From Candidatus Melainabacteria bacterium (GTDB lineage: Bacteria > Cyanobacteriota > Vampirovibrionia > Obscuribacterales > Obscuribacteraceae), in contig PLXC01000017.1 in NCBI GenBank assembly GCA_003151275.1, positions 1 to 43,527 of the forward strand: 43,527 nt of DNA. The letters run 5' to 3'. Shown here in pieces: positions 1 through 43,527 of this stretch. Under the pieces are notes generated by a model, which did not search any database, had not been told where the DNA came from, and was given only the letters and a program-made list of their open reading frames with translations. A program made the translations under genes and the position numbers. Positions within the stretch are counted from its first letter, which is position 1. Every line of letters begins with the position of its first letter.

Positions 1-1765
1 CAAGATTTTGGAATTCCACAGTGTCCTCAATCAATGCATGTGTGCCAACAGCAATATTGATCTGTCCATTTAGGAGTTCAGCCCTTACTTCACGGCGTTC
101 TTTCTGCCCTTGTTTGCCGACGACCAAGGCACATTTCAAACCAAGCGGAGTCAATAAACGTTGAAATTGGCGATAGTGCTGTTCGGCTAAAATTTCTGTT
201 GGCGCCATCATCACGCATTGAAAACCATTCTCGATCGCTATTAAAAAGGCCATCAAAGCAACGATCGTTTTTCCTGATCCGACATCCCCCTGAACAAGCC
301 TATGCAAGGGTTTTGAGGAGGCTAAGTCAACTGCAATTTCTTTAAAAACTCTATCCTGAGCACCAGTCAATTTGAACGGCAATGATTGGCGCAATCTTTC
401 CACCAAACCATCCGGTTTGAACTCGAGGGACAACGCACCCTCGGATTGATCAAACTTATGCCGTCTGTGCGCCAGTTGCAGTTGGATGGCGAAAAACTCG
501 TCAAATACAAGTCTATAGCGTGCACGCTCTTTGCTTTCAGCATCATCGGGGAAATGAATCGAACGCAAAGACCAATCCAGATCGGCAAGATCATATTTAA
601 CTTTCACTTCGTCAGGAACAGGATCTGCCACCGCTGGCAGTGACTCCAGCGCGTTATGAATAATGTTACGCATGTAGCGAAGGCTCAATCCTTCAGTCAA
701 AGGATAAACCGGAACGAGCCGGCCAGCATGGATGCTACCCGCTAAATCCGGACTATCGCTGTCTTCACCTTCTCCGTCACCGACTTGGCCCAGGAGTTCG
801 ATCTCCGCATTTTTCAAAGTCAACTTGTTGCTGTAGCTATCTCGATCAACCACACCGGATGCCAGTACTTGCGAATCCTTTGGATATTGATTCTTAAATC
901 GATCCAACAAATATTTGTTTTGCCGTCCGCCAATAAATCTTGTAACCGCAATACTACCCGTTCCGTCGTTGATCAATATTGTCACAATCGATACATTTCC
1001 GCGTTTTGATTGGTAAGCGCCAACCGAACGGATGACACCATATATAGTGACCTCCTGTCCCGGCACAAGACCCCTGACGAAGACGCGATTTTGAAAATCC
1101 AAGTGACGGCGAGGATAGTGACGAAGCAGGTCGTTCACAGTCGTAATATTGAGCTTGCCTAGGACAGCTGCCGCTTTCGGACCCACTCCACGAACAAATT
1201 GCACAGGCACTTGCTCAGGATCGGCAACACTAAATTTGGCATTGACTGGTTTCGTTTCTTTCGGCTTCTTGCTTACCAGCTGCACATCAGACGGAGGCGC
1301 CTGTGTAACTTTGGCTTTGGCGATACTCTTGTCATCATCAAGTTTAATGCCCGGCAAATCACGCTTGGCTTGCGCAACGGCAATCGAATCAGCCAGCTTC
1401 TGAGTAAGCGTATCTGGCGAATCAGACTGAACGTTTTCTTTTGACGACTGAGGATCAACTACCTGCTCTTCGGCAACGGTCCACAATGGTTCTAGAAGCT
1501 CCTCTGCTCTGCGGATGATCGATATCCGAGTGGCTACGTCCAAATTCGGATACTGGCGAAATAATCCACGCACAGTCGTCCAAATCGGATCGGTTGGATA
1601 TCGGCGGCATAACCGATCGGCGGTTTGCCTCATAAACTGTGAAAAAGTGGAGTGCTTCCCTTGAAAATCAGAATAGTAAGCTTTACGCTCGACCAAAATC
1701 GCGCGACGAAGTGCTGATAATTCAGCTTCTCTAGTTTTCTTGACACCGCCCACGATTGAAGCCAT
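1..1765 (-). CDS. recG: ATP-dependent DNA helicase RecG (3' end outside window)
   Basis: RecG remodels stalled replication forks and Holliday junctions. About 588 N-terminal residues are visible and the rest of the helicase lies off the left edge. From the start there is a roughly 180-residue N-terminal extension. It is followed by the wedge/OB region beginning near FVRGVGPKAAAVLGKL (about residue 190). The first RecA-like lobe has Walker A GDVGSGKT (about 494-501), TEILAEQH (about 520) and VGTHALIED (about 570). I chose the ATG at 1763-1765 because an in-frame TGA lies only three codons upstream (1772-1774). The ribosome binding site is weak. It lies downstream of the Ro60-like gene in the same orientation, separated by 200 bases, and may or may not be co-transcribed. 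Confidence 0.93.
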   Translation of the reverse strand, partial: MASIVGGVKKTREAELSALRRAILVERKAYYSDFQGKHSTFSQFMRQTADRLCRRYPTDPIWTTVRGLFRQYPNLDVATRISIIRRAEELLEPLWTVAEEQVVDPQSSKENVQSDSPDTLTQKLADSIAVAQAKRDLPGIKLDDDKSIAKAKVTQAPPSDVQLVSKKPKETKPVNAKFSVADPEQVPVQFVRGVGPKAAAVLGKLNITTVNDLLRHYPRRHLDFQNRVFVRGLVPGQEVTIYGVIRSVGAYQSKRGNVSIVTILINDGTGSIAVTRFIGGRQNKYLLDRFKNQYPKDSQVLASGVVDRDSYSNKLTLKNAEIELLGQVGDGEGEDSDSPDLAGSIHAGRLVPVYPLTEGLSLRYMRNIIHNALESLPAVADPVPDEVKVKYDLADLDWSLRSIHFPDDAESKERARYRLVFDEFFAIQLQLAHRRHKFDQSEGALSLEFKPDGLVERLRQSLPFKLTGAQDRVFKEIAVDLASSKPLHRLVQGDVGSGKTIVALMAFLIAIENGFQCVMMAPTEILAEQHYRQFQRLLTPLGLKCALVVGKQGQKERREVRAELLNGQINIAVGTHALIEDTVEFQNL

Positions 1766-1965
1766 ACGCGCTCAGGATATCCGAGACTAGTCACCCTGGA
1801 GGTCCATCTATACCTGTGGGGTCTATCCAGAAGCTGCTCATTCAGCGCCACCGCCAGACTCCTACAAGCAGCCCGGTATAGATGGGCACGCCTGCACTCT
1901 TAAGACTAAGAGACAGCGCACCCAAATACACCTAAATTTATGCCAACACGAAATTAGATTACTCG

Positions 1966-3471
1966 CTAAACAGAAACGAGTTTCTTTTCTTGCCGACGAG
2001 GCAGTTCATAATTCATGATGTCCATCAAGAGTTCCATTCTCGTTCCGCTGCATAACAACGGAATCAAGTCTGGCAAGCTGTAATAGTCACCTTTGAATGT
2101 GAATGTATCGACTTCGATGTCGGTACCCTTCAAGCTGCGTTCAACCGCGTCTGAGAACTTGCCAACGTTCACGATAATGACGCTTGGCATTAAATTCATT
2201 GTATCAGCGTAGCTTTTCATCGCTGCAGCAAACAGCGGGTTCGCATTTTCGCCCTGGTCAGTGACCATTACGATCTGCTCAACCAAGCTTTTGTTTCGAC
2301 GCAACATTTCTATGGACACACCACAGGAGGTGTTGCCACCAGCTTTGATGCCGTGAAATGCTTTTTCCCAGTGGGATAAATCTGCGCCCTTAGCTTTGAT
2401 TTCATACGCCATGCTATCGAATGCATAAACATACAAACCAGCTTCACAAATTGGTGCAACCAAGCTTGCTACTTGCTTTCCAACTTCAATGGCTTCTTCC
2501 ATAGATCCACTTTTGTCGATTAAGAGAGCAGTGGATTTTTTGATTTTGCCTTTGGACTTAACTTGATGGTCGCCAACAGCCTCCACTTTGCGGGCCATGT
2601 CATCGTCCAAATTAGCAGCTGCCATCGCTTGTCGCGTTTTCAACGCTGATACGCGTTTGTCGGTCTTACCACTTTCGAGTTTAGACTCGATCAAACTTCG
2701 CAAATCAGCATTGTCCATCGCACCGCGCTTTTTCAAGCTAGCGAGATTGTTGATTACTTCTTGCGGTGTCATCACAGACACAATGGCAACGAGTGCCGCT
2801 GGGGTCAGATTTTTGATCACAGATGACGCAACACGATATGGAATTTTATTTTCAACAATCAGACGTGCTTGTTCCGTCGGATCAGTGCTTGCAGCAATCT
2901 GCTTCAAAGCAAACAGCCTGCTGTGTTCTGGCGGCTTTTCTTCAAACAACACTTTCTGCGCATATTCACCTGGCTTAATACGCAACGATGCGTACAAAGT
3001 TTTCAATGATTTTCTCGCATGCAATGCAGCTGAATCGAATGCTCGTTGGTCGCGTTCGCGTCCATCCAAATAATGCTTAATCGCACTACGCAGTGAACGT
3101 GGCACTGAACCAGCGATACCAGGAACAAATGTCTTGCCGGAACGGTGTCCTTTCACGACTCGAACAACACGCTCCACTTGATATGGAGGCATTTTTTCAA
3201 GCATGCACAAGCCAGTATCTCTAAACTCGTCAGAGAACTTCGATGTGACCATGACAGCAACGAACAACTGCTTCAAGTCGTGCACGGAACCATTGGCGAA
3301 ATACCACGCAGCAAGATGACCGAAGAACAACGGATCGTTTTCGTGTACGTGCTGAAACAAGGGAACGTGCGGCGCCACGTCACGGTGCGGCGTGCGCAGG
3401 AGAGCATTGAGAATGCTCAGTCTGTAGTCTTGTTCAGACCCGATAGGATTTCGAATCAGATGATCGAACAT
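1966..3471 (-). CDS. Ro60-like protein: TROVE domain plus vWA domain
   Basis: 501-residue protein resembling Ro60/Rsr, the ring-shaped protein that binds Y RNAs and helps exoribonucleases handle structured or misfolded RNA. Residues 1 to about 300 are all-helical and fit a divergent TROVE ring; the stretch around IPYRVASSVIKNLTP and TPQEVINNLASLKKRG matches the Ro pattern of a short helix followed by a ring-closing helix. Residues about 310-500 form a vWA domain with an intact MIDAS: DKSGS (319-323), Thr381 in GGNTSCG and Asp405 in VTDQGEN. The start at 3471 follows AAGGTG six bases upstream; a longer frame to 3519 lacks such a site. Six Y-RNA-like genes lie upstream on the same strand, the nearest 217 bases away, which strongly supports a Ro60 role. 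A vWA-only protein of other function is the alternative. Confidence 0.75.
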   Translation of the reverse strand: MFDHLIRNPIGSEQDYRLSILNALLRTPHRDVAPHVPLFQHVHENDPLFFGHLAAWYFANGSVHDLKQLFVAVMVTSKFSDEFRDTGLCMLEKMPPYQVERVVRVVKGHRSGKTFVPGIAGSVPRSLRSAIKHYLDGRERDQRAFDSAALHARKSLKTLYASLRIKPGEYAQKVLFEEKPPEHSRLFALKQIAASTDPTEQARLIVENKIPYRVASSVIKNLTPAALVAIVSVMTPQEVINNLASLKKRGAMDNADLRSLIESKLESGKTDKRVSALKTRQAMAAANLDDDMARKVEAVGDHQVKSKGKIKKSTALLIDKSGSMEEAIEVGKQVASLVAPICEAGLYVYAFDSMAYEIKAKGADLSHWEKAFHGIKAGGNTSCGVSIEMLRRNKSLVEQIVMVTDQGENANPLFAAAMKSYADTMNLMPSVIIVNVGKFSDAVERSLKGTDIEVDTFTFKGDYYSLPDLIPLLCSGTRMELLMDIMNYELPRRQEKKLVSV

Positions 3472-3687
3472 GATTTCACCTTGCTGGCTCTCGTAGCAGC
3501 AACGAAAGTCTCTAACCAATTCAGGTGTGGACGAAACAAAACGCCCACGCCCGGGATTCCTGTGTCAGTTTCGGGATTCCTGTATTTAGCTTTTTTGCGA
3601 CCCGGTGCTTCCATCAGCACTAATCCACGGTGCGAAAAAAACTAACTTCAAAGCCGAAAGTGATTGAGTATTCAGTTAAATAAATGG

Positions 3688-3756
3688 GTCTGTATAAGTT
3701 GCAAGAGCTAGTTTAAACAACCATAGTTTGTAGGCTCTAGCGGTTAGGATACAGAC
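3688..3756 (-). ncRNA. Y-RNA-like RNA, minimal form (element A)
   Basis: 69-nt element. The outer stem is GTCTGTAT (3756-3749) pairing with ATACAGAC (3695-3688), eight pairs without mismatch. An internal loop follows (TCCTAACCG on the 5' side, TTGCAACTT on the 3' side), then an AGAGC/GCTCT upper stem. The apical part is only about 25 nt, with a possible AAAC/GTTT hairpin and no tRNA-like arms. The 5' half shares the AAC..G...GAGC.TACA pattern, and the 3' half the GCTC...C(G/A)ACTT.TACAG pattern, with five other elements in the window. It is the copy nearest the Ro60-like gene. Its -10 box (TATCAT, 3765-3770) is placed as in the other copies but the -35 is poor. Confidence 0.68.
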
Positions 3757-3764
3757 TTATCTGT

Positions 3765-3770
3765 ATGATA
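3765..3770 (-). promoter_or_regulatory. Putative -10 box of element A
   Basis: TATCAT on the minus strand, 8 nt before the first base of the element A stem. The distance fits the 4-9 nt seen at the other five elements. No convincing -35 hexamer is visible at 16-18 nt, so this promoter is weaker evidence than the others. Confidence 0.4.
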
Positions 3771-3827
3771 CACCGAGGTTTGATTTTAGGCATTTGTTTA
3801 AATCACCTTCCCTTGTACTCTCGGTGT
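3770..3827 (-). other. Hairpin of unknown role between elements A and B
   Basis: ACACCGAG (3770-3777) and CTCGGTGT (3820-3827) form an eight-pair stem. Inside it a second GATTT/AAATC pairing can form. It lacks the AAC..G / C(G/A)ACTT internal-loop pattern of the Y-RNA-like elements. It could be part of a longer transcript from the element B promoter, a processing signal, or a further small RNA. Strand is uncertain. Confidence 0.4.
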
Positions 3828-3840
3828 CGTCAAAAATTTG

Positions 3841-3978
3841 GCCTGTGCAAGTCGAGAGAGCTGTTTCTGAGACGCTACCCTCAGGTATAGCTGGTGGGAG
3901 AATCGTCTCCTACGTCGGTTATGAGCCGCACCGCTTTACGCGATCATGTTTGTAAGCTCTTACTGTTAGAGCACAGGC
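3841..3978 (-). ncRNA. Y-RNA-like RNA with degenerate tRNA-Met-like arms (element B)
   Basis: 138-nt element closed by GCCTGTGC (3978-3971) and GCACAGGC (3848-3841), then the shared internal loop (CTCTAACAG / CTCGACTT) and an AGAGCT upper stem. The apical part holds four hairpins in order. ATCGC-GTAAA-GCGGT (3930-3944) is in the D-arm position. CGG-CTCATAA-CCG (3916-3928) is an anticodon-like arm with a CAU triplet in a loop identical to that of Met tRNAs. GGAG-ACGATT-CTCC (3897-3910) looks like a T arm with one loop base lost. The last is GCTATACC..GGTAGC (3874-3891). The order matches element D. A run of five T follows the 3' end. A good sigma70-type promoter precedes it. Confidence 0.72.
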
Positions 3979-3987
3979 TAGTTTCTC

Positions 3988-4016
3988 ATTATATACAAAA
4001 CTCAGCCCGTTGTCAG
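3988..4016 (-). promoter_or_regulatory. Sigma70-type promoter of element B
   Basis: -35 CTGACA (4011-4016), 17-nt spacer, perfect -10 TATAAT (3988-3993), then 9 nt to the first base of the closing stem. This supports independent transcription of element B from the minus strand. Confidence 0.75.
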
Positions 4017-4262
4017 CAGTTATTTCTCGAATTAATATTTGCACTGCTGATGGTGGCATCTCGAAACTGTCCGCTATCACTAATTTTACGCCAAATCAAA
4101 TTTCAAAATAACAAGAAAAGGAAGCCAACTTAGGATCGAAATTACTTTCAATTTAAAGTGCGGATTGAACCTTAAAGTCCAACTTTCAACGCGAACGGAC
4201 TTGCAACCTGATTGCGGAAGAGTCTCGGCCGAGAAGGCATAAAGTTCAATATAACAGAAAGA

Positions 4263-4334
4263 GTGGCCCGTACAAGTCGCATGAGCTGTGCAATTTTACC
4301 GTTTGTAAGCTCTTGCTGTTAGAGTGCGGGCTAC
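4263..4334 (-). ncRNA. Y-RNA-like RNA, minimal form (element C)
   Basis: 72-nt element. The outer helix pairs 4334-4324 with 4273-4263 and has two A/C mismatches on the minus strand. The internal loop CTCTAACAG / TGCGACTTG and the upper stem GAGCT/AGCTC are as in the other elements. The apical loop is about 20 nt (TTACAAACGGTAAAATTGCAC), with no tRNA-like arms. The 5' strand is nearly identical to element B over CTCTAACAG.AAGAGCTTACAAAC, so B and C are probably recent duplicates that differ only in the inserted module. The mismatches would be G-U pairs on the plus strand, which leaves some doubt about strand for this copy alone. Confidence 0.62.
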
Positions 4335-4338
4335 TTCC

Positions 4339-4367
4339 ACAATAGCACCTGGAGTGAGACTTGCCTA
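4339..4367 (-). promoter_or_regulatory. Putative extended -10 promoter of element C
   Basis: -35-like TAGGCA (4362-4367), 17-nt spacer ending in TGC, -10 TATTGT (4339-4344). The TGn motif makes it an extended -10 promoter. The -35 matches consensus at four of six bases. Confidence 0.5.
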
Positions 4368-4384
4368 TAACGACCCGGCTAACT

Positions 4385-5521
4385 TTACTTCAGGCCGCCT
4401 CTCCACTCATTACTGAATTTCACAACGGAATCGAGCAACGCTTTTAGGCGCTTCGCTCTTTGCATAATTTCAGAGGCGGTTTCCATATCTTGATTTTGAA
4501 TCGATTTCACACCAATAGGCGTGAGCAACTCCAATTGCTGATCTATCACCTCCGCAAATTGATTGCACTCATTAAGAACGACTACCAAATTCTGTTGCAA
4601 CAGGTCTTGCACGGAATTCTGCCTCTGAACTGGGGCGCTGGTGTGCATTGGTGCAGACGTAGGAGAAGCCGGCGCAGGATATGCTCCCTGTCCCTGTTGC
4701 GTCGACATTGGCTGAGGAGTGGGACCCGGATACGGTTGAGCTGACTGCTGTTGAGCTGGTTGTGGCAATGGCTGAGGAGGATTTTCATCCAACAGCCATT
4801 CAGGCTTGAGCAATTCCATTTGATTACCATTTGCACCAGCAAAGGAACTCGTGCGAGCTGGAAGACCGGGAGGAGGAGGCGCGTACTGATTTAATGAGAA
4901 TTTATCCGTGTCCCGCGCTTCGCCTCGGGCGACCATTACTAAATGAGCAAACAGTTTCTTGGCAATCGCGGAGGATTGGTCCATTGCTACAGGTTGATTA
5001 TCCAACTGCCAGTTAATCTTGCTCTTGTTTTGTGTCGCCACCATTTCCATGTAGAGCGGAAATTCATGGTGCCGCGAGTTGAATCCCATCAAGACGCCTA
5101 CGGGAATTACGTAAGCTTGGATTTTGAAAAACTCGCCACGCACTACCAATGCCCACTGATTCGTAGAGAGATAACCGATTGATGTGATCGATGATTCTTG
5201 TCCAGGCGCTTTCGCTTCTTGCAGAGTTGGTCGTGTGCAATTGACCTGCAACTCAGGCTCACTGCACATGCGGCTAAAATCAAATGTGTATCGTTGAAAG
5301 TGATCGAACAAATTATCAACCCACGCCGGCATCGAGCGAGGCGGTTCTTGATTTGGATCGGCATCCCCTTTGATTTCGACTGAATCTTCGACTGCATCTG
5401 TGCTCAGCGCTGCTAGCCACTTAGAAGTGTGCTCGCCGCTAAAAGGTTTTATCGAATTGAGAATTCGCTTGGATAGTGGGTCAGCGCCAGCGCCACCGCT
5501 ACGATGCTTTTCGTCAGTCAT
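4385..5521 (-). CDS. Hypothetical protein with proline-rich linker
   Basis: 378 residues, family not recognised. Residues 1-60 are polar. About 65-210 look like a folded domain with hydrophobic strands (WALVVRGEFFKIQAYVIPVGV, then FPLYMEMVATQNKSKINWQLD) and a helix AIAKKLFAHLVMVARG. About 215-310 is a disordered Pro/Gln/Ala-rich linker. About 312-378 is predicted helical (VQDLLQQNLVVVLNECNQF onward). I see no signal peptide or membrane segment. I prefer the ATG at 5521; a GTG at 5530 and a TTG at 5527 are possible because a GAGG lies close by. The gene sits between Y-RNA-like elements C and D, all on the same strand, so a link to the Ro/Y RNA system is possible from position only. Confidence 0.75.
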   Translation of the reverse strand: MTDEKHRSGGAGADPLSKRILNSIKPFSGEHTSKWLAALSTDAVEDSVEIKGDADPNQEPPRSMPAWVDNLFDHFQRYTFDFSRMCSEPELQVNCTRPTLQEAKAPGQESSITSIGYLSTNQWALVVRGEFFKIQAYVIPVGVLMGFNSRHHEFPLYMEMVATQNKSKINWQLDNQPVAMDQSSAIAKKLFAHLVMVARGEARDTDKFSLNQYAPPPPGLPARTSSFAGANGNQMELLKPEWLLDENPPQPLPQPAQQQSAQPYPGPTPQPMSTQQGQGAYPAPASPTSAPMHTSAPVQRQNSVQDLLQQNLVVVLNECNQFAEVIDQQLELLTPIGVKSIQNQDMETASEIMQRAKRLKALLDSVVKFSNEWRGGLK

Positions 5522-5786
5522 AACCAACACGTCCTCATGCCAGCAATCCTATAAACAATCTTCCCACAAGACTGCTCGTGCAACCAAAGTCTGCACCGAT
5601 ATGGGCAGGTTAATTGCAAACCACGGACTCGGTGCTCCCGGGATAAATACTCGCAGCAAAGTCCCTCAAGGGCCCGTCAAACCAGCCTTAACGAGGAAGT
5701 CAGCAATCAAATCGGATCTGATTCCGCCAGACTTCGCACAACAGAGTCGACCCAGCCAGTCATTTCATTTTTCGTGCTAATAATTT

Positions 5787-5921
5787 CGCCTGTACGAGTT
5801 GCGAGAGCTGAACCAACAGCTTTCGCTGTCGACGAACGGAGTTGAACCGTTAACCAAATTCTTTTCGGAATTTGCTCTACCAATGAGCTACGTGTGTATG
5901 CTCTCTCGGTTTGAGTACAAG
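5787..5921 (-). ncRNA. Y-RNA-like RNA with canonical-order tRNA-Phe-like module (element D)
   Basis: About 135 nt. The outer stem is CTTGTAC (5921-5915) with GTACAGG (5795-5789), then the shared internal loop (TCAAACCG / CGCAACTC) and GAGAGC/GCTCTC. The apical part is tRNA-like in normal order. UA is followed by D arm GCTC-ATTGGTA-GAGC (5874-5888). Next is an anticodon-like arm AAATTC-CGAAAA-GAATTT (5856-5873), whose loop looks like Phe TUGAAAA with a base lost. Then come GGTT and T arm AACGG-TTCAACT-CCGTT (5835-5851) with consensus T loop. Only three acceptor pairs remain (ACG 5893-5891 with CGT 5834-5832). A GNRA hairpin ACAGC-GAAA-GCTGT (5816-5829) follows. The Y helix replaces the rest of the acceptor stem. 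It cannot be an aminoacylated tRNA because it has no acceptor end. Confidence 0.78.
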
Positions 5922-5930
5922 TTTACAACC

Positions 5931-5958
5931 ATTGTAGCTGAAAAAGGGAGGATGTCAA
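5931..5958 (-). promoter_or_regulatory. Sigma70-type promoter of element D
   Basis: -35 TTGACA (5953-5958), 16-nt spacer, -10 TACAAT (5931-5936), then 9 nt to the start of the closing stem. Confidence 0.72.
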
Positions 5959-6146
5959 TGTAGCCTTTCAGTTACATTACGTTAGCAAAAATACTGTTTT
6001 CAACTCGATTAATTTCATTTTCGGCTATAGTACCAACTCATCGCAACAAAATTTTCGTTGGGGCGTCATAGCTTTAACTCATCAAGCATGACTCATATGT
6101 AATCCCCAACCGATCAAAATCCCGTCACTCGTAAGGAGAGAAAAAA

Positions 6147-6482
6147 ATGACAGAAGCTCGTAAATTTTTAGCCGCAACTGTGGGTTTCTGCTTTGCAGTA
6201 GGAATGCCGGTTTTAGCTGACACCTCAGTGCACGAAGAAGAACATCATGCATCATCAACATCAACTCAGTCGGATCCACCAGTTGTAATATCGCCTGCAC
6301 CTTCGAGCAGCACGACTAGCAGCACGACGTCCACGAATGTAAATCCTGCATCAGTTCGCCAAACCACTGTTAAGTCAAAAGTTAGAACTCCAATCGGTAA
6401 AGTTAAGTCCAAAACTACAACTACTGAAGCCGTTCCTGGTTCTGTACAATCAACAACAACCAAAGTGCACACCGAAGATTAG
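6147..6482 (+). CDS. Small secreted Ser/Thr-rich protein
   Basis: 111 residues, family not recognised. Residues 1-24 are a clear Sec signal peptide (positive start MTEARK, hydrophobic core, likely cut after VLA). The mature part is short, polar and disordered, rich in Ser and Thr, with a basic middle (VKSKVRTPIGKVKSK). An AAGGAGAG ribosome binding site lies seven bases before the ATG. It is a single-gene unit: divergent from the Y-RNA-like element D and followed by a strong hairpin shared with the convergent adenylyltransferase gene. Confidence 0.8.
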   Translation: MTEARKFLAATVGFCFAVGMPVLADTSVHEEEHHASSTSTQSDPPVVISPAPSSSTTSSTTSTNVNPASVRQTTVKSKVRTPIGKVKSKTTTTEAVPGSVQSTTTKVHTED

Positions 6483-6518
6483 ATCTGCCAACACAGCTAA
6501 TTGAAGTCTATTAAATTG

Positions 6519-6555
6519 AAAAGTCTATCGAGGCACGCTGCTTCGATAGACTTTT
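6519..6555. terminator. Bidirectional terminator-like hairpin
   Basis: A perfect 13-bp inverted repeat, AAAAGTCTATCGA (6519-6531) and TCGATAGACTTTT (6543-6555), with an 11-nt loop. T runs close the stem in both directions, so it can serve both the small secreted protein gene on the plus strand and the E1-like gene on the minus strand. Confidence 0.8.
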
Positions 6556-6585
6556 CTCTAACCGTATTTCGATAGATCTCTCTGG

Positions 6586-7227
6586 TTAATGCTCGTCGAC
6601 GTTGATTGAAAGATCCGCGAGGGTAACCGACAGATTCTTCAGTTCTCCATTGAGAAGATAACGAACAATTGTCTCGCTCGTCATTGCAACGACAATCATA
6701 ATCAGATTACGCGCCAGAGGATAATCACAAACATCATCATTGGCATCACCAGGCACAATGTAATTTTCGTTCCATTGCACCTGCCCATATTCACCGTTTA
6801 AACCTGCGTGCAAGCAAACGTAATTAGATTGTTTGCAGATGTCGAAAATCAACTTGCGGCTGACAGAATTATCGAAAGCGTCCACAACCAAGTCGTGACC
6901 GCGCAACAACTTAAGTGCATTTTTCTCAGTCAATTCTTGCGGCACGGAAACGATTTCTTCACCAACCTCCCGATAGATCAAGTTACGCAAAATATCGGAT
7001 TTCAATCCACCAATGTCGTCAACACCATACACTTGAGTGCCAATATTGTGCTGCTCGACTCGATCTTTGTCGACTAGGGTGAGTTTGGTAACACCCATCC
7101 GAACAAGATTAACCGCAAGATTCGAGCCGATTGCACCGGCACCACAAATCACAATCTTCGCTGAAGCGAGTTTTTGCATCGCTTCGTTCCCTCTCAGGAT
7201 TTGTTCATGATGCCATTTATTAGCCAT
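6586..7227 (-). CDS. E1-like ThiF/MoeB-family adenylyltransferase
   Basis: 213 residues. The family adenylates the C-terminal glycine of ubiquitin-like or sulfur-carrier proteins. A Rossmann nucleotide site is seen at GAGAIGSNL (about 29-37), an acidic strand end LVDKDRVEQHNIGTQ (51-65), and the D-x-x-D-N-x-x-x-R motif (VVDAFDNSVSRKL, 114-126). Cys167 in DDVCDYP is the best candidate for a thioester cysteine. There is no zinc-binding CxxC pair and no rhodanese domain, so the protein is shorter than MoeB. GAGG lies seven bases before the ATG. It is the last gene of a four-gene operon, 25 bases after the JAMM peptidase gene. The operon context favours protein conjugation over thiamine or molybdopterin synthesis. 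Confidence 0.85.
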   Translation of the reverse strand: MANKWHHEQILRGNEAMQKLASAKIVICGAGAIGSNLAVNLVRMGVTKLTLVDKDRVEQHNIGTQVYGVDDIGGLKSDILRNLIYREVGEEIVSVPQELTEKNALKLLRGHDLVVDAFDNSVSRKLIFDICKQSNYVCLHAGLNGEYGQVQWNENYIVPGDANDDVCDYPLARNLIMIVVAMTSETIVRYLLNGELKNLSVTLADLSINVDEH

Positions 7228-7252
7228 TGCCGATCCTCAAATTGTACGGAGT

Positions 7253-7630
7253 TTAAGTCAGGGCCACGAGATAACCGCTTTTAAATCTTTGAATACGCTT
7301 TAAAGGTTCAGCGGCTTCCTTTGTATGATCAAATACCCAACCATTCAATCGATTGTCAGCCTGAATAACGCAAAGAAGTGGCTTACCGAAGCTGATTGTC
7401 CAGGCGCGCATAGTTCTATGATCGCGTGAACTTGGTTCTGGGATTCCATCAGGATGTGTGTGAAAAAAACCGATTACGTCACCTCTCTTTTCCTCACGAG
7501 TAAGAGCAACTTGCCAATCAAAATCAACCTCGACCGCGGTACCTGATGATCTCTTAGTTGGCTTGGCATGCCAGATTCCGCCGATCAATTGACCAGTGAG
7601 GATATAGCAAACTTCGCATTTAAAACTCAT
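7253..7630 (-). CDS. JAMM/JAB (Mov34/MPN) metallopeptidase
   Basis: 125 residues with the zinc-binding JAMM signature GFFHTHPDGIPEPSSRDH: H-x-H-P, then Ser and Asp at the usual spacing; a glutamate on the early strand (EVDFDWQ) may be the general base. Such enzymes remove or mature ubiquitin-like proteins or release sulfur carriers. I start at 7630, which overlaps the preceding gene by 11 bases; a start at 7660 would overlap by 41. The gene lies between the 297-residue protein and the E1-like gene, the usual company of bacterial ubiquitin-like systems. Confidence 0.83.
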   Translation of the reverse strand: MSFKCEVCYILTGQLIGGIWHAKPTKRSSGTAVEVDFDWQVALTREEKRGDVIGFFHTHPDGIPEPSSRDHRTMRAWTISFGKPLLCVIQADNRLNGWVFDHTKEAAEPLKRIQRFKSGYLVALT

Positions 7631-8513
7631 CCGAGTATCCACTTTCACGCATAACGCCAACTAAACTAGTTAAATCAAAATTTTGATCTTGTCCTGACAA
7701 ACATATACCAGCACTAATGACTCCGAGATCGCTTGGACGAATTTCGGAAACATGGACGGCCCCGTCAACAATATAACGAACGGAAACCCTGTCTGTTCCT
7801 TGACTCCAGAATCCGTCAAGCTGAGCGCCGGCATGAGTGAGTGCATCTTCAATTCGCTGCGCATCGGTCTGGGGAGCCCGTCGAATTAGACCGCCTGATT
7901 CAGGATGCTTTTTTATCCAAAGCATGCGGTAGGCAACTCGCTCTTGTGGAACAGCGCCTAAAACACGCAGCTTCTCAGGCTCGACATCCTCTTGCAGTGC
8001 TTGGCGCAAGGAACGAGCTATAGATGGATCGCGGCGTCGATCGGTAGACTCATACCAAAAAGCAGCCCCGTCGAAGCGGGTGCATACTGTCTCGAACGTG
8101 CCTACTCGGTGCGCAAATCGTATCGGAATTGGACCAGCAATTTGGGCACGGCTATCCGCAGTAGAAGCTTGAAGACCCCACCACTTGGTGTCAAATTCGT
8201 CCAATAGAACGATTCGAAAGCGTGGCAGAAAATGCAAGTATCCTTTAATTTGCTCAAGAGTAGGCGCACCGCATACGGTAGCAGACTTGCCTGGCGACGA
8301 TTTGAGAACCGCCCAACCTTCGAAGGAAGGATCAGTCAAAGTCATCTTGTAGGCGATGCCACCAATTTGAACAGAGACCTGCCCGCCAGGCACAACTGGA
8401 GCCACAAACGATCTCGAAAGAACGCGTTCTTCTTCCAAGGCCAACTTGTTGATCATCGCTAGAGGATCTAAGAGAGAGGGAGTTTTTTTGTCCTCCCTCT
8501 CATCTCTAGTCAT
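7620..8513 (-). CDS. Unrecognised protein of the ubiquitin-like operon
   Basis: 297 residues, no family recognised with certainty. It is soluble, without signal peptide. Notable segments are RFRIVLLDEFDTKWWGL (about 98-114), IPIRFAHRVGTFETVCTRFDGAAFWYE (about 129-155) and the C-terminal ISAGICLSGQDQNFDLTSLVGVM (about 267-289). Cysteines at about 81, 145 and 271 could be checked as transfer residues. Its start codon overlaps the stop of the ubiquitin-like gene (ATGA), so the two are translationally coupled. By position it might be the E2-like or adaptor component of the conjugation system, but the sequence alone does not show this. Confidence 0.78.
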   Translation of the reverse strand: MTRDEREDKKTPSLLDPLAMINKLALEEERVLSRSFVAPVVPGGQVSVQIGGIAYKMTLTDPSFEGWAVLKSSPGKSATVCGAPTLEQIKGYLHFLPRFRIVLLDEFDTKWWGLQASTADSRAQIAGPIPIRFAHRVGTFETVCTRFDGAAFWYESTDRRRDPSIARSLRQALQEDVEPEKLRVLGAVPQERVAYRMLWIKKHPESGGLIRRAPQTDAQRIEDALTHAGAQLDGFWSQGTDRVSVRYIVDGAVHVSEIRPSDLGVISAGICLSGQDQNFDLTSLVGVMRESGYSDEF

Positions 8514-8770
8514 CCGAATACCGCCTCGGGACGCAGCGTCAAGTTACCGTTTGCATGCCGCTCAATGACAGTGGCATCGAAACTAACCAGAGCGACATCG
8601 AGAAATTGAGCTACTGCCATTTTGACTTCGTCATCCGGTGTACCGGCGTTTATAGCCAGCGTATCCAGAGCGATGTCACGGCTCCGTCCCTGGAAACGCA
8701 GGTGGAGAACGCCTGAGGTGGCTTGGTCATTTGCAAGATTGTAGAGAGTTTTTGGATCATTAGTGCTCAT
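8510..8770 (-). CDS. Candidate ubiquitin-like (beta-grasp) small protein
   Basis: 86 residues. The pattern VLHLRFQG / RDIALDTLAI / TPDDEVKMAVAQFLDV / FDATVIERHANGNLTLRP fits a beta-beta-alpha-beta-beta grasp fold. The chain ends in AVFG, leaving a single C-terminal glycine exposed as in activated ubiquitin-like modifiers. An excellent AGGAGGTG site lies four bases before the ATG at 8770, which decides this start over the longer frame. It is first in an operon with a 297-residue protein, a JAMM peptidase and an E1-like enzyme. The start is 47 bases downstream of Y-RNA-like element E, so the operon may be read from that RNA's promoter. Confidence 0.65.
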   Translation of the reverse strand: MSTNDPKTLYNLANDQATSGVLHLRFQGRSRDIALDTLAINAGTPDDEVKMAVAQFLDVALVSFDATVIERHANGNLTLRPEAVFG

Positions 8771-8817
8771 ACCACACCTCCTACCAGTTGATGTAATGTG
8801 ATGACGACAAAAGGGTT

Positions 8818-8952
8818 GCCTGTACAAGTTGCAGGAGCTGTGTTTAGTGCTCTACCACTGAGCTACAGCGCCAATTGTGGCGCTGAAAGGACTCGAACCT
8901 TTGACCTCTCCGTTAGAAGCGGAATGTATGCTCCTCCTGTTGGGATACAGGC
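8818..8952 (-). ncRNA. Y-RNA-like RNA with circularly permuted tRNA-Arg(UCU)-like module (element E)
   Basis: 135 nt. The outer stem is GCCTGTAT (8952-8945) with GTACAGGC (8825-8818), then the shared internal loop (CCCAACAG / TGCAACTT) and GGAGC/GCTCC. The apical part is a tRNA cut at 26/27 and rejoined at its ends. In order: anticodon arm TTCCG-CTTCTAA-CGGAG (8908-8924) with U33 and anticodon UCU; variable loop AGGTC (8903-8907); T arm AAAGG-TTCGAGT-CCTTT (8886-8902); acceptor strand CAGCGCC, linker ACAATT, acceptor strand GGCGCTG (8866-8885, seven pairs); UA; D arm GCTC-AGTGGTA-GAGC (8849-8863). All tRNA consensus loop bases are on the minus strand. A CCCTTTT follows the 3' end. A working permuted tRNA is the alternative reading. 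Confidence 0.8.
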
Positions 8953-8959
8953 TGAAGTC

Positions 8960-8989
8960 ATTCTAAAGGCAGAAGCGATTCTTTGTCAA
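8960..8989 (-). promoter_or_regulatory. Sigma70-type promoter of element E
   Basis: -35 TTGACA (8984-8989), 18-nt spacer, -10 TAGAAT (8960-8965), 7 nt to the closing stem. The -35 context GCTTGACAA is identical to that of element F. It may also drive the ubiquitin-like operon by read-through. Confidence 0.75.
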
Positions 8990-9122
8990 GCGGTACCCCC
9001 AGCCATTCTCCGAGCAAGCATGATTGTCGACAGCCACTAAATATGGTGCCGAACGCAATTCATGAATTTTCGGTTATGGGATGACTGATTGGCAAAGTAG
9101 CGACCTCAATGTAAAAAGTAAA

Positions 9123-9232
9123 CGTCTGTACAAGTCGAAGGAGCAATTTGGCGCTCTACCACTGAGCAATAGTCCGAAGACTACAGGATTCGAACCTGAA
9201 GGTTGTATGCTCCCCCTGTTGGAGTACAGGCG
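9123..9232 (-). ncRNA. Y-RNA-like RNA with permuted tRNA-like module lacking anticodon arm (element F)
   Basis: 110 nt. The outer stem is CGCCTGTAC (9232-9224) with GTACAGACG (9131-9123), with one C/A mismatch. Then come the shared internal loop (TCCAACAG / TTCGACTT) and GGAGC/GCTCC. The apical module reads T arm CAGG-TTCGAAT-CCTG (9184-9198), a closed acceptor stem TAGTC-TTCG-GACTA (9170-9183) capped by a stable cUUCGg tetraloop, UU, then D arm GCTC-AGTGGTA-GAGC (9153-9167). There is no anticodon arm: the Y helix takes its place. This matches the tRNA mimicry described for bacterial YrlA-type Y RNAs. A TTTACTTTTT tract follows the 3' end. Confidence 0.82.
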
Positions 9233-9240
9233 GAAGATCC

Positions 9241-9269
9241 ATTCTATTCGTCAGCCGAAAGCTTGTCAA
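9241..9269 (-). promoter_or_regulatory. Sigma70-type promoter of element F
   Basis: Perfect -35 TTGACA (9264-9269), 17-nt spacer, -10 TAGAAT (9241-9246), 8 nt to the closing stem. It is among the best promoter matches in the window. Confidence 0.8.
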
Positions 9270-9368
9270 GCATGCAATTTCTGAATAGTGGATCCCGGTA
9301 ATTAAATTCAGTTGTACTTTGGCACCGCATACAGTGATACGTGGTTGGGCTCTAAGCACGCGGGACGC

Positions 9369-9447
9369 TGCGCTCCAGGGGCGGTGCACCATAATCAAGG
9401 CGTGCGCGGGGATGAGTCGCGTGCGCTCCAGGGGCGGTGCACCATAA
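9369..9447. repeat. 26-bp direct repeat in GC-rich intergenic DNA
   Basis: The same 26-base sequence, starting TGCGCTCCAGGGGCGG and ending TGCACCATAA, occurs exactly at 9369-9394 and 9422-9447, 53 bases apart start to start. It contains the palindrome GGTGCACC. The whole stretch 9350-9560 is more GC-rich than its surroundings and has no convincing gene. It abuts a REP-like doublet at 9578-9651. Confidence 0.8.
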
Positions 9448-9577
9448 AATCACATGTGCAGGGATAGGGCGAGCGTTCGTCCACGCTTGTCCATGCAGCG
9501 GCACACCGCATACGCGCCTGGTATCACTTCGGCGCCCCAGTAGAGTCAAGCACGTCAATGTCGAATGTAGTGTGTGA

Positions 9578-9651
9578 GAAATGGAGCGCGACTGTCCACA
9601 GTCGCCCATAATCACGCATCGAGGCGGGACTGGAGTCCCGTGCTCCATTTC
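9578..9651. repeat. REP-like two-hairpin element, copy 1
   Basis: Perfect 10-bp terminal inverted repeats GAAATGGAGC (9578-9587) and GCTCCATTTC (9642-9651) enclose two hairpins: GCGACTGT-CC-ACAGTCGC and GGGACT-GG-AGTCCC. The right half, GAGGCGG-hairpin-TGCTCCATTTC, and the left half are shared with 15374-15455. Size and structure resemble REP doublets (BIME) or a small non-autonomous element. Confidence 0.75.
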
Positions 9652-9671
9652 AATGAAACGGCAATTAGTAA

Positions 9672-10250
9672 CTATTGCAAGCGGTTGAGAATCAGTTTAC
9701 TGATTGCTTTCAGGGTCGCGAAAACGCCAAGTCCTTCAGAAGCTACAGCTTCGAAACTTGGGACGCCTCGAATGTTCAATTCCTTTTCCAATCGTTCGAT
9801 TGGCAGTGCATTCGCCAAATCTCGTTTATTGTACTGCAGTACCCAAGGAATGTTGTCGAGAGTCAAGCTATATTCAGCAAGGTTCTCAATCATGTTTTGC
9901 AGAGATTCAACATTGTCGCGCGAGCGCATAACGTCTGAGTCAGCCACGAAAATAATTCCATCGACGCCATTCAAAATCAATTTCCGACTGGCGTTATATT
10001 CCACCTGACCGGGAACTGTATAAAGAGAGAATCTTGTTTTAAAACCTTGTACGCTGCCGAGATCTAATGGTAAGAAGTCAAAAAATAAAGTTCGTTCAGT
10101 CTCAGTCGCTAAGCTAATTAGCTCGCCCCTTGTGGTGGGCGCCAACTGACTATGAATATATTTCAGATTGGTCGTCTTGCCACCAAGTCCGGTGCCGTAG
10201 TAGACGATCTTGCAATTGATCTCTCTCGCCGCGTAGTTTACGAGTGCCAT
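9672..10250 (-). CDS. MglA-like Ras-superfamily GTPase
   Basis: 192 residues, the usual MglA length. G1 is [10 protein letters not shown] (about 19-28), G3 is [12 protein letters not shown] (about 78-89), and G4 is QYNKRD (about 139-144). MglA-type GTPases mark a cell pole and control motility or polarity, with MglB as activating partner. No mglB is next to it in this window. TAGGA lies upstream of the ATG. A divergent rpmB follows after 518 bases. There is no membrane segment. The downstream (low-coordinate) side is repeat DNA, so it is probably a single-gene unit. Confidence 0.88.
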
Positions 10251-10768
10251 CCTAGTCTTCCTACTCTGCCTCTTCTGCCCTTAAATCTTCTTGTGAATTC
10301 AAGCACTATGACCGATTGTCGATAGCAATTGATACCACGATTTGGGCAGTATTAGAAGTGATCTTCAATGAAGTGATCCAGTTTGAAGTAATCACTGCCG
10401 ACCCCACACCTGGCTCGCAAATCGCGATGCACCTTGATAACACACTTCATACAGCCATAACACGCCCGCCAAAGCTGTACCCCCAAAAACAGACTACCAC
10501 GATAATAGCCGGGTCATCCAAACAAAATAAGTGTAAATGTTCCTTTGCACTAGAACTGCAACACAATCTAATGTTCTTAGGTGTGGTATTTGTTTCATGC
10601 TACAATTCGACCTTTGCCTACTGTTCTGGCTGGTTGTGGCTCTTGCTGGCAACAAGCCGACCGGGCAAATGCCTGATTCTTTCAGGTGTTTCGAGCGCCT
10701 TCCTAGCAAAGGGAGTCTGCAAGAGATTTCGTACACCACTCAATTGAGTTCATTACTGGTAATCGATT
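10251..10768. other. Divergent intergenic region with possible rpmB promoter and leader
   Basis: 518 bases without a supported gene. Frames on both strands are short and lack ribosome sites. TACAAT at 10601-10606 is a plausible -10 for rpmB, which would give the L28 mRNA a leader of about 155 bases. I see no recognisable riboswitch, tRNA or Y-RNA-like element here. Confidence 0.35.
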
Positions 10769-10972
10769 ATGGCTAAACGATGTGATGTCTGCAACAAAGG
10801 ACCGATGACCGGTCGTGGCTACACTTTCCTGCGTTCTCACTGGAACCCGCATGACAAGCGAAGATGGCTACCAAACCTTCAACCTGTTAAGGCGCTCGTC
10901 AACAAGACCGTCATACGCATGAAGGTATGTACCTCTTGCATCAAAGCAGGAAAAATCCAGAGAGCCCTTTAA
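10769..10972 (+). CDS. rpmB: 50S ribosomal protein L28
   Basis: 67 residues, usual length for bacterial L28 of the zinc-containing type: two CxxC pairs, CDVC (5-8) and CTSC (54-57), plus the family motif around RSHWNPHDKRRWLPNLQPV. It is a component of the large subunit. The start ATG at 10769 gives the standard MAKRCDVC N-terminus. No strong ribosome binding site is visible. It stands alone, convergent with hslO 49 bases downstream. Confidence 0.95.
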   Translation: MAKRCDVCNKGPMTGRGYTFLRSHWNPHDKRRWLPNLQPVKALVNKTVIRMKVCTSCIKAGKIQRAL

Positions 10973-11021
10973 ACGGGCACGCTGCTGTTGTTCGCCACTA
11001 GAGAACCTTGCTCCGCTCGAT

Positions 11022-11933
11022 CTAGCGCCCACGCGCCAGGTCGAGCAATCGTTCTTTTCCAACGTAATAAAACTCATTGCAGAAATGACAACGCCCCTCG
11101 GCCTGTCCATCCTCTTCTGCCATCGACATCAGATCCTGCTTAGTCAGCACCTTCAGGGCTTCCACAAACCGCTCATCGGAGCACTTGCACCTGAATGCGA
11201 GTGGTTTGACTTCAGTCAGAGGTGTTACCTCAAAGCCGGTCAAAATTCTGCCTAACATCGATTCAAGGCTCATTCCACGCCGCATCAAGAAGGTGAATGC
11301 GCCAAAAGTCGTGATGTTATTTTCAATTTGACAGATTGTTTCTTCGGTATGGTCCGGCAAGAGTTGGATTATCAGACCGCCGGCAGCCTCCACTCCATTT
11401 TTGCTCAAATGAGTGCCAACCACGACCACAGAGCCTGTCTGGTCAGAATTGACAAGGTAGCGATTTATATCCTCGCCCACTTCTCCAGAAGCCAACTCGA
11501 CAGTTGACATGTGTGGACCGCCGAAGCCATGGTCGATGGTGACGTGTAAGTAGCCAGTCTTACCAATTGCCGCTCCTACGTCGAAGTTACCTAAGGAGTT
11601 GAGAGGCAACTCAATCTCTGGGTTCTGTACATAACCTCGAACTGTACCTTTCGGCGACGCATCCACAAAAACTTTTCCCAGCGGTCCATCGCCTTGAAAT
11701 TTGAGGGCGACCTGACCATCTCGCGCCACCAACGGCGCAAGCAACACACCGGCTGTAAGAGCTCTTCCCAGAGCTGCAGTCGCTGTAAAAGACAGTTGGT
11801 GTCGCTGCCTGGCGACTTCAACGAGTTCTGTAGTGGTGGCGATTACTGCTCTGATGGTGCCATCGGCGGAAATCGCCTTTAGTAGGCCGTCTTTCATACG
11901 CACATAGTCCAGAACGGGCTCCAATCCAATCAT
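11022..11933 (-). CDS. hslO: Redox-regulated chaperone Hsp33
   Basis: 303 residues. Hsp33 is a cytoplasmic holdase activated by oxidation of a zinc-bound cysteine cluster. The C-terminal redox switch is present as CKC (about 257-259) and CHFC (about 290-293). The N-terminal domain shows the family segments RQRHQLSFTATAALGRALTA and KFQGDGPLGKVFVDA. Hsp33 usually starts at a sequence like MKDGLLKA, so a start at 11897 is possible; the frame as given adds 12 residues. It lies 35 bases downstream of prmC on the same strand. Confidence 0.94.
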   Translation of the reverse strand: MIGLEPVLDYVRMKDGLLKAISADGTIRAVIATTTELVEVARQRHQLSFTATAALGRALTAGVLLAPLVARDGQVALKFQGDGPLGKVFVDASPKGTVRGYVQNPEIELPLNSLGNFDVGAAIGKTGYLHVTIDHGFGGPHMSTVELASGEVGEDINRYLVNSDQTGSVVVVGTHLSKNGVEAAGGLIIQLLPDHTEETICQIENNITTFGAFTFLMRRGMSLESMLGRILTGFEVTPLTEVKPLAFRCKCSDERFVEALKVLTKQDLMSMAEEDGQAEGRCHFCNEFYYVGKERLLDLARGR

Positions 11934-11968
11934 TCTAGCAGTTTACAACCTTTTTTAAAACCTTTTTA

Positions 11969-12829
11969 TTACTTTCGGGCTGTTACAACCCTGGGTGTCC
12001 CGCTCATGTCAAGGTTGGTTTTGACTTCAAACCAATCTCGTGTGGTGAAAATCTCGCTCACTGTCCCGCTTTGCCCATCACCCACTTCAAGCGCAATATA
12101 GCCGTGATTGTGGCGAAAGTGAGCTGGAACCAGGCCAGCAAAGTCACGATAGAAGCCCAAACCGTCTTCATCCGTTCCAAACAAAGCCTGATCAGGTTCG
12201 TGTACTCCAACTTCGGGAAGCAAACTGGGTGCCTGAGAACGAGGTATGTAGGGCGGGTTGGAGACGAGCAAATCGATGTCATCAGGCAGCAATTGACGCC
12301 AATCACCACATTCAATGCAAAGTCGCGCGGAAACTCCGTTCAATTCTGCATTCTTCCGAGAAACCGCACAGGCAATAGCAGATATATCAAACGCAACTAC
12401 TTCGCAATTCGGCAGCAGCTTGAGCAAACTAACTGCAATTGCGCCACTGCCGATGCCAACTTCAACAATAGTCCAATTTGATTTATCAGACGAAGCGATA
12501 AGTTCGTGTGCTCTGATCACGAGAGCTTCAGTGTCAGGGCGGGGAATGAACACGCCTGGCTCTACTTCAAATCGCAGACCCATAAACCAGGTATGTCCAA
12601 TACAGTACTGAAGTGGTACGCGCTCCTGCCTCTGCTCGAGAATTCGGCGCAGTAATATTTCCTCAGCCTCCTCCAAATTTTCTTGACCTTTCAAGATTTG
12701 CTGGGCGGTATCACACCCGGTTGCATGTTGAATGATCAATTCCGACTCTCGACGCGCTTCATAGTCTTCAATGCCAAGTGCGTCCAATTGAGAGAGAATC
12801 TGCCGTCTAATTTCAAAAATTGTGGTCAT
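11969..12829 (-). CDS. prmC: Release factor glutamine methyltransferase
   Basis: 286 residues. PrmC methylates the glutamine of the GGQ motif of RF1 and RF2. It shows the SAM-binding motif VEVGIGSGAIAVSLL (about 121-135) and the catalytic NPPY (SNPPYIPRSQ, about 190). Its target RF1 is encoded by prfA at 14071-15162 on the same strand, but a plus-strand gene has come between the two, so the common prfA-prmC operon is broken. No clear ribosome binding site is seen. Confidence 0.95.
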   Translation of the reverse strand: MTTIFEIRRQILSQLDALGIEDYEARRESELIIQHATGCDTAQQILKGQENLEEAEEILLRRILEQRQERVPLQYCIGHTWFMGLRFEVEPGVFIPRPDTEALVIRAHELIASSDKSNWTIVEVGIGSGAIAVSLLKLLPNCEVVAFDISAIACAVSRKNAELNGVSARLCIECGDWRQLLPDDIDLLVSNPPYIPRSQAPSLLPEVGVHEPDQALFGTDEDGLGFYRDFAGLVPAHFRHNHGYIALEVGDGQSGTVSEIFTTRDWFEVKTNLDMSGTPRVVTARK

Positions 12830-12938
12830 CTAAATACTTAAGTTGCCATAAGTTCGAGCTGTGACGCGGAGAAAGTGCATTGGCTGGGTAAAAAGAGTCT
12901 AGGCGACTCTCTGCTACCAACCATAGTCTTGGTCAGAC

Positions 12939-14069
12939 ATGACCCGAATATCGATTTTAACCTGTCTGCTCTTCGGAGCACTGATTACAAGTTCCGCGGC
13001 TGGGGCTGAAACGGCGCTTGAAAAAGGTGTGCGGCAGTATAACGCTCGGCAATTTAAAGAAGCTTTGAGCACGCTGATGATCGCGGCCCAACAAGATAAT
13101 CGCAATCCCGCCGTTCACTACAACCTCGGCAATGCCTTTATACAAAACGGCGACTCAATCAAAGCTGTCCGCGAATATGAACTTGGCTACTCCCTGGCTG
13201 GAACCGGGCCGATAGCGAATTATTGTCGAAGCGCCTTGGCCGGGGTCCGTCAAAGAGATCGAAACTCAACGGCAACCTCTTCATATCGAGACGCCGCATC
13301 CTCGACTTCGAAAGCCAGTGTACGCTGTCCGATAGGAACGGAGAGCCACCACGACGGAGTGCAAAAAGTTAATAACGGCTTAAGCCCCCAAGAATGGGCA
13401 ATATGGCAGGCGCAGTTTGATCGGGTGATCCGGCGTGCCGAAATGAGAGTGATACCAAGGTCGGTGCAGGACTGGCAGAACATGACCGGAATCTGCGAGC
13501 TATATTACTATGTGGATCGAAATCGAAAACTGCGCGCACGCGTCAACAGATCCACGACACAGGACTCTGTAAATGCAGCACTGTTAGAAGTTGTTCGCAG
13601 TCTGGATGGCAGTTCGCAGATCGAATTTCCTCCAATAATCAGCGTCGATAGTTTTAATTTCTACCACGGCGTAAATTTGGGCGATGTTGCGCTGGCCCTT
13701 AAAAGAGAAAACCCCTCCACTACTGCCACCATGACCAGCACTAGCGCAAACCTTAGACAAACGGGGATGACAGGAGCGCAAGGGAAATTGCAGGTGCCCC
13801 CAGTTGCCACCGATGTTAGTGCCGCACTTCGCAATCCAAAAATCACATCCGACGTCGCCGGAAAAGTGATCAGCAAGAATAATACACAGACAGAAATGAA
13901 GGCGACTCAAAACGTTTTGCCACCAGATCCGGCTACACAAGATGTAAAAGGAAAGGTTGTGAATGATCGAGCCCAGAAGAATGTCAGTGGACAGATAACT
14001 GACACTTCAACTCAGGGTAAGATTGAGCCGCCAAAAATAGTGGACGACAAGCTGCCTTCAAGTAAATAA
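12939..14069 (+). CDS. Secreted TPR protein with TonB-C-like domain
   Basis: 376 residues. Residues 1-23 are a signal peptide (likely cut after AGA). About 25-105 holds TPR-type repeats (VRQYNARQFKEALSTLMIAAQQ, then VHYNLGNAFIQNGDSIKAVREYE). About 150-245 resembles a TonB C-terminal domain: YYYVDRNRKLRARVNRST, then AALLEVVRSLDG..QIEFPP. About 260-376 is disordered and Lys/Thr/Gln-rich. There is no N-terminal anchor after processing, so it is probably periplasmic. It lies on the opposite strand between prmC and prfA. A role in envelope protein interaction is likely but undefined. Confidence 0.8.
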   Translation: MTRISILTCLLFGALITSSAAGAETALEKGVRQYNARQFKEALSTLMIAAQQDNRNPAVHYNLGNAFIQNGDSIKAVREYELGYSLAGTGPIANYCRSALAGVRQRDRNSTATSSYRDAASSTSKASVRCPIGTESHHDGVQKVNNGLSPQEWAIWQAQFDRVIRRAEMRVIPRSVQDWQNMTGICELYYYVDRNRKLRARVNRSTTQDSVNAALLEVVRSLDGSSQIEFPPIISVDSFNFYHGVNLGDVALALKRENPSTTATMTSTSANLRQTGMTGAQGKLQVPPVATDVSAALRNPKITSDVAGKVISKNNTQTEMKATQNVLPPDPATQDVKGKVVNDRAQKNVSGQITDTSTQGKIEPPKIVDDKLPSSK

Positions 14070-14070
14070 A

Positions 14071-15162
14071 TCAACTAGGAAAACTGTCGTTGCCCAGGCT
14101 GTCTTCAAGACGTCGTTGCTGATCATCCAAAATCGCCGCCTCGATCATCCGATCCAAATCACCTTCAAGAACTTGAGCGAGACTAAAGTTCACATTGAGA
14201 CGATGATCGGTGACTCGATTGTCCTTAAAATTGTAAGTGCGAATTTTTTCAGAACGATCGCCTGTTCCCACTTGAGATTTGCGCTCATCGTAAATAGCCT
14301 TTTGCTGCGCTTCGGTTTCCATCTTAAAAAGTTTGGCTCGCAAGATTTGTTTAGCGCGTTCCTTATTTTGCAACTGACTTCTTTCTTCTGAACACGCCAC
14401 CATAAGCCCGCTCGGCTTATGCACAATGCGCACAGCAGTTTCCACTTTGTTGACGTTTTGGCCGCCGGCGCCACCAGAACGCATTGTCGAAATTTCCAAA
14501 TCTTTTTCGTCTAGCTGAACGTCGATTTCATCGGCTTCCGGCATTACCGCTACAGTGGCAGTGGAGGTATGCACTCTGCCGTTCGCCTCAGTGGCGGGCA
14601 CACGCTGAACGCGATGAACACCGGATTCGAACTTGAATTTGCTGTAAGCGCCTTCACCTTTAAAACTGACAATTACTTCTTTGTATCCACCCAACTCACC
14701 ATCGCTGGCGCTGGCGATCTCCGGCTTCCAGCCTAAGCGATCGGCGTAGCGCAAATACATGCGCAACAAATCTCCCGCAAACAAAGAGGCTTCATCACCG
14801 CCAGTGCCCGCGCGAATTTCTACCATGATGTCTTTGTCATCATTGGGATCACGTGGCAACAAAAGATATTTCAAACGATTGCTGAGTTCTTCCAACTCGG
14901 ATTTGGAGGTCTCAAGCTGAACTTCAATTTCTTCGCGATCGCTAGGCTCCGCCTCGCGCAGCATTTCCTGATAGTCGGAGATGTCGCTCGTCAGCTTTCT
15001 GTATTTATTGAACGCATCAATGGTCGGTTCAAGCGAACGCTTAGTTTGATTGAGCCTTTTGAAGTTGCTCAAGTCAGCGGTGACTTCAGGATCAAAAAGT
15101 TTCTGTTCGAGCTCCAGATAAGTGCGCTCGATCTCTTTTAGCTTCTCAAGAAAATGATCCAT
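14071..15162 (-). CDS. prfA: Peptide chain release factor 1
   Basis: 363 residues, standard length. RF1 reads UAA and UAG and triggers peptide release. It has the stop-codon reading motif PAT (RVPATE, about 188-191; the PxT form marks RF1 rather than RF2) and the catalytic GGQ in [19 protein letters not shown] (about 230-248). The N-terminal helical domain is complete. Its stop codon meets the end of the convergent TPR/TonB-C gene with one base between. tRNA-Ser lies just upstream. Confidence 0.97.
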
Positions 15163-15198
15163 GACCGCAGCCCACGAATTCCGATTGAATATGAAGAA

Positions 15199-15285
15199 CG
15201 GAGAGGGAGGGATTCGAACCCTCGCTGCGTTTTAGCGCAGACAGTCTTTCCAGGACTGCACGATAGACCACTCTGACACCTCTCC
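15199..15285 (-). tRNA. tRNA-Ser(GGA)
   Basis: 87 nt, minus strand. Acceptor stem GGAGAGG/CCTCTCC with discriminator G. Anticodon arm CAGTC-CTGGAAA-GACTG gives anticodon GGA. A long class II variable arm (CTGCG...CGCAG) is present. T arm GAGGG-TTCGAAT-CCCTC. CCA is not encoded. Confidence 0.97.
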
Positions 15286-15373
15286 GAGTAACCCGAAGTG
15301 CCATTATATCAAGTAAGGTGGGCAAGCCAGTATTTATCAGCGGATTTCGATCAGTCCGCGACAATTCGTAAGT

Positions 15374-15455
15374 GCAGCGCGGCTATTCTAGCCGCCCATG
15401 ACCGCTCATCCTCAGACCCTCGTTCGAGGCGGATTAAAAATCCGCGCTCCATTTC
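15374..15455. repeat. REP-like two-hairpin element, copy 2
   Basis: Hairpin GCGGCTA-TTC-TAGCCGC is followed by CCCATGACC.. and then GAGGCGGATTAAAAATCCGC closing with CGCTCCATTTC (15426-15455). Both halves match the copy at 9578-9651 in order and flanking bases, but the hairpin stems differ in compensating ways. It sits between tRNA-Ser and the 3' end of tpiA and could also act in termination. Confidence 0.75.
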
Positions 15456-15465
15456 GGGCGGTTAG

Positions 15466-16275
15466 CTAAACGCTGATTAATGAACGAATCCGCTTCTGCG
15501 CCGACTTAATCAGTGGCAAGAAATCTTCCGCAGTCAAACTAGCCCCGCCAACAAGGGCCCCGTCGAGATCGCTCTGTTGCAATTGCTCGTCGATGGTTGA
15601 GGGTTTGACGCTACCACCGTAAAGAATTGGGATAGAGTCACCGATTTGAGTAGACTCGTCAGAACGGAAGACGTCGTTGATGGTGGCTCGGATCAAAGCG
15701 CAAACTCGATTCGCTTCAGGCGCCTCGCATGTCTTGCCTGTGCCAATAGCCCAGACTGGCTCGTAAGCAACGATCAAAGTCTTCAATTCATCAATTTCCA
15801 AATCAGCCAATGCGGCTCCGACTTGTCGCCTCACGACTGCGTCTGTCAAATTGTTTTCGCGCTCGTCCAAGCTTTCGCCCACGCACACGATTGGTTTAAG
15901 ACCATGCTTTAATGCCGCTTTCAGCTTCAAGTTAACGCTGGCGTTGGTTTCACCGAAAAACTGACGTCGCTCTGAATGCCCGATCAGAATGTACTCTACG
16001 CCCAGATCAATTAGCATTGTGGGCGACACTTCACCTGTGTAGGCGCCGCTGTCATGATGCTCCATGTTCTGGGCACCGAGGCCGACTGGCGTATCCTGTA
16101 GAACGTCGCCAACAGCAGCCAAGCTTGTGAATGCTGGGAAAAGTACAACTATTGGCAAATCTTTTTCGCCCTTGATCCCATTCCCAATCGCCTCGGCAAG
16201 CGCTTTCGCCTCCGCTCGATTCTTGTGCATTTTCCAGTTGCCGGCAATAATTTTGCTGCGCTTCGGATTGCTCAT
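15466..16275 (-). CDS. tpiA: Triosephosphate isomerase
   Basis: 269 residues. It interconverts dihydroxyacetone phosphate and glyceraldehyde 3-phosphate. The active site is complete: Lys in GNWKMHKN, His in IGHSERRQFFGET, Glu in AYEPVWAIGTGK, and phosphate loop YGGSVKP and GALVGGASL. I start at the ATG 16275, with GGGAG seven bases upstream, giving MSNPKRSKIIAGNWKM. The longer frame to 16404 adds 43 residues that partly encode a repeat sequence (16383-16402) and is unlikely. The gene is divergent from lipA. Confidence 0.96.
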   Translation of the reverse strand: MSNPKRSKIIAGNWKMHKNRAEAKALAEAIGNGIKGEKDLPIVVLFPAFTSLAAVGDVLQDTPVGLGAQNMEHHDSGAYTGEVSPTMLIDLGVEYILIGHSERRQFFGETNASVNLKLKAALKHGLKPIVCVGESLDERENNLTDAVVRRQVGAALADLEIDELKTLIVAYEPVWAIGTGKTCEAPEANRVCALIRATINDVFRSDESTQIGDSIPILYGGSVKPSTIDEQLQQSDLDGALVGGASLTAEDFLPLIKSAQKRIRSLISV

Positions 16276-16382
16276 TTCACAACTCCCAGCTCGTGTTTGA
16301 CTGATAAGACCCAGCATTTTACCCCATAGGCTTGATTTGCTCAGCCATACGTGACGAAGCACGAAGAGGCGAGAGCTTAAAA

Positions 16383-16402
16383 GACCTGGGAGCGCCGGCA
16401 TC
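16383..16402. repeat. Short repeat of the GATGCCGGCGCTCCCAGG family
   Basis: CCTGGGAGCGCCGGCATC here is the reverse complement of GATGCCGGCGCTCCCAGG found at about 25323-25340. It lies in the lipA-tpiA divergent region. Two exact copies 9 kb apart in intergenic DNA suggest a dispersed repeat. Confidence 0.6.
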
Positions 16403-16496
16403 ACTAAAGAACTGATGGAGAAATATCCAGGTAAGGGATCGTCGGGATTGCTAATGGCCTAAAATACGAAGACAGTAAAAAAGGTTCTTGAGAGAT

Positions 16497-17405
16497 ATGA
16501 CTGATTTGCACTCAACGTCGCAAAGGGGCACTTTGAACGAAGCTGAAAAGAATCAAAGGTTGCCTGAATGGGTTCGTCGAACGGTTCTCAACACCGATGA
16601 AAACCGCCAAGTTCGCTCGATTTTAAAAGAGCAGAAACTTAACACAATTTGCGAAAGCGGTAGATGTCCGAACAAGGGCGAGTGTTGGGCGAGAGGAACG
16701 GCAACTTATCTGCTCATGGGTCCGCTGTGTACGAGAACTTGCAAATTTTGTTCGGTCAATAAAGGAATGCCTGAGGCTCTGGATGCTGACGAGCCTCAAC
16801 GAGTAGCTGAAGCATCTCGAAAAATGGGACTACGTCACGTTGTCTTGACTTCAGTCAATCGAGACGATCTACCAGATCAAGGCTCGAACCATTTCGCTCG
16901 CACAATTAATGCACTAAAAGAATTGATACCAGACGTAAATGTTGAAGTCTTGACGCCGGATTTTCAGGGTAGAGAAGATTGTGTTGCCACAGTTTTGGCG
17001 GCGAATCCAGTTGTTTTCAACCACAATATAGAAACCGTACCGCGGCTTTATCGAAAGGTCCGACCGGGATCGAAGTACGACAGATCGCTTAAAGTTCTTG
17101 AGATAGCAAAAAAATTAAGACCTGACATTCCAACAAAATCGGGAATAATGCTCGGTCTTGGTGAAACGCGCGAAGAAATACTTGAAGTTCTCCGGGATAT
17201 GCGCGCAATCGACGTGGACTTTCTCACTCTTGGACAATATCTTCGTCCGAGCAGAGAGCAACTTCCAGTTCAGCGTTATGTCACACCTGAAGAATTTGAT
17301 CAATTGGGCGCTGAAGCGTGGAAACTGGGATTCAAAATGGTGCACTCCGGTCCACTGGTTAGAAGTTCATACCATGCAGAAGAGCTGGCAGGCCAACTAG
17401 TGTAA
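16497..17405 (+). CDS. lipA: Lipoyl synthase
   Basis: 302 residues. This radical SAM enzyme inserts sulfur into protein-bound octanoyl groups. The auxiliary cluster motif C-x4-C-x5-C is seen in CESGRCPNKGEC, and the radical SAM motif CxxxCxxC in CTRTCKFC. The C-terminal RSSYHAEE is the conserved RSSY that ligates the auxiliary cluster. I take the ATG at 16497; a TTG at 16488 is in frame with AAGG upstream and cannot be excluded. The next gene begins 20 bases downstream. No lipB is in the window. Confidence 0.96.
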   Translation: MTDLHSTSQRGTLNEAEKNQRLPEWVRRTVLNTDENRQVRSILKEQKLNTICESGRCPNKGECWARGTATYLLMGPLCTRTCKFCSVNKGMPEALDADEPQRVAEASRKMGLRHVVLTSVNRDDLPDQGSNHFARTINALKELIPDVNVEVLTPDFQGREDCVATVLAANPVVFNHNIETVPRLYRKVRPGSKYDRSLKVLEIAKKLRPDIPTKSGIMLGLGETREEILEVLRDMRAIDVDFLTLGQYLRPSREQLPVQRYVTPEEFDQLGAEAWKLGFKMVHSGPLVRSSYHAEELAGQLV

Positions 17406-17425
17406 TTGTCTTTCGAGGGTTGAGC

Positions 17426-18775
17426 GTGACGGAAGCAATCTCTGAAGAACAAGTTCCTGAGCCGCTGTCCGAAGCACGGCGCCTGCTTGACGAAGGAATG
17501 CTAGAGCAATGCCTTACATGTTTGAAACAATATTGGCTAGAGCACGAGGATGATAGTCGAGCGATCGGCATGTTTAGCGAACTCATGAGAGAAGCTGGTC
17601 GCAACGAAGTAGCGCACAAGCTAAAACGGCTGACTGAGCTCTTGGAAGCAAAATCGACAAAATCCGAATCCGGATCACCGAAACCGGCATCAGATCCAGA
17701 TTTGAATTCGGCAGCGGCGAATGATCAATTAAAAGAAGAAGACGGAAATGAAGATGATCTTCCGTATGCGCTATTTGAAGCAGGCTTTGGACTAATCGAC
17801 TTGAGACAGCACGAACTGGCCATCATGCTGCTAGAGCGCTGCCTCAAATTGATGCCGAATGAACCAACTGTAAATTACGAAATTGCATTTTCACTGATGT
17901 CACTTTCAAGGTTCGATGAAGCGATCGAGCACTTTAAACACGCAACTGCGGATAGTGAGGACTTTGACACTGTCCTCAACTTGTCAGTCTGTTACACGCT
18001 TACGCGCCGTCTAGCGGAAGCGAAGGAAATGATCGAAAAGCTATCCGGCTTGACTCACGATGAAGACGAACAACGAGAGCTGCATCATAGAAAGATAGTT
18101 CTCAAACGACTGGAGTTGATGGGAAACAAGCAAAATCTCTCTCCCCGCGACTGGCAATTTGTGCTTTACGGAGGCATCTTGCTGCGCACCGAAAATGAGG
18201 AACTCAATAAGAAGGAAGACTTTACTTCAATTGCGTCGACACTGGCTATTCTTAAAGGAGTGCTTGAGGGATTGCGAATTGAGTTCGAAGCTATCGAATA
18301 CTACAATCCAAACGCTCGACCCCTGGCCCGCATACTTGCGGAGTTAATGGAGATCCCGGTAGATAGCTACAAGGGACCAAATCGTCCAGACCGGGCCCTG
18401 TTGGTCCTAGCTTGGGCAACTGATATCATCGGACCGCACCAAGCTTTCGTGGAACATTTGTATACACGCAGCATATTTACGTACGGACTAACCTGGAATG
18501 AACCACTGCCGGTGGCTGCAGAAATTGCAGGCATGCTTGCCGATGACACGATCATGCCCTGGGAAGAATCACGAGCAGAATCTATCGACGAGATTGTAGC
18601 CAAAATTCTTGAACGCGCTCGCGGTATGGAATGCGATACAGACATACTCAAAGCCACTCAGGAAGCGGTTGCCTACTATGATCCATTGCGCGAGTTGCTT
18701 GTCTTGAACAACTGGACAATGTTTCCCGACAGACCTGAATACACGGCGGAAGTTCAAAGACCGAAGGCGACATAA
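17426..18775 (+). CDS. TPR-like hypothetical protein
   Basis: 449 residues. The N-terminal part (about 10-75) and a middle part (about 120-215) contain TPR-type helical pairs, for example AIMLLERCLKLMPNEPTVNYEIAFSLMSLSRFDEAIEHFKHA. An acidic linker lies between them (about 75-110). The C-terminal 230 residues are helical, with no recognised domain. I choose the GTG at 17426, with GAGGG seven bases upstream; the TTG at 17420 would sit on top of that site. It overlaps cobS by one base (TAATG), so translation is coupled. No signal peptide is seen. Confidence 0.82.
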   Translation: MTEAISEEQVPEPLSEARRLLDEGMLEQCLTCLKQYWLEHEDDSRAIGMFSELMREAGRNEVAHKLKRLTELLEAKSTKSESGSPKPASDPDLNSAAANDQLKEEDGNEDDLPYALFEAGFGLIDLRQHELAIMLLERCLKLMPNEPTVNYEIAFSLMSLSRFDEAIEHFKHATADSEDFDTVLNLSVCYTLTRRLAEAKEMIEKLSGLTHDEDEQRELHHRKIVLKRLELMGNKQNLSPRDWQFVLYGGILLRTENEELNKKEDFTSIASTLAILKGVLEGLRIEFEAIEYYNPNARPLARILAELMEIPVDSYKGPNRPDRALLVLAWATDIIGPHQAFVEHLYTRSIFTYGLTWNEPLPVAAEIAGMLADDTIMPWEESRAESIDEIVAKILERARGMECDTDILKATQEAVAYYDPLRELLVLNNWTMFPDRPEYTAEVQRPKAT

Positions 18776-19548
18776 TGGACTTTCTTCGTCGACTTGCTTT
18801 AACTGCTTCCTACGTTACGTGCTTGCCAATTTATAGAGTGGACTTAGAACAGTCAGACGACCTGCTTGCCGGATTGTCGAAGTATTTACCCGCTGTCGGT
18901 TTGCTTATCGGCGTTTGTTTATTTCTGTGCGCAAAAGTTCTCGATTTAATCCATGCACCATACTTAGTGCAAGGCGCGTTGCTCACACTCTTCTGGTTTG
19001 TCTTCACAAGCGGTCTGCATCTTGACGGTTTAATGGATACCGCTGACGGCATCTTTTCTCACCAGAGCCCCGCCCGCATGCTAGAAATCATGAGCGATCC
19101 GCGCGTCGGCAACTTCGCGGTGATAGTGGGAATTCTGCTACTCGTTTGCAAGGTCGCCGCGCTTTCATCACTCGGGTCAACATCACTTTTCGCGGTACTG
19201 TTACTGGTTCCGGCCTGGGCGCGCGTCGCTGAAGTTTATGCCATTGGCAAATTCACTTATCTACGCGAACAAGGGAAAGGCAAAGTTTGGCACGATACAA
19301 CCACCTTTCCCCGCGACTTGTGGATGTCTGCGTTCCTGCCGCTCCTCTGCACAATTGGGGCGCTGTACATAGGCAGACAACTAAACTTGTTGGCAGTGGT
19401 ATCAGTTACGTTCGCCGCCGGATTATTATGCAGCCACTGGTTGAAGCAAAAATTGGGTGGTCAAACCGGTGACTGCTACGGTGCCGTCGTCGAATTTTCC
19501 GAAGCAGCCGGCCTTTTAACGGCAGCGCTTGTCCAATGCCTTGGCTAG
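18775..19548 (+). CDS. cobS: Adenosylcobinamide-GDP ribazoletransferase (cobalamin synthase)
   Basis: 257 residues, usual length. It is the integral membrane enzyme that joins adenosylcobinamide-GDP and alpha-ribazole in the last steps of cobalamin assembly. The signature HLDGLMDTADGIFSH (about 82-96) is present, and about six hydrophobic segments are spread along the chain. Its start codon shares a base with the stop of the TPR gene. No other cobalamin genes and no cobalamin riboswitch are visible here, so it is an isolated member of the pathway. Confidence 0.95.
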   Translation: MDFLRRLALTASYVTCLPIYRVDLEQSDDLLAGLSKYLPAVGLLIGVCLFLCAKVLDLIHAPYLVQGALLTLFWFVFTSGLHLDGLMDTADGIFSHQSPARMLEIMSDPRVGNFAVIVGILLLVCKVAALSSLGSTSLFAVLLLVPAWARVAEVYAIGKFTYLREQGKGKVWHDTTTFPRDLWMSAFLPLLCTIGALYIGRQLNLLAVVSVTFAAGLLCSHWLKQKLGGQTGDCYGAVVEFSEAAGLLTAALVQCLG

Positions 19549-19790
19549 CGAGTCGGTTAGCTTAAAACTCAGACCTCTGTTAAAGGAATAGAAATCCGCA
19601 ATGAGAGTCGAACGAGTTAGAGAATGTTTGTACGTGCTGTCTGGATGTCACAGCCTGCTAACTGTTCACGGCGCAACAAACGAAATTGCAGACATCTGTC
19701 CCCATACCATATTCCAGGGGTGTTGTTCTGCTACATGATCTTGAGGCATAAATCTTTTGACTGAAGTATCTTTGACCAGTACATATTCAA

Positions 19791-19809
19791 TTATAGGTTA
19801 TCCCTATAA
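19791..19809. other. Short palindrome near the CAP protein gene
   Basis: TTATAGG-TTATC-CCTATAA, seven pairs with a five-base loop, eleven bases beyond the stop side of the CAP-domain gene. It may help transcription end but has no T run. The rest of 19549-19819 shows no gene. Confidence 0.35.
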
Positions 19810-19819
19810 CTCAATAAAC

Positions 19820-20455
19820 TCAGTTATTAGGCTCAACTACAGCCGAAGGATCGCTGTCCGCATAGTCTTGCACCATATACACCTCATTCTGTGAAACTGC
19901 AATTCCAATGCCAACATAGCGACGATTGATGCCCAGAAGTATTGATCGATGATTATGTTCGTTCTTCGGTTCGTTCATAAAAGATCGATGTAAATCATCG
20001 ATTTTTATAATCGGGGAATCTCGTCCAGATTGCCATCCCAGGTTTTCATCGATATGGCACTGGATGCCCGCGTCTTTAGCTCGCAATTGAGGTCCTCTTC
20101 CTTCTACATCAATATGACGAAAAAGGTTGTGAGTCATCATGTATTCGGCTTGAATTCTAGCCAACTCGCTTAGTTTCCAATCCATTTTGACGGGAGGAGA
20201 GCCGTTCGATACACGTTCTTGATTTACAAGGTCAAAAACATGCTGCTCTAATTCGCTAATGTCTCTATCTGACAGAGTTGATCTGACGTTGACACCATCT
20301 TGTTCTCGCGCGGCATCATCCTGTCGCCGGGGCAAATACTCCGACCGAATTGCATCAGGCAATCTCCGCTCTTGAGCCATGATAGGCATAATAAAGACTA
20401 ACCCAATCAAGCATATGGCAGAGAGTAGTTGATATACATATTTGGTTGCACGCAT
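19820..20455 (-). CDS. Secreted CAP-domain (SCP/PR-1-like) protein
   Basis: 211 residues. Residues 1-27 are a signal peptide (MRATKYVYQLLSAICLIGLVF.., cut near MAQ). The CAP domain spans about 70-205 with the usual landmarks: FDLVNQERVSNGSPPVKMDWKL, HNLFRHID, DENLGWQSG, then RSILLGINRRYVGIGIAV. A conserved His (FRHID) and Glu (ENLG) are kept. The biochemical role of bacterial CAP proteins is mostly unknown. I start at the ATG 20455 with GGAG eight bases before. It is on the same strand as the next upstream gene, 121 bases away. Confidence 0.87.
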   Translation of the reverse strand: MRATKYVYQLLSAICLIGLVFIMPIMAQERRLPDAIRSEYLPRRQDDAAREQDGVNVRSTLSDRDISELEQHVFDLVNQERVSNGSPPVKMDWKLSELARIQAEYMMTHNLFRHIDVEGRGPQLRAKDAGIQCHIDENLGWQSGRDSPIIKIDDLHRSFMNEPKNEHNHRSILLGINRRYVGIGIAVSQNEVYMVQDYADSDPSAVVEPNN

Positions 20456-20576
20456 CAATCAATCTCCAAATGCTCGAGGTTGGTTGCGAGCAGTGGTCAT
20501 AAATCACCTAAGGTTATGGCAATCAATCAATTCGCTCCTACTAGCTCAAAGCTGGCAAGACACCGCGTTCCCAGTT

Positions 20577-21500
20577 TTAGAAACCGGCGCCTTGTTGGGG
20601 CGGATTGGTGGTGCCTTGAGTCTGCAAGTCTTGTTGAGCCTTAGCTTGTTGAGCGTCTAGGGTGACTTGCGCGGCTTCTTGCTCGGCTTTGATCTTTGCC
20701 ATCAGCCTTGCTTTTTTACCGCGATAAAGCGCAATCTGAAAAATGTCTGTTTCGCCGCGTCGCTGTGAGGCATTATAAATATCCAAAAAATCTTGCTCGG
20801 AAGCGGCGCGATCCAAGGCTTTCTTCATGCAATAGCGATCCATATCTTTCAATTGAAATGGTTCGATATAGTGGAGAATTACGATTAATTCGTGAGCATT
20901 CGGTTCATCATCGATCAGGTCTTTGACGGTCTTGCGATTTAGATCATCCATTGAAAGCAGCTTTGCTTGGCGAGCAAAGGCCAGCGCATCAGGAATCGTT
21001 TTCACCAATGTGTAAGCCTTTTCCATGGCAAGATGAGCGACATCATTGAGTGCAACTTCCTGAGTCTTTTTGGCCAGATCGTAAAGTTCTTCAGCCGAAG
21101 TTCCACTGCCAATTAAAGAATTAACGGCGTCTCGCGTCACCTCATAACATTGGTATTGTCTGGATTTCAGCGCAACCTGGATGAAGTCTTGTCGCGACTG
21201 ACAGAGACTCAAAGCTTTAGTCAGACATTGGCGCCGTGCGTCCAACATGGACGCACCAGCACCTTCTGTGTAAGCCGCTATGGCCAGACATTTAGGAATA
21301 TCATTCGCGCTTTGAAGCGCATCCAAAATCACCTGCGTTGCGCGATTGGCGTTACCTGGTTTAACCACACGCCGAAGAGACGCTTGAGTTTGTTCGTCTA
21401 ACGGGGAATCAACAATCGCTTTTTTGGCGTGAACAGGTTGCACCGCATTCAGTGCTAAAGCGGCCAAAGCTATTGAAAAATATTTACGAAAATTACGCAT
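20577..21500 (-). CDS. Secreted helical-repeat protein, function unknown
   Basis: 307 residues. Residues 1-25 are a signal peptide (MRNFRKYFSIALAALALNAVQPVHA). The mature part is almost all helical, with degenerate repeats of about 35 residues of the type CLTKALSLCQSRQDFIQVALKSRQ and YCMKKALDRAASEQDFLDIYNAS, that is, a solenoid. The last 45 residues are a Gln/Ala-rich tail, probably a coiled coil and then disorder. Cysteines recur in the repeats. No known family recognised. Confidence 0.8.
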   Translation of the reverse strand: MRNFRKYFSIALAALALNAVQPVHAKKAIVDSPLDEQTQASLRRVVKPGNANRATQVILDALQSANDIPKCLAIAAYTEGAGASMLDARRQCLTKALSLCQSRQDFIQVALKSRQYQCYEVTRDAVNSLIGSGTSAEELYDLAKKTQEVALNDVAHLAMEKAYTLVKTIPDALAFARQAKLLSMDDLNRKTVKDLIDDEPNAHELIVILHYIEPFQLKDMDRYCMKKALDRAASEQDFLDIYNASQRRGETDIFQIALYRGKKARLMAKIKAEQEAAQVTLDAQQAKAQQDLQTQGTTNPPQQGAGF

Positions 21501-21548
21501 AACCGAATTGTACCCACTTTATTCTGAATTCGCTTACCCTGTCTCATA

Positions 21549-24401
21549 TTAATCGAGTTCCAACCGAATCGTCACTAGTTCATTCTTACCGGGTAGCAAA
21601 GCAATGCGACTAGAGATCGTCCCCTCACTGCGCTCAACTACTAATTCCTCGATTGGGTCTTGATTTAACTTGCAGAGGAAAGCCGCCCGCACAGGCAAAT
21701 GAAGGCTGAGTCCAAAATCCTGCAAAGAGTCTGTAACGTTGAGCAGGCGAAGGTAAAGGCTGTGCTCATAGATGTATGCGGATAGCAACCTCACCGCCGG
21801 ATTCTCGATATGAAGAAGAGATGAAATTCGCTCATTCCATGAACTATGTGACAGCGCCGCGCGGAAACGCCCTTCGAATAACTCTGCAAGCTTGTAGACC
21901 TGAATCAATTGGGCTTCGGACAATGAATCCGTAAAGATCCCGCCGCGCACCGGGGCGAGTGGTGACCAAGCGTAACTCGCTCGGTTCAGACCGAGACAGT
22001 TTCCTTCGGGCGTTGGCACACCGGGACCTGCACCACCGCCTCGAGTTTGCAATCGTGACCGTGAAAGGTGCGAAAACGCACGCAAGAGAGTAATCGTCAC
22101 ATTAGAGCCATCCAAGCCATATTCAGGCAGCCCGGCGTTGAAGAAAGCTTGACCGTTGGCAACAAAAAATCGCTGACATGGCAATCGGAGCAAGGGAGCC
22201 TCAGTGCCCTTTGCGACAGGCAGACTCATCTTCAAGTGAGGGCGCTCTCGCTTCACTACACTGAAGTGGTTTTCGGCGAAACTGATCTGCACATCCAACT
22301 CCGTGTCCAGCAGCACTTCTAGTCGATGATCGGCGGATTTGTTTTCCCATTCCGTATCAAAAAATACGATTGGAACTCCACGTCGCAAGGAAACCTCGGT
22401 CTTAAATTTGTGAAGCACCGTTTTGTTTGAGCGAATAAAGGCAGAAGGGCCATCAGGGAACCCGTCGGTCATGGCGGACTTGGTTACTTCTTCGGCATTG
22501 ATCGGAATCTTCATCTCGTAGTCAATCAATAAAGATCCGACTAGTGGACCGAGCAGACCTAGACGAACTCCGGTGATCTTAGCAATCAACGGTTTATCAC
22601 CTGGAAGAGGATCAAAGTTGTATGAATCACCACAATCAGCCACATCTCGAAAAGTGTGACCCAAGCGATACATGCGTGACCGACGCCGGGTCTCGTGACT
22701 GATAACAACCAGCGTACCGTCTGGTTCAATTTCCACCGAAAGGAACTCGTTGCTGATTCGGCGAGCATCTGTGCTAACAAATTCACGAACGCGTTTGATG
22801 TGCTCGACCTTTTTGTTCAGTGGTCGAACAGGTTTAGTGGAAGCACTCTGGGTCCAATTGACAGTCTTGCCGCCGAACGCTGGTAAATTGTCGGACCAGA
22901 GCCAGCCGTGATGAACGTTTACGGTTTTGACTACGGGTTCGTTGCCAGACCCAGAAAAAATTTCAACACTCTTTTCGGACGCAACAATTTGAATGTCTGC
23001 GCGTTCTGGATCTTCTAGCATTGGTTCGCCGACGGCATCTTCATCAGTAGCCCAAACAAACGGAATTGGTGAAACAAGAGCTTCGCCTGACGTATTAAAA
23101 AACGAAATCCGATCCGGCACCTGAGCCGGGTCGATGATCGGCAGCGAGCGAGCAGCTGATAGCACGGCAGACGCACCCGATGGCGACGCGACAGCACGAG
23201 CAGCTTCTGCATCTAAGGCGTTCAGTAACTCGTGTAGTTTGACCGTGCGGGTTTGCATTTCGCGATGAACGGAATCAATGCTGCAACCGCATATGCTGTC
23301 ATGCGGATGATTTTTCAACAATTGTTTCCAGGCATGCCTGAGTTCGTATGCGGGATAATCTGCAATTTTCAAAACATAGAGAATCGAGTGCATAGGTTCC
23401 GATAAATCAACCAATCGATGCTCGGCAATATGGTTCTCGCGCTTTAGGTAAAGCCTGCTGGAGAGCACACCTTGCAACAGATATGCACGCTCGAATAGCA
23501 AAGCGGCGCTGTTGTCTCGCAACTCCCCTTCAACCACGGGAAGCAAATCCACGTTGATAGCGTCCTTTAGTTTTTTACTAAAATCGGCAAGGGTAATTGG
23601 CACCACTTGCAGTGCACGATCGACGACCGCCACATCTCCAACACTCAAGTTGGTTTTGGCACTAGCAGCCTTGCCACTCGTAACTACAGCCAGCCGAGCA
23701 AGTAGTTTCTCCATGTCTTTGGGAGGCGCCATGTGATCCGCGCCCACTGGTATCAAGGCGCCATCTATCTGTCGACAGTAATGCGAATCATTTGGTGGCA
23801 GCCATTTACCAACATGTTCCAACAAGTCAGTATCTTTGTCGGCGTTGTGGAAAGCAACATCATAATATCCACGCGAAAGATGGTAAGCCAAAACGCTGCT
23901 GCCGTCGTTGCTTTGCCAGAGAAACGCCGGTCCTGAATCAAGCTTAGGTACGCCGCGCCAAACGTAGGCGCAATCGATATCAAAGCCTTTAAGAATGCGC
24001 GGCAAGTCAGCGCTATGTCCGAAAGTATCCGGGCAATATCCGATCATCGCCGGATCACCATACATCGCCGTCACTTCAATTCCGACTTGCAAATTGCGGA
24101 TCAGACTTTCACCCCGAACCAGCATCTGATCAGCCAATACATACCAGGGTCCCGCCGAGAGCGTGTATTGAGCCATCAAATCCCTGATCGGCAAATAGAG
24201 CGACGGATCTACTTCGAACACATCTTCAAGCACGCTTGCCTGTCCATCCAAAAGAAAGTTAGGCAATTCACCGGAGTTCAATCCGTCGATCACAGATCGC
24301 ACGACTGAAACAAGCCGAGCTCGATAAACTTCAAAAGGCAAATACCACTCGCGATCCCAGTGTGTATGCAGAAAGAGATAAGCGGTCGATTGCTGAGTCA
24401 T
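21549..24401 (-). CDS. GH38 alpha-mannosidase-family glycosidase
   Basis: 950 residues. Glycoside hydrolase family 38 enzymes release alpha-mannosyl residues; bacterial members include mannosylglycerate hydrolases. The zinc-site motif HTHWDREWY (12-20) and the nucleophile Asp125 in CPDTFGHS are present, as is NHPHDSICGCSIDSVHREM (about 375-393), a typical conserved block. The C-terminal beta-sandwich domains are complete. There is no signal peptide, so it is probably cytoplasmic. The ATG at 24401 starts one base after the TGA of the sugar isomerase-like gene, so the two are co-translated. Confidence 0.93.
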   Translation of the reverse strand: MTQQSTAYLFLHTHWDREWYLPFEVYRARLVSVVRSVIDGLNSGELPNFLLDGQASVLEDVFEVDPSLYLPIRDLMAQYTLSAGPWYVLADQMLVRGESLIRNLQVGIEVTAMYGDPAMIGYCPDTFGHSADLPRILKGFDIDCAYVWRGVPKLDSGPAFLWQSNDGSSVLAYHLSRGYYDVAFHNADKDTDLLEHVGKWLPPNDSHYCRQIDGALIPVGADHMAPPKDMEKLLARLAVVTSGKAASAKTNLSVGDVAVVDRALQVVPITLADFSKKLKDAINVDLLPVVEGELRDNSAALLFERAYLLQGVLSSRLYLKRENHIAEHRLVDLSEPMHSILYVLKIADYPAYELRHAWKQLLKNHPHDSICGCSIDSVHREMQTRTVKLHELLNALDAEAARAVASPSGASAVLSAARSLPIIDPAQVPDRISFFNTSGEALVSPIPFVWATDEDAVGEPMLEDPERADIQIVASEKSVEIFSGSGNEPVVKTVNVHHGWLWSDNLPAFGGKTVNWTQSASTKPVRPLNKKVEHIKRVREFVSTDARRISNEFLSVEIEPDGTLVVISHETRRRSRMYRLGHTFRDVADCGDSYNFDPLPGDKPLIAKITGVRLGLLGPLVGSLLIDYEMKIPINAEEVTKSAMTDGFPDGPSAFIRSNKTVLHKFKTEVSLRRGVPIVFFDTEWENKSADHRLEVLLDTELDVQISFAENHFSVVKRERPHLKMSLPVAKGTEAPLLRLPCQRFFVANGQAFFNAGLPEYGLDGSNVTITLLRAFSHLSRSRLQTRGGGAGPGVPTPEGNCLGLNRASYAWSPLAPVRGGIFTDSLSEAQLIQVYKLAELFEGRFRAALSHSSWNERISSLLHIENPAVRLLSAYIYEHSLYLRLLNVTDSLQDFGLSLHLPVRAAFLCKLNQDPIEELVVERSEGTISSRIALLPGKNELVTIRLELD

Positions 24402-24402
24402 A

Positions 24403-25275
24403 TCAACCCCTGACGAATGGTGCCAATTTCTTCAAACTGGTATCAAGAGCCTTTTCCAATTCTTCATGTTCACTTGAGACAAATTCGTCATCCAAATGAA
24501 CTGAAATGGTGCCGCTGAAATCGTAAAGCTTGAGCGCTTCGATGAGCTGCCCCCAATCTACTTGCCCCTTACCAGGCATCCTATATCGCCACCACAATGG
24601 ACCGTACATGCCGCTATCAACAAGCAAGTCACGATTAATTTCGATGTCGTGCGCTTCAACATGATCGATGGCAGCTGCCACTCCTGAGAGCACACGCAAA
24701 TAATCAATACCAAGCCAAACACAGTCTGCTGGTGAAAAACTCAAACTTAGGCTGGGACAAGCCGAAACCAAATCTCGCCAATCCTGCGGCTCCATTGCGC
24801 GCCATTTCTTTAGCGAAACGCCTCGAAAATCTTGCGGCGTGGACAACCTTAAAAGAGGTTTGGCACCATGCTTTGCTAACGCTTCGCTTACCGCAGTCAG
24901 GCATTCCTCGACCAGCGGGAGCCAATCATCGTCGTCGCTGGGCATCAATGAAAACGCAAGCCGCGGACAACCAAGCACCTCAGCCACCTGTGCGAGTTTC
25001 GTCATCATAGGCAAAAATTGTTTAACGGATTTCTTGTCGTCAGGCCGGACGCAGTAGTCAAGGTTCAGGCAGGCAAACTCGACGCCTTTTTCTTGGCTTA
25101 ACTCAGCAACGGAACGCAGAGATTTCTTCTCACTCGCGTCCAGCGCTTTAGGCGCCTTACCAGTGGCAAAAGGCGCAAATGAATACTCTACGGCAGGCAG
25201 TCCGCGGGACGAAGCTAGCTCTATAGCACCGTCAAGACCGCTACCGAATCTGGTGGCATCAAAACAAAGCCGCAT
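24403..25275 (-). CDS. Sugar phosphate isomerase/epimerase-like TIM barrel protein
   Basis: 290 residues of the xylose isomerase-like TIM barrel (AP endonuclease 2) superfamily. It starts MRLCFDATRFGSGLDGAIELA, with later strand ends VEFACLNLDYC, AIDHVEAHDIEINR and DFSGTISVHLDDEF. Metal-binding acidic and His residues (HVEAHDIE, SVHLDDE) are plausible ligands. It is translationally coupled to the GH38 gene, suggesting it processes a sugar released by that enzyme. The substrate cannot be told from sequence. Confidence 0.8.
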   Translation of the reverse strand: MRLCFDATRFGSGLDGAIELASSRGLPAVEYSFAPFATGKAPKALDASEKKSLRSVAELSQEKGVEFACLNLDYCVRPDDKKSVKQFLPMMTKLAQVAEVLGCPRLAFSLMPSDDDDWLPLVEECLTAVSEALAKHGAKPLLRLSTPQDFRGVSLKKWRAMEPQDWRDLVSACPSLSLSFSPADCVWLGIDYLRVLSGVAAAIDHVEAHDIEINRDLLVDSGMYGPLWWRYRMPGKGQVDWGQLIEALKLYDFSGTISVHLDDEFVSSEHEELEKALDTSLKKLAPFVRG

Positions 25276-25312
25276 GGCTCAAAGTTTAGCATAAGCCTTG
25301 GCAGTGATTTGG

Positions 25313-25402
25313 ATGCCGGCAAGGATGCCGGCGCTCCCAGGCGCTCCCAGGCTTCTTCTTAAAGCTAGATGCTGGTCAAGTGTATGTTAGATGCCGGCTC
25401 GC
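25313..25402. repeat. Cluster of GATGCCGGC / GCTCCCAGG repeats
   Basis: GATGCCGGC occurs three times (about 25313, 25323, 25390) and GCGCTCCCAGG twice in tandem (about 25331-25351). The composite GATGCCGGCGCTCCCAGG is repeated in reverse orientation at 16383-16402. The cluster fills the gap between the TIM barrel gene and the PDZ gene. Confidence 0.6.
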
Positions 25403-25490
25403 ACCTTCAAAAAGGCATGTCGCCTTTGTTAGAAAAACGCGTTTTTTTCCCACAAAATCCCACTGCGTCGACGTTACAGGCGCACCCAAC

Positions 25491-26213
25491 CTAAATGCTC
25501 ATTAGATAGTCGCGTCTTACGGAAGGATCAGGGATGTCGTTGAAGTCCATTCTATTCATTGTTTTAGGCACAAAATCCCCATTGCGCAGCACCGACACAG
25601 TAACTGGGGTATCAGGCGTGCCAACGATCATGGCGTAAACCTCTTCTTTAGTTAGACCTGAGGTTGGGATGCCGTCGACTGCAACGATGATGTCATTGTT
25701 TTTCAATCCTGCCATTTGGGCTGGAGTGCCGGGGAAGACGCGATTGATCGTAGGCGGGAGACCAAATCCCAAGACAAATTTGACCCCGATAATGCCGATA
25801 CCGTTTTGAATGACGGGATTGAAAGTCGGTGCCGCTTTGATTTTGGCTTTAAATAGCTTATTAAGGATGCCGCTCTTGCCGGTTCCAGCTGTCAATTTGC
25901 TATCCCGGTCTTGCAACTTAGCAGAGTTGTTAGCGGCACTCGATTGAAGCTTTATGCTCCTAGGTACGATAGCTTCGTGATGGAAGATTCCACCTTTGAG
26001 AGTTTTCCTGACGCTGGATGTGTCCAACTTAGGCACATCCATTTTCAAAACGCTGTCTCCGTCTGAGGTCTGCGCAGAAATGGCGGAACCTAACGGCGCC
26101 AGCAGGGCAAGAAGCAAGCCCAGCCAAGCAATGCGGCGCCTTGTTGACAATTGGCGGCGGGGAAAAGGAGAAATTTCCACTGGGTACGGCTGCTGCTTCA
26201 TATTTGAGACCAT
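25491..26213 (-). CDS. Membrane-anchored or secreted PDZ protein
   Basis: 240 residues. An N-terminal basic stretch is followed by a hydrophobic segment (IAWLGLLLALLAPLGSAISA, about 29-48) serving as signal peptide or anchor. About 50-135 is low-complexity. A PDZ domain covers about 145-215 (FGLPPTINRVFPGTPAQMAGLKNNDIIVAVDGIPTSGLT, carboxylate loop GFGLP). No protease domain is present. AGAAGG lies seven bases before the ATG at 26213; a second ATG at 26201 is possible. It is divergent from mdh. Confidence 0.82.
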   Translation of the reverse strand: MVSNMKQQPYPVEISPFPRRQLSTRRRIAWLGLLLALLAPLGSAISAQTSDGDSVLKMDVPKLDTSSVRKTLKGGIFHHEAIVPRSIKLQSSAANNSAKLQDRDSKLTAGTGKSGILNKLFKAKIKAAPTFNPVIQNGIGIIGVKFVLGFGLPPTINRVFPGTPAQMAGLKNNDIIVAVDGIPTSGLTKEEVYAMIVGTPDTPVTVSVLRNGDFVPKTMNRMDFNDIPDPSVRRDYLMSI

Positions 26214-26449
26214 CCTTCAACCTTCTCGACGTAAACGCCGTGGCGAAGATTCGGGCTAGACAAAAAATAGTTCCTTTAATCCAGCATATCCAATATTTTC
26301 CCAATCCACACAGGGTTTTCACCGAACTTGACTATTTTTCCGCCAGACTGAACTAAATGCTTAAGCAAACAGGGACTCAAGCTTTAGCCATGTTACGCTT
26401 TGCCAATATCGCCGCACGAGAGCAGGCCCAAGGGCCAGGAGGTTTTGTC

Positions 26450-27388
26450 GTGAACAAAGTTACTGTAGTGGGGTCCGGGTTTGTCGGCGCCACTGTCGCA
26501 CAATATGTGGCTGACAAAGATCTAGCCGATGTCGTTGTTGTGGACATCCTCGAGGGTATTCCACAAGGTAAAACCCTGGATATGATGCAAGCCGCGCCGA
26601 TTAACGGCCATGACTGCAATTTGATTGGAACCAATGATTACGCCGACACCAAAAACTCCGATATCGTCGTTATTACAGCTGGAATCGCCCGCAAGCCGGG
26701 AATGACGCGCGACGATTTGCTGAAAATCAACGCCAATATCGTCAAGGAAGTGGCCGAAAAAACCGTAAAGCTTTCCCCTGATGCCATCTTCATCTGTGTC
26801 ACCAATCCTCTTGACGTGATGACGTACCTGACCTGGAAGACCACCAAGTTGCCTACCAGCCGCGTCATCGGAATGGCTGGAGTGCTGGACAGTGCTCGCT
26901 TCCAAGCTTTCATCGGCATGGAACTTGGTTACTCGGTTGAAGACATCAAAGCCATGGTTCTAGGCGGTCACGGCGATTTGATGGTGCCGTTTCCACGCTT
27001 TTCTTCGGTCAATGGCGTGCCGATTACCGAATTGCTGTCGCCAGAGCGCATTCAAGCATTGGTTGCCAGAACTCGCGACGGCGGTGCTGAAATTGTCAAA
27101 TTGCTCCAATCTGGCAGCGCTTATTACGCTCCAGGAGCTTCGGTTGCTCACATGGTCGAAGCGATCTTGAAAGACAAGAATCGCCTTTTGCCTTGCGCAG
27201 TTTATGCCGATGGCGAATATGGCTTGAAAGACGTATACGTGGGACTACCAGCAGTTTTGGGTCGTGAAGGCATGAAGAAGATTGTCGAACTTAAGCTGAC
27301 TGCCGAAGAGCTGGCCGCTCTGAAGAAGTCAGCTGATTCGATCAAGGAAAACATCGATCAGATGAACAAGCTTCTGGTCGCTGTCTAG
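26450..27388 (+). CDS. mdh: Malate dehydrogenase
   Basis: 312 residues. It interconverts malate and oxaloacetate with NAD. The NAD site is VTVVGSGFVGATVAQYVADK with an acidic strand end VVDI. Catalytic residues follow: Arg in ARKPGMTRDDLL, Asn in CVTNPLDVMT, Asp/Arg in GVLDSARFQ, His in LGGHGDLMVP. MTRDD at the substrate loop marks malate rather than lactate specificity. I start at the GTG 26450 because AGGAGG lies seven bases before it; the ATG at 26357 would add 31 unusual residues. Confidence 0.95.
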   Translation: MNKVTVVGSGFVGATVAQYVADKDLADVVVVDILEGIPQGKTLDMMQAAPINGHDCNLIGTNDYADTKNSDIVVITAGIARKPGMTRDDLLKINANIVKEVAEKTVKLSPDAIFICVTNPLDVMTYLTWKTTKLPTSRVIGMAGVLDSARFQAFIGMELGYSVEDIKAMVLGGHGDLMVPFPRFSSVNGVPITELLSPERIQALVARTRDGGAEIVKLLQSGSAYYAPGASVAHMVEAILKDKNRLLPCAVYADGEYGLKDVYVGLPAVLGREGMKKIVELKLTAEELAALKKSADSIKENIDQMNKLLVAV

Positions 27389-27399
27389 AAACGCCAAGC

Positions 27400-27446
27400 G
27401 CAGCAAGGTCCCAGCCCTGTATAATGTGTGTTTGGGATCTTGCTGC
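27400..27446 (+). other. Large hairpin between mdh and the SnoaL-like gene
   Basis: GCAGCAAGGTCCCA (27400-27413) pairs with TGGGATCTTGCTGC (27433-27446): 14 pairs with one G-U. The 19-nt loop contains TATAAT (27420-27425). No T run follows, so it is not a classic terminator. It could stabilise the mdh 3' end or form around a promoter for the next gene, although no good -35 is seen. Confidence 0.55.
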
Positions 27447-27497
27447 ACTCAGGTCGGATTGTTTGACCAACGAGCACGAATTGGAGAAGAGAAGAGC

Positions 27498-28697
27498 ATG
27501 CGGATAAGTCCGATCAAACGTTACCGGCGGGCACCACATGTGGTTGCATCGCTACTGATGGCATCATTTTTTGCTCTTCCATCTCAGGCAATCGAAACAT
27601 CTACCGTCGTCACCACCCCTGGTGCTGCTGCCAACGCTAACGACTTCACACTCGATCCGGATCTTAAAGAGCACGAGAAAGAACGCAAAGAAATTGAAGG
27701 ACTGCTGAGCAACATCGAAGCCCAGTGGAACGCGCATAATCTGGACAGTGTAATGAGCAATTACGCTGATGACTACATCAACAACGATGGGCTGGACAAA
27801 AAAGCCGTATCCAAGCTTACAGAAGATTTCTGGAAAACATATCCTGACGCCAAGTCTTCTTCGAAGACTAAATCAATTCGGATAGAAGGAAATTTTGCCA
27901 CTGTCGAATCTCGCGACATGGCAGTGGGCAGTACAGCAAAAGAGATGCCCGGTATCAATACCAAGGGTGATCTGAATTCAATATCTGAAGGACAGCTATA
28001 CATCAAGAAAATTGGCGGCAACTGGAGAATCATTGGTGACCGCATCGACTATGAAAAAGTGCGGGTCGCTTTTGGCCTGGCAAAAACTTTGAACGCTTCA
28101 TTTTCCGCACCAGAGCAAGTGAAATCTGGAAGGCAATACTCGGCGAAACTCGAGTTGAATTTACCGACCGGTTTAACGGCAGTGGGCTCGATTACGAGCC
28201 AGCCGCTAGAGTATCCACAACCTCAGCCGACGGACGCATGGCGACCATTAGACGGAACGATCTTAGAGCGGATCATGGGTGCGAATACCAATAATCGCAA
28301 TGAATTATTGATGGCCACAATTGGCATAACCAATTCAAGTCGCAACAACCTCATGGGCATTACATTTTTGACAAGACGATTGAACGTGGTGCCCAACGTT
28401 GATGAGCATCTCGATAAAATAATTACTGCTGAAAAATCAGTGGATAAAGCTGTTGAGAAAGTGGAAAAAACAACCACTCCGCATGGTAGTTTGCTGAAAA
28501 AGGAATCGGTAGAGAAGATCAAGCAAGGCTCTGAATCTGTCGAGAAGAGCATCAAAGAACCGGCAAGCAAGCCAATCTTACACGATGAGCTGCCAGCGAA
28601 AGATCAACTCAACGAGCAAACAGGTAAGCCGAAAACGCCTGTTGATCACTTGACGCCAGTAAAAGAAGACGAGCATCATCCTGACCCTTCCAAGTAA
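27498..28697 (+). CDS. Secreted SnoaL/NTF2-like protein
   Basis: 399 residues. Residues 1-32 are a signal peptide (MRISPIKRYRRAPHVVASLLMASFFALPSQA). About 60-165 resembles a SnoaL/NTF2-like cone fold: EGLLSNIEAQWNAHNLDSVMSNYADDY, then IRIEGNFATVESRD and IKKIGGNWRIIGDRIDYEKV. About 170-300 is a beta-rich region of unknown family. The last 100 residues are Lys/Glu-rich and disordered. I choose the ATG at 27498, preceded by a purine-rich site; the longer frame lacks a signal peptide at its start. lspA begins three bases after the stop. Confidence 0.82.
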   Translation: MRISPIKRYRRAPHVVASLLMASFFALPSQAIETSTVVTTPGAAANANDFTLDPDLKEHEKERKEIEGLLSNIEAQWNAHNLDSVMSNYADDYINNDGLDKKAVSKLTEDFWKTYPDAKSSSKTKSIRIEGNFATVESRDMAVGSTAKEMPGINTKGDLNSISEGQLYIKKIGGNWRIIGDRIDYEKVRVAFGLAKTLNASFSAPEQVKSGRQYSAKLELNLPTGLTAVGSITSQPLEYPQPQPTDAWRPLDGTILERIMGANTNNRNELLMATIGITNSSRNNLMGITFLTRRLNVVPNVDEHLDKIITAEKSVDKAVEKVEKTTTPHGSLLKKESVEKIKQGSESVEKSIKEPASKPILHDELPAKDQLNEQTGKPKTPVDHLTPVKEDEHHPDPSK

Positions 28698-28700
28698 GGC

Positions 28701-29249
28701 ATGAAGTCGGCAGAGAAGTCCAGCTCAAACAAGTGGATCATTCCTCTTACAGCGACGCTTTGCTTAGTGGTAGACGCACTGACTAAAGAGTGGGCACGCA
28801 CTGAACTTGTGGTCGGTGAGCCGATGCCATTCATCCCAGGTTTGATGAGATTCTTTGTCACGCACAATACTGGAGCAGCCTTCAGTCTTGGTGCCAGCAA
28901 TGGTTATTTAATGACCGCGCTGGCCAGCGTGGTGACACTAGCTTTAGTGGCATGGATGTTAAAGCGTGAATCCGCTCTGGTATCAAATGTGGAGCGGGTT
29001 GGTTTAGGTTTCTTGTTCGGCGGTGCTTGCGGAAACCTTTTGGATCGCTTTACCCAAGGCAAAGTGACCGACTTTATGGAATTTACGTTCATAAATTTTC
29101 CCGTGTTCAATTGCGCAGACGTCTGCATAGATATCGGCATTGGTTTGATCTTGATCGCGATGATGGCGGAAAATTCGGCGCGACCAAAGCAAGCAGAGGA
29201 AATCCCGGTGCAACAAGAGGGCGCTGCCCAACATGACTATCACGGATGA
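28701..29249 (+). CDS. lspA: Lipoprotein signal peptidase (signal peptidase II)
   Basis: 182 residues. This membrane aspartyl protease removes signal peptides of lipoproteins. Four hydrophobic segments are visible. Conserved boxes: DALTKEW near the first helix, THNTGAAFSLG, GGACGNLLDRFTQGKVTDFMEF with one catalytic Asp, and FNCADVCIDIG with the other. The C-terminal 25 residues are a polar extension. It overlaps rluD by 17 bases and follows the SnoaL-like gene closely, so an operon is likely. The window's cytochrome c lipoprotein (34298-34657) is a plausible substrate. Confidence 0.96.
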   Translation: MKSAEKSSSNKWIIPLTATLCLVVDALTKEWARTELVVGEPMPFIPGLMRFFVTHNTGAAFSLGASNGYLMTALASVVTLALVAWMLKRESALVSNVERVGLGFLFGGACGNLLDRFTQGKVTDFMEFTFINFPVFNCADVCIDIGIGLILIAMMAENSARPKQAEEIPVQQEGAAQHDYHG

Positions 29250-30183
29250 TCCGCTCATTGAGCTGGTGGTGGACAGTGAAAAAGAGTCCGCTGGTATCCG
29301 GTTGGATGTCTATCTGGCGCGCGAAGTTCCAGACCTGAGCAGATCGCGCATTCAAAAAATGATTGAGGACGAAGACATTCTCGTTAACGATCAACCGAGT
29401 AAAGCAAGCTTGAAATTGCACGGTGGCGAGCGCATCACAATCGAGCTGCAAGAGCCAAGGGAACTCGATCTGCAAGCCGAAGACATTCCTCTGAATATAG
29501 TCTATCAAGACGAATATCTCGCCGTAATCAATAAATCAGCAGGCATGGTGACACATCCCGGTGCAGGAATATATACCGGCACTTTGGTTAACGCGCTGCT
29601 CTTTCACATGCGCGGCACCCTTTCCGGCATTTCAGGAACGGTGCGCCCTGGCATTGTGCATCGCTTGGACAAGGATACTTCTGGACTTTTGGTGATTGCA
29701 AAAGAAGACAAATCACACCGCGATCTGGCAGAACAAATAAAGGCTAAAAGCGCTCGTCGCGACTACATCGCTCTTGTTGAAGGGGTGATGAAAATGGATC
29801 AAGGTACGATCGACAAACCGATCGGAAGGCATCCAACCAAACGCAAACAAATGGCAATTGTCACTGAGGGGCGCAAAGCAATCAGTCGCTTTAAAGTCAT
29901 GGAGCGCTTTTCAAAATTCACTCTTGTCAAAGTGATGCTTGAGACGGGTCGCACTCACCAAATTAGAGTTCATATGAGCAGCCTTGGTTATCCAGTCGTG
30001 GGCGACCTGCTATACAATCCGAAATCAACCGGCAACGAGCCTGCGCGCCATAAACTGGGACTAAAAGGACAAGCCCTGCATGCAGCTCAACTGAGTTTCA
30101 CGCACCCGATCACAGGCATGCTGTTAGAATTTGAGGCACCTCTTCCAGAGGACTTTCAAACACTCCTTACACAGCTCACATAA
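29233..30183 (+). CDS. RluA/RluD-family pseudouridine synthase
   Basis: 316 residues. The N-terminal S4 RNA-binding domain (about 18-75, IRLDVYLAREVPDLSRSRIQKMIEDEDILVN) is followed by the catalytic domain with HRLDKDTSGLLVIAK (about 143-157, catalytic Asp) and the conserved RTHQIRVHMSSLGYPVVGD. This layout and length fit RluD, which modifies the helix 69 region of 23S rRNA, but RluC-type specificity cannot be excluded. It starts inside lspA, a common pairing in bacteria. Confidence 0.94.
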   Translation: MTITDDPLIELVVDSEKESAGIRLDVYLAREVPDLSRSRIQKMIEDEDILVNDQPSKASLKLHGGERITIELQEPRELDLQAEDIPLNIVYQDEYLAVINKSAGMVTHPGAGIYTGTLVNALLFHMRGTLSGISGTVRPGIVHRLDKDTSGLLVIAKEDKSHRDLAEQIKAKSARRDYIALVEGVMKMDQGTIDKPIGRHPTKRKQMAIVTEGRKAISRFKVMERFSKFTLVKVMLETGRTHQIRVHMSSLGYPVVGDLLYNPKSTGNEPARHKLGLKGQALHAAQLSFTHPITGMLLEFEAPLPEDFQTLLTQLT

Positions 30184-30187
30184 CCTT

Positions 30188-30550
30188 ATGCAAAGCAAAA
30201 TCTTTTATTATGCGGTTCTTGGTGTCGCTGCAGTCCTCGGCATTGTCGTGATCACGATCGCCGTACAGAACGGACAATCTGTCACGTTCAGCTTGTTTGG
30301 CAGCGCAGTGCCTTTTCCCTTAGGATCAAGCTTGATAGGCGCGTGGCTAGCGGGATTGGTGGGAAGCGTTGCTGTTTGGCAAACAAAGATTCGCCAAGTG
30401 CGCAGCGAGAAGAAACTGCAACAGTGGGACGTTCAGGATCAAAAATTAGCTAAAGAAGTGGCATCGGACGCTGTGAAATTGCTCGAGGCGAAAGTGGCGA
30501 CACTGGAAGTTGCGCTCACCAAGGCACTTGAGAAGAAAAAATCACTCTGA
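30188..30550 (+). CDS. LapA-like small membrane protein (DUF1049 type)
   Basis: 120 residues. There are two hydrophobic segments, about 6-27 (IFYYAVLGVAAVLGIVVITIAV) and about 45-65 (LGSSLIGAWLAGLVGSVAVW), separated by the NGQSVTFSLFG strand typical of LapA-type proteins. A C-terminal coiled coil (about 66-118) follows. The family takes part in envelope or lipopolysaccharide assembly control. The ATG at 30188 is four bases after the rluD stop. The last bases overlap the convergent gene by nine. Confidence 0.78.
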   Translation: MQSKIFYYAVLGVAAVLGIVVITIAVQNGQSVTFSLFGSAVPFPLGSSLIGAWLAGLVGSVAVWQTKIRQVRSEKKLQQWDVQDQKLAKEVASDAVKLLEAKVATLEVALTKALEKKKSL

Positions 30551-31060
30551 TGGACCGCCGCCCTTCTTAAAATCAGATGCTTTCAGCCCTTCTATAAACT
30601 TCTTAAATTCCTGCGCCTCAGCCTCATCCTTCTCGAAATCGGCAGGAATTGTACCGTCAGCAACGACTTGAGCTGATACAAAGATGGCGCATTTTGCCCT
30701 AAGGGCAAGACCAATTGCATCGGAAGGTCGTGCGTCGATCGATTTGGTAGTATCCAGCTTGTGCTCCGGATCGTCGACCAACAATAAAATGGTTGCAAAG
30801 TAAGTGTTCGCGGCAAGTTCATTAATTTCGACTTGCTTAACTTTATAGCCTAACTGAGTAATCACATTGAGCAGCAGATCGTGTGTCATCGGCCGCTCTG
30901 GCTTAAAATTGTCAAGCGCCCTGCTGATAGCGTTTGCTTCAGCCATGCCGATCCATATTGGTAGTGCTCGTCTTTTTGTGCTGTCATTCAAAACGACAAT
31001 GGGGTGCCCGTTTCGAGCATCCAAAGCGATCCCAGCTACGAACATTTCAATCATAGACAT
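30542..31060 (-). CDS. Bifunctional nuclease family protein (DUF151)
   Basis: 172 residues. The family motif block is complete: NGHPIVVLNDSTKRRALPIWIGMAEANAI (about 17-45), RPMTHDLL (about 56-63), and SIDARPSDAIGLALRAKCAIFVS (about 106-128). Members have DNase/RNase activity in vitro and occur widely in Cyanobacteria, Thermotogae and Actinobacteria. A short acidic and Lys-rich C-terminal tail is present. The ATG at 31060 has GTGGAAG just before it. It is convergent with the LapA-like gene. Confidence 0.92.
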   Translation of the reverse strand: MSMIEMFVAGIALDARNGHPIVVLNDSTKRRALPIWIGMAEANAISRALDNFKPERPMTHDLLLNVITQLGYKVKQVEINELAANTYFATILLLVDDPEHKLDTTKSIDARPSDAIGLALRAKCAIFVSAQVVADGTIPADFEKDEAEAQEFKKFIEGLKASDFKKGGGPSE

Positions 31061-31460
31061 GCTTCCACTGAACGCCTCCCGAGCTAATTACACATCCGCA
31101 CAGGCTCATCAAACCGCGGAATTGATGCCTTATTGGGGAGAGAGATGATCACATCATCCATCTTAACTTATGCCCGAATTCCCTGGTTTTATTTGTGGAC
31201 TAGATAAATTTTTTCCGTGAGGATCGTTCGAAATCGCGGTTGTGAGTGGCTTTTTAGAAGGCTCAGGGGAAATCGCAGATCTGCCGATATATATGCAGAC
31301 ATAGTACTGGACGCCTGTTTGGACGCGAATGTTCCACGGCTATTGATGCATCGAGCAACATGCAATAAACTATTTCAACGTTTTGTCTGTTGAACGATTA
31401 AAGCTAGGCTCAGTTGCCACTACAATGTTGGCATAGAACGCCGAGCTTCACAGGCGATGA
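31061..31460. other. Intergenic region before tRNA-Leu
   Basis: About 400 bases with no supported gene. TACAAT at about 31424-31429 is a plausible -10 for the tRNA, with TTAAAG 17 bases upstream as a weak -35. I see no Y-RNA-like element, repeat or riboswitch. Confidence 0.35.
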
Positions 31461-31542
31461 GTCCGGGTGGCGGAACTGGTAGACGCGCACGTTTGAGGGG
31501 CGTGTTGGGCAACCAATGAGGGTTCAAGTCCCTCTCCGGACA
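31461..31542 (+). tRNA. tRNA-Leu(GAG)
   Basis: 82 nt. Acceptor GTCCGGG/TCCGGAC with discriminator A. Anticodon arm CACGT-TTGAGGG-GCGTG gives anticodon GAG. Class II variable arm (TTGGGCAACCAAT), T arm GAGGG-TTCAAGT-CCCTC. CCA not encoded. Confidence 0.96.
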
Positions 31543-31652
31543 AATTTTACTTATCCAAGGAAACCTATCCGCGGATTGCCTATACATCCCGAGGATTCCT
31601 CGGTCGCATCCCGTGAGCACAACATTTTTGCTAGTTCCCGAGGAGTACGATC

Positions 31653-31925
31653 ATGAACGTAACAACCACCAGAGCTCAGTGGCCCCACACCATTGATGAC
31701 ATCCTCAACTCTCTAGACGGCATCTGGGGATTAGTGGGCGCGACCAGCACGAACGGAAATCTCCTGAGACTGGAGAGAAGTCTGCACGAACCATTGGCAT
31801 ACACAATTACCGAATATCGCGGTAATGATGAATCCGATGTGGTGCGAAGAGAAACCTACGATGGCAAACAGCGCGATGAAGCAATCAAACTGTTCGCGCA
31901 AGCAATCGGCTTTCAAGTTGGTTAA
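31653..31925 (+). CDS. Small hypothetical protein upstream of HerA-like ATPase
   Basis: 90 residues, no family recognised. It is soluble, with a mixed strand/helix pattern (LAYTITEYRGNDESDVVRRE, then DEAIKLFAQAIGFQV). A strong GAGGAG site lies seven bases before the ATG. It is eight bases upstream of the HerA-like ATPase gene and almost certainly co-transcribed, so it may be a partner of that ATPase. Confidence 0.82.
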   Translation: MNVTTTRAQWPHTIDDILNSLDGIWGLVGATSTNGNLLRLERSLHEPLAYTITEYRGNDESDVVRRETYDGKQRDEAIKLFAQAIGFQVG

Positions 31926-31933
31926 TTGACCCG

Positions 31934-33595
31934 GTGAAAAAAGGCCCCAACTATTTGGGCATCATCACACAAGGCTCGCTTTCAACCGGTCTTGAAATGC
32001 GGCTCGATGTGTCACACTCAGTTGAGGACCTCAGGGTCGGTCGATTTGTAGTTGTAGAAGGCAAAAGCTCACGATTTTTCAGTATGCTTACCGACGTTAG
32101 CTTGTCGGCGAGCAATCCCACCATCCTCACCAACCCGCCTCAAGCGGATGACTTCTTGCTATCCGTATTATCAGGCGTTTCTACGTTTGGCACAGTCAAA
32201 GTGCAACCAATGCTTATGCTTGAAACCGGTGCCACCGCGGACAGTGCGGAGCTGAGACCAGTAAAGACTATTCCCAGTCACTTTTCCCACGTCAACGAAG
32301 CGACAAGCGCTGATTTCGCGCTAGTTTTCGGTGAAGAGAGTGATGATCCTGACGACGCTCACTTTAATATCGGACGGCCCTTGAATATGGAAACTCCAGT
32401 GTGCGTCGATTTGAGCAGATTTGTCGAACGTTCAAATGGCATCTTTGGCAAATCGGGCACAGGGAAATCCTTTTTAACCAGAATTTTTCTGTGCGGCTTG
32501 ATTAGTAAAGATGTAGCGTCTGTCCTGGTTTTTGACATGCACAACGAGTACGGCTGGCAGGCCATGTCCGAAAGCAAATCTGCCCCACGCGTAAAAGGTC
32601 TGAAACAACTTTTCGGATCGCAAGTGGCGGTCTTCAGCCTCGATGCAGAATCATCTAAAGCCAGAGGGATACCTGATGCTCACGAGCTTTATATTGGCTA
32701 CAATCAAATCGAAATAGAAGATTTGGAATTACTGAAATCCGAATTGGCTCTCTCTGAAGCAACGCTCGAGAATGCCTATATCGTGCGCGAAAAATTTGGA
32801 CAAGACTGGATTTCAACTTTGATGGATATGTCAGGCGAAGAAATCGACGAGTTCACCAACACACACAAGGGGCATCCAACTGCCATCAAAACTCTGCAAC
32901 GGCGTTTGAATACCGTGATTCAGAAGACGCCATATTTGCGACCGAGATGCACGCACAACTATATAGACGATATTCTGCGATATATACAAGCGGGTCGGCA
33001 CATCGTGCTTGAGTTCGGCAGACAAAATAATTTGCTGTCGTACATGTTGGCAACCAACATTATCACCCGCCGCTTACATGCGGAATATGTCAGGCGTTCT
33101 GAGCTGCACCAGGCTGATCCAGATAACGTCCCAGCGCCTCGCAAGCTAACCATTGTCATTGAAGAAGCGCACAAATTTCTGGCACCATCTGTGGCGCGCC
33201 AAACCATATTCGGAATTATTGCCAGGGAGATGCGCAAATATTCCGTCACTCTATTAATTGTCGACCAACGTCCAAGCGGAATTGATCCAGAAATTCTCAG
33301 CCAAATAGGCACCCGCGTCACGGCGCTTTTAAACGACGAAAAGGACATTGACGCTGTTTTTACCGGCGTTTCCGGTAGCCAGACATTGCGCACAGTGCTG
33401 GCGCAGCTGGACCCGAAGCAGCAAGCACTGGTTCTTGGATACGCAGTGCCGATGCCTGTAGTGGTCCGGACCAGAGCATTTGACGCCGCCTTCTACAAAG
33501 CGGTCGCGCCTCGCAGCGAAGCTGCCGACTCAGCCGACCCGAAAACTCGTCAAGATCGAGGAATTTTAGCCGCCGAGGAGGTTTTCGGCGTCTAA
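31934..33595 (+). CDS. HAS-barrel / HerA-like ATPase (DUF87)
   Basis: 553 residues, GTG start. The N-terminal HAS-barrel (about 6-95, YLGIITQGSLSTGLEMRLD) is followed by a FtsK/HerA-type P-loop ATPase with Walker A GKSGTGKS (about 172-179), Walker B TIVIEEAHKF (about 404-413), a Q-containing motif VTLLIVDQRPSGIDPEIL, and C-terminal PMPVVVRTRAF. HerA proteins are hexameric DNA translocases, usually with NurA nuclease. No NurA is next to it here; a 90-residue protein precedes it instead. The ribosome binding site is weak and coupling to the small gene is likely. Confidence 0.88.
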   Translation: MKKGPNYLGIITQGSLSTGLEMRLDVSHSVEDLRVGRFVVVEGKSSRFFSMLTDVSLSASNPTILTNPPQADDFLLSVLSGVSTFGTVKVQPMLMLETGATADSAELRPVKTIPSHFSHVNEATSADFALVFGEESDDPDDAHFNIGRPLNMETPVCVDLSRFVERSNGIFGKSGTGKSFLTRIFLCGLISKDVASVLVFDMHNEYGWQAMSESKSAPRVKGLKQLFGSQVAVFSLDAESSKARGIPDAHELYIGYNQIEIEDLELLKSELALSEATLENAYIVREKFGQDWISTLMDMSGEEIDEFTNTHKGHPTAIKTLQRRLNTVIQKTPYLRPRCTHNYIDDILRYIQAGRHIVLEFGRQNNLLSYMLATNIITRRLHAEYVRRSELHQADPDNVPAPRKLTIVIEEAHKFLAPSVARQTIFGIIAREMRKYSVTLLIVDQRPSGIDPEILSQIGTRVTALLNDEKDIDAVFTGVSGSQTLRTVLAQLDPKQQALVLGYAVPMPVVVRTRAFDAAFYKAVAPRSEAADSADPKTRQDRGILAAEEVFGV

Positions 33596-33707
33596 CTAAG
33601 AGAAATTTTTAGAGTTTCGGAGCAAGAGTATTCAACTTACTTGCCAGGGTTGAACGCTTTGAGCTAATCTAGCCTTCTGAGGACAGTCGCAGAACCACGG
33701 GCGTTTG

Positions 33708-34280
33708 ATGCAACCCGAAAAATTAGAACAAGAAGGCGACCCTCAAGACAACTTCGTCGAAGCTCGCGACCCGACCGAGCTGGCCATGTGTTTCATTCTT
33801 GCATCGGCCTACCTTGGTTTGACAAAGTACTGCTGGGAGCCGCTCATCCTTGCTCACAATTGGAAACTGCTGATAAACGTCGAAGGTTTTTTTATCACCA
33901 TCTCGGCGGTTTCCATTCTCGTTGGTTTACGCCCGTATTTGAGCCCCTCGAGTCTGCAGCTGAGCGGTAAGGGTATTAAGTACCGTGGTCCTTATTGGCC
34001 TCAACGGAAAACAGTTAATTGGGATCAGATTTACAAGGCATATCTAAGCCGCGAGCTCGTGGTACTGCTTTATCGCAACAAATCATCCAACAAGCGAATT
34101 TGGCCGATGTTCATCACTTCGATATATCTGGCCGATCGGGATCGCATCATCCCTGCATTCGTAAAATATAGCCCTGTTCAACCGGTAATTATGACGAGTC
34201 CGACGATCGTCTCCAGAATCATAATGGGAATGGTCTTCCTGGCCATCGTGATTTGGATATTGGGAATGTTGATGAATTAG
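33708..34280 (+). CDS. Hypothetical membrane protein
   Basis: 190 residues. Hydrophobic segments lie at about 25-42 (LAMCFILASAYLGLTKYCW), 52-72 (LLINVEGFFITISAVSILVGL) and 165-187 (IIMGMVFLAIVIWILGMLM). Between them a soluble beta-rich part (LQLSGKGIKYRGPYWPQRKTVNWDQIYKAYLSRELVVLLY) resembles small PH-like domains of bacterial membrane proteins. No enzyme motif. The ATG at 33708 is preferred over the TTG just before it. It is a separate unit 112 bases after the HerA-like gene. Confidence 0.72.
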   Translation: MQPEKLEQEGDPQDNFVEARDPTELAMCFILASAYLGLTKYCWEPLILAHNWKLLINVEGFFITISAVSILVGLRPYLSPSSLQLSGKGIKYRGPYWPQRKTVNWDQIYKAYLSRELVVLLYRNKSSNKRIWPMFITSIYLADRDRIIPAFVKYSPVQPVIMTSPTIVSRIIMGMVFLAIVIWILGMLMN

Positions 34281-34297
34281 GCACCGCATTCGATGCG

Positions 34298-34657
34298 TCA
34301 GAATTTCAAATTACGCAAGTAACCGATCAGTTCGTCGAGTTCAGGATCGTTGATTGTATCCTTCGTCTGAGCAGGCATAGTGCCCTTTCCCTTGCGCAGG
34401 AAAGCTTTTAGTTTTGCATCGCTAGGAAAGTCCTTCTCCAAATTTTCAAGCGATGGTCCGACTCCCGCATTGCCGCCCGGATGACATGTGTTGCAACTTC
34501 TGATAAATAGCTGCTCGCCAGTTAAGTTGGTACTGCGGCCCGCTTCACGAAAGTGCTCAGCTTGATTAGTCACGTTGATGCGCCTCACCTCTTCCGACAT
34601 TGCGCATCCGCTCAGGATCAAGGTTATAGCAAATACGAATGGATATCGGTTGCGCAT
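34298..34657 (-). CDS. Cytochrome c lipoprotein
   Basis: 119 residues. The N-terminus MRNRYPFVFAITLILSGC is a lipoprotein signal with lipobox LSGC, to be processed by LspA. A small class I cytochrome c domain follows: heme motif CNTCH (about 54-58), proline/glycine block NAGVGPSLEN, axial Met probably in GTMPAQT, and a C-terminal helix DELIGYLRNLKF. It is likely an electron carrier attached to a membrane facing the periplasm. No strong ribosome binding site; a TTG at 34678 would add seven residues. No oxidase genes are adjacent. Confidence 0.9.
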   Translation of the reverse strand: MRNRYPFVFAITLILSGCAMSEEVRRINVTNQAEHFREAGRSTNLTGEQLFIRSCNTCHPGGNAGVGPSLENLEKDFPSDAKLKAFLRKGKGTMPAQTKDTINDPELDELIGYLRNLKF

Positions 34658-35067
34658 AAAAATCGACACGATCAACAATACTTTTCTTTGAGAATCAAGA
34701 CTTTACCACAGTTTTACATGAGCAATAAATCAAGTCGACGGCACCATTTTTCGCATAGCTAGTACCAATCTTGGCTACAGGCGTTAGTGCTGTCCAGACA
34801 ATGCTTCAGCCTACTTAACATGGTGTTTACCTGGGCAGTGTACTCTTAAGTAGAGGGGCAAATTATTCGCCCATTCAAGAAAAGTTCCTTGTTTGTTACT
34901 AAATCGCTACACAGATATTCGGAACGAATTTCTCCGAAACACAATCTAAGTAATTGCCACATGCTTGATTGGTGCAGACGATATCAGGGATCAATGCGCG
35001 ACGGGGCGTAGCGTATATTGATCGAGGCCAGTGAAAGAATCCAGCTCCCTAGAACGGCTATATAGCA
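34658..35067. other. Intergenic region before murA
   Basis: About 410 bases with no supported gene on either strand. It presumably holds the divergent promoters of the cytochrome c gene and murA. A weak GGGC-GCCC hairpin is seen near 34857-34874. No Y-RNA-like or tRNA-like structure. Confidence 0.3.
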
Positions 35068-36381
35068 ATGAACCCACAAATATCTCGAGTTGATCCACCG
35101 GCCAAACAAGGTCCTCCTGAAGCAGAACAACGAATTATTATCCGTGGCGGCAAGCCACTCTTCGGCAAAGTGCGCTGCGAAGGCGCCAAAAACGCCGTAC
35201 TCAAAATGATGGCAGCAGCTCTTTTAGTGGAAGGCGTTACGGTTTTGCGTAACGTACCTGCACTAACAGACGTTCACATGATGGCCAGCATTATTCGACA
35301 CCTCGGTGCAACAGTAGACGTAGGCGACGGCGAAGTTAGAATCGACGCAACTAACGTAAACGACTTCGAAGCACCATATGAGTTAGTCAGTCAGTTACGC
35401 GCATCCTTTGTCGTTCTCGGTCCACTGCTAGCTCGCTTCCATCAAGCTAAAGTATCTTTGCCAGGCGGCTGTGCAATAGGCGAACGACGAATTGATTTAC
35501 ACGAGCGTGGTCTCAAACTACTCGGAGCCGAAGTTGGCATCGACCACGGCTACGTGTATGCAAGCGCAAAGAAACTAGTCGGCACTCGTATATATCTCGA
35601 GCGTCCATCCAATGGCGCTACCGAAAACATCATGCTGGCAGCCGTTCTTGCTGAAGGTCAGACCATTATTGAGAATGCGGCACAGGATCCTGAAATTTCC
35701 AACATTGCTGACTTCGTCAACGCCATCGGCGGAAAAATTTCCGGCGCAGGCACTTATCAAATCGTGATCGATGGTGTTAAGCAGAGTGATTTGCACGGCG
35801 CAGTCGTTGACACAATTCCAGACAGATGCGAAGCCGGCACATTCATGTTTGCGGTCATGGCGACCGGCGGTGATATCACGATAGATGGTGTCAATCCGCA
35901 TCACTTATACTCGGTGATCAACAAGTGCTCCGAGATGGGAGCAGAAATTTCGATCTTCGCACCAGATACGATCAAGGTGAAAGCCGCAGGTCGTATGCGG
36001 GCGACAGACCTGACTACCGTTCCTTATCCAGGCTTCCCAACAGATCTTCAAGCACCAATAATGTCTGTATTGGCTGCGGCAGAAGGAACTTCCATTATTA
36101 CTGAAACGATTTACGAAAATCGCTTCATGCAAGTTGGCGAGCTTCGCAGAATGGCCGCAGATATCGTCCTAACCGGCAATTCTGCAGTAATCAAAGGTGT
36201 GCCAAAATTGATGGGTGCTGAGGTCAAATCGTCAGATTTGCGAGCAGCTGCATCTTTGATAATCGCTGGATTAGCCGCCGACGGCGTAACCGAAGTCACA
36301 GGTCTAAGCCACCTCGATCGGGGTTACGACAAACTTGAAGACAAACTAAGAGGATTGGGCGGAGACATCTGGAGACGTTAG
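35068..36381 (+). CDS. murA: UDP-N-acetylglucosamine 1-carboxyvinyltransferase
   Basis: 437 residues. It catalyses the first committed step of peptidoglycan synthesis, enolpyruvyl transfer from PEP to UDP-GlcNAc. The N-terminal KNAVLKMMAAALL and the active-site loop GGCAIGERRIDLH, with the cysteine that fosfomycin attacks, are present, as is YPGFPTDLQAP and the late ENRFMQVGELRRM. A 20-residue N-terminal extension precedes the usual start region (IIIRGGKPLFGKV). A terminator-like hairpin follows at 36413-36437. Confidence 0.96.
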   Translation: MNPQISRVDPPAKQGPPEAEQRIIIRGGKPLFGKVRCEGAKNAVLKMMAAALLVEGVTVLRNVPALTDVHMMASIIRHLGATVDVGDGEVRIDATNVNDFEAPYELVSQLRASFVVLGPLLARFHQAKVSLPGGCAIGERRIDLHERGLKLLGAEVGIDHGYVYASAKKLVGTRIYLERPSNGATENIMLAAVLAEGQTIIENAAQDPEISNIADFVNAIGGKISGAGTYQIVIDGVKQSDLHGAVVDTIPDRCEAGTFMFAVMATGGDITIDGVNPHHLYSVINKCSEMGAEISIFAPDTIKVKAAGRMRATDLTTVPYPGFPTDLQAPIMSVLAAAEGTSIITETIYENRFMQVGELRRMAADIVLTGNSAVIKGVPKLMGAEVKSSDLRAAASLIIAGLAADGVTEVTGLSHLDRGYDKLEDKLRGLGGDIWRR

Positions 36382-36412
36382 ACCAAGATTCTCATCAGTT
36401 CAGTTAAAATCA

Positions 36413-36437
36413 GAGCTCCGGTATTGTACCGGGGCTC
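36413..36437 (+). terminator. Rho-independent terminator after murA
   Basis: GAGCTCCGGTA (36413-36423) pairs with TACCGGGGCTC (36427-36437), 11 pairs including one G-U, loop TTG, followed by GATTCTTT. Confidence 0.75.
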
Positions 36438-36529
36438 GATTCTTTAGTAGGTATTGGAGCGGAACAAATGCTCGCCTGAGCCCCGACTGATGAAGTTGAG
36501 AATGTTGCCCACACACACGGGAGACTGGC

Positions 36530-37894
36530 ATGCTTGTTTTAAAATTTGGCGGTACATCTGTTGGCTCCGCGGAAAGATTCGAGGGCGTCCTGAAGTTGCT
36601 GTCGAACCTGCAGAATTCAAATCAACAGGCAGTCATCGTTCTATCTGCGATGTCTGGGATGACAAATGCTTTAATTGCTGGTGCCAATCTTGCCGTCAAT
36701 CGCGACCTCAAAGGCGCGCTGCAGACGTTGGCTACCATCCGAGACACTCATGAACAGTGTGTCGAAAATCTTTTTGTCAAGTCACAGCAATCGATGAGTC
36801 TCTTAAAAGACATTGATGCTAGTTTGCAAGAACTGGAAATTCTCTTTAAGGGAATTAGCTACTTGGGCGAATTAACGAAACGGTCTTTAGACGCTGTCTC
36901 TGGTATGGGCGAGCTTTTGTCGTCGAAGATTCTGGCTGCCTATGCAGAAAGTCGCGGTCTAAAGGTTCAATGGGTAGATGCACGCGACTTCATGATTACG
37001 GATGAAAACTTCGGTAAAGCCAATCCGTTATGGGCAAAGTTGATACCAAAAGCGAAAGAAAAACTGGGTCCGATATTAAATTCGGGGAACCTCGTAATTA
37101 CGCAGGGCTTTATTGGCGCTACCGAATATGGTGCTAGCACCACACTTGGTCGAGGTGGCTCAGACTTCAGTGCATCAGTAATCGGAGTAGCGCTGGATGC
37201 CAGTGAGATCCAGATCTGGACTGACGTTGATGGGATGATGACAGCCGATCCAAGAGTTGTGAAAGACGCTTTTGTCATTTCAGAAGTGTCATTTCAAGAA
37301 GCGTCGGAACTTGCATACTTTGGTGCCAAAGTTTTGCACCCGCTGACTATCGCTCCGGCTGTGGATAAAAACATTCCGGTGCGAATTTTGAACACGTTGC
37401 GGCCGGAAGCTGCAGGCACCATTATTAAAGCAAGCGTCAACGCCACTGGTTTAATTTGCGCTATCGCTTCCAAAAAAGGGATCAGTGCCTTCTTCATCAC
37501 TTCACCTCGGATGCTGATGGCTCATGGCTTTTTGACTCGCGTCTTCGAAGTGTTCGACAAACATCAAACTTCCATCGATTTGATCTCCACTTCGGAGGTT
37601 TCGGTTTCGGTGACCACAGATAGAACAGATACCTTGGAAAAAATATCAACGGACTTGGCCGAACACGGTGAGGTGCGCGTCTTATCGAACGTCGCTATCG
37701 TGACCGTTGTCGGACGCCAGTTTCGCGAGAAGAGCGGCATAGCCGGTCAAGTTTTTGATGCCCTGAGGAATATCAATATCATCATGATCTCGGGTGGGGC
37801 GTCAGACATCAACTTGAGTTTCGTGGTTTCAGAGGAGCAAGCTGACCTGGCGATAAGACAGCTTCACGATGCATTCTTCGAAACCAAAAATTAG
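36530..37894 (+). CDS. lysC: Aspartate kinase
   Basis: 454 residues. It phosphorylates aspartate at the head of lysine, threonine and methionine synthesis. The N-terminal kinase motif LVLKFGGTSVGSAERF, TLGRGGSDFSA and the substrate region around WTDVDGMMTADPRVV are present. Two C-terminal ACT domains (about 315-454, SVSVTTDRTD, then NIIMISGGASDINLSFVV) imply feedback control by amino acids. GGGAG lies six bases before the ATG. No lysine riboswitch is recognisable in the 150-base gap after murA. It is convergent with the next gene, stop codons touching. Confidence 0.95.
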   Translation: MLVLKFGGTSVGSAERFEGVLKLLSNLQNSNQQAVIVLSAMSGMTNALIAGANLAVNRDLKGALQTLATIRDTHEQCVENLFVKSQQSMSLLKDIDASLQELEILFKGISYLGELTKRSLDAVSGMGELLSSKILAAYAESRGLKVQWVDARDFMITDENFGKANPLWAKLIPKAKEKLGPILNSGNLVITQGFIGATEYGASTTLGRGGSDFSASVIGVALDASEIQIWTDVDGMMTADPRVVKDAFVISEVSFQEASELAYFGAKVLHPLTIAPAVDKNIPVRILNTLRPEAAGTIIKASVNATGLICAIASKKGISAFFITSPRMLMAHGFLTRVFEVFDKHQTSIDLISTSEVSVSVTTDRTDTLEKISTDLAEHGEVRVLSNVAIVTVVGRQFREKSGIAGQVFDALRNINIIMISGGASDINLSFVVSEEQADLAIRQLHDAFFETKN

Positions 37895-40033
37895 CTATGA
37901 ACGACTCTTGGCTGCTGCTTCAGTTTTAACTTCGGATTTGGACCGGCTCTTGGAACGTTTGCCGGTTTCTTTCGCTACAACTTTGGCTTCAGTTTTAGGT
38001 TTAGACTCTCGGTTCTTGACGGGATTGGCTTTCGCCTTGGCTGCTACTTTTGGTTTGGCTGCTACTTTTGGTTTGGCTGCTACCTTTGGTTTGGCTGCTA
38101 CCTTTGGTTTGGCTGCGACTTTTGAACTCGGTGTTGCTTTTGGCATTGGTGCTGCTGTCTCACGTTCAACAATCGGTGTTTCAAAAGCAGTATTTTGTGT
38201 TCCGACGCACGCGAGGCTCGTATTCTCCACACCTAGCGCAGTCTGTACAAGTTCGGAACCAAAATCGGGTTGAGCCTTAGCTGTGGCATTGGACTGGTCG
38301 ATAGTTGTTCCAGTAGCCGCCGCTTCCGGGCCGGTTTTGGCGAATTTCGTTTCAACAGTGCCGTCTAATTTAAGCGTGGTGGTGCCACCATTATTGGTGA
38401 CATAGATTAAGTTGCCGTGCTTATCGAAAGCTACCGACCTAATCTCTCTAGTCATTACTTTGCCCGTGCTATCTGTCATCTCCCACGTGCTCTTTTCGTC
38501 TGACAAAACCAAACACGTGCCGTCACTTATTTCCACACGGGTCAGCATGCCGCAAAGGTTATATCGGGGTTTGATCTGTCGCCCATTGGCGTGTATGGCC
38601 ATTTCAATGGTGCCACGTTGTGTTCTCGATATAGTTGCGAGCTTCTTAATTTCGCCCGCTTCAGTTTTCTGGAGTTCCGACTCAACGGAGGAGGGAGGAA
38701 CGTCGGGCGTAGCCTTTTCGATCATGTCGAACAATGCTTCGTTATTTTGCGATGGTGGCATCGGGCTTAGATCCAACATTGCGTAAGCTTTTTGCATTGC
38801 TTCAAACTGAGTATCAGAAGCTGTAGCCTGTGACGCACTAATAGTTTGAGAGATTTCTATTTGAGTGTCAGCTTGAGCAATTGGACTAACGTCGATCTCG
38901 ACAAGGTCATCAACTTTGTAATTTGCAAAGTACTCTACCTTTGCCTCGCTTACCTTGACTGCATTTGACGGTGTGAAGAGACTGCGCATAACATCGTTGT
39001 CCACGACGAACTCATCATCAGGTATAGAGTTAAGAAAGACTTCAAGGCCAACGGATTGCTCAATTTGCGATTGCAGGCTAGGTTCAGCAACCAACGATTC
39101 CGGTGCGGGTGCTTGAATGGCATCGTCTGCGGTGGCTTCTGCCTCGGAACTCATATCCGACATCCACGACGGGAGCAAATTGCCGCCCAAAGATTTCTCT
39201 TGCACAGATGTTTCAGCGGGTTGGTCATTTAAAACTGGACCCGCCCAAGGGCTTTCGCTCCAAATTTCCGTACTTGGTTCTTGAATGTTGTGCAAGGTGC
39301 TAACTACCACGGGAGCGTGTGTTTCAATGATTGGACCGCTCCAAGGTGGGGGCGCATCCAATCGAACTTCGGGTGCCGTTTGAACTTGGTTCGAGCTTAA
39401 TTCCGCGACAGGTTCTTGAATGCAATTGAACTCAGGTGAGCAGTTAGGCTCAGGAATTGATTCTTGCGCATGTTCAGAACTCTTTTGTCCGTAACCGAAT
39501 TCCTGAGCAAAGCTTGATCCGAAATCTGGTTCTCGCTGATCTCCTGATTCTTGTCCTACGTTCTGTTCTTGTTCAAAGCTCTGCTCTTGTCCGAAGCTCT
39601 GCTCTTGTCCGAAGCTCTGCTCTTGTCCGAAGCTCCCTTCTTGTCCAAAACTCTCTTCTTGCCCATTGCCTGGACCTGCCAAATAAGCCTGTGGTTCCGA
39701 GTAGCCCATAGCTTGAGCAAAACTATCCTGCGTGTGGCTGGATTGCTGTATCGCTGAAGCGAAAGGGTCGTTTTGTAAAGACGCGGATGAATTGGCGCCT
39801 TCAATCATTTTCATCTCATTGGATTCGGCTATCTGGCTGACTGATGGTATCTCAAGCTCTCGCGAAATGCTCCAAGACTTGTATTCATGGTTAAGGCTGG
39901 ATGGAAAGTAGCCTTTACTTCCAGCGCCGCTTAAGTTCTCGAGAATCTTGTTGGTTAGCACCTTTCGACTTTCACTGCCAATGACAAAATCTGTCTTATT
40001 AGTTGGTTGAGATGCGTTCAGCTTAATGCCCAT
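37895..40033 (-). CDS. Large low-complexity protein with repeat tracts
   Basis: 712 residues, no family recognised; no signal peptide or membrane segment. About 1-80 is polar. About 125-165 holds hexapeptide repeats of the type GQEQSF. About 165-470 is acidic and disordered, with recurring SPWAGPV / PPWSGPI motifs. About 475-590 is a beta-rich region resembling RHS/YD-type repeats (MTDSTGKVMTREIRSVAFDKHGNLIYVTNNGG). The C-terminus (about 635-712) is very basic, with five AAKPKV repeats then Lys/Arg/Ser-rich, like a nucleic-acid-binding tail. GGGGA precedes the ATG. The codon reading is clean despite the repeats. Confidence 0.75.
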   Translation of the reverse strand: MGIKLNASQPTNKTDFVIGSESRKVLTNKILENLSGAGSKGYFPSSLNHEYKSWSISRELEIPSVSQIAESNEMKMIEGANSSASLQNDPFASAIQQSSHTQDSFAQAMGYSEPQAYLAGPGNGQEESFGQEGSFGQEQSFGQEQSFGQEQSFEQEQNVGQESGDQREPDFGSSFAQEFGYGQKSSEHAQESIPEPNCSPEFNCIQEPVAELSSNQVQTAPEVRLDAPPPWSGPIIETHAPVVVSTLHNIQEPSTEIWSESPWAGPVLNDQPAETSVQEKSLGGNLLPSWMSDMSSEAEATADDAIQAPAPESLVAEPSLQSQIEQSVGLEVFLNSIPDDEFVVDNDVMRSLFTPSNAVKVSEAKVEYFANYKVDDLVEIDVSPIAQADTQIEISQTISASQATASDTQFEAMQKAYAMLDLSPMPPSQNNEALFDMIEKATPDVPPSSVESELQKTEAGEIKKLATISRTQRGTIEMAIHANGRQIKPRYNLCGMLTRVEISDGTCLVLSDEKSTWEMTDSTGKVMTREIRSVAFDKHGNLIYVTNNGGTTTLKLDGTVETKFAKTGPEAAATGTTIDQSNATAKAQPDFGSELVQTALGVENTSLACVGTQNTAFETPIVERETAAPMPKATPSSKVAAKPKVAAKPKVAAKPKVAAKPKVAAKAKANPVKNRESKPKTEAKVVAKETGKRSKSRSKSEVKTEAAAKSRS
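38038..38127 (-). repeat. 18-bp tandem repeats coding for AAKPKV
   Basis: About five copies of an 18-base unit (plus strand GGCTGCTACTTTTGGTTT with small variation) inside the 712-residue gene, coding for a basic Ala-Lys-Pro tract. In-frame unit length means copy-number change keeps the frame. Confidence 0.8.
39561..39664 (-). repeat. 18-bp tandem repeats coding for GQEQSF
   Basis: About six units of 18 bases (plus strand GCTCTGCTCTTGTCCGAA, three perfect copies flanked by degenerate ones) in the same gene, coding for Gly-Gln-Glu-Gln-Ser-Phe. Confidence 0.8.
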
Positions 40034-40259
40034 CGATCAAATCCCCGTTGGCTTAGATATATTGTTCAAACGGCTTAAACATAGATATTAGGGGCGATTC
40101 GACTATTTTTTTCATTTCTTCCCATTAATCTTGACAAGTCTACTCTGGATAACCTTCGGAATGTCAATGCAACACCCAGCCGAAAACTGTTAAAAGGGTG
40201 AACGCAACAAAATTTGAGGAGTCACCGTCCTACCCTAGTTACCAAGAGAGTGTTACTGA

Positions 40260-41114
40260 ATGTTAGGGCCACTAATCAAAGCGATAGAAGTTGACTTACG
40301 AAACGTAGAAAACGACAGGTATGTGCGCTCCAGCGTAAACATCAGTCAAAACCTAAAGCGCATTCTATCTATCCGAAAGCACTATCCGGAGTTCAAAGCA
40401 AAAGGGACAATGATGTATCCGAAGCTCGCTGAGCTCGGACGGCTGTCTAAGAAAGAAGGGCTTTGCTTATCCTATTGGCACGATTGTGGGGATGTTAGCG
40501 AGTTTAACGCCGCCCTCGGCAACGAAACTGAATTGGCAGAAAAAGCCTTGTTCGCGTCCAGACGAGTCAAACATAAGAATGCTTCGCTCAGCAGGTACAC
40601 GCAACAAAGCGGGGACACCATTCTGATGACCTATTTAGGCGATATCAACAAAGCAACCCGTGGATCCGCTGAGCGCAAAAGAGAGTTTGGAACACAAGGA
40701 CATCGGCAGCAAGTGACAAGTCTGCTCTATAACCTTCATGTGTTGGAAGAACAATTGCAGTCAATGATCGTTCGGCGCAGCGCAAAGATAGACTTTTCTC
40801 CTAAAACAGACGCAACTGCACTGAGTGCAGTCATTCCAATTTCTTTCAACAATGGTCCTGCACTATCTACAAATGCATCGAATCAGCCTGCATCGAATCA
40901 GCCTGCATCGAATCAGCTGCCCAAATTAAAGCATGCTTCTTTCGACACTACTGGGCCAATAGACATTTGGTATGGTCTCGCCGAAGATCCAAGGACACCT
41001 TATCGTTTCCTCGTTTGGCTCTCTGAGAATCACAATCCATACGTATCGCAACGAGCGCTGACTACTCTGAAACGACAGCAGCTAAAAAGCCGTCACGCTG
41101 CCTACGCCAGTTAA
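40260..41114 (+). CDS. Hypothetical protein with LRV-like C-terminal repeat
   Basis: 284 residues, family not recognised. About 1-175 is helical and basic with a conserved-looking block KEGLCLSYWHDCGDVSEF. About 190-225 is a linker with three SNQPA repeats. About 232-275 (IWYGLAEDPRTPYRFLVWLSENHNPYVSQRALTTLKR) resembles a leucine-rich-variant/HEAT-type repeat. No signal peptide. The ATG at 40260 has no strong ribosome site. The end overlaps comM by four bases, convergent. Confidence 0.72.
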   Translation: MLGPLIKAIEVDLRNVENDRYVRSSVNISQNLKRILSIRKHYPEFKAKGTMMYPKLAELGRLSKKEGLCLSYWHDCGDVSEFNAALGNETELAEKALFASRRVKHKNASLSRYTQQSGDTILMTYLGDINKATRGSAERKREFGTQGHRQQVTSLLYNLHVLEEQLQSMIVRRSAKIDFSPKTDATALSAVIPISFNNGPALSTNASNQPASNQPASNQLPKLKHASFDTTGPIDIWYGLAEDPRTPYRFLVWLSENHNPYVSQRALTTLKRQQLKSRHAAYAS

Positions 41115-42649
41115 GGCGACCGCACTGGGCTTCGGTATCTAATCGCCTCTGCTAGATCTAGCGGCTCAATATTTTCATGAGCACTTAAATCTGCGATGGT
41201 TCTGGCTATCCGCAAGACGCGATCATAGGCACGCGCGGACAAACCGAGCGAATTTACGGCTTGAGCTAGCATTAGCCGCGAGGTTTCGTCGATTTTGCAG
41301 TGCTTCGATAACTGCCTTTGCCCCATCTGCCCATTAAAGACAAATTGGTTCTCTCCACATCTTTCCTGCTGCACCTCCACGGCTCTCATTACTCGCAGCC
41401 GAATTGCCTCAGATGTTTCGGCATTGTATGTGCTGGCCAACTCGGTCTCTTGCAAGCGAGACACTTCGACGTGCAAGTCTATACGATCGAGAAATGGTCC
41501 GGAAAGCCGTCCCCAATAACGATCGGCTTGATAAGGAGTGCAGGAGCAGTATTTGACACTATCACCTTTGTATCCGCAAGGACATGGATTACATGCGCCA
41601 ACAAGTAAAAAAGAGGCTGGAAAAGTAAGTGTTTGCGTGGCTCTACTGATGGTGACATTTGCGCTCTCCAGCGGCTGTCTGAGTGTATCTAAATGCGTTC
41701 TAGGAAACTCGGTAAGCTCATCCAAAAAAAGAATGCCCATATGACTCAACGAAATTTCTCCAGGACGCGGCACGGTCCCACCACCCACTAGACCGACAGC
41801 GGAAGCACTGTGGTGTGGATTGCGAAAAGGTCGTTCGAGAACAAGGGACGTCTTGTTCTGCAACATACCAGCGACGCTATACAACTTCGTCAGTTCAAGC
41901 GCCTCATCAAAAGACAATGGTGGCATTATTCCGGGCAGTCGTTGAGCCAGCATAGATTTGCCTGAACCTGGAGGTCCGACCATCAAAACGTTGTGCTTAC
42001 CAGCAGCAGCTATTTCCAATGCTCTCTTAGCGTTAGATTGGCCTTTCACTTCACAGAAGTCTAGTACGGACCGTTGTTGCATTTGATTGTTTTTGAATAC
42101 TTTACGCGGCTCTGATTCCATGACGACACCCGAATCAGGATCAGCAATCAGCTGACAAACCTGTTTAAGATGGGAGACCGGAAACACCTTAATGCCCTCG
42201 ATAAGAGCGGCTTCCTCGGCGTTATCTTGCGGCAGAATAATTCCCATAGCTCCATAACTCTTCGCCGCGATAGCAAGAGGCAGCACACCAGATACCGGTC
42301 TTACAGAGCCATCCAGCCCTAGCTCTCCGACAATCCAAAATTTGGACAAATGGGTTGTTGGCAACATATTGCTGGAGGCAAGAATGCCAATTGCAATTGG
42401 CAAATCAAAAGAAGGTCCCTCCTTTCTCGTATCAGCTGGGGCTAAATTGACAATCCATCTTTTTGCGTACGGCATGAAGAAGTCACAAGCTTTTATTGCT
42501 GAACGGACACGATCTTGTGCCTCTTTTACTGAAGCGTCCGGCAAGCCAACCAGACTAATTTGACCGATGCCGGGACCGCAGTCACACTCCACTTCAATGC
42601 AGTAAGCGTCAATACCTGTGAGACCTCCAGAAAAAATTCTTGCAAACAT
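41111..42649 (-). CDS. comM: ComM/YifB-family Mg-chelatase-like AAA+ ATPase
   Basis: 512 residues, standard length. The N-terminal Lon-like domain (FARIFSGGLTGIDAYCIEVECD, DLPIAIGIL) is followed by an AAA+ core with Walker A GPPGSGKSMLAQRLPG (about 220-235), Walker B GILFLDELTEF, sensor region LLVGACNPCPCGYKGD with its zinc-type cysteines, and a C-terminal Mg-chelatase domain with RAYDRVLRIARTIADL. ComM is a hexameric helicase that extends branch migration during natural transformation. This suggests transformation competence but is not proof. Confidence 0.95.
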   Translation of the reverse strand: MFARIFSGGLTGIDAYCIEVECDCGPGIGQISLVGLPDASVKEAQDRVRSAIKACDFFMPYAKRWIVNLAPADTRKEGPSFDLPIAIGILASSNMLPTTHLSKFWIVGELGLDGSVRPVSGVLPLAIAAKSYGAMGIILPQDNAEEAALIEGIKVFPVSHLKQVCQLIADPDSGVVMESEPRKVFKNNQMQQRSVLDFCEVKGQSNAKRALEIAAAGKHNVLMVGPPGSGKSMLAQRLPGIMPPLSFDEALELTKLYSVAGMLQNKTSLVLERPFRNPHHSASAVGLVGGGTVPRPGEISLSHMGILFLDELTEFPRTHLDTLRQPLESANVTISRATQTLTFPASFLLVGACNPCPCGYKGDSVKYCSCTPYQADRYWGRLSGPFLDRIDLHVEVSRLQETELASTYNAETSEAIRLRVMRAVEVQQERCGENQFVFNGQMGQRQLSKHCKIDETSRLMLAQAVNSLGLSARAYDRVLRIARTIADLSAHENIEPLDLAEAIRYRSPVRSP

Positions 42650-42879
42650 ATTTGTTCTCCTGCGCTCGCTCGTCTAAAAACTAATACGAGTTATGAGCAA
42701 CAAAAGTTCAATCTCTTTGATGAAAAGTTTAAACAATTCGACCGGAGTACTAGGGAGAAATTCATCGAGGTTGTATGACTTCGTTTTCTTCGAAGTATTC
42801 GATGCGAGCACTTTCACAGCGGCACTGAGAGCATCAATAGTGGCACTCTATAAAGATGAAATGCTGAGGCGCGTCAAAG

Positions 42880-43527
42880 CTACTCGAACGCCTGCCCACA
42901 CGCCAAGCAAAATGAAAAGCTCTCATTTTTGACGGCACCACATTTGGGGCAGTTTGCCACGGTCGCAGCGCTCTGAGCGGCAGGATCTGCCGGTAAGAAA
43001 CTGGTGTTTAAGTGATCTTCAAATGAGAAACTAAACTTAGGACTGGCAAAGTCTCCAAGCGAGGGAACGTTTGAAGAAGATGGTGCAAGTTGTGAGCCGA
43101 CGTCCGGAATAGTTTGATCAGAATTTGCCAATTGACTAACAACGTCGGGCAGGGCGCTCATTTGTCCATCCCATTTGGTGCTCCCGTCTGGACAGCTGAA
43201 CTCTGGAGATTTCCATTGTGTGCTTACTTCAGGGACACTGGCTTCGGCGTCGGTCCACTGGCTACTTATCTCTGGCACATTCGTCTCCGCATTCTGCAGT
43301 TGTGTGTTCATATCGGATACGCTAGTCTCAGCCTTGTTCCACTGGCTACTGACCTCGGGCACATTTGTCTCCGCATTCTGCAATTGCGTGTTCATATCTG
43401 GAACACTAGTCTCAGCCTTGTTCCACTGGCTACTTACCTCTGGCACATTCGTCTCCGCATTTTGCAATTGCGTGTTCATATCTGGAACACTCGTTTCGGC
43501 GGTGTTCCACTGGCTACTTACCTCTGG
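42880..43527 (-). CDS. Repeat protein with C-terminal zinc ribbon (5' end outside window)
   Basis: At least 216 residues; the frame is open to the right edge. The visible N-terminal part is about three copies of a 28-residue unit (MNTQLQNAETNVPE, then VSSQWNKAETSVPD). Degenerate units follow (VSTQWKSPEFSCPD, DVVSQLANSDQTIPD), then a linker. The C-terminus is a zinc ribbon CPKCG..CLACGQAF (about 20 residues). No family recognised. The repeats look like an extended rod or binding surface. A start codon cannot be assigned here; an internal ATG at 43479 is only part of the repeat unit. Confidence 0.8.
   Translation of the reverse strand, partial: PEVSSQWNTAETSVPDMNTQLQNAETNVPEVSSQWNKAETSVPDMNTQLQNAETNVPEVSSQWNKAETSVSDMNTQLQNAETNVPEISSQWTDAEASVPEVSTQWKSPEFSCPDGSTKWDGQMSALPDVVSQLANSDQTIPDVGSQLAPSSSNVPSLGDFASPKFSFSFEDHLNTSFLPADPAAQSAATVANCPKCGAVKNESFSFCLACGQAFE
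43228..43527 (-). repeat. 84-bp tandem repeats in the zinc ribbon protein gene
   Basis: Near-identical 84-base units coding for 28 residues each, at least three within the window and running off the right edge. High nucleotide identity suggests recent expansion or ongoing homogenisation. Confidence 0.8.

Follow-up and report, generated by a model that had tools for sequence, protein, structure and literature searches.

The window analysed here, a stretch of 43,527 nt from Candidatus Melainabacteria bacterium (Obscuribacteraceae; assembly GCA_003151275.1, contig PLXC01000017.1, forward strand), encodes a Ro60-like protein, upstream of which lie six predicted RNA elements, E1 to E6, interleaved with the genes of a candidate ubiquitin-like operon. 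The features are given below, with scores and ends of the elements taken from a refined search model, R2, among the matches listed, which leave out the 32 lowest.

1966..3471, minus strand: Ro60-like protein, 501 aa, with predicted helical-repeat ring and vWA domain bearing a DxSxS metal site (D319, S321, S323)
3686..3756, minus strand: element E1, closing helix with short hairpin module (R2 64.8 bits, E 3.5e-12)
3839..3978, minus strand: element E2, closing helix with several-hairpin module (R2 53.7 bits, E 1.8e-9)
3988..4016, minus strand: promoter-like site of E2, CTGACA-17-TATAAT (score 11/12)
4264..4331, minus strand: element E3, closing helix with short hairpin module (R2 59.1 bits, E 8.8e-11)
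4385..5530, minus strand: 381-aa protein between E3 and E4, with no Pfam match, a neighbour not assigned to the system
5786..5922, minus strand: element E4, closing helix with linear tRNA-like module and one further hairpin (R2 43.7 bits, E 5e-7)
5931..5958, minus strand: promoter-like site of E4, TTGACA-16-TACAAT (score 11/12)
6586..7227, minus strand: ThiF/E1-type adenylating enzyme (ThiF E 4.8e-32; profile against eukaryotic E1 E 2.6e-18)
7253..7660, minus strand: JAB-type isopeptidase-like protein (Prok-JAB E 1.1e-8)
7620..8513, minus strand: conserved 297-aa protein with an invariant Cys (GICLSG)
8510..8770, minus strand: candidate ubiquitin-like protein, 86 aa, C-terminus RPEAVFG
8816..8952, minus strand: element E5, closing helix with circularly permuted tRNA-like module (R2 52.5 bits, E 3.7e-9)
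8960..8989, minus strand: promoter-like site of E5, TTGACA-18-TAGAAT (score 11/12)
9122..9231, minus strand: element E6, closing helix with YrlA-like module (R2 51.9 bits, E 5.2e-9)
9241..9269, minus strand: promoter-like site of E6, TTGACA-17-TAGAAT (score 11/12)

Fold prediction and profile search support the assignment of the 501-residue protein as a divergent Ro60. The predicted full-length fold is that of Ro60/Rsr, a helical-repeat ring joined to a vWA domain, and the gene can be regarded as Ro60-like (TROVE/vWA), as the preliminary description had it, even though the Pfam TROVE family (PF05731) does not come up when Pfam is searched with the window protein (E ≤ 0.1) or with 26 members of the family (E ≤ 0.01). 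The vWA_Ro60 family (PF25045) matches 11 of the 26 members. The DxSxS residues of the vWA metal-ion site, D319, S321 and S323, are invariant in 26 sequences, and the site is intact.

Patterns for the two halves of the closing helix each occur six times on the minus strand of the window and never on the plus strand, and the two sets pair up as exactly six elements. This bears out the earlier proposal of six minus-strand elements with a common bulged closing helix, all within 6 kb upstream of the Ro60-like gene; the measured distances are 0.2–5.7 kb, on the strand of the gene, with E1 closest at 215 nt. The consensus consists of an 8-bp outer helix, a 7 × 5 internal loop (5′ strand YCNAACN, 3′ strand RACUU) and then an inner helix, 8 bp at most, that ends in GAGC/GCUC and is followed by an unpaired NUACA. 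When the six elements are taken together with two relatives, the outer helix is paired in 93.8% of cells, and four of its eight pairs have changed on both sides, from which we conclude that the compensating changes claimed for the outer stem are real. The inner helix is paired in 85.9% of cells and is incomplete in several elements, and to that extent the helix falls short of the one first described.

Each RNA had also been thought to have its own promoter. Strong predicted sites support this for four of the six: the sigma-70-like sites of E2, E4, E5 and E6 place the −10 box 7–9 nt before the helix and score 11/12, a value reached at 1 in 6460 random places. E1 and E3 have weak promoter-like sites only (8/12, a score reached by 6% of random places), and for these two the claim is not upheld. 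Clear as they are in the window, promoter-like sites are no more than modestly enriched across all loci (29 of 323 at score 9, compared with 1.4%).

The modules enclosed by the helix are of several kinds. Those of E1 and E3 are short hairpins, and that of E2 includes an anticodon-arm-like CGG-CUCAUAA-CCG, identified by eye; E2 has no Rfam match, and neither Rfam nor comparison with 23S and 16S rRNA gives a tRNA or rRNA match for any of E1–E3. In E4 a D arm, an anticodon-arm-like hairpin and a T arm are arranged with the closing helix in the acceptor-stem position; the module reaches 37.3 bits against the Rfam tRNA family RF00005 at 5832–5893 (gathering score 29) and passes the linear tRNA signature. 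E5 has an anticodon arm (UCU), a T arm, a 7-bp acceptor closed by a hexaloop and a D arm, and passes the permuted signature; ARAGORN identifies the rotated sequence as tRNA-Arg(tct) (shuffle control 128/2000) and calls nothing in the unrotated one. E6 comprises a T arm, a UUCG-closed helix and a D arm, with no anticodon arm, and fails both tRNA signatures, leaving E4 (linear) and E5 (permuted) as the only two window modules that pass. Against the YrlA family RF02553, E5 scores 38.5 bits, under the gathering score of 69, and E6 a sub-threshold 24.4 bits; no match to this family is listed for the other four. ARAGORN calls no tRNA in the six elements as they stand, and a canonical tRNA, with its own 7-bp acceptor and free 5′ and 3′ ends, is found in neither E4, which joins the closing helix, nor E5, with its hexaloop-closed acceptor. 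None of the six window modules is rRNA-like.

Conservation was assessed in the best 80 of 195 relatives of the Ro60-like locus, which with the window make 81 loci. R1, a model built from the six window elements and two relatives, gives 61 matches at E ≤ 0.03, spread over 52 further loci, a count that leaves out the window, L001, L002 and L005; 57 of the 61 lie within 3 kb upstream of the gene and on its strand. R2, trained on matches in the same loci later counted with it, gives 324 matches at E ≤ 1e-3 in the window and 77 of the 80 relatives, bringing the loci with elements to 78 of 81; because of this training, the independent tests are R1 and the viral loci considered below. All but one of the 324 matches share the strand of the gene; 308 lie upstream of it, 16 lie downstream and none falls inside the Ro60-like gene, and the nearest element is usually no more than a few hundred nucleotides upstream. 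In the three loci with no R2 match the upstream sequence is just 9, 51 and 158 nt long. A model made from the elements and run on relatives, much as the preliminary description had suggested, recovers the helix at the same gene, and the conservation in relatives on which its claim had been made to depend is present. The supposition that six RNAs are unusually many does not hold within this family, where the copy number per locus has a median of 4 and a maximum of 9 and 18 of 63 loci carry six or more; loci such as L004 and L006–L010 have a single short element only.

Two-sided changes are seen at 15 of the 16 helix pairs. Among 67 distinct rows, 245 cells are changed on both sides, compared with 93 ± 9 after shuffling (0 of 500 shuffles as high) and at most 60 in slid-alignment controls, in an alignment whose fitting to the structure favours the covariation result. 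By record titles, the helix and the Ro60-like gene occur together in Cyanobacteria, Melainabacteria/Obscuribacterales, Planctomycetes, Thermoflexales, Acidobacteria and Desulfococcaceae, and they are also found together on phage contigs. When nine whole genomes were scanned (150 candidates scored per genome), 35 of 38 matches fell at the Ro60-like locus and 3 elsewhere; about 3.1 kb examined around each of two off-locus elements contained tRNA arrays and no Ro60-like gene. At the level of sequence, these data support the closing helix as a conserved, structurally selected RNA feature tied to the Ro60-like gene.

The relatives extend the range of modules. The permuted tRNA signature is present in 44 of the 324 elements (35 loci) and the linear one in 39 (31 loci, the window being counted in both), with 0 and 1 hits, respectively, in 6480 shuffles. 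ARAGORN reports a same-strand tRNA in 83 of the 324 elements, a warning that gene finders call tRNAs inside such RNAs. Look-alikes of 23S rRNA are found in relatives, mostly cyanobacterial: 20 elements match E. coli 23S nt 1909–1941 (the H69 region), and 15 others match nt 1037–1114 (the GTPase centre), all of which also bear AGUACGAGAGG, corresponding to the sarcin-ricin loop. Four more of the 39 rRNA-matching elements were set aside as incidental (16S 318–341; 23S 1376–1402; and 1094–1112 twice, inside tRNA-like modules). The Rfam scan, which covered the window plus, among the 80 relatives' loci, 11 (L001–L007, L009, L018, L038 and L066), places RF02541 above its gathering score at L018. The earlier idea of interchangeable modules on one binding helix is therefore supported, as far as sequence can take it, and now extends from short hairpins to linear and permuted tRNA-like and 23S-like types.

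Neighbouring genes were clustered by BLAST of frames of at least 90 aa, with Pfam naming for some members only. The ThiF/E1-type cluster is present at 37 of the 81 loci, in all 37 on the Ro60 strand, that of the 297-aa protein at 42 (30 sequences aligned) and the JAB-type cluster at 5, indicating partial recurrence of the candidate operon in relatives. A C-terminus of the kind seen in the 86-aa candidate is found in 54 of the 81 loci and in 5 of 14 viral loci. In the window the E1-like and JAB families are matched, and the putative small modifier is recognised by its C-terminal motif and size, having no Pfam match and no significant solved relative. The 297-aa protein has no Pfam match and no clear solved fold; that it is a conjugating enzyme is a guess. 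KptA-type clusters occur at 7 loci and RNA-ligase-type clusters at 6, one member of each being confirmed by Pfam. Among viral loci outside the training set, R2 finds matches at E ≤ 1e-3 in 6 of 14 and nothing in the other 8; one plasmid locus also has matches. At locus L118 the R2 matches lie on the strand opposite to the gene.

Our best reading is that the locus encodes a new form of Ro60/Y-RNA RNP, with an adaptor repertoire that imitates the translation machinery. We consider it reasonably probable that the Ro60-like ring acts with six RNAs whose common helix is a handle and whose modules are adaptors recruiting enzymes. The protein probably binds all six RNAs through this helix. Each predicted RNA would be transcribed from its own promoter and bound through the closing helix at the outer surface of the ring, and would display a different module to enzymes that act on the RNA it imitates, whether these process, modify, repair or cleave tRNA or are ribosome-acting factors. 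The ring might in this way handle damaged or misfolded tRNA and rRNA, and the candidate operon, with its E1-like and JAB-type proteins and a small protein with a C-terminal glycine, may tag a protein partner of the RNP. Set against this reading are a 7 × 5 loop unlike the vertebrate Ro60 site, the missing Pfam TROVE match, the 16 downstream elements and the 3 of 38 matches found off the locus. So are the tRNA signatures passed by just two window modules, the lack of ARAGORN calls and of rRNA-like modules in the window, the 8 viral loci with no match at E ≤ 1e-3, the opposite strand at L118 and the modest enrichment of promoter-like sites over all loci. The presence of tRNA-like and ribosome-like modules on one handle makes the adaptor idea directly testable.

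A possible but less probable explanation is that the modules are baits or sensors, decoys for nucleases, ribotoxins or drugs that would protect tRNAs and ribosomes or report an attack on them. The decoy sites would be anticodon loops, the H69 region, the GTPase centre and the sarcin-ricin loop, all well known as sites that RNase toxins and drugs acting on the ribosome attack. Arrays of 19–32 tRNA genes lie within 10 kb at 8 of our loci, a cyanobacterial tRNA array is described as induced by translation-targeting antibiotics (PMC10272220), and carriage by phages would suit an anti-defence role. It has been suggested that the tRNA-like domain of YrlA inhibits an anticodon nuclease by competition, but the same source reports that this domain is not a substrate of the Salmonella enzyme (PMC7790460); moreover, a decoy alone would need neither the ring nor the E1-like operon. 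We hold just as tentatively the idea of an undescribed RNP system, common to Cyanobacteria and their relatives, Planctomycetes and giant phages, in which a library of look-alikes on a Ro60 handle (linear and circularly permuted tRNAs, the 23S H69 region and a GTPase centre fused to a sarcin-ricin loop) would serve the ring as exchangeable baits for tRNA- or ribosome-acting enzymes, toxins or factors and the ubiquitin-like operon would mark the catch.

It is rather improbable that the Ro60-like protein controls its own and neighbouring mRNAs by way of the elements, as cis-acting leaders. Of 77 elements nearest the gene, 53 are of a short type that lacks tRNA motifs; the nearest elements have a median length of 82 nt, compared with 126 nt for the second in line, and E5 precedes the candidate ubiquitin-like frame by 45 nt much as E1 precedes the Ro60-like gene. 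Evidence against leaders comes from arrays that reach 9 elements and include tRNA- and rRNA-like modules, from promoter-like sites of their own at four of the six window elements and from U-runs after 109 of 323, compared with 7% of random places. It is very unlikely that the RNAs are part of the ubiquitin-like operon or of another RNA-binding neighbour, with the Ro60-like gene a mere companion: wherever the candidate ubiquitin-like gene is found it does lie upstream of the Ro60-like gene and between or next to elements, but elements are present at 78 of the 81 loci and that gene at 54, and the nearest element usually lies within a few hundred nucleotides of the Ro60-like gene. Least credible is an origin as degenerate tRNA genes with the helix a by-product, for although tRNA arrays adjoin 8 loci and enclose two off-locus elements, and E4 exceeds the Rfam tRNA gathering score, it is strongly disfavoured by the covariation of a helix that encloses hairpin, tRNA-like and rRNA-like modules alike, by the association with the gene, and by the 59 of 81 loci with no other ARAGORN tRNA.

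By analogy, the nearest precedent for the adaptor reading is the Deinococcus Ro60/Y RNA/PNPase complex, in which Y RNA is described as tethering the exonuclease to the ring (PMC4726728); functional studies of bacterial Ro60 and Y RNA were, as stated in PMC7790460, confined to Deinococcus at its writing. The window resembles the bacterial Ro60 (Rsr)/Y RNA systems, RYPER of D. radiodurans and rsr-yrlBA-rtcBA of Salmonella, in its predicted Ro60-fold ring, adjoining small-RNA genes, closing helix with internal loop and tRNA-like domains, and there are RNA repair genes at some loci. Chen et al. reportedly found in 2014 that every species with bacterial Y RNAs has one or more that carry a tRNA-like domain; E4 and E5 provide this in the window, and the relatives do so only in part. 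The order of T arm, acceptor-like helix and D arm in E5 and E6 is that of YrlA, and the 3′ strand of the loop, ACUUG, is as in the RF02553 consensus. That consensus has no anticodon arm, whereas E5 keeps one, and the YrlA gathering score is not reached in the window or the 11 scanned loci, the best value at L066, L018 and L038 being 46.1.

Vertebrate Y RNAs and nematode sbRNAs likewise have a bulged terminal stem, there the protein handle, a variable interior and several copies per genome, C. elegans having 18 or more sbRNA genes (PMC4726728). In vertebrates the Ro60 site is described as a helix of 7 bp in which a single C bulges from one strand and 3 nt from the opposite one (PMC4726728), which differs from the 8 bp and 7 × 5 loop seen here, and bacterial Y RNAs are reported there not to be homologous with vertebrate ones. 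A ROT/TROVE protein, with a tRNA-like partner in cellular organisms, is reported from a small subset of jumbo phages (PMC7824862); unlike in those reports, the phage-contig homologues here adjoin element arrays (6 of 14) and a candidate ubiquitin-like gene (5 of 14). The present family also departs from the known Rsr/Y RNA systems: Pfam TROVE misses its protein, the 5′ strand of the loop reads YCNAAC, the inner helix is followed by a conserved NUACA, a single array can hold as many as 9 elements, modules include linear tRNA-like and 23S-like types, and there is a candidate ubiquitin-like operon. The operon, if confirmed, would link RNA surveillance with the tagging of proteins, both in bacteria and in giant phages, and confirmation of the ribosome factor-site modules would widen the view that Y RNAs mimic tRNAs to one in which they mimic the translation machinery.

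The preliminary description had placed six Y-RNA-like elements within 6 kb upstream of the Ro60-like gene, and this arrangement is borne out. Each of the two half-helix patterns is found six times on the minus strand of the window but is absent from the plus strand; the halves pair into exactly six elements (E1 to E6), all on the gene strand and 0.2 to 5.7 kb upstream. R2, the refined form of a covariance model (R1), recovers the same six at E ≤ 1e-3 and no others in the window.

Features of the window; each of E1 to E6 has both the half-helix pattern and an R2 match.
1966-3471, minus strand: Ro60-like gene, 501 residues
3686-3756, minus strand: E1
3839-3978, minus strand: E2
4264-4331, minus strand: E3
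5786-5922, minus strand: E4
8816-8952, minus strand: E5
9122-9231, minus strand: E6
7620-8513: 297-aa conserved family, with an invariant cysteine
8510-8770: small conserved protein, 86 aa, ending RPEAVFG (C-terminal RP.A..G type)

The elements share an outer helix of 8 bp, followed by a 7 × 5 internal loop and then an inner helix with at most 8 bp. When the six are aligned with two relatives, the outer helix is paired in 93.8% of cells and two-sided changes occur at four of its eight pairs, in agreement with the compensating changes proposed for the outer stem. A promoter-like site scores 11 of 12 at four window elements, as at only one of 6460 random places, and just 8 at the other two. Over all loci, a promoter score of at least 9 is found at 29 of 323 elements compared with 1.4% of random places, and 109 of 323 are followed by a run of four or more T, compared with 7%.

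Conservation beside the gene, also anticipated, extends to its relatives, represented here by the best 80 of 195 loci; cultured strains of Microcoleus vaginatus, Calothrix and Nostoc are among the hits. R1, built solely from the six window elements and two relatives, yields, across 1.41 Mb, 70 matches at E ≤ 0.03; with the window, L001, L002 and L005 set aside, 61 matches in 52 further loci are left. Nearly all of these (57) lie within 3 kb upstream of the gene and on its strand, the remainder being one on the opposite strand and three downstream. Among 67 distinct sequences, two-sided changes are seen in 15 of the 16 helix pairs, with 245 two-sided cells against 93 ± 9 after shuffling (none of 500 shuffles reaches the observed value) and at most 60 in slid-structure controls. 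With R2, the window and the 80 loci together have 324 matches at E ≤ 1e-3 (113 + 102 + 109). The gene strand carries 323 of the 324; by position, 308 of the 324 are upstream, 16 downstream and none inside the gene. At least one is present in 77 of the 80 loci; the other three have upstream sequence of just 9, 51 and 158 nt. Of the 38 matches found across nine whole genomes, 35 fall at the Ro60-like locus. For the 63 loci with more than 5 kb upstream, window included, the median is 4 elements and the maximum 9; six or more are found in 18 and a single one in 9.

The modules enclosed by the common helix differ. In 53 of 77 cases the element nearest the gene is of a short kind that lacks tRNA motifs. 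Same-strand ARAGORN tRNA calls fall within 83 of 324 elements, from 48 loci, and within none of the six in the window. Of the 324 elements, 39 have a linear signature, with the D arm preceding the T arm, against one of 6480 shuffled modules; 44 have a permuted signature (T arm, acceptor-like hairpin, D arm), against none of the 6480. The E4 module is linear and tRNA-like (Rfam tRNA, 37.3 bits); that of E5 is permuted and also keeps the anticodon arm, and a single rotation converts it to an ARAGORN tRNA-Arg(tct), as happens likewise with 128 of 2000 partial shuffles. E6 resembles YrlA, with a score below the YrlA threshold. The E2-type module (also at L002:9514-9658) has several hairpins and an anticodon-arm-like CUCAUAA loop, and no Rfam match.

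An rRNA match is present in 39 elements, four of which look incidental. Among relatives, chiefly cyanobacterial ones, nt 1909-1941 of E. coli 23S rRNA are matched by 20 elements and nt 1037-1114 by a separate 15. All 15 of the latter also bear AGUACGAGAGG, aligned to 23S nt 2652-2665 in four of them. We take the matched stretches to be H69, the GTPase-associated centre and the sarcin-ricin loop, respectively.

Elements with 23S matches.
L012:7884-8074: H69-like, class length about 180-220 nt
L014:7982-8169: H69-like
L019:141-331: H69-like
L066:9115-9306: H69-like, as in others
L018:3373-3585: GTPase-centre-like and sarcin-ricin-loop-like, class length about 205-235 nt
L018:14611-14817: same class
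L129:15189-15393: same class
L011, L015, L037, L038, L045, L051, L060, L064, L070, L075, L077, L079: same class, further loci

The Rfam bacterial LSU model scores 52.5 bits at L018:3473-3528, against a gathering score of 50; two more elements score 44.7 and 37.6 bits. In the nt 1909-1941 class the match starts within H69 and, by eye, a stretch resembling the H69 5' strand lies at the module's opposite end; the closing helix thus seems to be grafted on to an opened H69 loop, making these modules apparently permuted H69 regions. The GTPase-centre/sarcin-ricin-like elements often lie several kb away from the Ro60-like gene.

The window elements are interleaved with genes for an E1-like enzyme, a JAB protein, the 297-aa protein and the 86-aa protein. 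From its C-terminus and size the last is a candidate ubiquitin-like modifier; the two sequences of this family that were scanned have no Pfam match. For the 297-aa family there is no Pfam match and no clear solved fold in the searches made. Small proteins with such a C-terminus are present in 54 of the 81 loci, and in 34 of the 44 flanked by over 8 kb on each side. Clusters of the E1-like enzyme, 297-aa and JAB proteins occupy 37, 42 and 5 of the 81 loci, and those of KptA and RNA ligase 7 and 6, with one member of each of these two Pfam-confirmed.

RNA 2'-phosphotransferase KptA and RNA ligase lie at L011:15307-15852 and L011:13155-14147, and near the locus elsewhere too. Conserved proteins of about 245 and 160 aa, of no assigned function (L011:8010-8747 and L011:9347-9838; relatives in 23 and 20 loci), are encoded in the element-bearing stretch upstream of the Ro60-like gene. 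Arrays of 19-32 tRNA genes are found within 10 kb of the gene in eight loci (L011, L015, L018, L037, L038, L045, L051 and L052). The L099 and L104 elements, away from the Ro60-like locus, lie in stretches of about 3.1 kb with 16 and 18 ARAGORN tRNAs; the count of 16 includes one called within the element.

Neither the viral nor the plasmid loci contributed to R2 training. The viral set comprises 14 loci, 13 of them IMG/VR contigs and one the 595-kb phage record LR756511; six of the 14 have R2 matches at E ≤ 1e-3, as does one cyanobacterial plasmid. In L118 the matches are on the strand opposite to the gene. The small candidate ubiquitin-like protein is found in five of the 14. Gene, elements and this protein occur together on viral contigs L115, L116, L126, L127 and L128.

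The simplest reading is that the elements form an adaptor set, in which the closing helix would be one handle for the Ro60-like ring and the exchangeable heads would resemble RNAs acted on by partner enzymes. The main rival is that they are decoys for toxins that target translation.

In the literature searched we found no description of this divergent Ro60-like family and its arrays, of Y RNAs with a linear tRNA-like or 23S-like module, or of Ro60 adjoined by a ubiquitin-like operon, parts of which may be in print. RNPs of Ro60 with Y RNA are already known, as are Y RNAs that resemble tRNAs. Known Y RNAs act as gates and tethers. The Deinococcus Y RNA, the nearest precedent for an adaptor set, joins the ring to PNPase (PMC4726728). 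The Salmonella Ro60 and Y RNA genes lie within an operon for RNA repair that damaged tRNA induces, for which the authors weighed tRNA decay or competitive nuclease inhibition (PMC7790460).
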